The position numbers and the translations under genes are program-made. DNA of 64,000 bases from a bacterium. GTDB lineage: Bacteria > Arandabacterota > Arandabacteria > Arandabacterales > Arandabacteraceae. Under the pieces are notes generated by a model, which was given only the letters and a program-made list of their open reading frames with translations, made no database searches and was not told the origin of the DNA. The stretch spans positions 380,073 through 444,072 of the forward strand of contig JAOZOU010000001.1 in the NCBI GenBank assembly GCA_029933125.1, written 5' to 3'. Below are positions 1 through 64,000 of this stretch, piece by piece (the first letter of the stretch is position 1; every line of letters begins with the position of its first letter).

Positions 1-2746
1 CTCGAATTTTGTTGTCAAGTAAACCTCTCCACTTTTCGAAAAACTTCCTCCGATTCTCCTCCATGAGCTTTTCATAGTTAATCCCAATGGCTCTGAAGGT
101 CTTACTTCCAGCATGATGCACAAAGACATCCTTTGCCCATAGTATCTTGTAACCAGCAAGGCGAGCACGCAAACAAAGATCGTCGTCTTCGTAATTCCCG
201 GGTCCGAATCTCGTGTCGAAGAGTCCTATCTCCTCAAGCATACTTCGCCTTAAAAGCATGCATACTCCCACCACCTTTTCCACATCGACGGCCTGATGAC
301 GATTCCTCGCATAGAGATTTTCACTGAAATTGTACAGATCCTTTTCCGTCTTGTAGGAGGTTGGTATTTGCTGCACACTTGCGGCGAAATTGGTGGATGG
401 AGCCACAATGCCTACCTTTGGGTCACGCTGCATATGCCACAGGAGGCGTTCGAGCCAGCCCGGTGTGACGATGGTGTCATTGTTGAGAATGACTATGTAG
501 TCTCCATGTGTATGTCTTATACCCTGGTTGCATGCATTGGCAAATCCCGTGTTTGTCTCATTTCTTATGACTTCAATATTATTCTGGTCAGCCTCATAGG
601 CAATGTCTTCATCAGAACCATTGTCAACAATGATAAGCCGAAAAGGTAGTGTCGTATTTTTCTTTATGCTCGTCCAGCAAGTGCGGGTGTCTGCTAGATT
701 ATTATGCACAGGCACAACTATACTCACATTGGGCTCTATCTCGGGAACCGCGGGGAGAACCTTAAAGCCACTTGATTCAAAGTCCTCTTTTGAGAAAGCG
801 AATTCTTGAGCAGCCTCCCCTCGTCTCCCCTTCTTGATGAAATCAATTATCTCAAGCCAGTACCTCTCGGCAGCTTCAAAGCTGTAATGACGCTGAGCAT
901 GGATTCTGCCCTCATTTGATAGTCTGTCCCAGAGCTCATCATCCTTGTACACATTGATAACCTCTCTGGCAAAATCTTCTGGATCGTCGGCTATGAGGGC
1001 ATTCCTTCCATGTGTGAGATTCATGCCCTCAGCACCGATGGAGGTGGTTACAATAGGTATTCCTGCTGCCAGAGCCTCACCAATTTTGCCTTTCAATCCT
1101 GAACCATATCGGAGAGGTACAACAAAAACCCTCGAGCTCATGAGATACGGGGTCACCTCTGGGACAAAACCTGTAACTATGATATCCTCAGCTGCCAGTC
1201 GTTTCACCTTTTCAGTGGGATTGTTCCCAACAATGTAGAACTTCACATGTGGCAGATCACGTTTGACGTGAGGGAGTATCTCTTGCACGAAGTAGATGAC
1301 TGCGTCCTCATTGGGGTCATGATTGTAGTTGCCAACGAAGACGATACCATCTCCCCTGTCTTTCCTCCTTGCCTCAGGCAATGGATGGATGTCGGTTGAG
1401 ATTCCCACTCTGAGCCAGGGGACTTCCTCGAGAAGAAGGCGGCGATCTTCCTCTGTAACAGTTAGCACCATATCGGCTCGCTTGTACATCTCCAGTTCAA
1501 GCCGTTTGGTCTCAATTGCCTTCCAGAGAAGAGCAGGATCACCACTTATCCTTGCCCTTCGCCTTTCCCTTATGAATGCAAGGTCATAAGAATCGATTAT
1601 GAACACGCTCCTAGAGGAGTATGTACGAATGTCTCGCCAGTATTGATGGGCAACATGGTGGAAACCAACGATTATCGCTTTGAAATCATTTGACTTAAGC
1701 AACAGGGGAAAATCTATCCAGATCGGTCCCTGAATCTCACATCCCATGTTCCTCAGGCGTGTCTGATCCGTGTGAAAGACGGTTATACCCATTTTTTCCA
1801 GTTCATTTATATACTTGAGTTGCCCTGCCCCATTGCGAGCGAGGAAGACTATGTCGAAGTATTTGTTGAGAATCTTAAGGGTATTGAACCAGCGTTTCTC
1901 ACCAGCTGCACGATCATACATTGGCAGGAAAGGCAGAATTATGAGTATCTTGTCCCTGCCCGTCGAGGATCTTATTTCGAAAACATTCTTGCGATGACGC
2001 TTGAGCTCCTCACCCCATCTTGCCATGAATTTAGGCTTATTGCGCTCCTGGAGCTTGCGCGAAAGTGTATTGTAGGATGGAAGGCCGCTCGTAGCTCCCT
2101 CAATATGGATGACCTCCGCAGTAGGTTCATAGACAACCCGCCAGCCCTGCTTGCGTGCCCTGAAGCAGATATCAGTATCCTCCCAATAGGCTGGGCTGAA
2201 AATCTCATCAAGATAACCTATCTCATCAAGAACCTTGCGTTTGATGAAGAGGCAGGCGCCTGAACAGTAATCCACATCTCGTCGAATGTTATAGATGTAG
2301 CGGTTGGGATCATCGAACTTGCCTATATTTCTTCCCGAACCATCCTGAAAGATCTCACCCCCAGCCTCCTGGAGTCTACCATCTGGATAGAGGAGTTTTG
2401 CACCTACTATACCTATCCTAGGATCGCTGTAAGCACAATCATGCAGTGCCTTAAGCCAGCCCTTCTTGACAAGCGTGTCGTTGTTAAGAAGCACGATATC
2501 ATTCTCAGGGTAGCGTTCCATGACGAGATTGTTGCCACCAACGAAACCGAGATTTCTGGACAAATGAACAGCATCGACCTTCTTGCCAAGGGAATCGAGA
2601 TACTCCTTTGTTCCATCGCTTGAAGCCTGATTAACCACACAAACACGATAAGGTACGGTTGTATTTTCAAAGACACTTTCAAGACACTGCTTTAGAAGAT
2701 CGACATTGTTGAGACTAAGAATCGCAATTACAGTCGGTTTTCCCAT
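1..2746 (-). CDS. Multi-modular glycosyltransferase (GT2-GT4-GT2), C-terminus cut by window edge
   Basis: The frame is open from ATG at 2746 to base 1 (915 codons) and its 3' end is outside the window. The start has a GGAGGAGT site and abuts the upstream methyltransferase stop. Three modules are seen. A GT2 domain (about residues 1-250) has a nucleotide-sugar motif LLNNDT and an EDTD motif. A GT4-like domain (about 265-640) has FVGNYNHDPNEDAV and a C-terminal EALAAGIPIV stretch. A second GT2 domain starts near 670 (VSIVVPVHNN, LNNDT, EDDD). Such tandem enzymes build surface or flagellar glycans in the cytoplasm. Last gene of the flgF-led run, so flagellin glycosylation is a reasonable inference but unproven; the sugar donors cannot be told. 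Confidence 0.88.
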   Translation of the reverse strand, partial: MGKPTVIAILSLNNVDLLKQCLESVFENTTVPYRVCVVNQASSDGTKEYLDSLGKKVDAVHLSRNLGFVGGNNLVMERYPENDIVLLNNDTLVKKGWLKALHDCAYSDPRIGIVGAKLLYPDGRLQEAGGEIFQDGSGRNIGKFDDPNRYIYNIRRDVDYCSGACLFIKRKVLDEIGYLDEIFSPAYWEDTDICFRARKQGWRVVYEPTAEVIHIEGATSGLPSYNTLSRKLQERNKPKFMARWGEELKRHRKNVFEIRSSTGRDKILIILPFLPMYDRAAGEKRWFNTLKILNKYFDIVFLARNGAGQLKYINELEKMGITVFHTDQTRLRNMGCEIQGPIWIDFPLLLKSNDFKAIIVGFHHVAHQYWRDIRTYSSRSVFIIDSYDLAFIRERRRARISGDPALLWKAIETKRLELEMYKRADMVLTVTEEDRRLLLEEVPWLRVGISTDIHPLPEARRKDRGDGIVFVGNYNHDPNEDAVIYFVQEILPHVKRDLPHVKFYIVGNNPTEKVKRLAAEDIIVTGFVPEVTPYLMSSRVFVVPLRYGSGLKGKIGEALAAGIPIVTTSIGAEGMNLTHGRNALIADDPEDFAREVINVYKDDELWDRLSNEGRIHAQRHYSFEAAERYWLEIIDFIKKGRRGEAAQEFAFSKEDFESSGFKVLPAVPEIEPNVSIVVPVHNNLADTRTCWTSIKKNTTLPFRLIIVDNGSDEDIAYEADQNNIEVIRNETNTGFANACNQGIRHTHGDYIVILNNDTIVTPGWLERLLWHMQRDPKVGIVAPSTNFAASVQQIPTSYKTEKDLYNFSENLYARNRHQAVDVEKVVGVCMLLRRSMLEEIGLFDTRFGPGNYEDDDLCLRARLAGYKILWAKDVFVHHAGSKTFRAIGINYEKLMEENRRKFFEKWRGLLDNKIR

Positions 2747-3763
2747 CTACTCCTCCTTGCTCCGTAGGAAATCGAGACCAGAATTGCTGAGACGGTAACT
2801 GATTCTTGCGATCTCTGCTTCAAGCTCCTTTACCCTCCTATCAAGTGAAAGTGCCCATTGACCTCGCTCATCGAATTGTCTTCTTAGATCCTGAAGTTCT
2901 TCTCTCAGGCGGCTGATTGTCTCGTCCCTCTGTCTAACCTCGTTATCTAACCGCTTCGCCCACCTCGCCCTTTGATCAAGCTCTTGCGATAGCTCTTGGA
3001 GCATAGATTTTAGATCCCTGTGACGCCAATTATGCCTATCTATGAAAAGTGCATTGAGCTCTTGAAGAAGTCTGGGCTCAATGGGGCTTTGACTGCAGAT
3101 AGCAAAAAGATATGAGGTGCCGTCATCGGAAGCAGTCACTTTCGAGAAACTTTCTTCAGGCAGGATGCTTGCTTTCAAGACTTGACCATTATCGGCTTTG
3201 AGATCACCGATTAGAGTCCCTTCAACCCAGAATTGTCCCATCATAACAACGTGAGTGAAGAATTCCATAAGGATGGTTTTGAACTCGCTCTCATCATATT
3301 CCTTGAAATGGAAGGGATTTTTCCCCTCTGGTCCGCCAGCCCTGTAGGTCAGCCTATTGGGTGTGGAGATCATGACGATCCCGTGGTCCTCAGTAACACG
3401 TTTAATCTCACTCAGAAGATTCACAGGGTTCTTGACATGCTCAAAGACCTCAAAACATGTAACCAGTTCAAAGATCCTACCAAAAGCAAGATGGTAGGCA
3501 TCCATGATGGCAAAGTGGAGCGAAGGATGGTGATAGTTCTTGCTTGCAAACTCTATGGCATCCTCCGATATGTCTACCCCAATAACCATTCGTGCACCCA
3601 TGAGTGCAAGCCAGTGACTTCCGTAGCCACAACCACAGCCCACATCAAGCACACACCTGTCTTTGGCAAGCCCTGAAGCATAGAGATAGCGGCTCATATG
3701 CTCGACATAGAGCTCGCCCGGAGGTGTAGACCCAGGCACATAGCGTTCACCTGTGAATTCCAA
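2747..3763 (-). CDS. SAM-dependent methyltransferase with C-terminal coiled coil
   Basis: 338 residues. The start is TTG at 3763 behind AGGAGGAG. The class I methyltransferase fold shows in the SAM loop VLDVGCGCGYGS (about residues 39-50), then VIGVDIS and the FEVFEHVKNP motif near 110. The N-terminal EFTGERYVPG is typical of methyltransferases found in O-antigen and surface-glycan clusters. Residues about 240-325 are heptad-rich (LKSMLQELSQELDQRARW and similar repeats), predicting a long coiled coil. It probably methylates a glycan or lipid-linked sugar made by the flanking glycosyltransferases (inference). It ends exactly one base before the start of the next gene, so translation is likely coupled. 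Confidence 0.85.
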   Translation of the reverse strand: MEFTGERYVPGSTPPGELYVEHMSRYLYASGLAKDRCVLDVGCGCGYGSHWLALMGARMVIGVDISEDAIEFASKNYHHPSLHFAIMDAYHLAFGRIFELVTCFEVFEHVKNPVNLLSEIKRVTEDHGIVMISTPNRLTYRAGGPEGKNPFHFKEYDESEFKTILMEFFTHVVMMGQFWVEGTLIGDLKADNGQVLKASILPEESFSKVTASDDGTSYLFAICSQSPIEPRLLQELNALFIDRHNWRHRDLKSMLQELSQELDQRARWAKRLDNEVRQRDETISRLREELQDLRRQFDERGQWALSLDRRVKELEAEIARISYRLSNSGLDFLRSKEE

Positions 3764-3852
3764 GTTCTCCTCCTGACATCTATAAGAAAGACCTTAAGTT
3801 GGCTGGCGAGACCAAAGCGACAGGGCCAGCTATGTTCGACCATGGGCCTCCA

Positions 3853-5010
3853 TCAGCTACCTGGCTCGCCAACCAATATCGTCTCCTGGATTCTGGCAAC
3901 TTCACGAAGTTGGCGTCTGACAGCATCAAGAACCATCTGCGACTCTATCGATTCCATACAATTAGGTTTACGTTCGCATTTCTGGCTGTAGCAGGAGATG
4001 CAATCAAGAGGCGCAACTATCTTCTCTCCCAATCCGTAGAGATCAAACTCAGCAGGGGACGTCGGCCCGAAAAGAACAACAGTCCGCTTGCCAAGTCCAA
4101 CCGAAGCATGAGCTACAAGGGTATCGCCACTCACAACGACATCACACAAGTCAATTACCTGGAAAAGCTCTCTTAAGCATGATGCCTGCCAGAGAAGTGG
4201 CTGCCTCTTAGTTGTATGCGCTATGAGAAAATTTCTTTGGTAATCATCAGGCCCACCGAATAGCAGCACCTGCGCTGACAATTGCTTCTGCATCATATCT
4301 ATAAGATTTACAAAACCCTCAACTGTCCATTTCTTGAGTTCCCATCGTCTACCTGCACCCGTATTTATGCCAACTACGGGAAGCGAAGGCTCAAGGTTTA
4401 GCTTGTGAGCTATTTCACTTTGCTGAGCTCTTTCCGCATCTGTCAATCCGATGACGATATTCTGATGGCTCGGATCGAGATTACACATCTCGTGTATGAT
4501 TTCTTGATAAGTTCTTGTGTTGGCTCGCTTGATCTCATCGTTCCCACCCATCTCCAACCACCGAAGAGCTGCATCTCCAAGCGGGACGGGGGCTCCTCTG
4601 GGGCTTGCAACAAAACCAAACTTTGTTTCCGCACTTGCAATTGAGGCAAGATGGCAGGATCTGCTGCAGGTGTCAGGATTTACCACAATATCAAATTCCC
4701 TGGCGAGAAGTGTCGCCATATACAATTGAGGCTCACTGAGGATTTCATCAACATAGGGATTACCAACAAAGAGAGGAAGAGCCTCTTGAGTTGTTATCCA
4801 GGTCACATAGATTGTTCCATACTCACGCTTCAGAGATGGAAGCAATGACGTTGTCCTAAGGACATCACCTAAAGCTTCGAACTTGATGATAAGTATGCTG
4901 GTGCCACGTTCCTCATAGTGGCTACATGTAGGGCAGCTCGTGCCTTCGGTCTTATGATAGACGCAGGGTCTATCTCCAGGGAAATGTCTGCAATCAAGTT
5001 TGATCTTCAA
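3853..5010 (-). CDS. Glycosyltransferase family 9 (heptosyltransferase-like)
   Basis: 385 residues; TTG start at 5010 after GGTGGGGGACCCAC, overlapping csrA by 17 nt. The GT9/GT-B fold is supported by IKFEALGDVLRTTSLLPSL near residue 42, a central GINTGAGRRWELKKW donor-site motif, and VVSGDTLVAHASVGLGK with VLFGPTSPAEF near the C-terminus. The N-terminus carries an unusual Cys/His-rich segment (C7, H9, C16, H19, C26, C29, H31) before the Rossmann domain, possibly a metal site. A second Cys cluster near the C-terminus (DCISCYSQKCERKPNC) is common in this family. ADP-heptose or a related sugar would be the donor. Its position inside the flagellar run points to flagellar glycosylation or LPS core; the context does not decide. 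Confidence 0.87.
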   Translation of the reverse strand: MKIKLDCRHFPGDRPCVYHKTEGTSCPTCSHYEERGTSILIIKFEALGDVLRTTSLLPSLKREYGTIYVTWITTQEALPLFVGNPYVDEILSEPQLYMATLLAREFDIVVNPDTCSRSCHLASIASAETKFGFVASPRGAPVPLGDAALRWLEMGGNDEIKRANTRTYQEIIHEMCNLDPSHQNIVIGLTDAERAQQSEIAHKLNLEPSLPVVGINTGAGRRWELKKWTVEGFVNLIDMMQKQLSAQVLLFGGPDDYQRNFLIAHTTKRQPLLWQASCLRELFQVIDLCDVVVSGDTLVAHASVGLGKRTVVLFGPTSPAEFDLYGLGEKIVAPLDCISCYSQKCERKPNCMESIESQMVLDAVRRQLREVARIQETILVGEPGS

Positions 5011-5248
5011 GTGGGTCCCCCACCTCGAGTTTTTCAGACAAATCGATCGTGATATCTCTGGGATCGCACCTTGCAGCTCTCAAATTTTCCACCCCGATCT
5101 CCTTCTCAACCTCTGCCCTCTTTATCCTCACATCACTGGGGGCGGAAATGACAACTTTGACATGGCTGCCTTTGATCTCCTTTAGAATTATCCTTATGTC
5201 TCTACCCACATCTATTGCCTGTCCCTGCTTGCGCTTAAGGACTAACAT
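4994..5248 (-). CDS. csrA: Carbon storage / translational regulator CsrA
   Basis: 84 residues from ATG 5248 (MLVLKRKQGQAIDVG), chosen over an upstream TTG at 5266 because AAAGGAG lies 7 nt before this ATG. The fold is the CsrA dimeric beta-barrel: residues LVLKRK, IRIILKEI, HVKVVISAP and RAEV match the family. The C-terminal tail (about 25 residues, DPRDITIDLSEKLEVG) is longer than in E. coli CsrA (61 aa), as is usual outside Gammaproteobacteria. CsrA binds GGA motifs in 5' leaders and represses flagellin translation; FliW, encoded just upstream, antagonises it. The 17-nt overlap with the downstream glycosyltransferase suggests coupled translation. Confidence 0.95.
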   Translation of the reverse strand: MLVLKRKQGQAIDVGRDIRIILKEIKGSHVKVVISAPSDVRIKRAEVEKEIGVENLRAARCDPRDITIDLSEKLEVGDPLEDQT

Positions 5249-5271
5249 GCCGATCTCCTTTTGCAAGAAAA

Positions 5272-5721
5272 CTATTCCTGTATTTTGTGTTGTTTGAGTG
5301 CAGGAATTATCGGCTGATTGGGCAAGTACCGACCATTTGTAAGAACAACCTGACGGCCGATGTGGTTTTCGGTATTTATGACAATAGGACCCCTAAGATT
5401 GGCTGTCATGTTCTCTGGATTTTCTGGGATGACGACAACTGCAAACACAGCGAGATCAGTCAGCTTCTCACATTTGAGCGCATCGAGATCAGCCTTTGTC
5501 AGTTGAACCTCGTAATCAGGGAAGAAGGTAAAAGGATCGACAATAACAAAGGCCAGATTGGGCTCGTGAACAGCCTGATACCAGAGAAAGGGTGATCCCT
5601 CGTTATGTTGAATCAGAACATACTCTTTGATATCACCAAATCCAAGCATCCCATCAGGCATTGAGACGATCGAATCCTCATTGATTTCAATCTCACCGAA
5701 ACGCGAAGTCGCTATCTTCAT
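5272..5721 (-). CDS. fliW: Flagellar assembly factor FliW
   Basis: 149 residues, normal length for FliW. Family landmarks: the RFGEIEINEDSIV opening, MPDGMLGF, the FLWYQAVHEPNLAFVIVDP core and NLRGPIVINT near the C-terminus. FliW binds flagellin and CsrA, so that secretion of flagellin frees FliW to inhibit CsrA and lets flagellin be translated. The fliW-csrA order, directly after flgL, is the classic arrangement in Bacillus, spirochaetes and many deep-branching phyla. Start ATG 5721 has AAAGGAGAAGAGGGCG before it. Confidence 0.96.
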   Translation of the reverse strand: MKIATSRFGEIEINEDSIVSMPDGMLGFGDIKEYVLIQHNEGSPFLWYQAVHEPNLAFVIVDPFTFFPDYEVQLTKADLDALKCEKLTDLAVFAVVVIPENPENMTANLRGPIVINTENHIGRQVVLTNGRYLPNQPIIPALKQHKIQE

Positions 5722-5739
5722 CGCCCTCTTCTCCTTTCG

Positions 5740-6855
5740 CTATCTTATGAAATTGACAAGGCTCGTATTCATTATCTGAGACGCAGCAGCAAGAGCCGAT
5801 TGATAGGCAGTCTGTTCAGCCTGGAAGCGAACCATAACCTCTGCCATATCGGCATCCTCGATCTTTGAAATGATTGCCTGAAGATTGACCATCTCCGTGG
5901 CGAGGCGATTGTTGGCAAGTTCAAAGGAATTGCGGAGAGCACCTACCTTGGCAAGCTTACCCGAGACCTGATCAAGTGCTTGCTGTATCCTGTCGATCTC
6001 AGCATTTACCTTTGCGCCATCATTCCTGTAAAGAGCTGTCTTAACGGTTATCATGATGCTGAAGACGTTGACCTCTGATTTAACTATCTCCTGAGCACCG
6101 ATATTGATTTGCAGATAGACACCTCTTGCGACTTCACGATTTATCTTGCCCGAAGTGTCGGCAACATTCGGTGTAACATCCGCAACAGTTTCGGTCTCAT
6201 AGGAAACACTAAATGTATCTGAAGGATCCATCGATCCTCCCGCAAGTCTTCGAATTCTCCCACTTGCATAGTCAACCTCATAATCGACACCCTCGACATA
6301 TGTCTCGCCACCAGAGCCCGTGATCACCACACTGCCCTCTTTTATCTTGGCATTGGCGAGATCTGTCCAGGAATCACCATCGAGATTCAAGGTCTCATTC
6401 TCAACTGAATAGATTGGTGAATACGGTGGTGTCTTGGTGTTTGTTCCTGAGAAGAGATAACGTTCACCATAGGTCTTGTTGATCAGATTGAGCAAACGTT
6501 CAATGAGATCTTCAACTTGATCAGCAAGTGTCTGGCGTTCTGAAGCTGTCTTGGTATCATTAGCTCCCTCGATAGCAATCTCCTTAAGCTCAATAACAAT
6601 GCTTACCATGTTGTCGATAGCCGTCTGCGAACTGTCTATCCAGCCAAAGGCGTCTTCGATATTCCTCTGAAATTGCTGCTTGTCAGCCAGAAGCGACCTT
6701 ACTCTCAAAGATCTTGATATGCCTATGGCGTCGTCCGATGGCTTGAGGATACACTTGCCTGTCGCCATCTGAGTTTGGGAGGTTTGGAGTCTGTTAAGAG
6801 CCGAAGTAATGTTATTAAGGATCTTGGATCTTAGCATCCTGCCTGTTATCCGCAT
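5740..6855 (-). CDS. flgL: Flagellar hook-associated protein 3 (hook-filament junction)
   Basis: 371 residues from ATG 6855, chosen over GTG 6873 because GGGGGAAG precedes it at good spacing. The N-terminal flagellin-like helix is MRITGRMLRSKILNNITSAL, with SGTNTKTPPY typical of FlgL near residue 150. The C-terminal helix is RFQAEQTAYQSALAAASQI, ending SLVNFIR. The middle (about 170-260) is a beta-rich insert (YEVDYASGRIRRLAGG) like those in flagellin-domain phage-tail-like folds. FlgL joins the hook cap zone to the filament and is exported by the flagellar type III system. It follows flgK with at most a 4-nt junction and precedes fliW. Confidence 0.94.
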   Translation of the reverse strand: MRITGRMLRSKILNNITSALNRLQTSQTQMATGKCILKPSDDAIGISRSLRVRSLLADKQQFQRNIEDAFGWIDSSQTAIDNMVSIVIELKEIAIEGANDTKTASERQTLADQVEDLIERLLNLINKTYGERYLFSGTNTKTPPYSPIYSVENETLNLDGDSWTDLANAKIKEGSVVITGSGGETYVEGVDYEVDYASGRIRRLAGGSMDPSDTFSVSYETETVADVTPNVADTSGKINREVARGVYLQINIGAQEIVKSEVNVFSIMITVKTALYRNDGAKVNAEIDRIQQALDQVSGKLAKVGALRNSFELANNRLATEMVNLQAIISKIEDADMAEVMVRFQAEQTAYQSALAAASQIMNTSLVNFIR

Positions 6856-6869
6856 GATCTTCCCCCTTA

Positions 6870-8249
6870 TCACAGCATTTCCATAACAATTCCCATGAGA
6901 TTATCGATAACGCCCACAAGTTTGACTGCTGCCTGATATGCGTGTTGTGAAGCAACCAGATTGGTCATCTCCTCATCAAGGCTCACACCTTTAACACTCT
7001 CCCGGCGGTTATCTATCTCACTCACAAGTAAGCCCTGAGCTTCACGCTGATTTGAGGCACGAGAAGAAGCAATCCCGATGTCGCCCACAATAGAGCTATA
7101 GTATTCCTCAGCAGTTGCTCCCTCTGATCCGAAGATACCCTCAAGTCTAAGTCCGGCTATCGCCAGAGCATTGTCGGCATTGCCAGGAGTGCCGTCATTT
7201 GAAGCGGCGATAAGACGTGGATCATTTAGTACGTCTTCAGATATCGATATCGTGGCAGCTGTTATGTTATCGGGCTCGAAGAAATCGATACCGCTCGTAC
7301 CATCAAGTCCGTAGCCAGCCTCATGCACCTCATTGACCTTCTCAACGAGGGTCTTTGCCATATAGTTAAGCTTCTCAAGGTAGCCCGGTATTACCTCATC
7401 ACGGCTCTCGATGAGCCCAGCAAGCTTACCACCATTTATCTTGAGTCTATGATCAGCATTGCCAATTACAAGATCGTGGACTACAAGATCGCGACTGACA
7501 CGCTCTGTGACATTCACACGAAATGAGTTTCCTCTCTCAACCAGAGCTTCACTTCCTATCTTGACTGCCACTGCACCGTCGTGTGACTCAAATGTCTTGA
7601 TATCTACAATTTCGGAAAGCTCATCAAGAAGCTGGTCACGTTTATCTCTAAGATCCGATGCTTCTCTCCCACCGCACTCGGCACGCACTATCTGCTTGTT
7701 GAGATACGCTATGCGCGATGCAAGTGAGTTTATGCGATCAACCTGACCTTCGATCTCACTGTCAAGGTTTTGGCGAATCTCATTGAGACTTCCAGCAAGC
7801 CTGTGAAAAGCTTCACAAAGTGAATTGGCTTTGCCTATCACCATCTCTCTTGAGGTCGCACTCTCGGGTTCGTTTGCAAGTTCCTGCCATGCATCCCAGA
7901 ACTCCTGGAGAAACGAGCCCAAACTTACATCCGAGGGCTCACCAATAGCCATCTCCACTTCTGAAAGTGTCTGCTCCAGGCTCTGGTAGCGAGCATAGGA
8001 GGCAGTTGCGTTGCGATAGGAACTATCAAGGAAAACATCCCTCATTCTCAGAATGGTCGCAGTCGTCACGCCGAGACCTATTCTTCCAAAGCTCAGCTCA
8101 AATGCCTCACTCTCGGTCAAGCCTGGCCTTCTTCTTGAAAAACCTGGAGTATCAACATTGGCGATATTGTTGCCATAGACGCTTATGGCGAGCTGATAAG
8201 CCGAAAGTGCCTTACGTGCGATTTCCAATCCGGCAGTCAAACCAATCAT
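6870..8249 (-). CDS. flgK: Flagellar hook-associated protein 1
   Basis: 459 residues. The N-terminal rod/hook motif is GLEIARKALSAYQLAISVYG followed by NNIANVDTPGFSRRRP. The C-terminal motif is NLVASQHAYQAAVKLVGVID. The conserved FlgK core SFLQEFWDAWQELANEPES near residue 110 is present. It is exported by the flagellar apparatus and forms the first hook-filament junction ring. ATG 8249 is preceded by GAGGAGATCGAG. Located between the flgN-like chaperone gene and flgL, its usual partners. Confidence 0.95.
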   Translation of the reverse strand: MIGLTAGLEIARKALSAYQLAISVYGNNIANVDTPGFSRRRPGLTESEAFELSFGRIGLGVTTATILRMRDVFLDSSYRNATASYARYQSLEQTLSEVEMAIGEPSDVSLGSFLQEFWDAWQELANEPESATSREMVIGKANSLCEAFHRLAGSLNEIRQNLDSEIEGQVDRINSLASRIAYLNKQIVRAECGGREASDLRDKRDQLLDELSEIVDIKTFESHDGAVAVKIGSEALVERGNSFRVNVTERVSRDLVVHDLVIGNADHRLKINGGKLAGLIESRDEVIPGYLEKLNYMAKTLVEKVNEVHEAGYGLDGTSGIDFFEPDNITAATISISEDVLNDPRLIAASNDGTPGNADNALAIAGLRLEGIFGSEGATAEEYYSSIVGDIGIASSRASNQREAQGLLVSEIDNRRESVKGVSLDEEMTNLVASQHAYQAAVKLVGVIDNLMGIVMEML

Positions 8250-8266
8250 CTCGATCTCCTCACAGG

Positions 8267-8761
8267 CTATATGGTTCTATTGATGACTATATGACCGGTT
8301 GTGCGCTTGACATCACCCTGAGGTGTATAGACAGCCGAAGTGCGATCTTCGCCGGCTACCAACTTTATTGTGTTGTCGATATAGGCAAGCGATTGATTTA
8401 TGAGCATGCCGTTTTGAGTATTTACTCTGCCAATTGCATCTAAGACATTCTTGAGTGCTTGCTTTGTGCGAGATAGCTCGGAAGCCAAATAATCAGGAGC
8501 TGCATCAATAAGGTGATCAAGCTTGAGCTTCGTCACATCGCCCTCATGATTCTCACTGGCGAGGATCGCAGTGCGCTTTTCTTCGATTGCTCCAATGGCT
8601 CTGAGGATTTCAATCTGCTCCTCGACGGTAGCTGTTACCTGCTCAACATCTCCATCTACGAGTGCTTGCTGTTGAGCAAGGAGCGTTGAGTGGAGCCTTG
8701 CCAGAAGATCAACTTCCTCATTTAGGATCGTGACGAGATCATTAAGTCGAGCAATTTCCAT
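8267..8761 (-). CDS. FlgN-like flagellar export chaperone
   Basis: 164 residues from ATG 8761 (MEIARLNDLVTILNEE), with TGGAGG 7 nt upstream. The open frame extends further upstream only because it overlaps flgJ in another frame. The product is almost wholly helical: LNDLVTILNEEVDLLARLHS and EEQIEILRAIGAIEEKR match the FlgN pattern of an N-terminal L-E-E-x-x-L helix pair, and LINQSLAYIDNTIKLV resembles the FlgN C-terminal NxxLLxxxLxYI helix. FlgN binds FlgK and FlgL before export. Family assignment rests on helix pattern and position (directly before flgK). Confidence 0.75.
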   Translation of the reverse strand: MEIARLNDLVTILNEEVDLLARLHSTLLAQQQALVDGDVEQVTATVEEQIEILRAIGAIEEKRTAILASENHEGDVTKLKLDHLIDAAPDYLASELSRTKQALKNVLDAIGRVNTQNGMLINQSLAYIDNTIKLVAGEDRTSAVYTPQGDVKRTTGHIVINRTI

Positions 8762-8780
8762 CAAATAGCCTCCATAGGAC

Positions 8781-9635
8781 TTAACCAGCTCTGTCGGCGA
8801 CTGCCGTCGATGTTGAACCCTGAAGTCTCCCCAGATGGTCCAGAACCTTCTCGACATATTCGGTTGTTTCCTTATATGGAGGTATACCCCCATACCTTTC
8901 AACTGCTCCAACACCAGCATTGTATGAGGCAAGGGCAAGTCGGAGATCGCCCTCGAAGCGATCAAGCAGCCGCTTAAGAAGCCTTGCCCCACCAAAGATG
9001 TTTTGCACCGGATCAAAAGGATTGGTTACTCCAAGCTCATGTGCCGTCGCATCGGTGAGCTGCATCAACCCCTTCGCCCCTTTGTGAGAAACAGCGTACC
9101 TATCCCCACCCGACTCCTGCACTATGACTGCCTTTATGAGGTCAGCACTTAGATTGAAGATTCTGGCCGCTGCCTTTATGGTAGATTCATATGGCTTGAG
9201 CACTTTATGGAGTGTTTGGTGATTACGCCGACTCTCCGGCACGCTAAGAGGAGGCTTGGTTTGAAGGCGTACATGGCGAATTGCCTGTGAGCGCCTTTCG
9301 ATTCTGGAGACGTCGGGTTTGGCTGCATCATCAATCCCGAGCCCTCTCGCCAGGAGTTTAGCAATCCCGATCCCTCCTGATTTGGCAAGAGCAATGCTAA
9401 GTTGTTCATCCATCATTGATTTGAAGATATCATTCCCGAATCCGTTCTCACCTTCCTCATCATCTGTCTTGAAGGCACGCCTCATTGTGGAAAGCATGTG
9501 ATAGATGAGAATGGATTCGAATTCCTGACAGGCTCTGCGAGCCTTCTCATTATCAGCTTTGCTTTTTGAAGGAACATCACCTGACGCAGCAGTGTTTATC
9601 TCCTGAGTTCTTACAAAATCCACTTTGAGAGCCAT
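8781..9635 (-). CDS. flgJ: Rod-binding protein fused to a lytic transglycosylase (FlgJ-like)
   Basis: 284 residues. Residues about 30-100 are the rod-binding domain (ACQEFESILIYHMLSTMRR, then NGFGNDIFKSMMDEQ). After a basic linker, residues about 150-278 are an SLT-type lytic transglycosylase: catalytic Glu174 in VIVQESGGD, GAKGLMQL, NIFGGARLLKRLLDRF and LALASYNAGVGAVERYGGIP. It would open peptidoglycan for the growing rod in the periplasm. In E. coli FlgJ the enzyme half is a glucosaminidase-type domain; an SLT half instead is a known variant in other phyla. No signal peptide is visible, in line with export through the flagellar channel. Confidence 0.9.
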   Translation of the reverse strand: MALKVDFVRTQEINTAASGDVPSKSKADNEKARRACQEFESILIYHMLSTMRRAFKTDDEEGENGFGNDIFKSMMDEQLSIALAKSGGIGIAKLLARGLGIDDAAKPDVSRIERRSQAIRHVRLQTKPPLSVPESRRNHQTLHKVLKPYESTIKAAARIFNLSADLIKAVIVQESGGDRYAVSHKGAKGLMQLTDATAHELGVTNPFDPVQNIFGGARLLKRLLDRFEGDLRLALASYNAGVGAVERYGGIPPYKETTEYVEKVLDHLGRLQGSTSTAVADRAG

Positions 9636-9650
9636 GGTTTCCTATCCGTC

Positions 9651-10760
9651 CTAGATGATCTTTATCTCCGCTCGAAGAGCACCTGCCTCCTTGAGAGCCT
9701 GGAAGATTGCAATTATATCTCTAGGGCTTACTCCTAGAGCATTGAGAGCTCGTGCCACATCGGCAACACTTGCAGTCTCTTTAAGAGCAACAAGACGATT
9801 CTTGGAGACATCAACCTGGACATTCTCATCAGTCACTACGGTAGTTTCACCCTTGGAAAACGGAGCGGGCTGAGAGATATAAGGTCTTGACTTTATCTCT
9901 ATACTGAGATTTCCGTGGGCGATAGCGACTGCACCAATCGTGACATTTTCACCAGCTACTATTGTGCCCGTCTTCTCATTTATGACGACAATCGCAGGCA
10001 CGTCAGGCTCAACATGGGTGGTCTCAATTCTTGCCACAAAACTTACGAGATCACCATTTGCCCTTATGTCATCGGGTACCTCAACTCTGACAAGTCCTGC
10101 ATCTACTGGCTTAGCCTTTATCTCGCCGAAGGAAGCCTCTATGGCATGGGCAATTCGCGCCGCTGTCGTATAGTCTGGATTGAACAGAGCTATATCGATG
10201 TGATCAAGTTCAGTCTCTTCTTGGCCGGGCTCAGCCTTCACAATTGCGCCACCGGGTATGCGCCCAACGAGAGTGTGGTTCTGGGCAACCATATCGCCAC
10301 CGCCGCCCGAAGCTTTGAAACCACCTACCGAGATTGGTCCCTGTGCGTAGGCGTAAACTTTTCCATCTGTTGCAGCGAGCGGAGTTAGAAGAAGGGTGCC
10401 TCCTTCGAGGCTATTAGCATCCCCCAATGAAGAGACAGTAACATCTATTTTCGTTCCCCTTTTGGCTGTGATCGGCAATGCCGCCGAAACTATGACGGCA
10501 GCCACATTCTTCGTACGCACCTTATTAGCAGGTACAGTGATTCCCATCCTCGTAAGCATGTTAACGACGGACTGGACCGTAAACTCGGTGCCCTTGCTGT
10601 CACCTGTCCCATCAAGGCCGATAACAAGCCCGTAGCCAAGAAGATTGATCGTGCCCTTCACCCCAACTGTGCTGATATCCTTTATGCGAGGGCTGGCTAA
10701 AGCAATCTGAGATGAGACAATCAGCAGGACCACCACTAAGATCTTCAATGGCTTCGCCAT
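9651..10760 (-). CDS. flgI: Flagellar P-ring protein
   Basis: 369 residues with an N-terminal Sec signal (MAKPLKILVVVLLIVSSQIALA). Full-length FlgI homology: RIKDISTVGVKGTINLLGYG, LVIGLDGTGDSKGTEFTVQS, the DVTVSSLGDANSLEGGTLL core, and the C-terminal LNALGVSPRDIIAIFQALK plus AGALRAEIKII. It forms the periplasmic ring in the peptidoglycan layer around the rod and needs FlgA as chaperone, encoded two genes upstream. Start ATG 10760 has GGAG nine bases before it. FlgI together with FlgH is direct evidence for a Gram-negative envelope. Confidence 0.97.
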   Translation of the reverse strand: MAKPLKILVVVLLIVSSQIALASPRIKDISTVGVKGTINLLGYGLVIGLDGTGDSKGTEFTVQSVVNMLTRMGITVPANKVRTKNVAAVIVSAALPITAKRGTKIDVTVSSLGDANSLEGGTLLLTPLAATDGKVYAYAQGPISVGGFKASGGGGDMVAQNHTLVGRIPGGAIVKAEPGQEETELDHIDIALFNPDYTTAARIAHAIEASFGEIKAKPVDAGLVRVEVPDDIRANGDLVSFVARIETTHVEPDVPAIVVINEKTGTIVAGENVTIGAVAIAHGNLSIEIKSRPYISQPAPFSKGETTVVTDENVQVDVSKNRLVALKETASVADVARALNALGVSPRDIIAIFQALKEAGALRAEIKII

Positions 10761-10773
10761 ATTTGCGATCTCC

Positions 10774-11349
10774 TTAGAAAAACCATCCTATGATGCGTGC
10801 AAAAATGCTGGGTTTTGTTCCAGATGTTACAAGGCCTTTCCCTTTATATGTGATATGAGTGTTAGCTATGTCCGTTGAATAGATGGTATTGTTTGTGGAT
10901 ACGTCCTCTGGCCTTACCACCCCAGTGAGAATGAGTATTTCCTTCTCGTCGTTTATGAGGATCTCCTTCTCACCTCTGATAACCAGGTTGCCATTATCAA
11001 GGACCTCCTCAACAACAGCAGCCATACGTCCAATTATGCTTCCTCTGCGCTCAGTTGAACCGCTTCCCTCGTGTTCTCTGCCAACGTTGGCACTTACGGA
11101 GAAACCTGGTATGAAATCGAGTCCACCTGTACCTTCCTCCCCCTGAGTGGAAAATTTGGTTTCCTTTCCTGTGGATATCTTTGAGCTATTGGAAGCCAGG
11201 GTCTTCTCAGTTATGATGACGGTCACGATGTCACCCTTCTTAGTTGCCTTTATGTCTGAATAGAGCGAATCGAAGGCAAGAACGCCTGATGCTGAAACAA
11301 GAATTCCGCAGACAAGAAGGATCGCGCTTGCTTTGCTTTTCCTTTTCAT
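10774..11349 (-). CDS. flgH: Flagellar L-ring protein
   Basis: 191 residues with a signal sequence (ILLVCGILVSASGVLAF). The FlgH core is visible: SLYSDIKATKKGDIVTVIIT near 30, a middle FSVSANVGREHEGSGSTERR, then VEEVLDNGNLVIRGEKEILI, EKEILILTGVVRPEDVS and ITYKGKGLV. It ends in FARIIGWFF. FlgH is normally a lipoprotein, but no lipobox cysteine is obvious: Cys14 lies within the hydrophobic signal stretch as LLVCG, an atypical lipobox context. It forms the outer-membrane bushing. Confidence 0.95.
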   Translation of the reverse strand: MKRKSKASAILLVCGILVSASGVLAFDSLYSDIKATKKGDIVTVIITEKTLASNSSKISTGKETKFSTQGEEGTGGLDFIPGFSVSANVGREHEGSGSTERRGSIIGRMAAVVEEVLDNGNLVIRGEKEILINDEKEILILTGVVRPEDVSTNNTIYSTDIANTHITYKGKGLVTSGTKPSIFARIIGWFF

Positions 11350-11367
11350 AGTTCAAAACTCCCGCCC

Positions 11368-12078
11368 TTAGAGCATTGTCTTTTCAAGAACAGCCAGACC
11401 CTTGCCAACAACTGTCACAGTCAGGCGCTTGCCTGTTGTAAGATCTCTAACAACAATGCGGTCACCAATAGCCCCATCTTCAAGAGCTCGCGCCTTGGCG
11501 GTGACCGTGACCGAACCTATGATGACTGAAACCATGACATCAGCTCCGCGTTCAACGATGGGAAGGTCCTCTACATCTGAAGAGGCAAGGATTGACCCAG
11601 CATTTATTACGCGGCGTGTACGTTTACCTGCCGCTGAATCTCTATCCTCAAAATAGCCGTCTGTGAGAAACGTTATGTCACGCTTCTCAAGTCTCACATC
11701 ATCTCGATCGATGATTTCATGCCTCCCAAGGCGCCTGGCAGCAACTGCAACTTTCTTGAAGATACGGACTCTAGCAGTTGCAGTGAATGCTTGCTGTTTG
11801 CCACCAACATTCGCGATTACCTTGAATGGAACTGTTCCGACAACAGGCCGATTGCTATAGAGATCGAATGTGTAAGATGTTATGTTGACATCGCTTATCT
11901 CGGGAAGGTCAATAGTTATACCCAGCGAGTCACACGGTACGCTTACCATCTGGGCAATAAAAGATCGGGCTGCTGCCTCAATTTCCTTAACCTGATCGCA
12001 CTGAGCTGGTGAGAATGTCCAGACTATCACCAGGCAAACATGAAGCAAAATCAAAGCGGATTCAAATTTCGCTTCCAT
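11368..12078 (-). CDS. flgA: Flagellar P-ring assembly chaperone FlgA
   Basis: 236 residues from ATG 12078; a GTG at 12081 is the alternative, and GAGG lies 6 nt before the ATG. N-terminal signal segment SALILLHVCLVIVWTFSPAQC. The C-terminal SAF/FlgA domain is recognisable: VAARRLGRHEIIDRDDVRLE, then AGKRTRRVINAGSIL, ADVMVSVIIGSVTVTAKAR, ALEDGAIGDRIVVRD and KRLTVTVVGKG. It acts in the periplasm, assisting FlgI polymerisation. It follows flgG with essentially no gap. Confidence 0.93.
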   Translation of the reverse strand: MEAKFESALILLHVCLVIVWTFSPAQCDQVKEIEAAARSFIAQMVSVPCDSLGITIDLPEISDVNITSYTFDLYSNRPVVGTVPFKVIANVGGKQQAFTATARVRIFKKVAVAARRLGRHEIIDRDDVRLEKRDITFLTDGYFEDRDSAAGKRTRRVINAGSILASSDVEDLPIVERGADVMVSVIIGSVTVTAKARALEDGAIGDRIVVRDLTTGKRLTVTVVGKGLAVLEKTML

Positions 12079-12081
12079 CAC

Positions 12082-12870
12082 TTACCTCGCCAGATTGTTA
12101 ACAATCGCCAACATGTCATCAGCGGTCTTTATGGCCTTGGAATTTATCTCGTAAGCTCTTTGAGCCACTATCATGTTGACCATCTCCTCAACAATCTCGA
12201 CATTGGATGTTTCAAGATAGCCCTGATAGATCTCACCGTTGCCCTCACTACCGGCTGTCCCTGGAATTGGGTCACCGGCTGCGGGTGTTTCAACATAGAG
12301 ATTTCTTCCTATAGCCTTGAGCCCTGCTGGATTCATGAATCTTACAATCTCGATGCGACCGACCTCCTGAGGTTCGGTCTCGTTGCCAATTGTTACAGCC
12401 ACTGTCCCATCACGACCGATCATTATGCTGGTAGTACCTTCGGGAACGCTTATCTCGGGATCAATAAGCTCACCGTCGGTTGTGACAAGTCTTCCATCAC
12501 CTGAAAGCTTGAAGGCTCCATCACGCGTGTAGGCATACGTACCATCGGCAAGAAGTACACGGAAGAATCCGTCCCCATTTATTGCCAGATCGAGAGGGTT
12601 GCCAGTTGGCAGAAGCTCACCCTGCGAGAAGATCCTCGGACTGGCAACTGGCATCGTGCCATAGCCAATTTCAAGTGAAGTGGGTGTCTCTGTGCCCTGG
12701 CGCGGCACAGATGCAGGAGCACGATTGGTCTGGTAGAACAGATCCTGAAATTCTACCTTGCTTCGCTTGAAGCCCGTTGTATTTATATTAGCAAGGTTGT
12801 TTGCAATGTTATCGACATTGAGTTGCTGAGCCAGCATTCCTGTTGCTGCTGTCTTGAGTGCCCTGATCAT
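12082..12870 (-). CDS. flgG: Flagellar distal rod protein
   Basis: 262 residues, close to the usual 260. N-terminal rod motif ALKTAATGMLAQQLNVDNIA, then NNLANINTTGFKRSKVEFQD, LPTGNPLDLAINGDGFFRV, GAFKLSGDGRLVTTDGELI, and C-terminal GYLETSNVEIVEEMVNMI plus AQRAYEINSKAIKTADDML. Exported through the flagellar type III pathway to make the distal rod. ATG 12870 is preceded by GGAGG at 8 nt. Confidence 0.97.
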   Translation of the reverse strand: MIRALKTAATGMLAQQLNVDNIANNLANINTTGFKRSKVEFQDLFYQTNRAPASVPRQGTETPTSLEIGYGTMPVASPRIFSQGELLPTGNPLDLAINGDGFFRVLLADGTYAYTRDGAFKLSGDGRLVTTDGELIDPEISVPEGTTSIMIGRDGTVAVTIGNETEPQEVGRIEIVRFMNPAGLKAIGRNLYVETPAAGDPIPGTAGSEGNGEIYQGYLETSNVEIVEEMVNMIVAQRAYEINSKAIKTADDMLAIVNNLAR

Positions 12871-12882
12871 CCATTACACCTC

Positions 12883-13590
12883 CTACCTCTGCCCAATGCG
12901 ACCTGCCTGCTCAATGAGTTGACGAGCGCTTTGATCCTGTAGTTTTATGCTTCGCTGGGCTGTTTCAAAGTTGCGATGCAGATTTATCATCTCAACCATC
13001 TCATCGATGGGATTTACATTTGAGCGTTCAAGTGCACCCTGGATTATCTCCGTCTCTTCAGGGTTGATAGGAATGGGGGGTTGCTTTCCTGCGGCAAAGC
13101 GATTGCCTTCCCTTAGAAGTCCTTGGGGATCTTCAAAGCGAACTATCCTTAGAGTTCCAACCTCATCACCATCAACATAGATCGTGCCATCTTTGCCTAT
13201 AGTCACCTGCTGACCATCTATGGGGATGGGACCGCCATTTCCGAGAACGGGTTCACCTGAGAGTGTTGTGAGAATACCCGATTGAGAAAGTGTGAATGCT
13301 CCACATCTGGTGTAGCGCTCACCATAAGGAGTCTGTATGACGAAAAACCCTTCGCCGTTGATAGCAACATCAAGCGGGCGGTCAGTTTGCTCAATGGGAC
13401 CCTGCTCGAAAGATGTATAGAGTCTTAAAGTTGTGTTGGAAGCACTGACGCTTTCATTCAGGATAGCCTTGAAGGCACGCTGAGATTTGAATCCTGCAGT
13501 ATTCACATTGGCAAGATTGTTGGCTATCAATTCCTGCCCGAGAATTCTTGCTTTCATATCATTTGCGAGTCGCTCGATACCACGAAGCAT
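12883..13590 (-). CDS. flgF: Flagellar proximal rod protein FlgF
   Basis: 235 residues. Same fold as FlgG: GIERLANDMKARILGQELI, then ANNLANVNTAGFKSQRAF, RPLDVAINGEGFFVIQTPYG and C-terminal ERSNVNPIDEMVEMINLHR. Shorter than FlgG and paired with it, hence FlgF. First gene of the second flagellar transcription unit: a sigma-54-type promoter lies 34-49 nt upstream of the ATG and a GGAGGTTGGT site just before it. Confidence 0.93.
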   Translation of the reverse strand: MLRGIERLANDMKARILGQELIANNLANVNTAGFKSQRAFKAILNESVSASNTTLRLYTSFEQGPIEQTDRPLDVAINGEGFFVIQTPYGERYTRCGAFTLSQSGILTTLSGEPVLGNGGPIPIDGQQVTIGKDGTIYVDGDEVGTLRIVRFEDPQGLLREGNRFAAGKQPPIPINPEETEIIQGALERSNVNPIDEMVEMINLHRNFETAQRSIKLQDQSARQLIEQAGRIGQR

Positions 13591-13623
13591 ACCAACCTCC
13601 GATTAGAGTCCGCCCGTAGTTAG

Positions 13624-13639
13624 AGCAAGACGCTTGCCA
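13624..13639 (-). promoter_or_regulatory. Sigma-54 (-24/-12) promoter for flgF operon
   Basis: On the minus strand the site reads TGGCAAGCGTCTTGCT. The invariant GG and GC dinucleotides are separated by exactly 10 nt, and the -24 TGGC and -12 TTGCT match the RpoN consensus. The transcription start would fall near 13613, leaving a leader of about 23 nt that holds the ribosome site. A sigma-54 activator of the flagellar type is encoded at 38006-39406, and a second such promoter precedes flgB. Confidence 0.85.
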
Positions 13640-13659
13640 GAGGAGAGACAAAGTGGGAA

Positions 13660-13679
13660 ATAATCTGAGTCCAGATTAT
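13660..13679. repeat. Perfect 8-bp inverted repeat upstream of the flgF promoter (possible operator/enhancer)
   Basis: ATAATCTG and CAGATTAT are separated by AGTC, giving a perfectly symmetrical 20-bp site 20 nt upstream of the -24 element. It could bind the sigma-54 activator or another dimeric regulator (inference). The flgB promoter region does not show the same sequence, so the binding protein is not identified. The rest of 13591-13791 holds no gene. Confidence 0.55.
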
Positions 13680-13791
13680 CTCATGTTATACCAAGGAATT
13701 ACGTCTCTATAGGCAGTACCAGGCGAGGGTAAAGGTTTAAGGATGCTCACCCGGGTGGGAAGTTTTTTCCGCCTACGGAGGTCATTGTTTC

Positions 13792-14676
13792 TCACTCAAG
13801 GGGCTTGGCTACTTCTTCGGCAGCGGCTTGGAGGAGCTCCTTGGATGATGTGATCATTGCTGGAAGCTCATCTGAAAGCTGCCTGAGCATCTTCACATCG
13901 GGAATGTAACTGCCTTCAGGCAGACCTTGGAATTCATGAATGTGCAATGTGGTAGCTCCTTCGAGGAGAAGTCGGGAGCACCTGTCGGCTGTTGAGACGA
14001 TTCCTGCTGCAAGGCTGTTGGTGCCAGCTTCGAGTGGCTTGTGGTGATATCCAACCGCATCTATTATCTCTTCGGGGAGATTCCACCTGCGACAGATCTC
14101 CATTCCAACCGCGGCATGTGTGACCCCAATGATTTCGCCTTCTGCTCTCATCACTCCAACGGATCTTATAAGGGCTAGCATCCTTTCCTTATCTTCATCT
14201 CTAAGGGCTAAATCGATCGCGACCTTCCCCACATCATGGAGCAAGCCACAGCTGAAAGCCATACTATAGATTTGCATACTCGCCTTTCGACTTATCATTT
14301 GAGAAGCATAGGCAGTTCCCACTGAATGCTCCCACAGGCGACCGGCGTCCAGACCGTAGGCCTCAACTGCCTTTGAAAGAATATTTGAAGCTGATGCTGA
14401 GATGAGCACGTTACGGACATTTGAATATCCCAGCAAGACCAGGGCTTCAGTAACATTATAGACACGCCGGGGCAATCCAAAGTAAGCCGAGTTGGCCATG
14501 CGAAGTACCTTACCGGCAAAACCCTGATCAAGTGAGACAACCTCGGCAACCTTTGTCAGCTGAATCCTGGGATCTCTCAACATCATAAGAACCTTTTGAA
14601 CACATTTCGGGAAAGGAGGAATGTTTGAAGTAAACTTAGTAAGATCAACCTGTCTCTCATCCTCGCTGGGCTTCAT
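13792..14676 (-). CDS. HDOD domain protein
   Basis: 294 residues from ATG 14676 (GGAG 8 nt upstream; GTG 14679 is the alternative). The HDOD domain spans about residues 15-215: NIPPFPKCVQKVLMMLRDP, LRMANSAYFGLPRRVYNVTE ALVLLGYSNVR, and CGLLHDVGKVAIDLAL carrying an HD pair. HDOD proteins are HD-GYP relatives without proven hydrolase activity and act in signalling. It overlaps the FapA-like gene by 20 nt and sits in a block with PilZ and FliA. Last gene before the flgF promoter, so probably the end of the flgB-led unit. Control of motility is inferred from position. Confidence 0.9.
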   Translation of the reverse strand: MKPSEDERQVDLTKFTSNIPPFPKCVQKVLMMLRDPRIQLTKVAEVVSLDQGFAGKVLRMANSAYFGLPRRVYNVTEALVLLGYSNVRNVLISASASNILSKAVEAYGLDAGRLWEHSVGTAYASQMISRKASMQIYSMAFSCGLLHDVGKVAIDLALRDEDKERMLALIRSVGVMRAEGEIIGVTHAAVGMEICRRWNLPEEIIDAVGYHHKPLEAGTNSLAAGIVSTADRCSRLLLEGATTLHIHEFQGLPEGSYIPDVKMLRQLSDELPAMITSSKELLQAAAEEVAKPLE

Positions 14677-15502
14677 CACTTTTGCTCCTCAACCAGGGTC
14701 TACGAACAATCTCCTCACCGCGAAGACTGAACTCAACTCCACCTGTCTCAACCTCATTCACGATCTGAGCAAAGCATATAGAGATCTCAACGGGCGGATG
14801 GCAAGTCTCACGGATGATTACTTTGCCATCGTAATTGAGTGTTGCATGCTCCCTGAGTTTGATTATCTGCTCCCCTATTGTGATAACATCGCCATGAATG
14901 GCATTAGCTGCTGCTTCAAGATCCTTCACTCTTTCGAGTCTATGGGAATCGGGCGATCCGGTTGAAAGCGACTTAAGATTCTTAAGGAGATCCAATCTCC
15001 TCCTGGTGAGCTCCATTGCCTCATGTTCAAGCTCCTCAATTCTCAACGCGATGACTGGATCAACTCCAGTCTCTATTCTTGTCATAACGGGGCGTTTGCT
15101 TCCAACCGTCACGGCATCTACCCTGCCAAGAGCGTGGATTTCACCTCCGACTATGCTTCCCTTGACAAGGACATCGCCCGAGGAGAAGATCATCCCGGAA
15201 AGTATTGAACGCTCAACTACAACGTTGCCTTTAGCTATTACTCGCTCCTTTTGAATGAAGCGACACTTAAGACTTCCATCGCAGATGATTCTGCCATTGC
15301 CACCTCCCAGGAAGCCACCATCTATGATCACATCTCCCTTAGCCTCAATTGTAGCATCCTCGACATTGCCATAGATCGTAACATCACCTGCAACCTCGAG
15401 GGCAGCCCCCGATCTGACGCTTCCGAGCACCTCGATGTTGCCATCATAGGTTAAGGGAACCGGCGTCCTTCTTATGTCTTCAGTTATGAGCCCCATCCTC
15501 AT
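14657..15502 (-). CDS. FapA-like (DUF342) protein, beta-helix plus coiled coil
   Basis: 281 residues from ATG 15502, chosen because AGGAG lies before it; a longer frame from 15616 would run deep into the PilZ gene. Residues about 25-150 show the repetitive beta-helix of FapA (GNIEVLGSVRSGAALEVAGD, IYGNVEDATIEAKGDVII, SGDVLVKGSIVGGEIHALG). A coiled-coil helix follows (IEELEHEAMELTRRRLDL), then a short C-terminal beta part (VKDLEAAANAIHG to VEISICFAQIV). Full FapA proteins are about 450-600 residues with an N-terminal domain missing here, so this is a short form. Function unknown; FapA-family genes often lie beside flagellar regulators. It overlaps PilZ by 23 nt and HDOD by 20 nt. Confidence 0.8.
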   Translation of the reverse strand: MRMGLITEDIRRTPVPLTYDGNIEVLGSVRSGAALEVAGDVTIYGNVEDATIEAKGDVIIDGGFLGGGNGRIICDGSLKCRFIQKERVIAKGNVVVERSILSGMIFSSGDVLVKGSIVGGEIHALGRVDAVTVGSKRPVMTRIETGVDPVIALRIEELEHEAMELTRRRLDLLKNLKSLSTGSPDSHRLERVKDLEAAANAIHGDVITIGEQIIKLREHATLNYDGKVIIRETCHPPVEISICFAQIVNEVETGGVEFSLRGEEIVRRPWLRSKSDEAQRG

Positions 15503-15908
15503 CTTCGAGCTCCTGCTTGATGGGATTACTTGTTTCTTCTGAGCCCTTGCGTCTTCTAATCTGTTCTCGGAATGCATAGCGAAGTATCTTGCCCCGCTGG
15601 ACTTCAGAGAGCTCAACGAACTTTATGCACACCTCCTTACCCCCTTCACACCTTGAGACAACCCTTGCATATGCTCTTATCTCCTCGAGGGTGTCAGGTA
15701 TGGCAAATCTCAAGCAAAGGACATCGCCTTCTTCAATCAAGCTATGAGCCTCCAACCTTGCCCCTCCTCCGCCAATCTCCACCATGCTGCTCCTTGTCCA
15801 CTCTCCTTCAGGAACTGAACCATCACGAGATATGTGTATGAATTCAACCGGCAGGGAAAGCCTTATCCTCAAGAATTCACGCCTATCTGGAATGATTTTA
15901 TCTGTCAT
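15480..15908 (-). CDS. PilZ domain protein
   Basis: 142 residues. The c-di-GMP binding signature is present: RREFLRIRLSLPVEF at the start (RxxxR-type: R9-R10...R14) and, after the strand, MVEIGGGGARLEA in place of the usual D/N-x-S-x-x-G, so the second motif is degenerate (E-I-G-G-G-G). The rest (GDVLCLRFAIP, YARVVSRCEGGKEVCIKFVE) is a standard PilZ barrel. Family members such as YcgR and DgrA act as flagellar brakes or sensors; position among flagellar regulators fits. Whether it binds c-di-GMP with the altered motif is uncertain. Confidence 0.85.
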   Translation of the reverse strand: MTDKIIPDRREFLRIRLSLPVEFIHISRDGSVPEGEWTRSSMVEIGGGGARLEAHSLIEEGDVLCLRFAIPDTLEEIRAYARVVSRCEGGKEVCIKFVELSEVQRGKILRYAFREQIRRRKGSEETSNPIKQELEDEDGAHN

Positions 15909-15912
15909 AGCA

Positions 15913-16116
15913 TTACGCCTCTAAGTCAATTCGCTTTCCTAGGTCTTTCTCCTGCGTCTCGCTTTCTTCAGGCTTCCCCTCTTCCGCTGGAGCCCTCTTC
16001 GCACCATGATTGGTGTTGCGTCTTCTGCGGTCTTCCTGCCTCGGCTTCTCGACCTTTGCTATACCTTCGGGTCTTCCTATCATGAAAGGATTATCGTACT
16101 CAATCCTCGGTTCCAT
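15913..16116 (-). CDS. Small charged protein of unknown function
   Basis: 67 residues from ATG 16116 (AGGTG 6-7 nt before it, formed at the fliA stop; GTG 16125 is an alternative). I do not recognise the family. An N-terminal part MEPRIEYDNPFMIGRPEG is followed by a strongly charged, probably disordered tail rich in Arg, Lys and Glu (EDRRRRNTNHGAKRAPAEEG). No membrane segment or cysteine. It is squeezed between fliA (9 nt gap) and PilZ (4 nt gap) with proper translation signals, so it is likely real and co-expressed with flagellar regulators. Confidence 0.6.
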   Translation of the reverse strand: MEPRIEYDNPFMIGRPEGIAKVEKPRQEDRRRRNTNHGAKRAPAEEGKPEESETQEKDLGKRIDLEA

Positions 16117-16125
16117 AAGGATCAC

Positions 16126-16881
16126 CTACTTCGATAGGTGTGTTCTCAGTCTTCCTCGCAGAAAAAGGATGGCTTTTGAATGTATCTGTGAAACCCTCGA
16201 CTCACTTATTCCGAGAACTTCACCTATCTCCTTCATGCGAAGACCTTCGTAGTAGTAAAGGCCCAATATGCTCCTTTCAGTCTCAGGAAGCTCCTTAATG
16301 GCATCAGCCAGAACCTCTACCAATTCCTCTCTTTCGAGCTTGCTTAAAGGATCTGGCCAAGCACTAGCAGCGTCTTCCTGGGTTATGTCGATTGACAGAT
16401 TGCCATTCTCGAGAAGCTCCTCAAGTGAGTAAAGATCAAGGCTACTCGACGTTGCAAGCAGATGGGAAATCTCGTTTACGTCCAGACCCGATCGCTCAGC
16501 GATCTCATGGTCCTCCGGATATCTGCCCAGCTCGCGCTCAAGCTCGCTGATAGCTCTGCCGACTTGCTTGACCTTGGCCCTTATCGAATAGGGAAGAAAA
16601 TCCTGCTTTCTCAACTCATCAAAGATTGCTCCTCTTATCCTGTAGCGTGCATAGGTTTCAAGCTTTGCTCCCTTCGCAGGCTCATAATCATCAATTGCCT
16701 TTATGAGCCCAACGGTGCCAGCACTTATGAGGTCAGATATATCTACACTTCTGGGAAGAAGTTCTGCGATATCCTGGGCGATGCATCTAACAAGCCACAG
16801 ATACTGCTTTACAATCTCGTCCCGATCGGCAAGAGCTGTGTTTTCCTTCACTGGAGTTCTTATGTGCTCATGATTTTTCAT
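16126..16881 (-). CDS. fliA: Flagellar sigma factor sigma-28
   Basis: 251 residues. Region 2 has DLISAGTVGLIKAIDDYEP and AKLETYARYRIRGAIFDELR, region 3 HEIAERSGLDVNEISHLL, and region 4 has TERSILGLYYYEGLRMKEIG with the helix-turn-helix EVLGISESRVSQIHSKAIL. This is the FliA/WhiG branch of the sigma-70 family, directing RNA polymerase to late flagellar genes (filament, motors, chemotaxis), none of which lie in the window. Located directly after flhF, 9 nt away. No flgM (anti-sigma) gene is recognisable here. Confidence 0.95.
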   Translation of the reverse strand: MKNHEHIRTPVKENTALADRDEIVKQYLWLVRCIAQDIAELLPRSVDISDLISAGTVGLIKAIDDYEPAKGAKLETYARYRIRGAIFDELRKQDFLPYSIRAKVKQVGRAISELERELGRYPEDHEIAERSGLDVNEISHLLATSSSLDLYSLEELLENGNLSIDITQEDAASAWPDPLSKLEREELVEVLADAIKELPETERSILGLYYYEGLRMKEIGEVLGISESRVSQIHSKAILFLRGRLRTHLSK

Positions 16882-16890
16882 CCCGAATCC

Positions 16891-17958
16891 TCAGGCAACT
16901 TCATTCAAACCCTCAAATATCTTTTCGGCAATTACTTCATAGTCAGCAACAAAGATGCCATCGGTAGATCGTGCCCCTCCAGTCACATAGGTCAGGGGTA
17001 CGGCACTCGATAGGGCAACCGAAAGAGCTCCGCCAATACGCGTTGCCTCATCCATCTTTGTAAGCACAAGCCCCATGTTGGGCGAACCAGGGATACATGA
17101 GACAAGGGCGAACATGTTCTGGGGATCCATTGTTGCCTCGATGACCAGATTTAACCGCACTGAGTCAAGGGCCTTACTGAGATCAACAAGTGAACGCAGA
17201 AGGGTATCCTCAATCTTCGAAATGCCTGGCGTATCAACCAGGATTGTTGTTTTGGGATGCTTTTCGATCAATCTCTCAAGATGAGAGCATGAGTCGATAT
17301 GATGAAACTTTGCCTTGAGATTCCTTGCCTCACGCTTAAGCCATATAATGTCTCGCGATGACTTCGGGCCGAGGAAGGCAACTATGGGTCTCGCCTTTCC
17401 TCTGGTTGCACAGCGTCTCGCAACCTTTAGAAGTGAAGTTGTCTTCCCTGAGCCTGAAGGTCCAACAAATATGGAGACACGTTCTGTTGGATTGACAATA
17501 GGTATGCCCTCAAGGATACTCCTCACAAAGCCTTGTTGGGATTGAGCTCTTGCGAGGTCTTCAAGTTTGATGCTGTCCCTTAAGAGCATAGGATCGAAGC
17601 CAGCCGTAAGAAGACCCCTCACAAATGAGTTTGAGCTATCAGGGCACAGATAGGCATCAGCTATTACCGATTCAACTATGTCCTGGAGACGCATCTCTAT
17701 CTGCCTGAGCTCTGAAAGGATGTCGCGATCAAGTTTCCTCATCTCAGTCAGGTTAGTTCGACTATTACTTGGCTTCGCAGAAACCTTTGCCATTTGTTCC
17801 ACCTCCTCGCCCACTGCCGCAACGACTTCGACCAAATCAGCGCGACCCTTGACGCGGCGCCTCGCTGTCCCGAGAACTATAGCCTCAGGACCCATCTCAC
17901 GCTTGATCTGAGTCAGAGCCTCCGGAATAGTTTGGGCTGAGAACTTCTTGATCTTCAT
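16891..17958 (-). CDS. flhF: SRP-type GTPase FlhF
   Basis: 355 residues. The opening MKIKKFSAQTIPEALTQIKR followed by EMGPEAIVLGTARR is characteristic of FlhF. The GTPase has a P-loop GPSGSGKTTSLLK (about 166-178), ILVDTPGISKIED (G3) and LVLTKMDEATRIGG (G4). FlhF marks the pole or site and number of flagella by directing early basal-body assembly at the membrane. The start overlaps the end of flhA by 62 nt. The usual partner flhG/fleN, normally between flhF and fliA, is absent. Confidence 0.95.
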   Translation of the reverse strand: MKIKKFSAQTIPEALTQIKREMGPEAIVLGTARRRVKGRADLVEVVAAVGEEVEQMAKVSAKPSNSRTNLTEMRKLDRDILSELRQIEMRLQDIVESVIADAYLCPDSSNSFVRGLLTAGFDPMLLRDSIKLEDLARAQSQQGFVRSILEGIPIVNPTERVSIFVGPSGSGKTTSLLKVARRCATRGKARPIVAFLGPKSSRDIIWLKREARNLKAKFHHIDSCSHLERLIEKHPKTTILVDTPGISKIEDTLLRSLVDLSKALDSVRLNLVIEATMDPQNMFALVSCIPGSPNMGLVLTKMDEATRIGGALSVALSSAVPLTYVTGGARSTDGIFVADYEVIAEKIFEGLNEVA

Positions 17959-20017
17959 CGAATCTCACCATCCCTACTGAATGCACTTCACAGTCAGTTG
18001 TTATTTCACCAAACGAGATTACTGTTACCTTCGGCAGGCTACTTTCTATAAGACGCTTAAGCGCTAGTCTGACATTGGGAGAGCAGATGATGATCGGTCT
18101 GTGATTGCTTGCAAGCATGCTCCTCGAGACTTTCTCGACAGCTTTGATAACTTGCTGAGCAGTCTGGGGTTCAAGTACGGCAGCTATACCACTCCGCGTT
18201 ACTTGAATCGAATCAGCAACGATCTGCTCTATTTTAGGATCAACGGTGGCCGCATAAATGACACCGTCGCTGCTCTCACACATGTTACAAATTGTTCGCT
18301 GAAGCGAGGAGCGCACATATTCTGAAAGCACATCTATGTCCTTGGTATGAGGAGCATAGTCAGCCAATGTTTCTATAATCGTTAGGGCGTCCTTGATCGG
18401 AATCTGTTCTCTGAGAAGGTTTTGCATCACCCTGTGGACAGTGCCTAGGTTCACAGCCTGTGGGATCGCTTCTTCGATTGCTGCTGGATAATCCTTCTTG
18501 AGGGAATCGATGATATTCTGAACATCCTGTCTGCTTAGGATTTCGCTTGCATGAGCTTTTATCACCTCTGAAAGATGGGTGCCGAGAGCAACAGGTGCTT
18601 CGACGACTGTGAGCCCCATACCTTCAGCCTTGTCTTTCTCACGGGGGTGTATCCACTTTGCCATAAGGCCAAAGGCAGGATCACGCGTTTCCTCTCCTTC
18701 TATCTCATCAAGCATATCCTTTGTGCCAATGACGAGGTACTTGCCTGGGTAAACTTCTCCTTTTGCAACCCTTGCTCCTTTGAGCCTTATCTCATATTCA
18801 TACGGCCTGAGCTTGACATCATCCCTTATTCGTATCGGGGGAACAACGAGCCCCATATCGACTGCTATCTGTCGTCTCAATCCCTTTATTCTTTCAAGGA
18901 AGTCACCACCTTCTGCCGGATCAACCATGGAGATGAGTCCATAGCCAATCGTCACCTCGAGGCGATCAACCTTGACGAGATCCTCAAGTGCTTCCTGCTT
19001 CTTTTCCTTCGGCTTAGGAGCTTCTTCCTTAGGCTCAACTGCTGTTTTCCTCGTCTTGTATCTGGCGTAGCCAGCGCTGGCAGCAACAGAGCCGAGCAGG
19101 AGAAATGGCACAGTTGGAAGACCAGGTACAAATGCAAGTACTACAAGGGTTGCTCCCACTATCGCCAGCGGCTTATATCCTGAGAACAGCTGAGTACCAA
19201 TGTCCACGCCAAGGTTCGACTGGGCAGCTGCTCTGCTCACAACTATTCCAGCGGATGTCGATACGATGAGAGCCGGAACCTGGGTGACAAGCCCATCACC
19301 TATGGTCAGTCGCGTGTATGTGCGAACAGCCTCGCCAAGAGGCATACCCTGCTGGAGAACTCCGATTGCCAGTCCGCCAATTATGTTTACGATATTGATG
19401 ATGATGCCAGCAATTGCATCACCTCTTACGAACTTGCTAGCTCCGTCCATCGCTCCATAGAAATCTGCCTCTCGGGTTATCTCAGCCCGTCTCCTCATCG
19501 CCTCCTTATCGTCGATGAGACCAGCATTGAGATCTGCATCAATACTCATTTGCTTACCCGGCATTGCATCGAGCGTAAATCTTGCGCTCACCTCGGCATT
19601 ACGCTGAGTACCGCGCACAACAACCACATACTGAATAACTACAATGATTACGAAGATGACAAATCCAACCACATAGTTACCCTTTACAACAAAGGAGCCA
19701 AAAGCCGAGATAACTTCACCAGCATTTGCCTGTCCAAGAATGAGCCTGGTTGATGCCACATTGAGTGAGAGTCTGAAAAGGGTTACAACGAGCATGAGGC
19801 TCGGGAAGACAGAAAGCTCAAGGGGAGCCGTCACATAGATGGCAGTGAGAAGTAAGACAAGCGAGAATGCAATATTGAAGGATAGAAGGACGTCAAGCAG
19901 GAAAGTTGGAAGAGGCACTATCATGATGCCAATGATTGAGATTACGCAGATGGCAAAAACAACATCACCATGCCTCAGCAATCCATTTTGTGGTCCCAAA
20001 GTCATTGGTGTCGCCAC
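17897..20017 (-). CDS. flhA: Flagellar type III export gate protein FlhA
   Basis: 706 residues, normal length. Start is GTG 20017 behind GGGAGAAGG, immediately after the flhB stop. About eight membrane segments in the first 320 residues (ISIIGIMIVPLPTFLLDVLL, FPSLMLVVTLFRLSLNVAST and others), including the conserved cytoplasmic FHIPEP-type loop region (MPGKQMSIDADLNAGLIDD). The C-terminal cytoplasmic export domain from about 370 onward shows IGYGLISMVDPAEGGDFLER, IRIRDDVKLRPYEYEIRLKG and RDPAFGLMAKWI. Forms the export gate ring with FlhB, FliP, FliQ and FliR. Confidence 0.97.
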   Translation of the reverse strand: MATPMTLGPQNGLLRHGDVVFAICVISIIGIMIVPLPTFLLDVLLSFNIAFSLVLLLTAIYVTAPLELSVFPSLMLVVTLFRLSLNVASTRLILGQANAGEVISAFGSFVVKGNYVVGFVIFVIIVVIQYVVVVRGTQRNAEVSARFTLDAMPGKQMSIDADLNAGLIDDKEAMRRRAEITREADFYGAMDGASKFVRGDAIAGIIINIVNIIGGLAIGVLQQGMPLGEAVRTYTRLTIGDGLVTQVPALIVSTSAGIVVSRAAAQSNLGVDIGTQLFSGYKPLAIVGATLVVLAFVPGLPTVPFLLLGSVAASAGYARYKTRKTAVEPKEEAPKPKEKKQEALEDLVKVDRLEVTIGYGLISMVDPAEGGDFLERIKGLRRQIAVDMGLVVPPIRIRDDVKLRPYEYEIRLKGARVAKGEVYPGKYLVIGTKDMLDEIEGEETRDPAFGLMAKWIHPREKDKAEGMGLTVVEAPVALGTHLSEVIKAHASEILSRQDVQNIIDSLKKDYPAAIEEAIPQAVNLGTVHRVMQNLLREQIPIKDALTIIETLADYAPHTKDIDVLSEYVRSSLQRTICNMCESSDGVIYAATVDPKIEQIVADSIQVTRSGIAAVLEPQTAQQVIKAVEKVSRSMLASNHRPIIICSPNVRLALKRLIESSLPKVTVISFGEITTDCEVHSVGMVRFDEDQEVLSPNYSGGSDSDQA

Positions 20018-21112
20018 TTAACCTTCTCCCTTTGTTTGGGTTCCGATTACCGAATCAACTTTGTTCTTGAGTCTGTAAACATAGCTCAGCACTTCAGCTA
20101 CTGCTCGATAGAGACTTTCGGGTATCTCAGCACCAACCTCAACAAGCTCATAGAGACTATGGGCAAGAGCTCTGTTCTCATAGATTGGGATACCATGCTT
20201 AATTGCAATTTCCTTTATCTTTTCGGCAATCAGGCGCTTGCCCTTCGCAACGACCATTGGCGCATTCATGGTTTCGCCATCGTATTTGAGAGCTACAGCA
20301 ATGTGAACCGGATTGGTGACAACGACGTCAGCCGTAGGCACTGCATTCATCATCCTCCGCCTTGCAAGCTCTTTCTGTGCCGCCCTTATTCGGCTCTTTA
20401 TGAGGGGACTTCCTTCGAGTTCCTTGTATTCTTCCTTAAGCTCGTGTTTGGTCATCATGAGACTTTTAGTGTGCTGGCGGCGCTGATAGGCGTAATCCGC
20501 CATGCCAAGAATAGCCAAGATCAAACCGGCTTTAAGGCTAGCAACGAATGCCTGCTTGGCAAGAAAGCCAATTGTATCTCCGATGCCACAGTCACCGAGG
20601 GAGAGATACCCATTTATCCCATTCTTTATGGAATGGTAGAAAACCAATCCAACGAGAAGGGCTTTGGCTGAGTTTATTGCAACCATAACAAGGGATCTCA
20701 TGGAGAAAAGGCGCTTGAAGCCGGAGATAGGATTTATTTTTTCGAGCGATGGTGTTATGGGCTCGGTTGAGACAAGGAAACCAACCTGCATGAAATTAGC
20801 CGCAAGCGCTATTGAAACGATCACCAGCATAAACGGAGCGAGAATCCTTATGCCACCCACTATGGTTTCAATGGCAATCAATCGCACATCATCAGCGCTT
20901 TCAATAAGAGGAATGCTTGAAAAGCTCTTGATTGTAAATTCCGAAGCCGCACGTGTTATCCAGGGGAGAAGCAGCTTGAGAGCTACTATCCCACCAATAA
21001 CGACTGCAGCCGATGTGAGCTCTGTACTTCTTGCAACCTTTCCTTTCTCTCGCGCTTTTTCGCGTTTGCGATGAGTTGGTTGCTCAGTTCTTTGTTCCTG
21101 CGATTCCTCCAT
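20018..21112 (-). CDS. flhB: Flagellar export switch protein FlhB
   Basis: 364 residues. N-terminal basic segment TEQPTHRKREKAREKGKVAR, four membrane helices, then the cytoplasmic switch domain. The autocleavage site reads NPVH (Asn267-Pro268) in VVVTNPVHIAVALKYD instead of the more common NPTH; Asn and Pro needed for cleavage are kept. C-terminal RLIAEKIKEIAIKHGIPIYE and VAEVLSYVYRLK match FlhB. Switches export from rod/hook to filament substrates with FliK. Its stop codon is directly followed by the flhA GTG. Confidence 0.96.
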   Translation of the reverse strand: MEESQEQRTEQPTHRKREKAREKGKVARSTELTSAAVVIGGIVALKLLLPWITRAASEFTIKSFSSIPLIESADDVRLIAIETIVGGIRILAPFMLVIVSIALAANFMQVGFLVSTEPITPSLEKINPISGFKRLFSMRSLVMVAINSAKALLVGLVFYHSIKNGINGYLSLGDCGIGDTIGFLAKQAFVASLKAGLILAILGMADYAYQRRQHTKSLMMTKHELKEEYKELEGSPLIKSRIRAAQKELARRRMMNAVPTADVVVTNPVHIAVALKYDGETMNAPMVVAKGKRLIAEKIKEIAIKHGIPIYENRALAHSLYELVEVGAEIPESLYRAVAEVLSYVYRLKNKVDSVIGTQTKGEG

Positions 21113-21116
21113 TTAT

Positions 21117-21893
21117 TTAGCCGCCTCCTATGGCAGTCAGTATGTTCTTAAGATCTGCGTTTGTCCCAAGGATTCCCTTGGCAAGCACATATGCAAAGTA
21201 GGGGATTGAGATTGCAAGCATTGCCAGCCCCATGCTTATCTTCAGAGGAAAACCAACAACAAAGATGTTCATCTGAGGAACTGTCTTGGCAAGCAAGGCA
21301 AGTCCAACCTCAACCATGAAAATCGCACTAAGTACTGGCATCGCAACCCTTACAGCTAGCGTGAATATCCCTGCTGTTGCGAGTATAAGCTGTTTTGCTC
21401 CCTCACCACTCAGCGCTGTTACCGAGGGGGGAACCAGACTATAGCTGGCTCTGAAACTACTGAGCATTATGTGGTGTCCGTTCATAGCAAGGAAGAGCAC
21501 AATCGCAAGTAAGCCTTGAAATCTTCCAATGACTGAGACATCTGTTCTCGAAATGGGATCGAACAGCGTCGAAGAAGCAAATCCCATCTGGAGCCCCACA
21601 ACGTGGCCTGCGAATTGGACTCCGTGGAGAAAGAAGTTGCAGACAAAGCCTATCATCAACCCGATGAGAACCTCTCTGATTCCTAGAAGCATGTAGGTGA
21701 AACTTGGAAATTGTGGAAGTCTGGCATTTGAACTTAGAAGTGGCATCAGAGCAAATGCAAATATAAGCGAAACCCAAACCTTCACAATCTTTGGCAGAAA
21801 TTGCGAGCCAAAGACAGGTGCAACAAAGACGAATCCACTTACTCTGAGAAAACAGAGTAAGAGCAGTTCAGGCTTTATGGTTGCTAGCTCCAT
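21117..21893 (-). CDS. fliR: Flagellar export protein FliR
   Basis: 258 residues, six or so membrane helices. Family features: LLCFLRVSGFVFVAPVFGSQ at the N-terminus, LLGIREVLIGLMIGFVCNF, GVQFAGHVVGLQMGFASST and the C-terminal KTVPQMNIFVVGFPLKISMG. Forms the export-gate core helix with FliP and FliQ. ATG 21893 is preceded by AGGAAGATAAGCG; 3 nt from fliQ. Confidence 0.96.
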   Translation of the reverse strand: MELATIKPELLLLCFLRVSGFVFVAPVFGSQFLPKIVKVWVSLIFAFALMPLLSSNARLPQFPSFTYMLLGIREVLIGLMIGFVCNFFLHGVQFAGHVVGLQMGFASSTLFDPISRTDVSVIGRFQGLLAIVLFLAMNGHHIMLSSFRASYSLVPPSVTALSGEGAKQLILATAGIFTLAVRVAMPVLSAIFMVEVGLALLAKTVPQMNIFVVGFPLKISMGLAMLAISIPYFAYVLAKGILGTNADLKNILTAIGGG

Positions 21894-21896
21894 CGC

Positions 21897-22166
21897 TTAT
21901 CTTCCTGCGGTTATCATCTTCTCAAATGCTAGAAGTGAAAATCCTGTCAGCCTTGAGATTATCCATGGCATAAAGAGTACAAGAGCTACCGCAACTGCAA
22001 CGATCTTGGGAATGAATGTCAGAGTCATTTCGTGAATCTGGGTAACCGCCTGTATGAGCCCGATGATAAGTCCAGTCAAGAGGCCAAAGAGCAGCATAGG
22101 CCCTGCAACTGAAAGACAGGTAAACACAGCCTGCTTGGCTATTTCCTGACAAAGCTCTTGCGTCAT
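21897..22166 (-). CDS. fliQ: Flagellar export protein FliQ
   Basis: 89 residues from ATG 22166 (TAGGAGGTCAGCA before it), the usual FliQ size. An upstream in-frame ATG at 22226 would overlap fliP and lacks support. Two membrane helices: AGPMLLFGLLTGLIIGLIQA, with VTQIHEMTLTFIPKIVAV conserved, and ALVLFMPWII. Component of the FliPQR gate. Confidence 0.96.
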   Translation of the reverse strand: MTQELCQEIAKQAVFTCLSVAGPMLLFGLLTGLIIGLIQAVTQIHEMTLTFIPKIVAVAVALVLFMPWIISRLTGFSLLAFEKMITAGR

Positions 22167-22176
22167 TGCTGACCTC

Positions 22177-22941
22177 CTAAGCGAATCCTGTAACAGTTGA
22201 CTGAACAACGAGACGCCAACCATCAACGAGGACGAAAAGCAATATCTTTAGAGGAAGTGAAATCATTACGGGCGGAACCATCATCATACCCATTGACATG
22301 AGTACACTAGCCACAGCCATGTCTATTACCATGAATGGAAGAAAGAGGAAGAAACCGATCTGAAAAGCTGTCTTGAGCTCACTGGTTATGAAGGCGGGGA
22401 TAAGAACATAAGTCGGGATGCCGGACCTATTCTCAGGTTGGGGAAGATTCGCCATCTGAACAAACAAAGCAAGATCCTTCTCACGAACGTGCTTGAACAT
22501 GAATTCGCGGATAGGCTGGATGGATCTTGCAAGAGCTTCCTGCTCAGTTATCTCACCATGGGTCAGGGGCTGGATGGCATTGGTATTGATATCCGTCCAG
22601 ACTGGCATCATAACGAAATATGTAAGAAAGAGAGCAAGCCCAACGAGAAGCTGGCTTGGTGGCATCTGATGTGTACCAAGAGCATGTTTGAGGAAAGAAA
22701 GCACCACAACTATCCTTGTAAATGAGGTGACCATCACCATAATCGCGGGCGCGAGCGACAGGATTGTGAGGAAGAATATGATTCTTATTGGCAGAGATAT
22801 CTTGCTAGCGCTGTCACCAAGATCGACACTAATGGTCGGGGTTGCGGCAGAGGCTGAAGCAGATGAGATCACTAGCAAGAGTCCTATGGCAACCAGCACT
22901 GTCGCTGGGAAATTTCCTCTTAAGATCTTCGCCGTCCTCAT
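22177..22941 (-). CDS. fliP: Flagellar export protein FliP
   Basis: 254 residues. Signal-type first helix (VLVAIGLLLVISSASASAAT), then the FliP signature LTILSLAPAIMVMVTSFTRI, VVVLSFLKHALGTHQMPPSQ, and C-terminal VLIPAFITSELKTAFQIGFF plus MGMMMVPPVMISLPLKILLF. Forms the export gate pentamer. Separated by 3 nt from fliO and 10 nt from fliQ. Confidence 0.96.
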   Translation of the reverse strand: MRTAKILRGNFPATVLVAIGLLLVISSASASAATPTISVDLGDSASKISLPIRIIFFLTILSLAPAIMVMVTSFTRIVVVLSFLKHALGTHQMPPSQLLVGLALFLTYFVMMPVWTDINTNAIQPLTHGEITEQEALARSIQPIREFMFKHVREKDLALFVQMANLPQPENRSGIPTYVLIPAFITSELKTAFQIGFFLFLPFMVIDMAVASVLMSMGMMMVPPVMISLPLKILLFVLVDGWRLVVQSTVTGFA

Positions 22942-22944
22942 CGT

Positions 22945-23445
22945 TTAGCCCCTATCAGCAAATCCCAGAGCTCCAAGAAGACTCCTCTTGAAGGATCTTT
23001 CATCCCTCTGTGCCTTCCTTATTCCCTCGAGATCCTGTTCCGAGAGATCTGCAAGGTGGCTTATTTGTGAATCAGTAACCCCGACAACCATGGTTCTGTT
23101 TGCGACCTTAAGGATGTAAATCGCCTTCTTGGGCGCTATGTGCTGCTTATGAAGCACACTTATTGCCCCATCCACCAGCCTGCCTGCCCCGGTCTTGCCA
23201 GAAAGGCGCTTCAACGCATAGACACCGCCGTAGAGGAGTGCTACCAGGAAAGCAAGCGAAAGAATCACCTTGGCAATCATTCCTCCTGTAGCTGTGCCCG
23301 GGGTTGCGAGACCTTGCATTTCTGAACCTGGGTCGGCTCTCAAAGCCTTACCTCCGAATTGGCCTGCCACAAGCACAAGCACTACAACAAAGGCAAGCAG
23401 TAGCAATCTCTTGTGTTTCATGACTCCGGAGAAGACCTTCTTCAT
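22945..23445 (-). CDS. fliO: Flagellar biosynthesis protein FliO
   Basis: 166 residues. Two hydrophobic segments: an N-terminal one (LLLLAFVVVLVLVAGQFGG), possibly a signal anchor, and MIAKVILSLAFLVALLYGGV, followed by the FliO cytoplasmic domain ALKRLSGK, ISVLHKQHIAPKKAIYILKV and TMVVGVTDSQISHLADL. FliO stabilises FliP during gate assembly. Overlaps the fliN stop by 4 nt (ATGA). Confidence 0.88.
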   Translation of the reverse strand: MKKVFSGVMKHKRLLLLAFVVVLVLVAGQFGGKALRADPGSEMQGLATPGTATGGMIAKVILSLAFLVALLYGGVYALKRLSGKTGAGRLVDGAISVLHKQHIAPKKAIYILKVANRTMVVGVTDSQISHLADLSEQDLEGIRKAQRDERSFKRSLLGALGFADRG

Positions 23446-23870
23446 TGCTTGCCACCTTCGATGGGATTGATGAGATCGGTGATCCTTACACCAAACCTTC
23501 CATTGACAACGACAACCTCACCTTTACCAAGAAGCCTGCCACCTACGATTATGTCCACGGGTTCATTCGTCGATCGCTCGAGCTGGATCACGGCACCTTC
23601 GCCAAGGTTGATTACTTCCTTGATCAGCATCGTTGTGCGTCCGAGCTCAACCGTGACAGGCAAACTCACATCCATGAGCAAGCCCATGCTTCCCGAAACC
23701 GCTCTTGTCTTGTCTTCAGTTACAGGTTGAAATTCAGCTTTTTTGACTTCACTCGATTCATCAAGGGTTGCCTTTCCTCCATCCTGGGAGGTACTTTCCT
23801 GTGTGAGGCTGGTCTCCACATTCTCAGTTGGTTCTGCGGTCGCCTGTGCATTTTGATTCTCAGCCGACAT
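23442..23870 (-). CDS. fliN: Flagellar motor switch protein FliN
   Basis: 142 residues: an acidic, Gln/Thr-rich N-terminal 60 residues, then a single SpoA domain (MGLLMDVSLPVTVELGRT, IKEVINLGEGAVIQLER, PVDIIVGGRLLGKGEVVVVN, RFGVRITDLI). FliN forms most of the C-ring with FliM and FliG. No CheC-like phosphatase domain, so this is not the FliY type. Overlaps fliM by 11 nt. Confidence 0.95.
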   Translation of the reverse strand: MSAENQNAQATAEPTENVETSLTQESTSQDGGKATLDESSEVKKAEFQPVTEDKTRAVSGSMGLLMDVSLPVTVELGRTTMLIKEVINLGEGAVIQLERSTNEPVDIIVGGRLLGKGEVVVVNGRFGVRITDLINPIEGGKQ

Positions 23871-24783
23871 TCCCCATTCCTCCTTCTACAGGTCGTGTGA
23901 TTTTTACCGCAATTCTTCCACCAAGATTGCCTGGCCTGCCAAGGTAGAGGCAGGTGCCACCAATTGCAATTTCGACTTCGTCATTGACATGGTTATCCAA
24001 GAGGAGTACGTCACCTGGTTCGAGGCTCAGAAGGTGTTTTAGACCAATAAGCGATGGAGACAAACGAGCGCTAACAGTCAGAGGTACATCCTTTAGAAAA
24101 GCCTCCATCCTTGCACGGTTGCCACCGCGCTTCCTCGTTGGCTGCGTCTTTGCAAGGGCCTTGATCACTGGTTCGAACATCAAATAGGGATAGACGATCT
24201 TGAGAGAACCACTGAGCTCGGTAAGCCTCATGCTAAGTGAAACGCTTATGGCTGTATCATTCAGCCCTAAAGATGGTATGAACTCTGGTGTTGAAACATA
24301 GTCACCAGGTATGAAATCGAGATTTTTATAGCTCTTCCACGCCTCCCCAGCACTTTTCACCACCTGATCAACAAATCTCGCAAGGAGTCGCTGTTCAATT
24401 GATGTGAGCTCTCTTGCCTCATCAATGGGTTTGCCTTTTCCCCCCAGAAGCCTGTCAACAATTGCAAAGGCAAATCCTATGTCGATATTGAGAATGCCAA
24501 ATCCTTCAAGGGGTGATGCTGTAAATGTGTAGACGACACAAGGAGATGGGATTTCGCTTAGTACTGCTTCCCAGGATGATTCACCAATCTCAGATATTGT
24601 AACTTCCACGTATTCCCGTAGGAGTCCTGCAAGGACGACACTTAGTTTGCGGGCAAAGTCTCCATGGGAACGCTCAATCAGTCTGATCTGATGTTCAGCC
24701 AGGCGCTTCGCTGAGCCAAAATCCCAAACGTCAACTCTGGTATCTTGCCCAGGGGCACCTGGGTCTACGGCTTTATCACTCAT
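23860..24783 (-). CDS. fliM: Flagellar motor switch protein FliM
   Basis: 307 residues from ATG 24783 with GGGGG before it (GTG 24795 is an alternative). Middle CheC-like domain: HQIRLIERSHGDFARKLSVV, GIGFAFAIVDRLLGG-type motif (DIGFAFAIVDRLLGGKGKP), LTSIEQRLLARFVDQVVK. C-terminal SpoA domain (LEPGDVLLLDNHVNDEVEIA). The typical N-terminal CheY-binding peptide (LSQxEIDALL) is not seen: the first 20 residues read MSDKAVDPGAPGQDTRVDVW. The loss or divergence of that peptide bears on how CheY-P would act. Confidence 0.94.
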   Translation of the reverse strand: MSDKAVDPGAPGQDTRVDVWDFGSAKRLAEHQIRLIERSHGDFARKLSVVLAGLLREYVEVTISEIGESSWEAVLSEIPSPCVVYTFTASPLEGFGILNIDIGFAFAIVDRLLGGKGKPIDEARELTSIEQRLLARFVDQVVKSAGEAWKSYKNLDFIPGDYVSTPEFIPSLGLNDTAISVSLSMRLTELSGSLKIVYPYLMFEPVIKALAKTQPTRKRGGNRARMEAFLKDVPLTVSARLSPSLIGLKHLLSLEPGDVLLLDNHVNDEVEIAIGGTCLYLGRPGNLGGRIAVKITRPVEGGMGNVG

Positions 24784-24813
24784 GCCGACCCCCACTGCTT
24801 ACTTTGATCTCAA

Positions 24814-25539
24814 TTACTGCAATACGAAGTTAGCGAAATAGACCCCAGTCACATCTCCAGTTTTGAGGAGATCGTTGACTGAAGTCTCTATTTCACTCCT
24901 TATCGTCTCGCGTGTCTTGAGATCGCTCAATTCATCTACAGTCCTTCGACCCAATATCTCTATAAGAAGATCCCTGATCTGGGGCTCTCTGCTCTGGATC
25001 TCTTCGGCAACTGCCGGATCGGCCGTTTCCAGGGCGACCGTTGTACAAAGGTAGCGCGTTCCGCTCGTAGCTGAAGGATTCACGACCACATCCTTGATGG
25101 GTGTAATGGTTCCAACGGTAGGAGGTTGAGTAGCCTCAGGAGTTTCCGCGGCAGCTGCCTCGGGCGGCTCCTCTGCTTGCCGCATTGCATTGACAACACG
25201 CGTCTCAAGCAAGCGCGGTGCAAGAGCTCTGGCCACCAGGTAGTAAGCAGCAAAGGCATCGGCAACGATGATGGCCAGAATGACCAGAGTACGAATGGCA
25301 AGAGCGAGAGTTGGTGCAAGCAACACGCGAAGTGGAACGCTTGGCTGCTCAGGCTTCTCAACCACTGCTGCAGCTTCTGGCACGTTTTCCTCAGCAGGTT
25401 CGGTGGTTGCTTCCTTTGCCTCCGGAGTCTCCTCCGGTGCTTCCTCCACCTGGACTGCTCCCTGCGCGCTTGCTTTGGCCTTCTTGAAGAACTTTAGATT
25501 CTCCTTTGACCCTTCTTCCCTTGCCTGCTCCTCGGCCAT
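24814..25539 (-). CDS. fliL: Flagellar basal-body-associated protein FliL
   Basis: 241 residues from ATG 25539 (AAAGGTGGTGG upstream). Residues about 10-65 are a Glu/Ala/Pro-rich cytoplasmic tail, one membrane helix follows (LALAIRTLVILAIIVADAFA), then an Ala/Pro/Glu linker and a periplasmic FliL domain (TITPIKDVVVNPSATSGTRY, LCTTVALETADPA, EPQIRDLLIEILGRRTVDEL, IETSVNDLLKTGDVTGVYFA). The N-terminal tail is longer than usual. FliL stabilises stator units at the motor. Confidence 0.92.
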   Translation of the reverse strand: MAEEQAREEGSKENLKFFKKAKASAQGAVQVEEAPEETPEAKEATTEPAEENVPEAAAVVEKPEQPSVPLRVLLAPTLALAIRTLVILAIIVADAFAAYYLVARALAPRLLETRVVNAMRQAEEPPEAAAAETPEATQPPTVGTITPIKDVVVNPSATSGTRYLCTTVALETADPAVAEEIQSREPQIRDLLIEILGRRTVDELSDLKTRETIRSEIETSVNDLLKTGDVTGVYFANFVLQ

Positions 25540-25563
25540 TCTGACCACCACCTTTCACTACGA

Positions 25564-27486
25564 CTACCTTGTCATGTTCACGAGCTCAGTGAGCATCTGA
25601 TCGCTCGCGCTCAGCACCCTGGCATTTGCCTGGAAACCACGCTGAGCAACCACCATATTCACGAATTCCTCAGCAAGATCGACATTTGACATCTCGAGAG
25701 CTCCGCCCGAGATGCTCGCACTCACGATCTTGCCAGGTTCACCCCTCATAGGCAGACCCGAGTTGCTGGAGGTCACATAGAGTCCGTCACCAACCTTCTC
25801 AAGTCCTGCCGGATTATTGAACTTCGCAAGGATGATCTGAGCTATTGGCTTCGAGACTCCGTTGGAGAAGAAACCCGTAATTATACCACCGGAGTCGATC
25901 GAGATAGACGTCAGAGCACCCATACCGTAGCCATCTTGGCCCTTAGCTGTTGTGCTGAAGGGGGATGAGAACTGGGTGATGCCATCAAAGCTGCCTGGGG
26001 TACCCGCATCAAACACTACTGACATCTCATCAGCTCCATTTGCCGGACTGAAGGTAAACGCAAGGCTACCACCGTCGTAGACGAATGAGGCAAGTGAGCC
26101 GTCCTCATTGAAGCTCACCGTACCCGATTGACCACCCTTTATCTGTTCAATTCCATCCAATGAAGCATCCCAGTACCACATGCCAGCAACTGGAGACCTG
26201 CTGAATCTCACGGTGAGGTTATGCTCCACACCGAGTGAATCGTAGATGCCGATCGAGGTATAGTGCTCAGTAGGAGCAGTATCAACGACCGCGGTACCAG
26301 CCTTGAGCCCATTGTTGGCATCAATCACCACACCTCCACCACCAAGTCCCTCAATACCTGTAACAAGACCTGTGGTCTCATTGATAACCAGGGAGAGGCT
26401 AACAGCGCCCATGGGTGCTTTTCCTTCTGGTGTGAAGACGTCAGTTGCAACGAGTGTGCTGGCTGTACCGTTATCCACAACAAAGGAATTGCCAACTGCC
26501 GCACCAAATATTTGGCGCGTTATATTGCCATCAGCAGCTACTGAAGTTGTTATGTTGTAGGTGGCACCATCTCCTGCATAGTCTCTTGTGAGGACAACCT
26601 CGCCTCCTTCGAGACTTGCAGTAACCCCCGTCACGGTGGAGTTGATGATATTGATGAGATCCGTGATGGTCGAGCTCTCATTGAGACCCGTAATCGCAAT
26701 TGGATCCCCGCCATCAACGCCAATTGTGAAGTCGTTGAATTCTGTTACGCCAAGACTGCCGAGAGTTTCCGATCCATCAAGAGCTCCAGGCTTGACAAGG
26801 TTGCTTCCAGCCAGACTGCTTGCCACAGCATTCTCACCTGTTATGGTGATCTCATGGCGTCCGCCGGCCCCATTTATTGCCGTTCCATAGACTGAGGTTA
26901 TGCCTGTGGTTCCGGCAGAGACCAGGGAGGCTGTCGCAGTTGTCGCCGAAGCATCGAGGTTACAGCCAAAGGTTATCCTGGTTGTCGATTTCGCAGGTAC
27001 CTTCCTTCCAAAAGGAAGTGTTATGTTCTCGATTGCAGCCCCTGGGCTTATCACCCCATTGCTGTCAGCAAGACGTCCCTGGAGAATGAGCCCTGTGGAC
27101 GGGTCGATAAGGTTACCATCTGCATCGTAACCAAATGATCCAACCCTCGTATAGTATTCCTGGTTGCCATCTGAGAGGATAAAGAAACCTTCACCATTTA
27201 TGCCAAGATCTGTTGGTACACCGGTATTCTGGAGAACGCCCTGCGAGAAAATATTGTCGATGGTGCCAACGCCCATACCCAGACCAAGCTGGAGTGGACT
27301 TATCCCACCGAGGCCGTTCTGCGGACGCGATGCACCACGAAGCGTTTGCACCAGAGTCTCACGGAAGGTTACTCTTCCTCCCTTGAAGCCTATGGAATTT
27401 ATGTTGGATATGTTGTTACCCGAAACGTTAAGCGCTGTCAGATGACCCTTGAGTCCTGAAACGCTTGTGTAAAGTGAACCTAACAT
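25564..27486 (-). CDS. flgE: Flagellar hook protein FlgE
   Basis: 640 residues from ATG 27486 (GGAGG nine bases before; GTG 27492 is the alternative). N-terminal MLGSLYTSVSGLKGHLTALN with NNISNINSIGFKGGRVTFRE, then LGINGEGFFILSDGNQEYYT, and C-terminal MSNVDLAEEFVNMVVAQRGF. The hook is longer than the enteric form (about 400 residues) because of a large central insert (about 200-400) rich in Gly, Thr and Ala, likely surface-exposed D2/D3 domains. Exported by the flagellar system under FlgD cap and FliK length control, both encoded next to it. Confidence 0.96.
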   Translation of the reverse strand: MLGSLYTSVSGLKGHLTALNVSGNNISNINSIGFKGGRVTFRETLVQTLRGASRPQNGLGGISPLQLGLGMGVGTIDNIFSQGVLQNTGVPTDLGINGEGFFILSDGNQEYYTRVGSFGYDADGNLIDPSTGLILQGRLADSNGVISPGAAIENITLPFGRKVPAKSTTRITFGCNLDASATTATASLVSAGTTGITSVYGTAINGAGGRHEITITGENAVASSLAGSNLVKPGALDGSETLGSLGVTEFNDFTIGVDGGDPIAITGLNESSTITDLINIINSTVTGVTASLEGGEVVLTRDYAGDGATYNITTSVAADGNITRQIFGAAVGNSFVVDNGTASTLVATDVFTPEGKAPMGAVSLSLVINETTGLVTGIEGLGGGGVVIDANNGLKAGTAVVDTAPTEHYTSIGIYDSLGVEHNLTVRFSRSPVAGMWYWDASLDGIEQIKGGQSGTVSFNEDGSLASFVYDGGSLAFTFSPANGADEMSVVFDAGTPGSFDGITQFSSPFSTTAKGQDGYGMGALTSISIDSGGIITGFFSNGVSKPIAQIILAKFNNPAGLEKVGDGLYVTSSNSGLPMRGEPGKIVSASISGGALEMSNVDLAEEFVNMVVAQRGFQANARVLSASDQMLTELVNMTR

Positions 27487-27568
27487 CTTCACTTACCTCC
27501 TCTCTGGCTGCTTCTGTCATTCCACAGCCGGAGGGCCTCCTCATAAGAGGTCCAGCCCTTTGTAAACC

Positions 27569-27937
27569 TCAAGCAATGACCGTGCTGTCGATTGAGGTGA
27601 AGACACCGCCCTTGGTCTCCCCGGCTGACATGGCAGTGATCACTGTGCGATTCTTGACGCTTACGATCAATGCCAGCTCATCCATGAGGACCAGGGACTC
27701 ATTGGCTCCTTTGCTTCGGGCAGCGTCAACAGCTGCGCCAAGCTTCTCGAGATCCGCTCTATCGAGAGTGAGACCTCGAGCTGCCAACCTGTTCAAGGCG
27801 TGCTTGGAAAACTTGAGCCCGCTTGAACTGGCAATGCCATTGAGAACCTTGCTGAAGTCCTCACCCAGCAGACGCGGCTTTGCCTTAAGATCGCCTATGC
27901 CGCCTTGCTTAGGAAGCGGACCATGAATTCGATTCAC
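27569..27937 (-). CDS. Flagellar operon protein, TIGR02530-like (flg_new)
   Basis: 122 residues; GTG start 27937 after GGAGGTGATAGC. It matches the small conserved protein found between flgD and flgE in many bacteria: FSKHALNRLAARGLTLDRAD, LGAAVDAARSKGANESLVLM and LALIVSVKNRTVITAM, ending VFTSIDSTVIA. Role not firmly known; its fixed place next to the hook genes suggests a job in hook assembly. The 82-nt gap to flgE carries a short palindrome (CCTCTTATGAGG) and nothing else obvious. Confidence 0.88.
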   Translation of the reverse strand: MNRIHGPLPKQGGIGDLKAKPRLLGEDFSKVLNGIASSSGLKFSKHALNRLAARGLTLDRADLEKLGAAVDAARSKGANESLVLMDELALIVSVKNRTVITAMSAGETKGGVFTSIDSTVIA

Positions 27938-27949
27938 GCTATCACCTCC

Positions 27950-28642
27950 TCATCCCATTGAAGGGTTACGTAGCTCAATAATGTCCGAAATCTTGACTTC
28001 AACCCCATTGACGACGAAGACCGCTTCGCCATCAACGAACTTCACTGATGAGACCGTTCCTGTGAGAAGTGTCATGACATCGATCGCCTCTCCGTCACGA
28101 TCAAAAGCCTCAACCCTCACAGTGTAATTGCCTTCTGCCCGGTCATGCCCTTCATCATCCTTTCCATCCCAGATAACCGTGTTCTCACCTGAGACCAAAT
28201 CCTGGCGTTCAAATTTCCTAATCTCGGTTCCATTCTCATCCATAATGGTGACAACAACCCGGTGTGCAGGCTCATTGAGTTTGAAGTGGATCTCGGCACT
28301 TCCCGAGGAATCGAGATGGATTGTCTCACCCACCGCCACGACCTCCTTGCCTATGAGCCCGGCGGCAGTTGTGTTGTTGAGAACTTGAGTCAGTAACAGA
28401 TCAAGATCATTGTTGCGCTCAAGATTGGCGTTGATGTTTTCCAGTTGCTCAAGCGAACTGAACTGAGCAAGCTGCGCAATCATGTCCTCATTGTTGAGTG
28501 GCGAGAGAGGATCCTGATTCTCAAGCTGCACAGTGAGCAATCTCAGAAAATCATCCTTGCCCAGCGTGCGCAACGGATCTCTTGAAGCCTGGTGAGAACT
28601 CTGGTAGAGCTGATTCACTCCATTTACGTCCAAAACCTTCAC
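27950..28642 (-). CDS. flgD: Flagellar hook-capping protein FlgD
   Basis: 230 residues from GTG 28642 with AGGAAGG upstream; TTG 28633 is nearly as good. The reading frame continues further upstream but only as a shadow of fliK. Family features: LGKDDFLRLLTVQLENQDPL with SPLNNEDMIAQLAQFSSLEQ, then the FlgD tudor/Ig part (LIGKEVVAVGETIHLDSSGS, GENTVIWDGKDDEGHDRAEG, YTVRVEAFDRDGEAIDVM). Serves as scaffold cap for hook polymerisation and is then discarded. Confidence 0.94.
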   Translation of the reverse strand: MKVLDVNGVNQLYQSSHQASRDPLRTLGKDDFLRLLTVQLENQDPLSPLNNEDMIAQLAQFSSLEQLENINANLERNNDLDLLLTQVLNNTTAAGLIGKEVVAVGETIHLDSSGSAEIHFKLNEPAHRVVVTIMDENGTEIRKFERQDLVSGENTVIWDGKDDEGHDRAEGNYTVRVEAFDRDGEAIDVMTLLTGTVSSVKFVDGEAVFVVNGVEVKISDIIELRNPSMG

Positions 28643-28649
28643 CCCCTTC

Positions 28650-31022
28650 CTATGCCCATTTATCAAAAGTTGATGCCAAAGCCTCGACTCTTTCGATTTC
28701 CTCTTCTTCGTTAAGCACAAGATCACCACCCATGATGTGGACATGTCCTCTGCGATCCCTGCGTTGCGAATCGTCTCGATCGCCAAGGAGCAAGAATTCA
28801 AAGTCATCAGGAATGAATCCCTGCAGCTCAAGACGCTGGTTGAGCTCCCAGCTGTGATTTACGAGAGCTTCACGAAGCTGAGTGCTGGTGACTGCAATCC
28901 TCGCTCTCACGACGTTTGAAACTACACTCATGCGAACCCGTACAACATCTCCACTATCAGTCCTGAGCTCGAAACCAATATCATGTCTTGGCTTGCCTTT
29001 TTCGAGATGCTCAACAATTGCATTGATTAGTCTTTGATGAATCATCTGTGGTGGCCGAAGCTCATCGGTGCTGACCATCTCCACTTGATGCATGGATGAG
29101 GCTTGCATGGCATGATTGGGTTGAAACCTCACCTTGGATGGCTGCCGAAGTGTACTCTTCACCGGCGCTGTTTGCCGCGCAATCTGAGCGATCTCTCTTT
29201 CTGAAGCAGTCGCCGACCTGGGTGCCACCTTTGGAGGCCTTGGCCTGGGCATGTTATCATGCCCAAAATCGCTTGAGTCTTGCCCATCCCTCGCTAGATC
29301 CTTATATGCACCGATCGCATGACTAATCTCACCTCGCACCTGGCCTCCCTGCCCACGGTCGAAAATTGAAGGTACTGATTGCTTACCGTAGCTCAACCTT
29401 ATGAGATAATCTACTGCCGCCTTTTCATTATCGATACCTTGATCGAAAGACGCCTGGGAAGTTTGGGTTGCATCCCTTCCATGTTGGACTGCACTCTGGG
29501 ATGGATTTATCTGTCTTGCTTGATCTGTAGTTGCTTCGGCCGATCCTGCTGCACGGTTAGATTGACCGAGCACCTGCCCCACCTCGTGAGGCACCTTATC
29601 CAGGCGGTGTATTCCCCGACTTACCATGCGCATTGAAACAAGTTCGAGAGAAGATTGCCTCTGAGAAGGCTCAAACCATTCAAAGGCATCCCAATTACGC
29701 ATCTTCGTCCGTGAGGTGCCAAGTGCGTCAGCAGGGGTGCTCGAGCGCGGCTTATTCCTAACAGCCTCTCCTGTTTGCGATCGCGAAAGCCGGAGCCCAT
29801 CCATGTTTTTCTGAGGCGAGATCCGAGTCTTGCGTTGCGTGATGATCTCAGCTATCCGCCCTGGATTGAACTTGGTTGAAACGGAGTGATCTTGCGTCTC
29901 AATCTCAGACGGTGTCTCGACGATATCGGCGACCTTGACTCCAAGAGTATGTTTTGCACTCCGAGAAACAAGATTGGCCGAAACCCCATTCCGAGATCCG
30001 TTGGAAGTCTCATCCGTAAAGGGGCTCACGCTCAACTGGGAATCGCCAAATCCTCCATTGCCGTAGCTTCCCGCTTCTGTCTCCTCGTTGGTGACAAAGC
30101 CCATAACGTGTTTTCTCACTGCTCGTGGTGCGGCATCGACTCGGGCTGTGCTCAAGTCAAGGAGCTCGGCATCTGAGCTCAAATTACTTGATTCTTCATG
30201 CTGCCCCAGATCGGCTAGTGCTTGCTGGCCGCTAGAGATTTGGATTCGCATCATAAACTTAGGAGCCCTGTGTTCACTTGAGTCTTGCAGAGATTGACTT
30301 GAGATACTCAACTCCGAAGGTGTTGGGGAATCAATCAAATTAGCACCGCCTCGGGAAGGGGATTCTACTTGGACGATTTCGCCTGAACTTCCATTCGGAG
30401 CCTTACAGTTGTCTGAAACTTGCCTTACGCCACCTGCGTTGGCCACGGCACTCTCAGCAGGCTCCTCCCTAGGCTTGAAGATGTGGCCCTCAACCTCAGG
30501 CACGAGTTCGATAATTGAGCCCCTTTCGGGCCGCTCAAAGCTAAATGGGCTTTCCTCCAAGACCTTCTCCCCATTTTGCTTTCCAGGTGGATATGCCTTA
30601 ACTGACTGCGTGTTAACCAGAACATCACCATCTTGGGGTGGTCCTGAGAGGCCGGCCTTGCTCTTAAGGGTTTGCTGAGAAAGAATGGGAAGCACCAATG
30701 GCAGACGGGCGGCCATATTCCTACCAGCAACGCTACCTTTCTCTTTTACAGTCTCGCTGCTCTCGTCTGTCGCCAAGAAACTCCACCTCTGCCCGCTCCC
30801 AACCCCCAGCTTTGCCTTTGCAGCCAGATCTGATGCGATCGTCTGCGGGTACCCCTGATTTAATGCCACCAAAGCAGTTTGAGAGCCTAGAGCACCCAAA
30901 AGGATCTCAAGGAAGCCCAATCCAGCGGCACTTCCTCCAAGAGGAGAGGGTGCTTTGCGCTGTCCACCGAGTTTGCAATTCAGCAGACAACCGATAAGGC
31001 TTTGTGTACCCTGCGAATTCAA
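28650..31022 (-). CDS. fliK: Flagellar hook-length control protein FliK
   Basis: 790 residues, long for the family (about 400 in enterics). Start is TTG 31022 with AGGAGGAAGAGG before it. The long N-terminal part is Ser/Gln/Glu-rich and low in predicted structure, as expected for a molecular ruler. Only the C-terminal about 110 residues are conserved (Flg_hook): HDIGFELRTDSGDVVRVRMS, VRARIAVTSTQLREALVNHS, LNQRLELQGFIPDDFEFLL. Assignment rests on that domain and on position between motE-like and flgD. A longer ruler would fit the larger hook protein, but hook length cannot be read from this. Confidence 0.88.
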   Translation of the reverse strand: MNSQGTQSLIGCLLNCKLGGQRKAPSPLGGSAAGLGFLEILLGALGSQTALVALNQGYPQTIASDLAAKAKLGVGSGQRWSFLATDESSETVKEKGSVAGRNMAARLPLVLPILSQQTLKSKAGLSGPPQDGDVLVNTQSVKAYPPGKQNGEKVLEESPFSFERPERGSIIELVPEVEGHIFKPREEPAESAVANAGGVRQVSDNCKAPNGSSGEIVQVESPSRGGANLIDSPTPSELSISSQSLQDSSEHRAPKFMMRIQISSGQQALADLGQHEESSNLSSDAELLDLSTARVDAAPRAVRKHVMGFVTNEETEAGSYGNGGFGDSQLSVSPFTDETSNGSRNGVSANLVSRSAKHTLGVKVADIVETPSEIETQDHSVSTKFNPGRIAEIITQRKTRISPQKNMDGLRLSRSQTGEAVRNKPRSSTPADALGTSRTKMRNWDAFEWFEPSQRQSSLELVSMRMVSRGIHRLDKVPHEVGQVLGQSNRAAGSAEATTDQARQINPSQSAVQHGRDATQTSQASFDQGIDNEKAAVDYLIRLSYGKQSVPSIFDRGQGGQVRGEISHAIGAYKDLARDGQDSSDFGHDNMPRPRPPKVAPRSATASEREIAQIARQTAPVKSTLRQPSKVRFQPNHAMQASSMHQVEMVSTDELRPPQMIHQRLINAIVEHLEKGKPRHDIGFELRTDSGDVVRVRMSVVSNVVRARIAVTSTQLREALVNHSWELNQRLELQGFIPDDFEFLLLGDRDDSQRRDRRGHVHIMGGDLVLNEEEEIERVEALASTFDKWA

Positions 31023-31032
31023 CCTCTTCCTC

Positions 31033-31701
31033 CTAGTCAGTCAAAAGCCGACTCAGTTTGGCTGCTCTTTCAGGCTCGAGTGCGGCAAGAACTTTTGCAG
31101 CATTGCGTGGCTTCATATTGACAAGCACTTGGATGGCTTCCTCATCAGACATCTTGGTCACAATTGCAGCCACGCTTGATGCCTTCATCTGCTCATAAAC
31201 CTTCGCCAGTTGCTTAAACTTGTTTGTGCGATCTATCTCCTCGCTTGCCTTCTCCTCGACCTCTTCCGTTTCGGAACCAGCTACCTGCTCCTTGGCTTTG
31301 CTCTCTTGAGACTTGGCAACCTCGGGTTGAGGCTGTGTGGTTTCTGCTTTCGAGTTCCCTGCCTCAGGTTCGGCGGTCTCTGCTGGCTGTCCAGCGGTGG
31401 TATCCTCAAGTGCAGGAGCCTCAACCTGGGATTGCCGCTCGGTAGCCTGCCTCTGTTGTGTCTCTTCCACAGGAGCTTGAGACAAGTTACCATGGGTCTG
31501 TTCAGCCTGTGCTGGTGGAGTTATAACCTTTATCCTTAAAGGCTGAGGCGGCAGAAATCCCATCACATGCATGAAGAGAATGACAAAGACAACAAAGGGA
31601 ACTGCGACAAGCAGAACAGCATCAAGCGGAATCTTCGATGCCAAGCCTTGCTTCTTTCCCTCTGCCTTTTCGGCATCTTCAGGTTTGACTTCATCAGCCA
31701 T
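31033..31701 (-). CDS. MotE-like / MgtE-N domain flagellar protein
   Basis: 222 residues. Short charged N-terminus, one membrane helix (IPLDAVLLVAVPFVVFVILF), then about 90 residues of Glu/Gln/Ala/Pro-rich linker. The C-terminal helical domain is LAKVYEQMKASSVAAIVTKM, SDEEAIQVLVNMKPRNAAKV, LAALEPERAAKLSRLL, an MgtE N-terminal-type repeat. Such proteins sit after fliJ in many operons; MotE is a periplasmic chaperone for the stator protein MotC in rhizobia. The exact role here is unproven. 2 nt gap to fliJ. Confidence 0.75.
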   Translation of the reverse strand: MADEVKPEDAEKAEGKKQGLASKIPLDAVLLVAVPFVVFVILFMHVMGFLPPQPLRIKVITPPAQAEQTHGNLSQAPVEETQQRQATERQSQVEAPALEDTTAGQPAETAEPEAGNSKAETTQPQPEVAKSQESKAKEQVAGSETEEVEEKASEEIDRTNKFKQLAKVYEQMKASSVAAIVTKMSDEEAIQVLVNMKPRNAAKVLAALEPERAAKLSRLLTD

Positions 31702-31703
31702 GA

Positions 31704-32177
31704 TTACTTCTCCTTCTTCCGGATAGGTCCATGATTATTGCGCCTATGCACTTGAGCAGCTGTTTCATCGAGAGCTGCCTGCTCCATCTTCTTGAGCTGC
31801 TTGATATAGCGCTCCCTCATCCGCTGCTTGAGCTTCTCGAGAGTTTTCTTCTCTCTTGAGCTCTCAAGCAGAAGCTCACGCTTAACCACTACATCCTCAA
31901 CCGATCGCGAAACCTCCTCCCTGTGATTGGCAATCTCATCAGCCAAACGCTCAAGATAGGCATAGAAGATAAGTTTGCGCGATATATCGAGAGCACCTGC
32001 TTCCATTTCAGTAGTGAGCATGCGCTGGCAATCATCCTTGTGTTCACAGAGATTGACAAGTCGTGCCTCCTTGCGCTTGAGATCCTCCTTGGCTCGAGCC
32101 AGCGCTGTCTTTCGTATATCCTCCTGCTGCTTTTTCAAACTCACCACCGGCTCAAGTCTGAACTTAAAAGCAGCCAT
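31704..32177 (-). CDS. fliJ: Flagellar export chaperone/stalk FliJ
   Basis: 157 residues, nearly all predicted coiled coil with the FliJ opening FKFRLEPVVSLKKQQEDIRK and alternating basic/acidic heptads to the end (EKLKQRMRERYIKQLKK). FliJ is the central stalk of the FliI ATPase ring and escorts chaperones. Start ATG 32177 has TAGGAGG five bases before. Follows fliI by 8 nt. Confidence 0.9.
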   Translation of the reverse strand: MAAFKFRLEPVVSLKKQQEDIRKTALARAKEDLKRKEARLVNLCEHKDDCQRMLTTEMEAGALDISRKLIFYAYLERLADEIANHREEVSRSVEDVVVKRELLLESSREKKTLEKLKQRMRERYIKQLKKMEQAALDETAAQVHRRNNHGPIRKKEK

Positions 32178-32185
32178 ACTACCTC

Positions 32186-33493
32186 CTAGGATGCTAGCTC
32201 TATCAAGCGCCTAACCGTTGTCTCATAGCTCGTTGATTCATTTATCCCCTGACGCAGGAAATTGTTGATTGCTCCAATCTTCTCAATCGCCAGATCTATT
32301 TTGGGATTGCTTCCCTTTGTATAAGCACCAATGTTGATGAGATCTTCTGAATCGCGATAGGTTGCAAGGATTTCCCTTATGCGGTTGGCTGCATTGCGAT
32401 GTTCCTCCGAGACGACATCGATCATGAGACGACTCACACTATCGAGAACATCTATTGCAGGATAGTGGTTCTGATTTGCGAGTTTGCGTGACAGCACGAT
32501 GTGCCCATCGAGAATAGAGCGGACGGCATCCGCAATGGGCTCAGTCATATCGTCACCTTCAACAAGGACGGTATAGAGACCCGTTATGCTTCCAAGCTCT
32601 GATGTGCCTGAGCGTTCGAGCAATCTTGGGAGCATAGCGAAAACACTGGGGGTATAACCCTTCGATGTTGGGGGCTCACCAATCGCAAGTCCTATTTCTC
32701 TTTGTGCCATAGCCACACGCGTTACCGAATCCATCATGAGCATCACATCGAGCCCAAGATCTCGGAAGTATTCAGCGATAGCTGTTGCCGTCATCGCACC
32801 CTTCACCCTTATGAGGGAAGCCTCATCTGAGGTGACCGCAACTACTACCGATCTCGCAATCCCTTCCTTAAGATCCTTGTCAAGAAAATCACGCACCTCT
32901 CGACCTCGTTCACCAACAAGAGCAATGACATTGACATCAGCCTCGCTATTCCTTGCGATCATTCCAAGAAGAACGCTTTTGCCAACACCACTGCCAGAGA
33001 AGATGCCAACACGCTGCCCTTTACCGCAGGTTAGCATCCCATCAACAGCTCTTATGCCGGTGGCAAGAGGCTGAGTGATGCGCTTGCGGCGTAGTGGATC
33101 TGGTGCGGAATGAGATACGCTGCGCTTGGCTGGTGCATTTATGGGCCCTTTACCATCAATTGGTCTTCCAAGTCCATCGACAACACGCCCCAGTAGCTCA
33201 TGTCCAACATTTATTACAAAAGGCTCTCGGGTTGCGGTTACTCGACTTCCAGGGGCTATCCCGGCAACATCGCCAAGAGGCATGAGCAGAACCTTGTCAT
33301 CTCTGAAGCCCACTACTTCACAGGGAACAGCCCTGTCTCCACTCTGATTTTCAATAATGCAATTTTCACCGATGGAGACCGGCGGACCGTCAGCTTCGAT
33401 AACGAGTCCAATCACCTGGCACACCCTTCCACAGAGTGTGATGGGATCAAGGGTATCGACAATCGCCATATACTTTTCAGGATCTATCTTCAT
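32186..33493 (-). CDS. fliI: Flagellum-specific ATPase FliI
   Basis: 435 residues, normal size. P-loop FSGSGVGKSVLLG (about 165-177), Walker B in LGLDVMLMMDSVTRVAMAQR, the catalytic Glu region ALVGERGREVRDF, and the family marker GEPPTSKGYTPSVFAMLPR. Hexameric cytoplasmic ATPase that feeds export substrates to the gate. Start overlaps the fliH stop by 4 nt (ATGA). Confidence 0.97.
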   Translation of the reverse strand: MKIDPEKYMAIVDTLDPITLCGRVCQVIGLVIEADGPPVSIGENCIIENQSGDRAVPCEVVGFRDDKVLLMPLGDVAGIAPGSRVTATREPFVINVGHELLGRVVDGLGRPIDGKGPINAPAKRSVSHSAPDPLRRKRITQPLATGIRAVDGMLTCGKGQRVGIFSGSGVGKSVLLGMIARNSEADVNVIALVGERGREVRDFLDKDLKEGIARSVVVAVTSDEASLIRVKGAMTATAIAEYFRDLGLDVMLMMDSVTRVAMAQREIGLAIGEPPTSKGYTPSVFAMLPRLLERSGTSELGSITGLYTVLVEGDDMTEPIADAVRSILDGHIVLSRKLANQNHYPAIDVLDSVSRLMIDVVSEEHRNAANRIREILATYRDSEDLINIGAYTKGSNPKIDLAIEKIGAINNFLRQGINESTSYETTVRRLIELAS

Positions 33494-34104
33494 TTTGCTG
33501 CTCCCAACAGAGCCTTCTCGATTACATCAATCTGACTATCTATCTGCGCATCAACACTTCCTGTCTCACCCTCAACAAGACAGCCGCCTCGCTTTATACG
33601 CTTGTCAGGTTTGATCTCAACACCCTCATTGCTTGTGAGCCAGCCGTTTTCATGCTTTCGCAGAATTTCGAAATCGAGGTCACTCACCCTTATCACCATG
33701 CGCTGCCTCTCAGCCAGATGGTTTACGGCGTTCTTGACTACCTCACCTATGAGGCTTTCCTCAACCTCAGCAACCTTGCCAACAATCCTTCTCGCAATCT
33801 GACAGGAAAGCTTAAGTACTGCTTCTTCGGATTCCTTCAAGAGTCGTTTCCTTTGAGAAACGAGATCGTCAACCATCGACTTGAATGCCTCTATTTGCTC
33901 TTTAATCTCGCCCTCAGTAGCCTTTGCGCAGGCAGCATAGCCATCTTCATAGCCCTTGCGGTAAATCTGCGACATGGCGGATTCGGTTTGCTCATCATCG
34001 GTCTCGCCGAGTTGCTCCTCATGAGCAATTGCTTCTTCAGCCTTGACGGGATAAGACTCCTTAGGTGTCGGCACACGTCTTATGAGCCTAAACGATAAGG
34101 TCAT
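33490..34104 (-). CDS. fliH: Flagellar assembly protein FliH
   Basis: 204 residues from ATG 34104 (GGAGG 8 nt upstream; TTG 34128 would extend into fliG). Mostly helical: YRKGYEDGYAACAKATEGE with the glycine/alanine spaced motif, then the FliH C-domain VLKLSCQIARRIVGKVAEVE, GEVVKNAVNHLAERQRMVIR and GGCLVEGETGSVDAQIDSQI. Negative regulator and membrane tether of FliI. Overlaps fliG by 17 nt. Confidence 0.93.
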   Translation of the reverse strand: MTLSFRLIRRVPTPKESYPVKAEEAIAHEEQLGETDDEQTESAMSQIYRKGYEDGYAACAKATEGEIKEQIEAFKSMVDDLVSQRKRLLKESEEAVLKLSCQIARRIVGKVAEVEESLIGEVVKNAVNHLAERQRMVIRVSDLDFEILRKHENGWLTSNEGVEIKPDKRIKRGGCLVEGETGSVDAQIDSQIDVIEKALLGAAK

Positions 34105-35119
34105 CTGAGGCTCCTCCACGTCCTGCAATAACTATTTCACCTGAATCCTCAAGATTTCTTATGACCTCTATGATTGCTTGCTGAGCAGCTTCGACTTCGC
34201 TTACACGCTTGGGTCCCATGTAGTCGATCTCTTCCTGAATCATCGCTGCTGCGCGTTCAGAGATGTTCTTGAATATCTTTTCCTTTATCTTCTCGTCTGC
34301 TCCCTTCAGAGCAACTGCAAGGTTCTTGCTGTCAACTTCACGGAGCACACGCTGCATCGAGCGATCGTCAAGCAGGAGAATGTCATCGAAGACAAACATG
34401 AGTTTCCTGACCTGGCCAGCAACCTCACCATCCTTCTCCTCAATCGCGCTCAGGATCTCATCCTCAAGTGTCCTCTCTCCTTGATTGAGAATGTCAGCAA
34501 GCGTCTTGACGCCACCCGCTACAGTCTTCTGACCACCACCTACGCCCTCGAGCTGACTCGCAAGGATACGGTTTATTTCGTGGGTAGCGTCAGGTGATAT
34601 GGCATCCATAGTAGCGATCCGTAGAGCAACCTCACCCTTTAAGCCCTCAGGCAAGGCTGCAAGAACTCTGGCAGCGAAGTCTGGCTCAAACTGAGCAACT
34701 ATGAGTGCAATTGTTTGAGGATGTTCATTCTTGAGAAACTCAGCAACTGTTGGCGGACTCATCTCTTCGAGCTTGCTTATAGCTCCGGTAGTCTTCTGGC
34801 GCTTTATCCTGCCAACGATTTCGGAGGCTTTGGCTTTCCCAAGAGCTGCTTCAAGAATTTCAGCAACCTTCTCCTCACCGCCACCAGCCACCCGTGCTCC
34901 TGAAGCCATCGCACCGGTGAATTCGGCAAGAATCTGCTCCTGAAGCTCCTTTGAAACAGGTCCAAGATTTGCCATTTCCATAGCGATCTTCTCAATGTCA
35001 CTTTCCTTGAGATTCTTGATGATCTTAGCCGCAGCTTCCTTGCCGAGTGTAAGCAGCACTACCGCTGCCTTTTTCGCACCCGAGAGTTCCTCCCTGGTCG
35101 CCACCTGTGCCAAGATCAC
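34088..35119 (-). CDS. fliG: Flagellar motor switch protein FliG
   Basis: 343 residues; GTG start in a GTGA overlap with the fliF stop, with GGAGGTAA before it. N-domain LSGAKKAAVVLLTLGKEAAA, middle EHPQ motif in FLKNEHPQTIALIVAQFEPD, and the C-terminal torque helix region MFVFDDILLLDDRSMQRVLR, with conserved charged residues and EEIDYMGPKRVSEVEAAQQA. Connects the FliF ring to FliM and interacts with MotA stators. Confidence 0.97.
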   Translation of the reverse strand: MILAQVATREELSGAKKAAVVLLTLGKEAAAKIIKNLKESDIEKIAMEMANLGPVSKELQEQILAEFTGAMASGARVAGGGEEKVAEILEAALGKAKASEIVGRIKRQKTTGAISKLEEMSPPTVAEFLKNEHPQTIALIVAQFEPDFAARVLAALPEGLKGEVALRIATMDAISPDATHEINRILASQLEGVGGGQKTVAGGVKTLADILNQGERTLEDEILSAIEEKDGEVAGQVRKLMFVFDDILLLDDRSMQRVLREVDSKNLAVALKGADEKIKEKIFKNISERAAAMIQEEIDYMGPKRVSEVEAAQQAIIEVIRNLEDSGEIVIAGRGGASDDLIV

Positions 35120-36612
35120 TTACCTCCTTCTACCATTGAGCTGATGACACCTGCCGCTTGATCGGGATTGCGTTCAGCGAGTCTGGCGATCTGGGCGGCA
35201 ATTCGAGTTGCTTCGACATCACCGGCTTCACTCACGCCTTTGCGACTTTCACCGCCTACAGTTAGATTGACTGAGGAGTACGAGGCGGCACCGATGATGC
35301 CAGCAACCTTTTTGATCATCTTGAGAATCATGATGAGCGCGAAGACAAGCCCAGCAAGATAAGCACCTTTGCGGGCAATTGACAGATAGAATTGCATCCT
35401 GAGCATCTTCTCCATCCCTTGCTCTTCATCTGCCAGATAGCTCCTGTCAAAGGCGATGCTCGCTATTTCAAAATAGTCATTACGCATATCATCAAAGCCA
35501 ACAGCGCTCTTTACGATGCTTGCGATCTTGGCAAGCTCCTCATCGGAGCGCGGCACAAAGCGCTTGGTTGCATTCTCACCTTCACCTTCGGTCTCATACT
35601 TCCCATCAACCATGACAGCAACTGAAAGCCGCTCGATGTTGCCAACCTCACCAGCGATGTTTTCGATTGTCTTGTCGAATTCATAATTGGTGACAGATGA
35701 TTCACTTGTTCCTCCGGCACCACCATCACTGCTTTCAGTGCGTTCCTCACTTATCACAACCCCGCTTTCGGGGTCATTGCGCTGAATTGTTCTCTCAATC
35801 CTTTCGAGATTGAGCTCAGCTGCAACACGGACGATGCTCTTTCCGGGTCCGAGCACACCATCAAGAAGGGTTTGGGCTTTGCCCTCAAGATATGCTTCGA
35901 CTTGCTGTTTGAGCTCGAGTGCATCGCCCGGCTGACCCTGGCCATTGAAGAAACCCTTCGAGAGCAAGGTACCTTTAGAATCGAGGATCGTCACACGCTC
36001 TGGATCAAGTCCCTCAACAGCGCTTGCTACCAGATAGGCTATTCCCTCGACGTGCTTGCGTGAGAGACTGCTTGCGGGATTTGTTTTGAGCACAACCGAG
36101 GCTGTGGCTGCCTGCTGATCCTCCTTGAAGAGGGATTTCTCAGGTACCACGATGTGCACCCTTACGCCTTCGACCTCATCCATCTGCATTATCGTCTTAG
36201 CAAGCTCACCTTCGAGAGCACGCCTGTAGTTTACCTTTTGAAGAAACTCCGTCATTCCGAAGACAGTCTTATCGAAGATCTCAAAACCTACCGTTCCACT
36301 CCTGGGATAGCCTTCGCTCGCTAGCTCTATACGTGCGTCATAGACCTTACTGCTGGGAACAAGGATTGTTCCCCCTCCGCCCGCGAGGCGATAGGGTATG
36401 TTACGTTGCTCAAGCTTCTCAACGATCTGGCCTGCCTCCTCAGGTGCTAGGCCAGAATAGAGAACAGAATAGCCAGCACGAGAGATCACCCATGCCCCAA
36501 CCACCACAGCAATGATTACGGCTGCAATCGTGCCTCCGACCATGATCCTTTGGCCAGGTGTTAAGTTTTTCCAAACCGAAAAGACCCGAGGAGTTTGACC
36601 TTGTTCTGCCAT
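35116..36612 (-). CDS. fliF: Flagellar MS-ring protein FliF
   Basis: 498 residues from ATG 36612 (GGGGGATAGC upstream; GTG 36627 is the alternative). Two membrane helices: one near residue 25 (IMVGGTIAAVIIAVVVGAWV) and one near 420 (GAYLAGLVFALIMILKMIKK). Between them are the ring-building motifs VLYSGLAPEEAGQIVEKLEQ, GTVGFEIFDKTVFGMTEFLQ, VRVHIVVPEKSLF, ATASVVLKTNPASSLSRKHV and RAALNLERIER-type stretch (VAAELNLERIERTIQR). Base ring of the flagellum. Confidence 0.97.
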   Translation of the reverse strand: MAEQGQTPRVFSVWKNLTPGQRIMVGGTIAAVIIAVVVGAWVISRAGYSVLYSGLAPEEAGQIVEKLEQRNIPYRLAGGGGTILVPSSKVYDARIELASEGYPRSGTVGFEIFDKTVFGMTEFLQKVNYRRALEGELAKTIMQMDEVEGVRVHIVVPEKSLFKEDQQAATASVVLKTNPASSLSRKHVEGIAYLVASAVEGLDPERVTILDSKGTLLSKGFFNGQGQPGDALELKQQVEAYLEGKAQTLLDGVLGPGKSIVRVAAELNLERIERTIQRNDPESGVVISEERTESSDGGAGGTSESSVTNYEFDKTIENIAGEVGNIERLSVAVMVDGKYETEGEGENATKRFVPRSDEELAKIASIVKSAVGFDDMRNDYFEIASIAFDRSYLADEEQGMEKMLRMQFYLSIARKGAYLAGLVFALIMILKMIKKVAGIIGAASYSSVNLTVGGESRKGVSEAGDVEATRIAAQIARLAERNPDQAAGVISSMVEGGK

Positions 36613-36647
36613 GCTATCCCCCGTCACTTGAGATCAATTTCCGTTAA

Positions 36648-36956
36648 CTAAACCGTGATTCTTGAAAGCTCATGATAGGTTTCGAGAATCCCATTCCTTA
36701 TCTGGACAAGCAATTCGATCGCCAGATTTGCCTTGTTCACAGCCATGATGACGTCATGGACATCATTTATGTTGCCCGATGCAAAGTCCTCTATTGCCCT
36801 GTTAGCATCTCCTTCAGCCTGAACAGCCTCTTCGAGCACCCCTTTGATTATCTTTGTAAAAGATTGAGCCTTACCTGGTTCAGCCTGTGGCACCTCAGGT
36901 TTGGGCTTGAAAATGTCAGGATGCTGAATGATGCGGTCGATGCGTATATCCGACAT
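36648..36956 (-). CDS. fliE: Flagellar hook-basal body protein FliE
   Basis: 102 residues from ATG 36956 with GGAGGGTAAGG before it; the open frame further upstream only overlaps flgC. Family features: SFTKIIKGVLEEAVQAEGDA, IEDFASGNINDVHDVIMAVN and KANLAIELLVQIRNGILETY. Joins the MS ring to the rod. 35 nt to fliF. Confidence 0.95.
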   Translation of the reverse strand: MSDIRIDRIIQHPDIFKPKPEVPQAEPGKAQSFTKIIKGVLEEAVQAEGDANRAIEDFASGNINDVHDVIMAVNKANLAIELLVQIRNGILETYHELSRITV

Positions 36957-36966
36957 CCTTACCCTC

Positions 36967-37470
36967 CTATATCTCGAGTGCCTTCTCCACCATAGACTTA
37001 AAGGCATCCATGGCAGCAATGTTGGCTTCGTAGGCTCGAGTTGCTGCCATCATGTCAACCATCTCCTCAACGGGATTGATATCCGGGTAAGCCACATACC
37101 CATCGCTATTGGCATCAGGATGACTTGGATCATAGACGTACTTGACACGGTCAGGTGGAGCTTCGACAACCTCAGCCTCAATTGTCGGTTCCTCGCTCTC
37201 AACAGCTCTTGAGACATCCCTGCTCATGTGCCTTATGTGCTGAGGAGATGTGATCCTGAGAGCAAGCCGTGGAGAACTCGCTTTCACCCTATGAGTCCTC
37301 GTTTGCGTCTTTTCACGAACCCGTATTGTCTTCTTGCGGTACGGAAGCCCATCCTTGGCTCGAGTTGTCTCAGCATTTGCAATATTTGAAGCAATTGCTT
37401 CCATCTTTTTGCGTTGTGCTGCAAGTCCACTGCCTATCGTCCTCATGATTCCAAACAAGAGGTCCGACAT
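36967..37470 (-). CDS. flgC: Flagellar proximal rod protein FlgC
   Basis: 167 residues. MRTIGSGLAAQRKKMEAIAS with NIANAETTRAKDGLPYRKK at the start and the C-terminal VAYPDINPVEEMVDMMAATR, ending AYEANIAAMDAFKSMVEKAL. ATG 37470 has GGAGGATTAGCTG upstream. Exported rod component. Confidence 0.97.
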   Translation of the reverse strand: MSDLLFGIMRTIGSGLAAQRKKMEAIASNIANAETTRAKDGLPYRKKTIRVREKTQTRTHRVKASSPRLALRITSPQHIRHMSRDVSRAVESEEPTIEAEVVEAPPDRVKYVYDPSHPDANSDGYVAYPDINPVEEMVDMMAATRAYEANIAAMDAFKSMVEKALEI

Positions 37471-37486
37471 CAGCTAATCCTCCTCA

Positions 37487-37888
37487 TCAAGGCTTTCCGG
37501 TTATGGCTGTTCTTAAAGTTGCGAGTCTTCGTGACATGAGCTTGGCAACGGTCTCGTAGGCAAGCTGTGCATCAGCGAGTTCAGCAGCACTTCTTTCAAG
37601 CTGATATGTCTCATCCCCTCCAGCCTCATAATCGATAACTTCTCTGATCTGCCCCTCGCTTCGCGAAGTCTTGAGAGATCCAAGGTGGCGAGGATTGGTT
37701 TGCTTGAGCTCGACCTTGCCTAGTGCCCTGTTGAGCTCGCCTGTGAACTCAACTCTGCGAGGTATATATTCGTCACTCCCTGCATTCGCCAGGTTGCGGG
37801 CAGCAACTTTCTGCCTTGCTGCCTGTACATCCAGCAAATGCCTAAGCAGGTCAACCGTGTTCTCGTTGTTTATGCCAATTCCGCTCAC
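37487..37888 (-). CDS. flgB: Flagellar proximal rod protein FlgB
   Basis: 133 residues; GTG start 37888 with GGAGGAGTC before it. The FlgB pattern is VDLLRHLLDVQAARQKVAAR, NLANAGSDEYIPRRVEFTGE, and C-terminal AELADAQLAYETVAKLMSRR. First gene of the main flagellar unit, downstream of a sigma-54 promoter about 45 nt away. Confidence 0.95.
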   Translation of the reverse strand: MSGIGINNENTVDLLRHLLDVQAARQKVAARNLANAGSDEYIPRRVEFTGELNRALGKVELKQTNPRHLGSLKTSRSEGQIREVIDYEAGGDETYQLERSAAELADAQLAYETVAKLMSRRLATLRTAITGKP

Positions 37889-37932
37889 GACTCCTCCTCA
37901 ACATATTCACATTCCAGCGCTTTTAGCCTATG

Positions 37933-37948
37933 AGCAAGTTCTGCGCCA
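37933..37948 (-). promoter_or_regulatory. Sigma-54 (-24/-12) promoter for flgB operon
   Basis: The minus strand reads TGGCGCAGAACTTGCT, with GG and GC 10 nt apart and TTGCT at -12, a near-consensus RpoN promoter. The predicted start is near 37922, giving a leader of about 34 nt with a GGAGGAG ribosome site. It drives flgB and probably everything down to the HDOD gene at 13792. It lies in the 117-nt gap behind the sigma-54 activator gene, whose stop is at 38006. Confidence 0.87.
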
Positions 37949-38005
37949 GAGAGACACCCTTGATCTTCATACACATAATTTCTTGGAAACAAAGAAGTTA
38001 CCTTT

Positions 38006-39406
38006 CTAAGGAACCGTCACGGTTCGCTTCTGGTGCGGAAGCGGGTGGGACATTTCTTCCGCACCCTGAGAAATGTCTTCCTCTCGATAGGCTTTGAGCT
38101 TGTTGCGAAGTGTTCGCGTGGATATGCCCAGCTTCCTGGCTGCCTTAGTGCGATTCCAACCGACTGCCTCCAGCGTCTTGAGAACCATCATCTTTTCCAT
38201 CTCACGCAGACTCGTTCCTGGATCAAGATTGAGAGCATCTTTCCTTATGTGAGTAATTGGCGGAATTATGTCACCTCGAGTGATCACATCGCCGCGCGTG
38301 ACAATCATCGCTCTTTCAATACAATTCTCAAGCTCGCGCACATTCCCGGGCCAGTTGTGCTCCATAAGGAGCTCAAGAGCATCTTGAGCTATCCCCTTTA
38401 CACGACCATTGCACAGTGGACGATAGCGCCGTATGAAGTGTTCGACGAGCTCAGGAATGTCCTCACGCCTCTCCCTGAGAGGAGGAAGATCTATTGGAAA
38501 AACGTTGAGTCGATAGAAGAGATCCTCCCTGAAGCGTCCAGCCTTCATCTCCTCAGCCAGACATTTGTTGGTAGTTGCAATCACTCGCACATCCACTTTG
38601 CGAGTTTCATGAGCTCCAATTCTTTCAAATTCCTTCTCCTGAAGCACCCTCAGCACTTTTGCCTGCGTCTGGACACCTATCTCGCCGATCTCATCGAGAA
38701 GAATCGTTCCCCCATCGGCGAGTTCAAATTTACCCCTGCGAGTGCGCAAGGCGCCAGTGAAGGCACCCCTTTCGTGTCCGAAGAGCTCACTTTCGATCAA
38801 ACCATCCGGCAGGGCTGCACAATTCAGCCTGATGAAGGGTTTGTCAGCACGCTTGCTGAGCCGCTGAATCTCCCTGGCAACAAGCTCTTTACCTGTTCCT
38901 GTCTCCCCTGTGATTAGTACAGTCGACGATGTAGGAGCTACTATCTGGATCATCTCGAGAACCTCTAGCATCTTCGGGCTCGAGCCGACAATTTGGATAG
39001 AGGCATCACTTCGCGGACCCTTCTCAAGTCTCTCATCAAGGGCTTTCTCAACGAGAGATTCTATCTGGCTGGCATCAAATGGCTTTATGATGTAGTCGAA
39101 AGCCCCAAGCTTCATAGCCTCCACAGCGCCATCAATTGTGCCATAGGCAGTCATCATGATAAGTGGAGTCCTCGGATGCTCACTCATGAGAGCCTTAAGT
39201 ACTTCGATGCCATCACAATCAGGTAGTCTGCGGTCCACAAGAACAACATCATAGCGATGCTTGTGAATCATCTGCGTAGCGGTTTTTCCGTCAAATACCT
39301 GGTCAACATGGTAGCCCTTGCGCACAAATATCTCTTTGAGAAAGTCGTTAATCAGCTTTTCGTCGTCCGCTATGAGCATCCTTTTGGCTTCGCATCGCTC
39401 CTTCAT
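38006..39406 (-). CDS. Sigma-54-dependent flagellar response regulator (FlgR/FleR type)
   Basis: 466 residues in NtrC order. The receiver (about 8-125) has an acidic pocket at D14-D15 and probable phospho-acceptor Asp58 in VVLVDRRLPD. The AAA+ domain (about 138-370) has P-loop GETGTGKE (167-174) and the sigma-54-contacting GAFTGA at 214-219 in ELFGHERGAFTGAL. The C-terminal Fis-type helix-turn-helix is near 425-445 (AARKLGISTRTLRNKLKAY). It should activate RpoN promoters such as those before flgB and flgF once phosphorylated by the adjacent kinase (inference from neighbourhood). Confidence 0.95.
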   Translation of the reverse strand: MKERCEAKRMLIADDEKLINDFLKEIFVRKGYHVDQVFDGKTATQMIHKHRYDVVLVDRRLPDCDGIEVLKALMSEHPRTPLIMMTAYGTIDGAVEAMKLGAFDYIIKPFDASQIESLVEKALDERLEKGPRSDASIQIVGSSPKMLEVLEMIQIVAPTSSTVLITGETGTGKELVAREIQRLSKRADKPFIRLNCAALPDGLIESELFGHERGAFTGALRTRRGKFELADGGTILLDEIGEIGVQTQAKVLRVLQEKEFERIGAHETRKVDVRVIATTNKCLAEEMKAGRFREDLFYRLNVFPIDLPPLRERREDIPELVEHFIRRYRPLCNGRVKGIAQDALELLMEHNWPGNVRELENCIERAMIVTRGDVITRGDIIPPITHIRKDALNLDPGTSLREMEKMMVLKTLEAVGWNRTKAARKLGISTRTLRNKLKAYREEDISQGAEEMSHPLPHQKRTVTVP

Positions 39407-39436
39407 ATCAGCCCCTCCACTTTAGGCTCTCTAATC

Positions 39437-40720
39437 TCATCTCCTTGGAATAAGTAGAATGAACTTGCTACCACCCTTGTCCTGTCTTTCATAGCGAACC
39501 TCGCCACCGTGAAGGGTGACAGCTCGCTGAACAGCTGAAAGTCCAAGCCCCATTCCACTGGACTTGGTCGTGAAGAAGGGAGTAAAGACATCCTTGATGA
39601 TCTCATCAGGAATGCCAGGACCCGTATCGCAAACCTCTATGCAAACATAATCACGCAAAGATTTTTCGCTATCGCCGCGATTTGATCTGCTTCTGTAGCT
39701 TGAAGTGCCTACCTTAACCGAGATCTTGCCCTCATTGCCGACGGCTTCAAGAGAGTTTCTCAGAAGGTTCACGAGAGCTTGCCTCATGCGTGCCCTATCG
39801 ACCCTGCACAACAGGCTGGTGTCAGAAGCAAGAACCTCAAAACTTACATTTCTGTCCTCACCCCGAGCTGCCATCTCAAACATCTCAACTATCCGCCTTA
39901 CCTCATCAAGCAGATCGATGTGCTCAAGCTTGAGTGAGATATCGCATCCCGCATCAAGGAGATCTCTTACTATTCCCTCCAGGGTAGCGATTCCCTCGCT
40001 GAGACGCTTTACGAGCCTGGTTGCCCCAGGATTGTCAACGAGATCTCTTTCTAGGAGATTGGCAAAACCCTTTATTCCGCCAAGTGGATTGCGGATTTCG
40101 TGAGCTATCGTAGCTGCCACCTCCCCCATGGCAGCCAGCTTTCGCATCCTTTCAAGCTCCTCCTCAAGAAGCTTCATCCTCCGAAGATCGTTTAAGATTT
40201 CAATCGCACCAGCTAGAGTTCCGTCAGCATCAACAATTAGGGAAGTACTGAAACTGACAGGGACACTTTCCCCATCCCGAGTAAGAATTGTCTTCTCCTC
40301 CTGATCAATCGGATAGCCAGAAGCCAGCGTGTAAAGTGGGGTTTGCCTTACTGGAACGTCCCTACCGATTGTTTGGCAGTAGTGCTCCCCAAGTATGCTT
40401 TCACAAGAGTAACCCGTAAGTATCTCAGTAGCTTTGTTGATGACGGCAATGCGACCTCGGGTATCGACTGCAACAACACCGGAAGGTATGGCAGTTAGAA
40501 CATTTTCCAAGAAGACAGACGTTTCGGCATAACGGCGGAGTGCAGCGGCAAGCCGCTTGTTTGTCACCTCAAGATCGCTGTTTATACCCTGTACTGAAGC
40601 CTGAAGCTTGCTGCATGCCCCACGCAGCTCGTCTATTGCCTCTTTGAGATTTCCTACGGGAATGGCAACTGATGCGGCCTCAGAAACTTGCTCTTTCACC
40701 TTTGTCGTTGAAGATGTCAT
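39437..40720 (-). CDS. Soluble PAS sensor histidine kinase (FlgS/FleS-like)
   Basis: 427 residues, no membrane helix. N-terminal coiled coil (about 20-65), PAS domain near 70-185 (VLTAIPSGVVAVDTRGRIAV), H-box with His207 in AATIAHEIRNPLGGIKGFAN, an N-box (RQALVNLLRNSLEAVGNEG), G1 (DTGPGIPDEI) and G2 (SGMGLGLSAVQRAV). A cytoplasmic kinase next to a sigma-54 activator and flagellar genes parallels FlgS-FlgR of Campylobacter and Helicobacter, where the kinase reads the state of the export apparatus. The signal here is unknown. Starts with ATG 40720, 3 nt after the preceding gene. Confidence 0.92.
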   Translation of the reverse strand: MTSSTTKVKEQVSEAASVAIPVGNLKEAIDELRGACSKLQASVQGINSDLEVTNKRLAAALRRYAETSVFLENVLTAIPSGVVAVDTRGRIAVINKATEILTGYSCESILGEHYCQTIGRDVPVRQTPLYTLASGYPIDQEEKTILTRDGESVPVSFSTSLIVDADGTLAGAIEILNDLRRMKLLEEELERMRKLAAMGEVAATIAHEIRNPLGGIKGFANLLERDLVDNPGATRLVKRLSEGIATLEGIVRDLLDAGCDISLKLEHIDLLDEVRRIVEMFEMAARGEDRNVSFEVLASDTSLLCRVDRARMRQALVNLLRNSLEAVGNEGKISVKVGTSSYRSRSNRGDSEKSLRDYVCIEVCDTGPGIPDEIIKDVFTPFFTTKSSGMGLGLSAVQRAVTLHGGEVRYERQDKGGSKFILLIPRR

Positions 40721-40723
40721 GAT

Positions 40724-41083
40724 TTAGACCATCCTCCCTGATATGGGAATGCCCTTCGAACAAAGCAGGCACTCAAGTTTTGTTTCAGCCTCTATGAGCT
40801 GGCGAAGTTCCATCATGAGCTCGCCAAAGCTCATCTTGAGATCTTCGGGAATGCTTATGCTCGGCCGACCCGCTTGATCAATGCGGAGTTCGGACGTGAT
40901 CGTGCTTGAGAGCTGCCTCAAGCTATCAACGCGCTCCTTCTTGGCTTCGAGAATCGATACAACCTCATCTATAGCTGCACCCTCATTGAGTCTCCCATCA
41001 AGATGGCGCGTTAGACCATGCAGTTCACTTACAATGTCATGTGCAGTCTCGATCATGAGTTTTATATCCTCAACTGAAGTCAC
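40724..41083 (-). CDS. Small helical protein of unknown function upstream of the kinase
   Basis: 119 residues; GTG start 41083 with ATAGGGAAA before it. I do not recognise the family. Helical with heptad character (IETAHDIVSELHGLTRHLDG, SILEAKKERVDSLRQLSSTI, LMMELRQLIEAETKLECLLC), loosely like FlgN/FliT-type chaperones. A CLLC pair near residue 105 could bind metal or form a disulfide. Tightly linked: 5 nt after the 79-aa gene and 3 nt before the kinase. A role in feeding a flagellar signal to the kinase, or as an export chaperone, is speculation. Confidence 0.65.
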   Translation of the reverse strand: MTSVEDIKLMIETAHDIVSELHGLTRHLDGRLNEGAAIDEVVSILEAKKERVDSLRQLSSTITSELRIDQAGRPSISIPEDLKMSFGELMMELRQLIEAETKLECLLCSKGIPISGRMV

Positions 41084-41088
41084 TTTCC

Positions 41089-41328
41089 CTATCTCACAGC
41101 TGTTCTCGTATCCCTATGTATGCGACTTAGCCTTCTTACGATAGTCTCCCCAGGAGTTGGGAATCCTTTTGTAAAATCTGGAATTTTTTGCCCACCCGAG
41201 CTTGGCTTCCTTAGAGGCGGCAATTCTTGCCGCATCAACTCATCGCTTGTCATATGTTGTGGGCTTTCCTCTTGCTTAGCTAACCGTAGGCGATTTCGTG
41301 CACGCATTACGCTTTTGGAAATCGACAT
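41089..41328 (-). CDS. Small basic protein of unknown function, first gene of the kinase unit
   Basis: 79 residues, family not recognised. Arg-rich start (MSISKSVMRARNRLRLAKQE), a Pro/Gly-rich middle (ELPPLRKPSSGGQKIPDF) and a basic C-terminus (RRLSRIHRDTRTAV). No membrane segment. The ribosome site is weak (CAGGC about 9 nt upstream of ATG 41328), so the call depends on intact frame and tight spacing to the next gene. Small size and flagellar context resemble export substrates or anti-sigma factors such as FlgM, but no FlgM motif is visible. Confidence 0.5.
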   Translation of the reverse strand: MSISKSVMRARNRLRLAKQEESPQHMTSDELMRQELPPLRKPSSGGQKIPDFTKGFPTPGETIVRRLSRIHRDTRTAVR

Positions 41329-41389
41329 ATTGTTGCCTGAAGTTTAGCTTTTTTGGCAGGAGCCTGAAAGAAAGAGCTCAAATAGGCAC

Positions 41390-41417
41390 ATTTTTCCGCT
41401 GTGGTGGTTGCAGTCAA
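41390..41417 (-). promoter_or_regulatory. Possible sigma-70-type promoter for the kinase/regulator unit
   Basis: On the minus strand TTGACT (41417-41412) and AAAAAT (41395-41390) are 16 nt apart, giving a leader of about 55 nt. The -10 is poor. The rest of the 199-nt gap 41329-41527 shows no gene and no -24/-12 site for either direction. For the plus-strand gene a weak TATATT lies just upstream of its ribosome site. Confidence 0.3.
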
Positions 41418-41527
41418 AGGGGGAAATTCTTGCCTGTTAGTATCTTGACCCCAGATGCCAAAGCAGATCAGGTCTTTCGCATCGCAAATACTTTTTGCTA
41501 TATTAAGAATATGCGAAGGAGTATGAG

Positions 41528-43861
41528 GTGAAAACCGGATTTCGTTGCGCGCTCATTGGGCTATTTTTCTTTCTGAGTTTTTCGAACATATCGCTAAGTG
41601 CCCCTCTTGGTGATACCCTAACAGTCATCCAGAGACCAATCCTCAATATCCCTGCCATTGTAAGACCAGGTGATACCTTGAAGATTGAATGTGAGGCTGC
41701 AGGTGGTGCAGGTGGATGGGCGGCAGCCCTGGCTAGAGGCAGCGTGACTATTCCCCTGCCAATTATTGAATCCTCTTACGATGCTTCAACTCTGTGGTGG
41801 GAAATAGATGCCCTTGTACCAGATGTTCGCACATATGAACTTTACGATCTCATTGTGAGGTCTACCTCTCTGGTAGATACTGCTCGCCATGCTGTCAAGA
41901 TTATACCTGAGTTCAAGACTGACTACTATTTCATCCACATCACCGATACCCATCTGCCCACCCACCTTTATTACTTCGAGAACGGTGCAGCAACAGATAC
42001 TTCGGAGATAGCAGACCTTAGAGAGGTCATCAAGGATATCAATATCATCAATCCCGAATTTGTGCTCATAACTGGTGATCTAGTCAATGAGGGTGAGCTA
42101 GAAGATTATCTTTCGAGGAGGTATTTCAGTCGTGCTCAGCATCTCCTTCAGGAATTCCAATTACCCATATACCTCACATCTGGCAACCATGATATTGGGG
42201 GTTGGGGCGCCACCCCACCCCCTGATGGTACAGCTCGCAAGAACTGGTGGAAATTCTTCGGCTGGAAGCGGCTTAACAATCCTCCCCAAGGCGCACCTTA
42301 TTACACTCAGGATTATACATTCAACTATGGCAAGGTTCACTATGTCGGACTCGAAGCTTATATCAACTATGATGGCTGGCGGAGCCAGATATACGGAAGC
42401 CAAAGCTTCACAACAGGACAGATGCAATGGCTGGTTGCTGATCTTTCCCAATCTTCTGCCCCAACCAAGGTTCTCTTCTATCACCGCGACTTTTCCCACC
42501 AGATAAATCTGAGTCGTCTTGGAGCTGACATGGCCCTATCTGGTCACATCCATCGTGATGTGGATGATTTCACTCCTCCATATGACATTGCCACCAACAA
42601 TGTCTGCGATGGTGAAAGATCCTATCGCTTGATAAGGGTTTCAGATGGCGAGCTCCAACCAGCGCGTACCATCTCAGCCGGCACTGATGGCCGCAATCTT
42701 GATGTGAGATACGAGCCATCCAATGACGGGAGCAACTATGTTGTCACCGCCCTTATAAGCAATAGATTCAATCAACGTTTTGAGAATGCGATGCTGCGAT
42801 TTTCTATGCCTAATGAAGGCGGTATCAAGACTGTCGAGGGGGGCGATCTCTTCCAAATAGAAACAAATGGTGAATATGCCACCTGGTATGTTAATGTTGA
42901 CATCCATCCAACCTCCGAACAGAAAGTGATTGCAAGGCTCGATGTAGTTCCGTCAACTCCACCAAGTGTGACTGTGGTTCAGCCAAACGGTGGCGAGCAG
43001 TGGAGTGTCGGCTCAAGGCATGAGATCGTGTGGAATGCTGAGGATGATCAAGGGATTGAGTCGCTTGACATCCTACTCTCAGGCGATGGTGGGCTTTCAT
43101 TTGCTGATACGATCGCATCTGGGCAACCTGACAGTGGCTCCTTTCTCTGGACCGTTTCTCCACTTTCCACATCGCAAGCACGCATAAAGATCGTCGCTCA
43201 TGATGTAGAAGGGAAAACAGGAGAGGACATTAGCGACAATAACTTTTCAATACTTGATATTACACCTCCCGCAGTTACGCTTTATGAGCCCCAGGGTGGT
43301 GAGATCTGGGCAATTGATTCCATATATACCATAACCTGGTCCGCAAGCGATGACGTAGATGTGACAGCAATTACGATCCTTCTTTCGCGAGATGGCGCTC
43401 TGAGTTTTCCCGAAACGTTGGTAACCAATGAGACCAACGATGGCACTTATGACTGGAAGGTTTGTGGCGAGCCGACCCGACATGCAAGGGTGATGATAAT
43501 CGCCTCCGATGAAAGCGGAAATGCTTCGAGTGATATGAGCTTGAGTGACTTTGAGATCTATGATTCTTCCGCGCCAGGTTCCGAGATCCCTTCTGGGGTT
43601 ATCATAAGGGCGAGCGCGCCTAATCCCTTTGATCAGACACTCGTCATCGACTTTGGAATACCAAGTGATGGACAAGTTGATATATCACTCCTTGATGTTA
43701 GAGGAAGAAGGGTTTCTCGAGTTGTTGAGAGAACCTACACTGCGGGATATCACAGGATCGTCTGGACACCTCAAGGTAATCTTAAGCCGGGCATCTATTG
43801 GCTTGTTGTTGAGATGGGAGATAGGGTAGCAGCCTGTAAGATCGTTCGCCTTAGAACTTAA
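41528..43861 (+). CDS. Exported metallophosphoesterase with Ig-like repeats and C-terminal sorting-type domain
   Basis: 777 residues; GTG start with AAGGAGTATGAG upstream. Signal peptide MKTGFRCALIGLFFFLSFSN. A beta domain (about 30-130) precedes a calcineurin-like phosphoesterase with metal-site motifs HITDTHLP (about 138), TGDLVNEG (about 180), SGNHD (about 219) and GHIH (about 338). Two tandem Ig-like repeats follow (each with QPNGGEQW / EPQGGEIW, then SGDGGLSF / SRDGALSF, about 95 residues apart). The C-terminal about 80 residues are a FlgD-like/T9SS-type domain (NPFDQTLVIDFGIPSDGQVD, GIYWLVVEMGD, ACKIVRL). Substrate unknown; phosphodiesters or nucleotides are typical. Likely cell-surface or secreted. 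Confidence 0.88.
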   Translation: MKTGFRCALIGLFFFLSFSNISLSAPLGDTLTVIQRPILNIPAIVRPGDTLKIECEAAGGAGGWAAALARGSVTIPLPIIESSYDASTLWWEIDALVPDVRTYELYDLIVRSTSLVDTARHAVKIIPEFKTDYYFIHITDTHLPTHLYYFENGAATDTSEIADLREVIKDINIINPEFVLITGDLVNEGELEDYLSRRYFSRAQHLLQEFQLPIYLTSGNHDIGGWGATPPPDGTARKNWWKFFGWKRLNNPPQGAPYYTQDYTFNYGKVHYVGLEAYINYDGWRSQIYGSQSFTTGQMQWLVADLSQSSAPTKVLFYHRDFSHQINLSRLGADMALSGHIHRDVDDFTPPYDIATNNVCDGERSYRLIRVSDGELQPARTISAGTDGRNLDVRYEPSNDGSNYVVTALISNRFNQRFENAMLRFSMPNEGGIKTVEGGDLFQIETNGEYATWYVNVDIHPTSEQKVIARLDVVPSTPPSVTVVQPNGGEQWSVGSRHEIVWNAEDDQGIESLDILLSGDGGLSFADTIASGQPDSGSFLWTVSPLSTSQARIKIVAHDVEGKTGEDISDNNFSILDITPPAVTLYEPQGGEIWAIDSIYTITWSASDDVDVTAITILLSRDGALSFPETLVTNETNDGTYDWKVCGEPTRHARVMIIASDESGNASSDMSLSDFEIYDSSAPGSEIPSGVIIRASAPNPFDQTLVIDFGIPSDGQVDISLLDVRGRRVSRVVERTYTAGYHRIVWTPQGNLKPGIYWLVVEMGDRVAACKIVRLRT

Positions 43862-43881
43862 GCAAATGGGGATTCAGAGGA

Positions 43882-44478
43882 ATGTCTAAAACAGAATCAG
43901 GAGTAATCTGCATCCTTGGAAGCCCGAGGCGAGAGGGCAACACTGACAGACTTGCAAGCGAATTCCTGAAGGGTGTGGAAAGCAAGGGCTATCACTCAAG
44001 AGTGATAATCCCGACCGAGCTCGATATAAGTTGGTGTGACGGCTCCAATCAGTGCTTCCGTGATGGGCTATGCATCATTCGTGATGGAATGAATGAGATC
44101 TATGAGGAAATCCTAGAGGCGTCGCATCTCGTAATTGCGACACCTGTTTACTTCATGGGTCCACCTGGATCACTTAAATCCTTTATCGACCGCTTCCAGG
44201 CTGTCTGGGCACGTACAGCGATTCTAAAGACCTTTGATCCAGATGATGAGCTCTGGCGCTCGAAACACAAAGCCTTTGTCATCATTGCAGCTGCATCTGA
44301 AAAGCCAAATATGATTCGTCCTACGAGGAGCATTTTGAAAGCCTTTCTCAACATAATAGGTTTCACCTACGCTGGGGAGCTCATAGCAACTGGCCTCGAC
44401 CGAAGAGGCGATGTTCTGATTCGCGAGGATCTCCTCAAGAAGGCTTATGAGGCTGGCTCTTGCTTTGTAGGATCATAG
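43882..44478 (+). CDS. Flavodoxin-family NAD(P)H-dependent FMN reductase
   Basis: 198 residues. FMN-binding start ICILGSPRREGNTDRLASEF (phosphate-binding GSPRxxGNT), then CDGSNQCFRDGLCIIRDGMN and the FMN loop ATPVYFMGPPGSLKSFIDRF, which define the iron-sulfur flavoprotein/NADPH-dependent FMN reductase group. A Cys pair (CxDGSNQC... C) near residue 52-63 resembles the cluster region of iron-sulfur flavoproteins but is incomplete. Only 20 nt after the phosphoesterase gene, so possibly co-transcribed. Electron partner unknown. Confidence 0.85.
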   Translation: MSKTESGVICILGSPRREGNTDRLASEFLKGVESKGYHSRVIIPTELDISWCDGSNQCFRDGLCIIRDGMNEIYEEILEASHLVIATPVYFMGPPGSLKSFIDRFQAVWARTAILKTFDPDDELWRSKHKAFVIIAAASEKPNMIRPTRSILKAFLNIIGFTYAGELIATGLDRRGDVLIREDLLKKAYEAGSCFVGS

Positions 44479-44535
44479 CTAAGAAGTTCACCAGATTTTG
44501 AAAGCCTTAGTGCACAAGCACATTCCTGGGACTTC

Positions 44536-45687
44536 CTACTTAAGCATCTCCGCAGGACGTGTAAAGTCCCTGTAGAGGCTAAAGCTTGAGAAGATATCCT
44601 GCGCTATGATTGGCTTGCCGGTTGTCATGAGGCTAACAATATTCCTGGCGATGCCAGGTCCCAACATGAGCCCCTGTCCACAGAAGCCAACCGCAACAAA
44701 GAGGGTTTCACTCCCCTCAAGGCGATCAACTATAGGCACGCCATCTGGTGTCATCGGGTAAAGACCACGCCATGTGCGTCTTACCCTGATATTTCTCAAT
44801 CTTGGGAAGAGGCGAATCAGGCGCCTTGCTGCCTGAGGTAGAAACCCAGAAGTTGCATTGCGACTGAAGCCGGGTATGATGGGATCTGGTGTGAGGCAAA
44901 AAACAATGTGCCCGCCTTGCTCCTGATAGAAATAGAAATTCTTTGAGCCCGGGAATCTTCTCATATCAACAACGAGAGGCTTGAAGAAAGTTTGCACAGG
45001 TTCGGTGACACCACCCTCGTGGCAGTCAGGTTCGACGGGAAGATCAACGCCCATGAGTTTGCCAACCCGGTATGCATTAGCGCCAGCAGCATTAAGAACC
45101 TTCCCGGTTGAATATGAACCCTTGGTGGTGACAACATCAACTGACTTACCCCTATCCTTTATTCCTACAACCTTCTCACCAAATGCAAACTCGACGCCAA
45201 TCTTCAACGCCTGGCGATAGAATGCTCGGTTGGCAAGTAAGGGTGAGACATTTCCATCCTCGGGTGAATAGGTACCACCGCGTAGACCATTTCCATCAAG
45301 TCCTGGCAGAAGTTTGAGGATTTCATGGCAATCCAGCCAGTCGATGTTCAACCCGTAGCGCTTCTGGACCTTTAGAAGTTCCTTGAGACTGTTCTCATCG
45401 TCCTCGTCATAGACAGGAAAGCAATAGCCACCCCTCTGGAAATGGATATCATCGCCATAGGTCTCCTTCCAGGTGCTGAAGATTTCGAGACTGAGCTGGC
45501 AAACCTGGATCTTGGCAGGGTCCGAATGAGTTGCCCTTACCCCACCAATTGCGCTCTTATTCTGGCCCTGGCCAGGCGAAACAAGTTCATCTACGACAAG
45601 GACTCGGAGTCCCTCCTTACCAAGAAAAAAGGCGGTTGGCAGACCCACGCTACCAGCTCCAATAACCACTACATCGTAAGATGCCAT
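44536..45687 (-). CDS. FAD-dependent oxidoreductase, sarcosine oxidase beta-like (DAO family)
   Basis: 383 residues. FAD-binding dinucleotide fold VVVIGAGSVGLPTAFFLGKE at residue 5, conserved GQNKSAIGGVRATHSDPAKI (flavin region), and the C-terminal RRTWRGLYPMTPDGVPIVDR plus VAVGFCGQGLMLGPGIA. This D-amino-acid-oxidase-type subunit would oxidise a secondary or D-amino acid (sarcosine, proline, hydroxyproline or opine class), passing electrons to the partner subunit encoded 5 nt upstream. Substrate cannot be told. Confidence 0.88.
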   Translation of the reverse strand: MASYDVVVIGAGSVGLPTAFFLGKEGLRVLVVDELVSPGQGQNKSAIGGVRATHSDPAKIQVCQLSLEIFSTWKETYGDDIHFQRGGYCFPVYDEDDENSLKELLKVQKRYGLNIDWLDCHEILKLLPGLDGNGLRGGTYSPEDGNVSPLLANRAFYRQALKIGVEFAFGEKVVGIKDRGKSVDVVTTKGSYSTGKVLNAAGANAYRVGKLMGVDLPVEPDCHEGGVTEPVQTFFKPLVVDMRRFPGSKNFYFYQEQGGHIVFCLTPDPIIPGFSRNATSGFLPQAARRLIRLFPRLRNIRVRRTWRGLYPMTPDGVPIVDRLEGSETLFVAVGFCGQGLMLGPGIARNIVSLMTTGKPIIAQDIFSSFSLYRDFTRPAEMLK

Positions 45688-45692
45688 CTCGT

Positions 45693-47777
45693 TTACTTAT
45701 TTCCTTCCTTATCCGCTCCTCGTTGCTCGGAGACTTCACCTGCAAGCACACGAAGCGTGACCTCCGCAACAAGTGGACGCTTGGTGAAGCGTACAACCTC
45801 TTCCGTATTAATTCCCTCCTCCTGGAATAGCTGGAGTATGAGCGGCTCACATGTTTTCCCACCACATGCCCCCATGCCACACCTCAGCACCTTAAGCTGG
45901 TTGAGATCCCTCACGCCAGATCTTATCAATTGACGTATCTCGCCAGCCGTCACACGCTCGCACCTGCAAACGATGTAATCATCATCTCCCAGGGTCTTCT
46001 CTGATCGCCTTGCATCAAAAGACTCCTGGAGCCGCAATCCCGCAATGCGAATAGCCTCATCAGGTCGGACTCTCAGCTTCACAAGCTTTGTGCGGTCATA
46101 AACCTTCCTTTCCAGGATGTCCTCAATGCTTGCCTTGCAGACAAAGTTGCCATCGATATCAACTGCCTCGACTGTTCCACCCACCTTGACCCGCTCATCA
46201 TTCACCTCAAGGGGGACGGTGACATAGGCTTGGTCATCATTGCGAAGGTCAACCAGTGTGATGGCAAGCCCTGGGCAGGCTGCAACACAAAGTGTGCAGC
46301 CCGTGCATTCATCTTTTACAACCTGGGGGATACCAAGTACTGGATCTCCCTTCATCTCGATCATGTTCTTGGGACAAACGTGGATACAGGGATCGCACGG
46401 AATCTCCTGGATACACCTTATGATGGGAAAGAGCTTCGATGGCGGAATAGTGACATCGAGGCTAGTTGTCTTTCCAGGCTTGCTTTTAAGAATATTGAGC
46501 CGTACTTGCCAATCACCGGGTATATCGCAAGCCTTACCGAGACTCCTCGCAATCTCTCTTCCAGCAATTCTGCCTGAGAAGATTGCAGCTGATGCTTCAG
46601 CAATCTCAAGAGCATCACCTGCACAGTAGGCTTTCATACCAAATGATCTTGCCTGCTCATAGAGCTCACTAATCGGATTGAGCCCGACAGCAACCAGCAC
46701 TGTATCAGCCTCAAAGGTTCGCTCCGTGCCATCGATGGGTCGGAAGCGTTTATCCACCTTAGCGATTGTCACCGATTCAACCCTGTCAGTGCCGTCCACC
46801 CTCTTGATCGTATGTGAAGTCCAGACGGGCACTCCAAGGCGCTTTATCTTGTCCTGATGCACCTTGTAGCCTCCAACTTGCGGCATGGCTTCAACCAGTC
46901 CAACGACATTTATGCCAGCCTGAATTGCATGGTAGGCAGCTATGAGACCTACGTTGCCCCCACCAACTACAAACAGCCTATGAGCTGCTTTGACGAGATC
47001 TCGGTTGACAAGAGTCTGGAAGGCACCAGCACCATAGACGCCTGGGAGATCACATCCCGGGAAGGCAAGTGCACGCTCACGAGCACCAGCAGCCACCAGG
47101 AGACGTTTAGGTTTTATGAGAAGATACTTCTCGCCACTTACAATTCCTATTTTGCGATCCTCAAAGCAGCCAACAGCAGTCGAGTTAAGCATAACTCTGA
47201 TGTTGGGGAATTTGCTCACCTCATCACTTAGTTTCTTTGCAATATCGATCCCGCGAGTTCCTGCATAACAATCAGCAACTGTACCAAAGAAGGAATGGGT
47301 TTGGAGAACAAGCTTGCCTCCGAGAATGTGCTTGTCATCAACTATGATTACATCAATCCCGTAAGCTGCCAGCTCTAAGGAAGCAGTTATTCCCGAGGGT
47401 CCACCGCCTATTATGAGCACATCTGTCCCAAGTGTTTCGATCTCCTCGAAGTGCTCAGGGGGTCTGTCATCGGGGGGGAGCTCCGGCAACTCATCACAGG
47501 GAACGATATGCATACCTGGCTTCACCTGTGTCATGCAACCCTTCACAGGAATCCCATCAGCAATGACCATACATTGAGCACATTGACCATTTGCACAGAA
47601 AAGTCCCTGAGGGCTGCCATCCTTGACATGATGACCAAATATCTTTATGCCATTGGCAAAAAGAGCCGATGTGATGACCTCACCCTGCCTGGCAAGGAGC
47701 TCCTTCCCCTTGAAATAGAAACGTACCTTAGGCTTGTCCTCAACCTCAAGGATAGGATGTCTCTCTATTCGATCCAT
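45693..47777 (-). CDS. Multi-domain Fe-S/FAD oxidoreductase, sarcosine/opine oxidase alpha-like
   Basis: 694 residues with four parts. First, an N-terminal [2Fe-2S] domain (about 1-90) with CANGQCAQC and a fourth Cys in VKGC. Second, a pyridine-nucleotide-disulfide-type FAD domain (about 110-440; TDVLIIGGGPSGITASLELA, FVVGGGNVGLIAAYHAIQ). Third, a [4Fe-4S] ferredoxin-like part near 480-530 (CDPCIHVCPKNMIEMKG, CTGCTLCVAACPG). Fourth, a C-terminal BFD-type [2Fe-2S] domain (CRCERVTAGEIRQLI, CGMGACGGKTC). Upstream of and co-transcribed with the beta-like subunit. The glycine-cleavage-T folate domain of true SoxA is missing, so opine/hydroxyproline dehydrogenase-type activity is more likely than tetrahydrofolate-linked sarcosine oxidation. 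Confidence 0.88.
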   Translation of the reverse strand: MDRIERHPILEVEDKPKVRFYFKGKELLARQGEVITSALFANGIKIFGHHVKDGSPQGLFCANGQCAQCMVIADGIPVKGCMTQVKPGMHIVPCDELPELPPDDRPPEHFEEIETLGTDVLIIGGGPSGITASLELAAYGIDVIIVDDKHILGGKLVLQTHSFFGTVADCYAGTRGIDIAKKLSDEVSKFPNIRVMLNSTAVGCFEDRKIGIVSGEKYLLIKPKRLLVAAGARERALAFPGCDLPGVYGAGAFQTLVNRDLVKAAHRLFVVGGGNVGLIAAYHAIQAGINVVGLVEAMPQVGGYKVHQDKIKRLGVPVWTSHTIKRVDGTDRVESVTIAKVDKRFRPIDGTERTFEADTVLVAVGLNPISELYEQARSFGMKAYCAGDALEIAEASAAIFSGRIAGREIARSLGKACDIPGDWQVRLNILKSKPGKTTSLDVTIPPSKLFPIIRCIQEIPCDPCIHVCPKNMIEMKGDPVLGIPQVVKDECTGCTLCVAACPGLAITLVDLRNDDQAYVTVPLEVNDERVKVGGTVEAVDIDGNFVCKASIEDILERKVYDRTKLVKLRVRPDEAIRIAGLRLQESFDARRSEKTLGDDDYIVCRCERVTAGEIRQLIRSGVRDLNQLKVLRCGMGACGGKTCEPLILQLFQEEGINTEEVVRFTKRPLVAEVTLRVLAGEVSEQRGADKEGNK

Positions 47778-47862
47778 CGCTATGGCTGCCTTCCCATATC
47801 AATCAGCCATCGAGTAACTGCCTATGTTCAATGGCGTTAGCATACATCCAGATATCCTTGTG

Positions 47863-47891
47863 ATGATAACATTGAAGCAGGCGATAGTCAA
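47863..47891 (-). promoter_or_regulatory. Sigma-70 promoter for the Fe-S/FAD oxidoreductase pair
   Basis: Minus strand TTGACT (47891-47886), 17 nt spacer, TATCAT (47868-47863) with an extended TGT before it. Start near 47856 would give a leader of about 80 nt. Divergent from the promoter at 47976-48004. Confidence 0.7.
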
Positions 47892-47975
47892 AACTCATAA
47901 AATTCCCATTGCGGGCAAATGTTACCCTGGATTCGCCATCCTGCTTGTGAGCTTGAAACACACGACAGGCAAGAA

Positions 47976-48004
47976 TTGACACAGCCATGAGCGAGTGATA
48001 AACT
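47976..48004 (+). promoter_or_regulatory. Sigma-70 promoter for the DUF6754-like gene
   Basis: TTGACA (47976-47981), 17 nt spacer, TAAACT (47999-48004), start expected near 48011 and a leader of about 40 nt with a GGAGAAGAGCTC ribosome site. The -35 is perfect consensus. Confidence 0.75.
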
Positions 48005-48051
48005 CACCGAGTTCTTTGTGAAGAATATGGCGCTCATCTGGAGAAGAGCTC

Positions 48052-49173
48052 ATGAAACTATTCTTCCACCATATTGCAATTGGGTTTTGTGTTATCATCA
48101 CTTCCGGGATATGTTTTGGCGCAGCCTCAATAACCTCCGTCACGGCAATTGATACCCCAGACGATGCTGGTGAGAGCATTATGCTTGAGTGGGAGGCGAC
48201 GGGGGAGAGCCCCATAATCATAACGCGGGCGCCTAAGCCTGAAGGCCCCTTCGAAGTGATCGGTAAAGGACTGGCATCTGATGGTCATTACACTGACAAT
48301 GGCGTAGAGGATGGGAAACCCTATTACTACCGCATTGGAATTGTCACTGATCACGATACGACTTATACCACCGCAGCAGGGCCTGCCATATCCAAAAGTA
48401 ACTGGTTTCGTAAGCATCGCCTCAATGCTCTGATCCTCACAATCCTAATGTTCGCACTTCTTGTCTACTTCATTGAGGCAGCGAAGAAGGGTAAGAACCT
48501 TTACATAAGGCGCATAGCAGGACTGAGTGCGCTTGAGGAGGCAATAGGCAGAGCAACTGAGATGGGAAAGAAGATTCTCTATATTCCTGGTATCCTAAGT
48601 ATCAGTGAGATTCAGACAATTGCAAGCCTTTCCATCTTGGGATACGTGGCCAAACTCACTGCTACCTATGGTGCTAACATGGAAGTCCCCAACATCGATC
48701 CCCTCACATATTCGGCTGCCCGTGAGACAGTGAAGCAATCCTATATGGAAGCAGGTAAGCCTGATAAGTTCAGGGATGATATGGTCACATACATTACCTA
48801 TGATCAGTTTGCTTATGCAGCTGCGGTTACCGGTAAGATGGTAAGAGAGAGGCCTGCTGCTCACTTCTTCATAGGTTCCTTCTATGCTGAATCCCTGATT
48901 CTTGCTGAAACTGGCTACAGTACTGGCGCTATCCAGATTGCCGGCACAGCCGATCTTGCCCAGCTTCCCTTCTTCGTTACAACGTGCGATTACACTTTGA
49001 TCGGTGAGGAACTCTATGCAGCAAGCGCTTACCTTTCACGTGAACCAGTGCTCCTCGGTAGCATAAAGGCGCAGGATATCATCAAGGCCATTCTTATGAT
49101 GGTGATTGGCGCTGGAATCATAAGTTTCGCCTTTGGATCTGAGTTCATACGCAATCTTCTCCTCACAAAATAA
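48052..49173 (+). CDS. Membrane protein with fibronectin-like domain (DUF6754-like)
   Basis: 373 residues. Signal sequence (HHIAIGFCVIITSGICFG), then a fibronectin type III-like domain (about 28-115, IMLEWEATGESPIIITRAPK, YYYRIGIVTDHDTTYTT), a membrane helix (LNALILTILMFALLVYFIEA), and a cytoplasmic domain of about 200 residues (GRATEMGKKILYIPGILSIS, LETGYSTGAIQIAGTADLAQ-type alternation). A second membrane helix closes it (AILMMVIGAGIISFAFGSEF). It resembles the uncharacterised DUF6754 proteins I associate with uncultured bacterial phyla; no function can be stated. Confidence 0.75.
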   Translation: MKLFFHHIAIGFCVIITSGICFGAASITSVTAIDTPDDAGESIMLEWEATGESPIIITRAPKPEGPFEVIGKGLASDGHYTDNGVEDGKPYYYRIGIVTDHDTTYTTAAGPAISKSNWFRKHRLNALILTILMFALLVYFIEAAKKGKNLYIRRIAGLSALEEAIGRATEMGKKILYIPGILSISEIQTIASLSILGYVAKLTATYGANMEVPNIDPLTYSAARETVKQSYMEAGKPDKFRDDMVTYITYDQFAYAAAVTGKMVRERPAAHFFIGSFYAESLILAETGYSTGAIQIAGTADLAQLPFFVTTCDYTLIGEELYAASAYLSREPVLLGSIKAQDIIKAILMMVIGAGIISFAFGSEFIRNLLLTK

Positions 49174-49192
49174 GAAACGCCAGCCTTGCGTA

Positions 49193-49399
49193 TCACTCTG
49201 TTCCCGTGCTTTTCCCCTGCAATGCTGGCCATTCAGCGAATGCGAGGTAAAAGATCATGACAAGATTAACAATTGGTAGGACCATGAGAAGTGAAAGCGC
49301 TCCAGGGAATCCAGCCTTGCTGAAGATACGCCAGAATGGTAAGACCACAATAAGCGCTATCAGAATCATCGACAAGAGTATGCTGCCTGCAGTCACCAT
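49193..49399 (-). CDS. Small integral membrane protein
   Basis: 68 residues from ATG 49399 with AAAGGAGGGCGAAG upstream. Two hydrophobic helices (ILLSMILIALIVVLPFWRIF and GALSLLMVLPIVNLVMIFYL) joined by SKAGFPG. The W-x-I-F-x-K-A-G-x-P-G and P-x-V-N pattern is like the DUF5684 group of small membrane proteins. Function unknown. The 122-nt gap to the peroxiredoxin gene upstream holds no obvious signal. Confidence 0.75.
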   Translation of the reverse strand: MVTAGSILLSMILIALIVVLPFWRIFSKAGFPGALSLLMVLPIVNLVMIFYLAFAEWPALQGKSTGTE

Positions 49400-49521
49400 C
49401 TTCGCCCTCCTTTGCAGAAACGATTAGCGCGGCACCCAATGTGGGCAATATGTTTCTCATACTGCTATTTAGCTCCACAATACCGCCGGGAGATCTGAGA
49501 AACTCCTGATGAGTGTGTAGC

Positions 49522-50223
49522 CTAAGGTTTCCACACCTCCCAGACTTTGCCAACAAGCCCTGGTCCAGGCTTCAGAGTAACCTGCCCGACCTGCCACCCC
49601 GATGGTGTCACCTCGCCTGTGTTCCGCACATGCTGAAATGCCTTTATCTGACGAATGAGCTCATCAGGATTACGGCCCACCTCCGGTGTCAGGACTTCCA
49701 TTGCACGAATCACAAAATCGGGATCGATTATGAAACGCCCTCTGATATCAACACCAGCCGCTTCATCATAAACACCATAGATTGCTCCAATCCTGCCGCC
49801 GGCATCCGAAAGCATGGGGAAGGGAACACCACCCTCAACCATCTTTGAAAGCTCCTGCTCCTGCCAGATCTTATGAACGAAACGGCTATCGGTACTCATT
49901 GAGAGCACTTCAACTCCCATTGCCTTAAGCTCCTGATAGCGGGCAGCGACCGCTGCCAATTCTGTCGGTCAGACAAATGTGAAGTCACCAGGATAGAAGC
50001 AAAGCACAATCCATTGACCCTTGTAGTCGGATAGTTTTACTGGCTTGAATCCATAGTCTCTTACAAATGCGGTAGCTTCAAAATCAGGAGCTGGTTTGCC
50101 AACTCTTGCAATCATCCCGACTCCTCCTGAAAGCTTTCTTCCCCCGTATGCCTCTCCCGCTTCTTCCTCAGGGAGCAGCGGACCCCTTGCAGGCTGGACA
50201 CATCCATCCTTAAGCTCTGCCAT
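49522..50223 (-). CDS. Selenocysteine-containing peroxiredoxin (AhpC/TSA family)
   Basis: 233 residues if the in-frame TGA at 49971-49969 (codon 85) is read as selenocysteine; both halves are in the same frame and form one AhpC-like protein. The active site reads P78-x3-T82-x2-U85 ([16 protein letters not shown]), with U exactly at the peroxidatic cysteine. Start ATG 50223 follows GAGGAGGTGGCT. A SECIS-like hairpin lies just after the codon. A residue normally serving as resolving Cys (GEVCP) is Thr206 here (GEVTPSGW); other cysteines are C8 in an extra 35-residue N-terminal extension and C75. It should reduce peroxides in the cytoplasm with thiol recycling by an unknown donor. Conventional calling would give two broken ORFs (49969-50223 and 49522-49959). 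A simple nonsense mutation is the alternative, less likely given the hairpin. Confidence 0.87.
49942..49971 (-). promoter_or_regulatory. Sec codon and SECIS-like hairpin in the peroxiredoxin mRNA
   Basis: Minus strand: TGA (49971-49969), 11 nt, then GGCAGC (49957-49952), loop GGTC (49951-49948), GCTGCC (49947-49942), a perfect 6-bp stem with 4-nt loop. The loop is 17 nt after the TGA, inside the range for bacterial SECIS elements, and starts with GGU as in the E. coli fdhF apical loop. A lower stem GACCG/CGGTC is an alternative pairing. Confidence 0.75.
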
Positions 50224-50511
50224 AGCCACCTCCTCGTTTAAGAGCGACCTATTCTCGAAATGACACCTTTGGCTAATCTTGAATCCGTAACAATCCTGTC
50301 AACTTTCTCCTTATAGCTCAAACCAAAACCTCGTAAAGGTCAATCGGATTTTTGGCAATCGCAATATCGCTGGGCCCAAGGGTAGGATGCCAACATGCGG
50401 ATATACTTACCAAGGGAAAGATCCTAGCCCTGCATGAAGAACTGCTAACCCTCTTCGAAGGCTCCGTCAAGGAGCCTTCCTTCGGCAAGATGCCTTATCC
50501 TAGGCCAAACC
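50224..50511. other. Intergenic region between M1 peptidase and peroxiredoxin
   Basis: 288 nt without a gene. Besides the hairpin at 50457-50479, a minus-strand TTGACA lies at 50302-50297, but no acceptable -10 follows it, so no promoter for the peroxiredoxin gene is called. No ORF with a ribosome site was seen. Confidence 0.5.
50457..50479 (-). terminator. Hairpin downstream of the M1 peptidase gene (possible terminator)
   Basis: Perfect 9-bp stem GAAGGCTCC / GGAGCCTTC with a 5-nt loop, 33 nt after the peptidase stop codon in the transcribed direction. The following bases (GAAGAGGG) contain no U-run, so it may be a Rho-assisted terminator or 3'-end stabiliser. Confidence 0.5.
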
Positions 50512-53235
50512 TTACTTGATCAGCACGAGCTTGCGCCTTAGGGCACGGTCATCAACCTTGAGCAGGTACCAGTAGACACCTGATGCAACATTCTCCCCCC
50601 ACCTGTCGCGCCCATTCCAGCTAACAGTATGGTTCCCCGCATCCATGACTTCATCCACGAGTCTTGTCACTTCTCTCCCTCTCACATCGTAGATGCTGAG
50701 GAGAACACGAGCCCTATTCGAGAGACTATACTTAATGCGGGTCGCGCTCACGAATGGGTTTGGAGTATTTTGCCCAAGCCAGATACGGGGTTTGATTTCA
50801 TCAGCTATGCCACTCGGATTATAGGGCTCACCAAAGAAGTTGCGAAGGATGAACTCACAATTGCTACGCATTGCATCATGGTCATAGCGATAAGGACGCC
50901 CAGCGATGAAAACGAACTGTCCGCCGTCCGCTCGCTGAGTTCCGCCAGAGGAAGGATTGCGCCAGACACCAAGCCCACGTGGGATTGGAAACATATTATA
51001 TTGCATGAACAATACAGTGCTTTCATCGCCAACAGATGCTGAATCAAAAACAGCATTATAGGTCTGGGAACCGCCCGAGCGCGGCATATCAACGAGTCCA
51101 GGATAAACGCTCGTTGCTCGGCGTGTTGTGTTCTCCTTATCCTCCGCCCACTGGATGTCAAGATAGGCTCTTAAGGCTTCGTAAATAAAGTCCTGACCCA
51201 TGCGCGTAAGAAGCAAGACGTTGCCGCCCGCCTTAAGATATGAAACTATTGGAGCATTGTACCAGGCAGTTAGATCACCATTGTAGTTGTTGCCTACCCA
51301 GACAACCGATGAGAATTGCTTGAGTGTATCGGCGGGAATGTCACCATGTCCAAGAGGTTGTGGGAGCGGTGAAGGATAGCCACCAGCAGGCTCAGCAAAG
51401 ATATCCCAGAAGGATATGTCAAGTGACCCCCAGAAGATACTATCTTCATAAGCCGAAGTTATCTCAGTGCCATAAGTGTTCCAATCAACCCCATTGACAA
51501 CAAGGATACCACGATCGAAGGTTGCATCCTTAAGCTCCTCAGAGACCATGCGCAGAATCCATTCATCCTTGTCAAGTTGAACATCCTGTGGTTCATCACT
51601 TACAAGAAGCGTAAATTGCTGACTCGCAAGGCTATCTTCGACAACGAGTGTGGTCTCCCCTGATGCTGTTGTAACACTTATCTGGATAGGCATATTAAAG
51701 ATCTGATTCTCTTGTAGCCGGTCAATCGTCAACGATATTTCATAGCCATCTACAACTGGCTGATAATCCCAAGAAAACATGTAATGCGGGAAACCCTCCC
51801 CATATATCCACTCCTGGAAGAAGGCATCGAAATCTCTTCCAGCAACCTGCTCGCAGATATCTCTGAATTGCTCCGTGGTTGCTGAACCATACTGATATTG
51901 GCTGTTATAATAAGCATGGAGAATATCGAAGAAAGTTGAATCCCCCACAATTCCCCTCAACATATGGAGTACCCAGGATGCTTTGTTGTATGACAGATCC
52001 GGATCGAAGATACGATCCCAATCAGAAAGGTCGGGCACGTAGATTGTGCCTGGTCCGTAATACTTAGCATATTCCATTTGATTCTTATATTCGTCCCACC
52101 CGTATTCATGTTCTGCCCAGAGCGCTTCACTGTATGTTGCAAAGCCTTCATTGAGCCAGATGTGATTGAAGGTATTGCAGGTTATCATATCTCCCCACCA
52201 CTGATGCGAAAGCTCATGAAGCACAAGATACTCGCCCCAGCCCCAGAGGCTGGTAATCGTCTGGTGCTCCATGCCACCACCCCATGTAAACTCCGCCTGA
52301 CCGTATTTTTCCTCGATGAAGGGGTACTCACCATACAGATTGGCAAAAAGACCAATCATATCGGTTATCTTGGCATAGTTGGTTACACAATCAGGATAGT
52401 GGCTAGCGAAAACATAGTGGCGAATTTCCATCGAATCAGTAGGTGAATAGTGATAGTAATCGGAATAGACGATGTAGGGATGAATTGCTACAGAGACAAG
52501 ATAAGTAGCTATGGGATAGCCTTCGTGCCACTTGTAGGTCTTTGTGCTTCCATTGTCGATGGTTGCTCTGAGAACCCCGTTTGAAGCATCAATAAGATTG
52601 CTAGGCACTGTGATCCAGATATCAACCGAGTCTGGCTTATCGTTGGGATAATCCTTGCAAGGCCACCACGTTCTTGCCCCAAATGGCTCACTCAGGCTCC
52701 ATATCATATCCTCGCCATCGAAGGACTCGAAAGCAAAGGCACCAGCCGAAGACGATGGAGTGCCATGATAATAGACTGTAAAGGAAAAGGCCTCACCTGT
52801 TGAATAGGAGCGGTCAAGATTGACAGTGAGGATGTCGTTGGCATGGCTGAAGGTGAGATTACCGCTCGCAGATGTGATACTGTCCACAGTCATGTTGGAA
52901 TAGAGGTCAACATCGACTTGAGAAAGCGGTCCAGTAGTAACCTCAGCCCTCATCTCGACCCCGCCTGAAACCGTTTGAGTTGCTGGATCTATGTTGAGAT
53001 CAAGATGATAGTACTTGGCATCGTAGCAATTCTGATTTGGCGTAGGCTCCGTTGCAAGAGCCTCCATGCGGGCAAAGAAACGTGCCTTTGCCTCCGCAAC
53101 CTGGCAGGCTATGTCACCAGGGCGCTCTGGTTGTATCCACCTTGGCTGGGGTTGTGCAAGCCCAAGCACAGAGAAAGAAATCACGAAGGCAACAAGAAAG
53201 CAAAGCTTGAAGACCAAGTGAGTTTGATGTCCCAT
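50512..53235 (-). CDS. Exported M1-family aminopeptidase with C-terminal sorting-type domain
   Basis: 907 residues from ATG 53235 (GGAAGGAGTATGCC upstream); the longer in-frame start at 53322 lies on the promoter. Signal peptide ending FSVLGLAQ. The N-terminal M1 domain (about 60-230) leads to the GGGMEH substrate loop and zinc site H340-E341-x-x-H344 in LHELSHQWWGD, with the downstream Glu in NHIWLNEGFATYSEALW. Later parts (about 560-810) form a separate beta-rich/glutamine-amidotransferase-like module (VWVGNNYNGDLTAWYNAP, KAGGNVLLLTRMGQDFIYE). The last 85 residues are a FlgD-like sorting domain (NPFVSATRIKYSLSNRARVL, ASGVYWYLLKVDDRA). Secreted or surface protein digestion is likely. Confidence 0.92.
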   Translation of the reverse strand: MGHQTHLVFKLCFLVAFVISFSVLGLAQPQPRWIQPERPGDIACQVAEAKARFFARMEALATEPTPNQNCYDAKYYHLDLNIDPATQTVSGGVEMRAEVTTGPLSQVDVDLYSNMTVDSITSASGNLTFSHANDILTVNLDRSYSTGEAFSFTVYYHGTPSSSAGAFAFESFDGEDMIWSLSEPFGARTWWPCKDYPNDKPDSVDIWITVPSNLIDASNGVLRATIDNGSTKTYKWHEGYPIATYLVSVAIHPYIVYSDYYHYSPTDSMEIRHYVFASHYPDCVTNYAKITDMIGLFANLYGEYPFIEEKYGQAEFTWGGGMEHQTITSLWGWGEYLVLHELSHQWWGDMITCNTFNHIWLNEGFATYSEALWAEHEYGWDEYKNQMEYAKYYGPGTIYVPDLSDWDRIFDPDLSYNKASWVLHMLRGIVGDSTFFDILHAYYNSQYQYGSATTEQFRDICEQVAGRDFDAFFQEWIYGEGFPHYMFSWDYQPVVDGYEISLTIDRLQENQIFNMPIQISVTTASGETTLVVEDSLASQQFTLLVSDEPQDVQLDKDEWILRMVSEELKDATFDRGILVVNGVDWNTYGTEITSAYEDSIFWGSLDISFWDIFAEPAGGYPSPLPQPLGHGDIPADTLKQFSSVVWVGNNYNGDLTAWYNAPIVSYLKAGGNVLLLTRMGQDFIYEALRAYLDIQWAEDKENTTRRATSVYPGLVDMPRSGGSQTYNAVFDSASVGDESTVLFMQYNMFPIPRGLGVWRNPSSGGTQRADGGQFVFIAGRPYRYDHDAMRSNCEFILRNFFGEPYNPSGIADEIKPRIWLGQNTPNPFVSATRIKYSLSNRARVLLSIYDVRGREVTRLVDEVMDAGNHTVSWNGRDRWGENVASGVYWYLLKVDDRALRRKLVLIK

Positions 53236-53321
53236 GGCATACTCCTTCCTGTTTAGAAACTGCGAGCGTTGCACAAATGGCTTAGCCAGATAATTCTCAC
53301 ACATCAAACTGCAACAGTTCA

Positions 53322-53330
53322 ATTATACCA
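53322..53330 (-). promoter_or_regulatory. Extended -10 promoter for the M1 peptidase
   Basis: Minus strand reads TGGTATAAT, a perfect -10 with an extended TG. The -35 position 17 nt further up is poor (TATGCA). Leader about 80 nt. The remaining gap 53236-53465 shows no other signal. Confidence 0.6.
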
Positions 53331-53465
53331 CAACCAGGCACTTTTGCATAGACGCATAGGTGCGCATTACCCCAGGTTGGGGTTGGAATTGTATCGAGCA
53401 AGAAAAGGGGATATCGGAGGCGCCCGTCCTGTTCGTTGGCTGATGATTGAGCCTATTGCGAGAAG

Positions 53466-55037
53466 CTACTTGACAACACCGATCTTAACCACCAAACTTC
53501 TCTGGCGTGTCTTTATCTGGCAGAAGTAGATTCCCGAGCTAATGCGAGAACTTCCACCCTCTAAAGTGCTTAGATCAAGCAGGAGAGCATTGCTCATCCC
53601 ATCCTGAATGGGTCTAAGTGAGCATATGAATCTACCCATGATATCATAGAGCCTTGCAGACCTCACGGATTGCGCGGACAAAGTTTCAGGGAGCTCGAGA
53701 ACCATACCTCTGTCACTCAGGCGCTTACAAGAAAGTGTACGCGGTAGGTAATCGGATGATGCCTTCCAGCCGTGGACTTCCAAGCCGTTATCTTGCCGAG
53801 AAGCGAGACTTTCGCCAGCCAGATCGCGTGGCCTAATCCTTGAACGGCAAGCAGGATTGGTAAGCACCTCATCAATATTAGCTACCTTGAGCCTCTTCCC
53901 TACAGCGTAGTCGATAATGTCAGATAGCATGCTTGTCTCGATACACCACAATCCGTAGCAGGTATCGGCAACAACATGATTGTTGAGGATATACCACAAG
54001 CCATCGTCGGCGGCAGCATCGATATATTGCCGATAATGATTGAGAAGCCAGTAATCCTGGCTGCAATAAGACTTGAGGAAACATCGATTCATTAGGATCG
54101 GAAAGCGATTTAATGCATCATCCCCAAGCCTGCATGACTCGTAATAGTGGCGTACACTATCAATAACTGTATCGTTGTATGCAGAATAGGGAACGGCAAA
54201 GTGCTTAACAGGAAATCCCATCTTCTCCAGTATTTCCTTGGATAGCGTGAGCTCCTTCATCAAACTGTCACCGCTTATCTCAGTGAGTCTTGGATGCGTC
54301 ATACTGTGACTGCCGATATCCCACCCGGCTGCCTGGAGTGCATGCAGTTCATTCCAAGTCAAATATCCGGGCTTTTCAAGCCACGTTGGGACAACATAGG
54401 CAGTTGCTGTCACATTCTTGCTTTCAAGAAGCGGCAGAGCGTATTCATAGAGGCTGCTTGAGCCATCATCGAAGGTGAGGGTGAGCACCCCAGTGTATCC
54501 TGAAACCGCCACTCTTCGCGTTAGTGTCCTGCCATCGCCCAGGTGAATAGTCACACGGACAGCATAGTCAATGGGTTGAGTGAAGGTGTGGGTGACCTTA
54601 ATGCCCGTCGCATCAACGATACCATCATTTTCAAAATCCCATAGGATCTCGCTTTCGCCCTCAGGATCAAGGATCACTTCAAAATCAACAGCGAAGGGAA
54701 CTACACCCCAATTGGTAGAAGCTTTAATTTTGACCTGTGATGTGGGCTCTGTGCAACCCGTCGGCTCAACGGGAGCTGCTGCTTGAGTGTCCGAATAAAG
54801 GGGTACCGCGAGAAGCATGGTAATACCTAAAGCAGCTGCTATGGAAAGTACAAAGGCCCACCCGCTTACGTTTCCCCCAGCTTTAACAAAAGATAGGTCA
54901 GGTGGGGTGCCATGATCCTGGTCTGGCCTTGCCTGTTTAGGCCCCTTGTTACAAAGGTGGGCAGGGATGGCTGTTAAGGCTTTTCTCAGGGGATTCGAGA
55001 CCTCGGAAAATGGGGCATTGCTCTCCATGACACGCAT
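53466..55037 (-). CDS. PKD-domain polysaccharide deacetylase with C-terminal sorting-type domain
   Basis: 523 residues; ATG 55037 after AAGGGAG. A hydrophobic segment near residue 60 (GWAFVLSIAAALGITMLLAV) acts as signal anchor after an unusually long 55-residue N-terminus; the alternative is a later start. A PKD-like beta domain (about 100-170, ILWDFENDGIVDATGIKVTH) precedes a NodB-type deacetylase (about 175-400) with LTLTFDDGSSS (metal Asp) and DIGSHSMTHPRL (metal His pair). C-terminal about 80 residues are a sorting-type domain (SARLYDIMGRFICSLRPI, SSGIYFCQIKTRQRSLVVKI). It would deacetylate GlcNAc-type or similar glycans outside the cytoplasm. Confidence 0.87.
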   Translation of the reverse strand: MRVMESNAPFSEVSNPLRKALTAIPAHLCNKGPKQARPDQDHGTPPDLSFVKAGGNVSGWAFVLSIAAALGITMLLAVPLYSDTQAAAPVEPTGCTEPTSQVKIKASTNWGVVPFAVDFEVILDPEGESEILWDFENDGIVDATGIKVTHTFTQPIDYAVRVTIHLGDGRTLTRRVAVSGYTGVLTLTFDDGSSSLYEYALPLLESKNVTATAYVVPTWLEKPGYLTWNELHALQAAGWDIGSHSMTHPRLTEISGDSLMKELTLSKEILEKMGFPVKHFAVPYSAYNDTVIDSVRHYYESCRLGDDALNRFPILMNRCFLKSYCSQDYWLLNHYRQYIDAAADDGLWYILNNHVVADTCYGLWCIETSMLSDIIDYAVGKRLKVANIDEVLTNPACRSRIRPRDLAGESLASRQDNGLEVHGWKASSDYLPRTLSCKRLSDRGMVLELPETLSAQSVRSARLYDIMGRFICSLRPIQDGMSNALLLDLSTLEGGSSRISSGIYFCQIKTRQRSLVVKIGVVK

Positions 55038-55148
55038 TCTCCCTTCCCTGGTAGAATGTAAGTGGATCCCATTGGCTCAAAGCCATGGTGATGTCATCTT
55101 TTTTCACCATGTCCCGCACCGAGCTTCATTCCGACTTCTACTACCCTC

Positions 55149-55177
55149 CTTTAATCAAATTATCACATCCTTGTCAA
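55149..55177 (-). promoter_or_regulatory. Possible sigma-70 promoter for the deacetylase
   Basis: Perfect TTGACA on the minus strand (55177-55172), 17 nt spacer and a weak TTAAAG (55154-55149); a GATAAT at 55164-55159 is another -10 candidate for a different -35. Divergent from the promoter at 55203-55231. Confidence 0.4.
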
Positions 55178-55202
55178 GTAGCGAAAGTCAAAGCGGGTTG
55201 CA

Positions 55203-55231
55203 TTGAAATGCAGGCGCATTTATGGTAAAAT
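55203..55231 (+). promoter_or_regulatory. Sigma-70 promoter for the C25 protease
   Basis: TTGAAA (55203-55208), 17 nt spacer, TAAAAT (55226-55231) with a TGG extended element. Start near 55238, leader about 70 nt, ribosome site GGGAGGATAGCT before ATG 55307. Confidence 0.68.
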
Positions 55232-55306
55232 GGCAAAAATAGATAGCGAGGTCAGATCTGATTCGTATCCTCGCCCCGCATAGACCACCGAGCTGGGAGG
55301 ATAGCT

Positions 55307-58300
55307 ATGCGTAAGTCATCCCCGATCTTTTTGTTACTCAGCCTCTTTGCAGTCACTTCAGTAGCAGGTCCCCCTTCCCCAAAGTGGGTAGGGTTAGGAG
55401 GTAAGCCCTATCAGGCACAACCCCAAGTTGAAGTCAGCACTCAATTCTCTGAAGAAATTGTCATCCAGGTCAACATGGCAGGCTTCATTGCAGACCGCGT
55501 TGAGTCAAAAGTCGGTTGGTTTGCATCGATTGAGATACCCGGCTGTGGCCAGACCAATGCGATTGGCAAAGCCAGACTTCCAGTTCTAAGGCGTGCCATT
55601 GAGATACCTCAGGGAGCAGCTCCTAATGTCGAGGTCATAGAATACACTACCACCACATACGCACTCGCCGATCTCAACCTTCCGCCAAGGATCTACCCAG
55701 TTCAACCCCCGATTGAGAAGATTCCAGGAGCCAGGCAAAGAGCTCCGTTTAAGATGTCCGAATCTTTTTATGCCTCCTCCAAGCCCTATCCTTCCTACAA
55801 GGCATGCATTGTTGAGATTGGGCAGATGCGTGGGCACAGATTTGCTGTTCTCGAGATCCCTGCAGCTATTTACATCCCAGCCTCAGGTACTTTGGAGATT
55901 GTGACAAACATAGGTTTGAGAGTCACCGTTAAAGGAGCGGATGAAGCAGCCACACGAGCAACAATTGATCGTTACGCTTCACCCTATTTTGAAGCCATTG
56001 CCTCAAAAGCACTTCTTAACTACAAGCATCCGACAATTAAGGCCATCCCTCAAGCGCCTGTCGGCTTTCTTGTCATCACTTCACCAGACTACTACACAGA
56101 AATTCTCCCACTTGCTGAGTGGAAGAGCCAGCGAGGCTATTACACCACTGTCACTCAAACACCAGACATACCAGGCGGCGCAACTACGACAGCGATCAAG
56201 TCCTACATTCAAGATGCCTATGAGAATTGGGATGTCCCGCCAACCTTCGTGCTCCTGGTTGGAGATGTCGATGCCATTCCCAACTGGACAGGAACCGAGA
56301 TTGACAATCCTCCAACCGATCTGTATTACACCACCATGACTGAACCCGACTACATCCCCGACATTGCAATTGGACGTATCTCAGTATCAAGTGCTACCGA
56401 AGCACAGGCTGCGGTCGGAAAGATCCTCAACTATGAGAAGCGCCTTTTTAGCCACACCTCATGGCTTAAAAAAGCGGTCTTCATGGCCTCTGAAGACAAC
56501 TGGGACATAACAGAGGGCACCCACAACTATGTCATATCCACCTATATGGATCCTGCAGGTTTCACATCTCTGAAGCTATATTGCCACACCTACAATGCTA
56601 CAACCCAGGATGTCAGCGATGCTTTCAATGAGGGAACAGGCCTTGGAATCTACTCAGGTCATGGTGCAACGACCTACTGGGCGGATGGACCTCAATTCAT
56701 GCAAAGTAACGTTGCTGCCCTAACTAATCTCGATATGTATCCCTTCGTTCAGAGCTATGCTTGCCTCACAGGGAGATATACCGAAGCCGAATGCTTCGCC
56801 GAAACATGGATCAGGCAGGCTGACAAAGCTGCAGTTGGCTTCTGGGCATCATCGGTGACCTCCTACTGGGATGAGGATGACGTACTTGAGAAGGGTGTTT
56901 TCAAGGCACTCTTCGAAGATAGCCTTACCTGGATTGGCGGGATGATAGACCAGGGCAAGTGGCATCTTTATGAATATTATGGAGGTGCTGGCTCAACCAG
57001 GCGCTATTATGAGATGTATAATCTCCTTGGGGATCCATCAGTTGATATTTGGACAGATGAGCCCCACACTATGGATGTTGCCTATGCAACAGCCATCCCG
57101 GTTGGTGCGACGAGTTACGAAGTCCATGCGAGCGAGAATTCAACCCCTCTTCCAGATGCAATGGCTTCGCTTTTCTGGCCAGGTACACTCTTCGGCAGTG
57201 GCTATACGAATTCGAGCGGTGATGCAATGCTCGACCTCAATCCAAGCCCGAATGAGCCAGGTGAGATGATTCTCACCCTGACACACCACAACTTCACTCC
57301 TTTTAGTGATACGCTTCAAGTTGTTGTCCCTGCTACTGTCGTGATAGATCCGGATACGATTGAAGTTGGGGTCACAACAGCAGTTAGTGTGGCTGTGCTT
57401 GATACGCTTTCTGCTCCAGTGGAAAGCGTCGAAGTGACAATTGATGGTTGGGGAATTGAACCGCCTCTGCATGATACTACAGATGCTTCAGGCCAGGCCT
57501 ACTTCAGCATTAGCGCCCCATACGGCGAGGCTCTCTCGGTCAAGGGAAGCAAACTCAATCAATCCTATGATCTCTTCAATGATTCGCTATATGTTGTCGG
57601 AGCAATTGCCCTACCCAACCCTGCGATTGAAGCTCGTGTTGATGCCGTTGGTCTTGTCGGCGCTCTCACACCCGATTTTGAGGGAACGATCGTGGGTAGA
57701 AGCGACCACGCAGGCCTCGACATCTTTGCCAGAGGCTGTGGCATTGACACTTCAGCTTCTTCATCCTCAGACTCAGTCATAGTCGCTGCCACGCCAGATT
57801 GTGTCGGTCAAGTCAAGGTTGCTTTAGCTTCTCCAGGCTATGAGGTCTATGAAGATGAGATCAGCGTGATCATTGCCTACGGAACACTTGCAGGCACAGT
57901 ACTGGACTCAACCACAGCTCAACCCATCGAAGGTGCCTTGCTGAGGGCTTATCCATCTGGCTCAGATACCTCGAGTACTCCATCATCCTTTGAAACGTTA
58001 AGTCAGGCTGATGGATCATATGCCTCGAGCGATAGTCTTCGCGTCGGCGCATATCAAGTCTATTCAACCAAGTTCGGCTATCTTGCTTCTGCTGGCTCAA
58101 CCATGATCCGGGTGGGTGCAAACACCTATGACATCCTCATGATTCCAGCCCCTGCTGGGATTGTCACCGGTACAGTGACTGAGGAAGGCACAGGTAAACC
58201 CCTGAGTGCTACACTTGAGATATATCGGAGTGATGACATGTCGCTTTACTCCGAGGCAACCTCGGATTCGCTTTCGGGTGGAAGTTACACAACTGAGCCC

Positions 58301-60088
58301 CTCCCTTACTTCACGTATGTGTTCACAGTAAAAGCAACGCACTACATAACAAAGAGCATCAATGTGACTGTTGCTGAAAGCACCCAAACAGTCAACTTTG
58401 AGCTTACACCCACTGAGGGCAATCTGCTTGTAATCGATGATGACACAGGGGATTTGCTTGCCGAGGTGAAGGTGGGTGAGAAAGGTGAAACCTTATCAAG
58501 CCTCACAAGGGCACTTGACTACGAGGCTAAATCCTCGGCTAGTCTCATCGCTGAGGATCTCGCCTCGCTTGGCTATGATGTGACAACTCAGAGTTCAGCG
58601 GCAACCGATCCAGCTACCTGGCAAGACTACGACCTTATCATCTGGAGCTCAGGTGATGATACTTCCCCTGTTTCTGTTTCATCTTACCGTAGCAATCTCA
58701 ACTCCTATGTTGCATCGGGGGGCAAACTTCTCATCGAGGGCGGTGAGATTGGCTATGATGCTGCTTCAAGCCCTGGTTATCCAAATCTCGCCGATACCAC
58801 CCTCCATATTGTGGAGTGGCAGCATGATTCATCCGGAGATCTTTCACTCGCCATGCCAAATCATCCAGTCGCTACAACTCCGAACATTCTACCTTCTACC
58901 ATAACGATGAGCTATGTTGGATACGGTGATGAGGATGCTTTGACGGGTGATGCACAAACCCAGGCCATCTTTGAATGGAGTTCCTATCCTGGACTCGCTG
59001 GTGTGTTCGCATATGACAATAACCCTGATACCACAAGCTGCCAGATAATCTTCTTCTCCTTCGACTACTCAAATGCGGCTGATTCAACTTCTCGAGTCAA
59101 TCTACTTGAAAACGCCGTTTCCTATCTTCTGAGACCCGAGCCCGGCGCTGAGGGTTCAATCAGTGGCATCGTTGAACTCTATGGCGAGACAAACTATGAG
59201 GGCACGATCGTCAGGCTTAGCCCTATGGGACTTGCCGACACTACGGATGCAGCTGGTAACTATTACATCTCAGGTCTCTTTGATGGTGCATACAAGGTTA
59301 CCGCAACAAAGCAAGGTTTTGCTGATTCGAGCCGAACAGTTGTGATTTCGGGTGGATCACACGTCGGCGATGTCAATTTCACTCTTTACCCAGTAATAGA
59401 GTACATGGACAGTCCAGAGATCGCCATACCCGATAATGATCCAGCTGGCATAAGGGCTTACATCAATGTCGATGCCGACCAGCCAATTGCTTCCGTCGAT
59501 TGTTATGTCAACATCTCCCACACTTATGTTGGTGATCTCATAGTTGAGCTCACATCGCCGGAAGGATCGACTGTCAGGCTTCACAATCGAACAGGTGGAT
59601 CAAGTAATGACATAGTAACCTGGTACGATACGGATACTGAGCCTGATGGTCCTGGAACAATGTCTGACTTTACAGGTGAGATTGCAGCAGGCCAATGGGA
59701 GCTCTGGGTAAGCGATCAAGCTGGTGCAGATACTGGAACGCTCCATACCTGGGGACTTCATCTAAGCTTCCCTTGGACAAGTGCAGGGCTAAGTCAAGGC
59801 ACAGAAATTTACGTTACCCGTCTTATAGGTATAAGCCCCTTGCCGTTATCAAGCTGCGCCAGCTTCACTTTTTCCCTTGCAAAGGCTGAGCAGGTGGATA
59901 TAGCAATTTACAATGTTTGTGGGCAGCGCCTTGCAGAGATCACTTCTGCAAAGTACGAACCTGGGCTTCATTCGCTCATCTGGAGAATAGAGAATCAAGA
60001 AAGACAGAGTTTAGCAAGCGGTATTTACTTCTGTCGTTTCAAGGCGGGTGAGTATCAAACTACAAGGCGCATCGTCATAATACGGTAA
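55307..60088 (+). CDS. Large exported gingipain-like C25 cysteine protease with P-domain and sorting-type C-terminus
   Basis: 1593 residues. Signal peptide SPIFLLLSLFAVTSVAG. A propeptide-like region (about 40-235) leads to the C25 domain (about 245-585): LVITSPDYYTEILPLAEWKS, VLLVGDVDAIP, catalytic His452 in IYSGHGATTYW and Cys486 in VQSYACLTGR. Then Ig-like and carboxypeptidase-regulatory-type repeats (about 600-1080; VTIDGWGIEPPLHDTTDASG, TVLDSTTAQPIEGALLRAYP, TVTEEGTGKPLSATLEIYRS). A second rhodanese/GATase-like segment (DDTGDLLAEVKVGEKGETLS to LLIEGGEIGYDA) follows, then a proprotein-convertase P-domain (near 1365-1490; ISHTYVGDLIVELTSPEGST, WELWVSDQAGADTGTLHTWG). The final 80 residues are a T9SS-like domain (ASGIYFCRFKAGEYQTTRRI). 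Extracellular protein-degrading enzyme. Confidence 0.93.
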   Translation: MRKSSPIFLLLSLFAVTSVAGPPSPKWVGLGGKPYQAQPQVEVSTQFSEEIVIQVNMAGFIADRVESKVGWFASIEIPGCGQTNAIGKARLPVLRRAIEIPQGAAPNVEVIEYTTTTYALADLNLPPRIYPVQPPIEKIPGARQRAPFKMSESFYASSKPYPSYKACIVEIGQMRGHRFAVLEIPAAIYIPASGTLEIVTNIGLRVTVKGADEAATRATIDRYASPYFEAIASKALLNYKHPTIKAIPQAPVGFLVITSPDYYTEILPLAEWKSQRGYYTTVTQTPDIPGGATTTAIKSYIQDAYENWDVPPTFVLLVGDVDAIPNWTGTEIDNPPTDLYYTTMTEPDYIPDIAIGRISVSSATEAQAAVGKILNYEKRLFSHTSWLKKAVFMASEDNWDITEGTHNYVISTYMDPAGFTSLKLYCHTYNATTQDVSDAFNEGTGLGIYSGHGATTYWADGPQFMQSNVAALTNLDMYPFVQSYACLTGRYTEAECFAETWIRQADKAAVGFWASSVTSYWDEDDVLEKGVFKALFEDSLTWIGGMIDQGKWHLYEYYGGAGSTRRYYEMYNLLGDPSVDIWTDEPHTMDVAYATAIPVGATSYEVHASENSTPLPDAMASLFWPGTLFGSGYTNSSGDAMLDLNPSPNEPGEMILTLTHHNFTPFSDTLQVVVPATVVIDPDTIEVGVTTAVSVAVLDTLSAPVESVEVTIDGWGIEPPLHDTTDASGQAYFSISAPYGEALSVKGSKLNQSYDLFNDSLYVVGAIALPNPAIEARVDAVGLVGALTPDFEGTIVGRSDHAGLDIFARGCGIDTSASSSSDSVIVAATPDCVGQVKVALASPGYEVYEDEISVIIAYGTLAGTVLDSTTAQPIEGALLRAYPSGSDTSSTPSSFETLSQADGSYASSDSLRVGAYQVYSTKFGYLASAGSTMIRVGANTYDILMIPAPAGIVTGTVTEEGTGKPLSATLEIYRSDDMSLYSEATSDSLSGGSYTTEPLPYFTYVFTVKATHYITKSINVTVAESTQTVNFELTPTEGNLLVIDDDTGDLLAEVKVGEKGETLSSLTRALDYEAKSSASLIAEDLASLGYDVTTQSSAATDPATWQDYDLIIWSSGDDTSPVSVSSYRSNLNSYVASGGKLLIEGGEIGYDAASSPGYPNLADTTLHIVEWQHDSSGDLSLAMPNHPVATTPNILPSTITMSYVGYGDEDALTGDAQTQAIFEWSSYPGLAGVFAYDNNPDTTSCQIIFFSFDYSNAADSTSRVNLLENAVSYLLRPEPGAEGSISGIVELYGETNYEGTIVRLSPMGLADTTDAAGNYYISGLFDGAYKVTATKQGFADSSRTVVISGGSHVGDVNFTLYPVIEYMDSPEIAIPDNDPAGIRAYINVDADQPIASVDCYVNISHTYVGDLIVELTSPEGSTVRLHNRTGGSSNDIVTWYDTDTEPDGPGTMSDFTGEIAAGQWELWVSDQAGADTGTLHTWGLHLSFPWTSAGLSQGTEIYVTRLIGISPLPLSSCASFTFSLAKAEQVDIAIYNVCGQRLAEITSAKYEPGLHSLIWRIENQERQSLASGIYFCRFKAGEYQTTRRIVIIR

Positions 60089-60430
60089 GCGAATAACATT
60101 GCAGCCGTCGTGTTATTCTGCACTACAATGGCAGGACGTTGCTTACCCTGAGCTGAGACTCTTACCCTGATTGGTGATGGGGAAATCTGAAAAATAGTTG
60201 CTGCCGTTGCGTGACCATTTTTGTCTTGCTATCGACCTCTGTCAAAATGGCAACAACCGCAGCATCGGCACCCCTCGCCTACCCCATCACACTCACTAGC
60301 GCCCAAATCTTAGCCAGTCGGTAATCCGATCTCAAGCCAATCAGTCTGCCTGGCCCCAGGAATGTTGCTCAAGTTTACCCCTTCGAGTGTCGATAAGACA
60401 TGTGGAGGTGTCTACACTCGGAGGAGAATC
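60089..60430. other. Intergenic region before the GspE/PilB-type gene
   Basis: 342 nt without a supported gene (start of the downstream gene taken at TTG 60431). Contains the imperfect hairpin at 60200-60263. A TGGCA...TTGCTT stretch near 60128 resembles a -24/-12 site but has spacing 9 instead of 10. No clear sigma-70 promoter for the downstream gene. Confidence 0.5.
60200..60263. repeat. Long imperfect inverted repeat
   Basis: Arms GCTGC, GTTG and CCATTTT (60200-60221) pair in order with AAAATGG, CAAC and GCAGC (60244-60263), interrupted by short bulges. It lies between the C25 protease stop and the next gene; it could be a terminator-like structure or a remnant of a small mobile element. 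Function not determinable. Confidence 0.45.
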
Positions 60431-62356
60431 TTGTCCTCAGAGACAACAGTTGCTCGTGACCCATTTGAGGACCTCCTGCTCAAGGAAGGGCTGGTAACCG
60501 AGGAGCAGCTCAAGCGCGCCCACCGCATTATTGCACGAATGCAGCATCCCCGACCAGTCGGGGAAGTGCTCGTGCAAATGGGTCAACTAGCGCGCTCAGA
60601 GCATGAGCGTATCCTCCGCCTTTACCGTTCCCAACTCAGTATTGTCAAAATCCTCGAGGAAGAAGGTGCACTCGATGCGAAAAAGGTGGCTCGCTATGAA
60701 AAGCTCAAGGCTGACAATCCTCATTACAGCGAGCGTGAACTCCTGGTCGGGAGCGATCTCGTAACTGAGGAACAATTCCTTAAGGCTCTTTCAGTCAAGC
60801 ATGATATCCCTTACGTCGAACCCGACGTTAGCCTAGTTGATACGAAGCTTCTCGACAAGGTATCCATCACTTACCTCATTCGCAACCAAGCCCTTCCCTT
60901 CAGAGTTAGCGACGGACATCTCAACGTCATAATGGCAGATCCTCTCAATGCAGAGCTTATTCAGGAGCTTGAGCGAACATATCACATGCCCGTAAGGGCA
61001 TGTACTGCGCCATCAAACAAGATTGTCGATGCCATCAAGACGCTTGAAAGATTGCGCGACTCTGGCGAAGACGTAACAACAACCCTTGAATACCATGAGA
61101 TCCATGAAACACCTGCCAGTGACGACTCCAGCGAAGGGGCAATAAGAATAGTCGATCACCTCCTCTACGAAGCTATCAAGTTGGGAGCAAGTGATCTCCA
61201 CATAGAACCCATGAGGAGCAAGATAAGGGTAAGGGTAAGGGTTGATGGCGTGCTCCGCCATCTCACCGATCTCCCCGTCGATTTCACGCCCAGGGTTATT
61301 TCACGTGTGAAGATTCTCGCTTCCATGGACATAGCGGAGCGCCGCCTTCATCAGGACGGGCGCTTTTTCGTTCGTACCGATGGTAGAGACATTGACATAA
61401 GGGTTTCATCCTATGCTTCCATATCAGGTGAGACCCTTGTGCTACGCCTTCTTGATCGCCGGCGTGGGCTTATTCCGATTGACTCACTTGGTTTTGAACC
61501 CAGGGTTCTTACGACCTTGCGTGAGATTGTCCTAAGGGCTTCATCTGGACTTATCCTAGTTACAGGTCCCACCGGTAGCGGCAAGACGACAACCATGTAT
61601 TCGTTTGTTGATTATATAAACGACGAAACCATCAAGGTCATCACATGTGAGAATCCAGTGGAGTATGTTCTCGAGGGCACAACCCAGTGCTCGGTCAACG
61701 AAAAGACAGGACCAACATTTGCAGACTCTCTCAAGGCAATCGTAAGACAGGATCCGGATGTGATTGTTGTAGGTGAGATTCGCGATCAAACAACAGCATC
61801 TATGGCCGCCGAGGCAGCCCTGACAGGTCATATGGTCCTCGCAACATTTCATACTGAGGATTCTGTCTCTGCCGTTATTCGCTTGCTTGACATGGGGCTT
61901 GAACCTTTTCTCGTATCTTCGACCCTACGCTGCGTAGTTGCCCAAAGACTTGTACGCAAGATCTGCCGCAACTGCATACAACCAGGCAGGTACACAAGAA
62001 GAGATTTACGCTACTTGGGACTTACAAGTGAGGATCTGAGTGGTATTCCCATAATGGAAGGAGCAGGCTGTGCAAAGTGCGGAGGATCAGGCTATAAGGG
62101 GCGCACAGGGATTCATGAAGTCCTTCTGCTCGATGATGACTTCCGTGATGCTATTCTACGCAAAGCCCCCTCAAAGGAACTGAGGATTGCAGCTCGCAAA
62201 ATAAAGGGCTTCCTTACACTTCAGGAAGACGGCATGCTCAAGGTTGTTTCGGGCATAACAACACTTTCTGAGATAGCTGACAACGCACCGCGCGATCCAG
62301 ACGCACGTCCCGTTGCGATGATCCGCGAGGTCGCCGCTATGAGGAGGCTTAAGTGA
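60431..62356 (+). CDS. GspE/PilB-type secretion or pilus-assembly ATPase
   Basis: 641 residues from TTG 60431, chosen because CGGAGGAGAATC lies before it; ATG 60362, 23 codons upstream, has only a weak site. Two tandem N-terminal MshEN-like modules (about 10-125 and 95-230; LLLKEGLVTEEQLKRAH, LLVGSDLVTEEQFLKALSVK, IPYVEPDVS) precede the ATPase: P-loop GPTGSGKT (379-386), Asp box TCENPVEY, Walker B RQDPDVIVVGEIRD, His box LATFHTEDSV, and the tetracysteine zinc motif CRNC...CAKCGG. Type II secretion or type IV pilus extension; no other pil/gsp genes are in the window. Ends in a 1-nt overlap (TGATG) with the HDOD gene. Confidence 0.9.
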   Translation: MSSETTVARDPFEDLLLKEGLVTEEQLKRAHRIIARMQHPRPVGEVLVQMGQLARSEHERILRLYRSQLSIVKILEEEGALDAKKVARYEKLKADNPHYSERELLVGSDLVTEEQFLKALSVKHDIPYVEPDVSLVDTKLLDKVSITYLIRNQALPFRVSDGHLNVIMADPLNAELIQELERTYHMPVRACTAPSNKIVDAIKTLERLRDSGEDVTTTLEYHEIHETPASDDSSEGAIRIVDHLLYEAIKLGASDLHIEPMRSKIRVRVRVDGVLRHLTDLPVDFTPRVISRVKILASMDIAERRLHQDGRFFVRTDGRDIDIRVSSYASISGETLVLRLLDRRRGLIPIDSLGFEPRVLTTLREIVLRASSGLILVTGPTGSGKTTTMYSFVDYINDETIKVITCENPVEYVLEGTTQCSVNEKTGPTFADSLKAIVRQDPDVIVVGEIRDQTTASMAAEAALTGHMVLATFHTEDSVSAVIRLLDMGLEPFLVSSTLRCVVAQRLVRKICRNCIQPGRYTRRDLRYLGLTSEDLSGIPIMEGAGCAKCGGSGYKGRTGIHEVLLLDDDFRDAILRKAPSKELRIAARKIKGFLTLQEDGMLKVVSGITTLSEIADNAPRDPDARPVAMIREVAAMRRLK

Positions 62357-63213
62357 TGGACACTGAGACAATTGCTGTTGAGCCCCTTACTGATCAGATA
62401 AGGAAGGCGGTTGAGGCTGGAAAACTCTCTCTTCCGCCACTACCAAGAATCGTTAACCAGCTCGAGGAACTTCTTGCTGATAGTGAGCGAGCAAGTTCGA
62501 AGGAAGTCGCAAACCTCATACGCAATGAGCCTGCAATAGCAGCAAGTCTGCTGCGAATGGCCAATTCAGCTGCATTCGGTGGGCTTCATCCCATCTCCAA
62601 TCTCACCCACGCTATAGCCCGACTGGGCTTCAAGCAGGTTTCATCTGTTGTGACAGCTCTGGCACATAGCAGCCACTTCCATTCTGATGATCCCGCAATG
62701 AAGCGCTGGCTCGAAACCCTCTGGGGCCATGCAGTTGCAACTGCACTCGGAGCAAGAGCGGTTGCAAACCTTACGGCTGGTGATCCCGAAGAAGCCTTTA
62801 TGGCTGGACTTTTGCACGATACAGGAAAACTCCTCGTTCTTAAGGCAGTTGACTATATCGAAAACAAACGCAAGCTGGCGGTGGTCACGCCCACGGTGCT
62901 GGATGAGCTCATGGATATACTCCATACCGAACTTGGTCACCGCACACTTGTGGCCTGGCATCTACCTCAGGAGATTTGTGAGGTCGCTCTGCGGCATCAC
63001 GATAAGAACCTTGATCTCGGTGACTCACTCATAATCCGCGTGCAGGTCGCTGATGCGATAGCTCGCAAGATAGGGGAACATCCTGAGCCGAGGCCAGACC
63101 TTGATCTCCTTGAGGTTCCTGCTGTTGAGCAGTTAAGCCTTGACGATATTGAGCTCGCAAGCTTGACCGTTGATCTTGAGGACGAGATTGCTGAGGTCAA
63201 ACAGCTCCTCTAG
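62356..63213 (+). CDS. HDOD domain protein (second copy)
   Basis: 285 residues from ATG 62356 (GAGGAGGCTTAAGTG upstream; GTG 62353 is the alternative). HDOD core: LPPLPRIVNQLEELLADSER, LLRMANSAAFGGLHPISNLT, ARLGFKQVSSVVTALAHSSH and the HD pair in FMAGLLHDTGKLLVLKAVD. Then QEICEVALRHHDKNLDLGD. It is only modestly similar to the flagellar-block HDOD protein. Translationally coupled to the PilB-type ATPase, hinting at a regulatory role in pilus or secretion function (inference). Confidence 0.9.
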   Translation: MDTETIAVEPLTDQIRKAVEAGKLSLPPLPRIVNQLEELLADSERASSKEVANLIRNEPAIAASLLRMANSAAFGGLHPISNLTHAIARLGFKQVSSVVTALAHSSHFHSDDPAMKRWLETLWGHAVATALGARAVANLTAGDPEEAFMAGLLHDTGKLLVLKAVDYIENKRKLAVVTPTVLDELMDILHTELGHRTLVAWHLPQEICEVALRHHDKNLDLGDSLIIRVQVADAIARKIGEHPEPRPDLDLLEVPAVEQLSLDDIELASLTVDLEDEIAEVKQLL

Positions 63214-63259
63214 GAGATCTCGTCAAAGCCGATATGATATTGCCTGAGAAAAATCTCCA

Positions 63260-64000
63260 TCATGAGACAACTATGTTGAGCTTCTCGCCGCACTCACTGC
63301 AAGATGTATCTTTGAGGCCAACTTTGCGGGATGTAAATCCATAGCGCTCTATGACGAGGTTCCCACACTTCGGACACCATGTATGCTCATATCTGCCACC
63401 CGGCAGATTTCCAGCATAGACATACTTAAGCCCCCTGGCTTTTCCGATTTCAAGCGCTTTGAAGATACTTTCGGGCTGCGTCCAGGGCTTGCTTCTCTGT
63501 TTATAGTGAGGATAGAAACGCGAAACATGCCACGGAATCTCCGGTGAAACCGATACTATGAAGTCCGCGATCTCAGTTATTTCATCAGGTGAGTCATTCT
63601 CCCCCGGAATCAAGAGGGTTGTCACCTCAAGGAAGATGCCAGCTTCGTGCATTGCCTTGATCGCCTCAAGCACAGGGCGTAGGCGTGCGCCACATCTCTC
63701 TCGATAGAATCGATCACTGAAGGCTTTGAGATCAACATTGGCTGCATCGATAACTCCTGCCATCTTATCAATTGCATCTCGTGACTCATAGCCATTGGTT
63801 ACAAAGATGTTCTTGAGACCAAGATCGTGCGCAATCCTTCCGGTATCGATTGCAAATTCGAAAAATACCGTCGGCTCAGTATAGGTATACGCTATGCTCT
63901 GGCAACCCCTCTGGCGGGCGTCACCAGCGATCTCCTCAGGTTGAAACTCTTCACCATAAATCCTGCCGCCGTCATGGGAAACCTGGGATATCTCCCAGTT
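63260..64000 (-). CDS. AmmeMemoRadiSam-type radical SAM enzyme, N-terminus outside the window
   Basis: 246 codons visible, open to the right edge in the same frame, so the start and the CxxxCxxC cluster motif are beyond base 64000. The first residues, NWEISQ, are what follows that cluster in this family. Then SIAYTYTEPTVFFEFAIDTG, FVTNGYESRDA and VIDAANVDLKAFSDRFYR are conserved, and a C-terminal zinc-ribbon-like pair of CxxC follows (CPKCG and CSECG). AmrS-type enzymes are related to pyruvate formate-lyase activating enzymes and are usually encoded near AMMECR1 and Memo family genes; the substrate is unknown. Confidence 0.85.
   Translation of the reverse strand, partial: NWEISQVSHDGGRIYGEEFQPEEIAGDARQRGCQSIAYTYTEPTVFFEFAIDTGRIAHDLGLKNIFVTNGYESRDAIDKMAGVIDAANVDLKAFSDRFYRERCGARLRPVLEAIKAMHEAGIFLEVTTLLIPGENDSPDEITEIADFIVSVSPEIPWHVSRFYPHYKQRSKPWTQPESIFKALEIGKARGLKYVYAGNLPGGRYEHTWCPKCGNLVIERYGFTSRKVGLKDTSCSECGEKLNIVVS

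Follow-up and report, generated by a model that had tools for sequence, protein, structure and literature searches.

A probable selenocysteine-containing peroxiredoxin of the PrxU family in a member of the Arandabacterota

Peroxiredoxins that contain selenocysteine (Sec) have been catalogued since 2001, as cited in PMC9312934, PMC1794560 and PMC13188914, and their characteristic motif is given as TxxU (PMC13188914, PMC1088965). The family called PrxU was first described from Eubacterium acidaminophilum by Soehling et al. in 2001 (as cited in PMC8533274 and PMC9312934). Here we analyze a gene on the minus strand at positions 49522 to 50223 of the window, by which we mean the whole stretch of 64,000 nucleotides under study. 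The gene, prxU, has a UGA at codon 85 and its product is a predicted selenoprotein of 233 residues. We hold it to be nearly certain that this codon is decoded as Sec by means of SelB, tRNA-Sec and a hairpin, and that the product is a peroxidase of the Prx1/AhpC fold for which recycling by an external thiol is most likely. The gene is well supported as a new member of an already known bacterial family and does not represent a new kind of system. The initial annotation had proposed a probable selenoprotein, a proposal that is supported by the TGA in all orthologues read, the presence of the Sec machinery and a covarying SECIS element. It had also remarked that Sec at the peroxidatic site is known from a few peroxiredoxins. 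Sec is indeed known at this site, but this is not a rare oddity: the protein is a member of a named family, PrxU (NF040737).

Gene calling with translation table 11 splits the prxU frame into two open reading frames, 49969-50229 (which includes an upstream in-frame GTG) and 49522-49959. Re-reading the minus strand from 50223 to 49522 yields a single frame of 233 residues with the TGA at 49971-49969 as its sole break. Together with the whole-length match to one family model described below, this bears out the earlier statement that the two split frames are one frame interrupted only by TGA. The frame starts with an ATG (50223-50221), is directly preceded by the strong Shine-Dalgarno-like sequence GAGGAGGTG (50227-50235, minus strand, read directly from the DNA) and ends with the stop codon TAG at 49524-49522. 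The first start available to the second half, a TTG at 49959, is part of the conserved PTEL motif and is therefore no credible gene start.

An NCBIfam search assigns the product to NF040737 (peroxi_PrxU) with 374.3 bits, where the curated cut-off is 270, covering model positions 2 to 230 of 233. The AhpC equivalog model TIGR03137 reaches 182, below its own cut-off of 272. In Pfam, AhpC-TSA matches residues 41-174 (4e-37), and so extends across the TGA, accompanied by the C-terminal domain 1-cysPrx_C. As a single model covers both halves from end to end, the TGA-joined frame is not due to chance. The likeness to PrxU is drawn via the family model: the equivalog cut-off is exceeded by a match that spans the whole length, the TxxU motif is present with an in-frame UGA at the peroxidatic position, and so is the SECIS element. 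Within the family the window protein is a long form with an N-terminal extension (residues 1-37, 50113-50223, minus strand), a conserved DGCVxPxxGP arm carrying the invariant Cys8, whereas many of the Firmicutes matches are short forms without the arm.

With the typical 2-Cys peroxiredoxins (AhpC, human Prx2) the protein has in common the Prx1/AhpC fold, the PxxxT motif and Arg161, at approximately 45% identity to human Prx2 in a structural alignment. The predicted structure (mean pLDDT 80) has the standard Prx fold and matches Prx1/AhpC structures. The initial annotation had placed the TGA at the peroxidatic cysteine of AhpC/TSA enzymes and had given the motif as P-x3-T-x2-U. Both points are borne out: in the alignment to human peroxiredoxin-2 the TGA (49969-49971, minus strand) falls on the peroxidatic cysteine, and the motif reads P78-GDF-T82-FV-U85. 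In the same alignment Thr206 (codon at 49606-49608, minus strand) falls on the resolving cysteine. The protein thus differs from the typical 2-Cys enzymes in having predicted Sec for the peroxidatic Cys and Thr206 for the C-terminal resolving Cys, with GEVTPSGW where these have GEVCPAGW and hence no VCP motif. The Prx-like thiol:disulfide oxidoreductase selenoproteins are also Sec-containing redox proteins of the thioredoxin fold, but their motif is UxxC whereas that of the window protein is TxxU.

Homologues were collected with scan patterns that exclude the TGA site, which returned 80 loci. The codon at the Sec site is TGA in 84 of 84 loci, a set that combines the scan loci with those of the window's phylum and that includes the window itself as well as one contig present twice; TGC, TAA and TAG are found in none. 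According to the record titles these loci come from Chloroflexota, Nitrospirae, Desulfobacterales, Armatimonadetes, Acidobacteriota, Spirochaetales, Latescibacteria, Krumholzibacteriia, Zixiibacteriota and others. A survey of 398 Firmicutes genomes, Firmicutes being the phylum of the Desulfovirgula record, shows an in-frame TGA in 49 of 49 matches above the cut-off, and TGA is located at the Sec codon in all 39 loci read. The comparison of this codon among orthologues, by which the initial annotation had suggested judging the case, consequently gives no TAA, TAG or random stops. One Cys form below the cut-off, an ordinary AhpC, was read as well and has TGC at the codon together with Cys206. 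Both halves of the protein are conserved in 45 alignment rows with 72-85% identity to the window protein.

Bacterial SECIS elements are described by a loop of 3-9 nt, a stem of at least 4 bp, a G in the first two loop positions and a distance of 16-37 nt from the UGA (PMC13188914). In the window a hairpin, GGCAGC-GGUC-GCUGCC (49942-49957, minus strand), begins 11 nt 3' of the UGA. With its 6-bp stem GGCAGC/GCUGCC and a GGUC loop located 17 nt after the UGA, it agrees with this description. Since an Rfam search around prxU gave no match, the hairpin was tested by covariation in 83 distinct sequences, over the 57 nt that follow the TGA. The bSECIS geometry is seen in 80 of these 83. Bases at offsets 17 and 26 are paired in 82 sequences, and those at 20 and 23 in all 83. 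No other combination of columns within the 57 nt has a mutual information as high as that of these two pairs, whose pairing was equalled by none of 10,000 shuffles. Both pairs join third codon positions, so that the common changes are synonymous (GCG...GCC against GCA...GCU). That the two strongest covarying column pairs are synonymous-site pairs argues for an RNA structure under selection. When followed on a tree of the remainder of the gene, the states of the pairs changed at least 19 and at least 7 times, and the covariation is therefore not a single inherited event. Family hairpins also exceed their synonymous recodings in stability (mean z -1.5; 66 of 83 below -1), whereas the window hairpin taken alone is unremarkable (z -0.25 against shuffles of a 66-nt stretch, z -0.94 against synonymous recoding). 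The predicted SECIS element draws its support from the family sequences taken together and not from the window copy.

A search for the Sec machinery had likewise been suggested, and all of its parts are found. The window's assembly (3.2 Mb, 97% complete) encodes tRNA-Sec with a UCA anticodon, SelA, SelB (398 bits, on the window's own contig, C42) and SelD, the set expected of a bacterium with selenoproteins. SelB is above the cut-off in 29 of 33 other PrxU-bearing genomes; the missing match in the other four is most simply explained by the incompleteness of draft genomes. The selD gene is present twice in the assembly. One copy is interrupted by an in-frame TGA shortly after its start (AGUASK, which we take to be the usual SelD active-site motif) and lies directly upstream of tRNA-Sec (contig C171:209908-211036). 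The TGA-free copy is located on contig C76, so that a Sec form of SelD and a TGA-free one coexist in one genome. Another redox gene with a TGA is found at 224334-224669 of contig C42: a ResA/TlpA-like sequence with NFTAPGUPACF (UxxC) following a TPR-like region, which makes it a candidate of the general UxxC kind. Judged by eye, a hairpin 3' of its TGA (TGCGG-AGTTG-CCGCA) appears to fit the bSECIS rule.

Several other readings of the TGA in prxU have to be weighed against Sec decoding. The two open reading frames returned by table 11 are what one would see if a nonsense mutation or sequencing error had struck the gene of a Cys peroxiredoxin and turned it into a pseudogene or into two split genes. 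However, the same TGA occurs in 84 loci of many phyla and in 39 more, the halves are conserved and the hairpin covaries; such a defect has next to no chance of being the explanation and is rejected. The orthologues, and the SECIS hairpin through its synonymous-site covariation, likewise exclude a TGC misread as TGA. The initial annotation was right that the halves are intact and conserved, but it saw in this no preference between recoding and a recent nonsense mutation; on that point the comparative data decide for recoding.

An in-frame TGA that is read through might also point to genetic code 4 or 25 in this genome, with TGA standing for an ordinary amino acid and residue 85 then being Trp or Gly. 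The probability of this is practically nil: selA, selB and other long genes of the genome are open without in-frame TGA, the SECIS element and the Sec machinery are present, and the peroxidatic residue of a peroxiredoxin must be a thiol or selenol. Finally, Sec decoding in general competes with termination, and readthrough could be partial, with the 84-residue truncated product having a regulatory role of its own. Such a piece would break off halfway through the Prx fold, immediately ahead of the catalytic residue, and nothing conserved hints at a separate function. We consider this role very improbable, and the decoding of codon 85 as Sec is the reading followed below.

With respect to recycling of the oxidized selenium, residue 206 is never Cys in the TGA homologues read; Thr, Met, Ala, Ile or Leu is found there. 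As the C-terminal resolving cysteine is absent in all of them, resolution must differ from that in typical 2-Cys enzymes. Two other cysteines are widespread: Cys75 is present in 84 of 84 first loci and 37 of 39 further Firmicutes loci, and Cys8 is aligned in 82 of the 84 and does not vary in the 45 rows in which long forms were aligned. This distribution, together with the lack of Cys206, would favor a route in which Sec decoding is the same but the Cys8 arm or Cys75 acts as the resolving residue through a Se-S bond, instead of direct reduction by an external thiol. Such a route is a serious possibility, though we lean against it. The NF040737 loci L109 to L147 show two architectures, a long one with the N-terminal Cys8 arm and a short one without. 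Short forms lack Cys8, and one of them (L130) has no Cys besides the predicted Sec, which implies that neither Cys8 nor Cys75 is needed across the family. Moreover, the N-terminal arm is only partly confident in the predicted model (block pLDDT 44-77). Direct reduction by a thioredoxin-like thiol would accordingly be the simplest family-wide reading. That long-form PrxU resolves the oxidized selenium via Cys8 of the arm, unlike the usual C-terminal position, and that this was taken up after Sec had made the C-terminal Cys dispensable, seems unlikely. A literature search on the recycling mechanism of PrxU gave nothing beyond passing mentions and papers that cite the 2001 description.

Taking external-thiol recycling as the preferred reading, we infer the following course of events. 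SelB and tRNA-Sec, directed by the hairpin that starts 11 nt downstream, would translate UGA codon 85 as Sec. The selenolate of Sec85, replacing the peroxidatic thiolate, would then attack H2O2 or organic hydroperoxides in an active site presumably shaped by Pro78, Thr82 and Arg161. Sec85 would thereby be oxidized to the selenenic acid, which the usual C-terminal cysteine, being absent, would not resolve. Its reduction would most likely be achieved by an external thiol, such as that of a thioredoxin-like protein, perhaps through Cys75 or Cys8.

The genes flanking prxU encode a small membrane protein, a DUF6754 protein, an M1-type peptidase and FAD-dependent oxidoreductases. Around the homologues (57 neighbours) there is no fixed operon partner or conserved redox operon, rubrerythrin being the most frequent neighbour with 7 of 57; for this reason the reductant cannot be read from gene order. 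Directly 3' of prxU lies a gene for a small hydrophobic protein of 68 amino acids without a Pfam match (49193-49399, minus strand), and a clear relative of it is also located 3' of prxU in the nearest relative (L029:3812-4021).

The window was also scanned for TGA-joined frames with flanks of at least 50 and at least 40 codons. Among the 75 frames obtained, only prxU was recognized by eye as one family on both sides, and no second selenoprotein was recognized in this way. Two further joined frames look genic, both on the minus strand: at TGA 16893 an FlhF-like part is followed by a sigma-factor-like part, and at TGA 27952 an FlgD-like part by a flagellar-operon-like protein. By eye each appears to consist of two neighbouring genes in the same frame. 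They are useful negative examples for TGA-readthrough scans.

From a practical point of view, gene callers that use table 11 cut genes such as prxU in two. With prxU, a little-studied bacterial lineage, represented in our comparison by 8 genomes of its phylum, gains a well-supported selenoprotein. With TGA at every above-cut-off locus read, the alignments suggest that the PrxU family uses Sec as a rule, and that the use of Sec is accompanied by the loss of a C-terminal resolving cysteine. It thereby becomes a testable question why PrxU has kept Sec.
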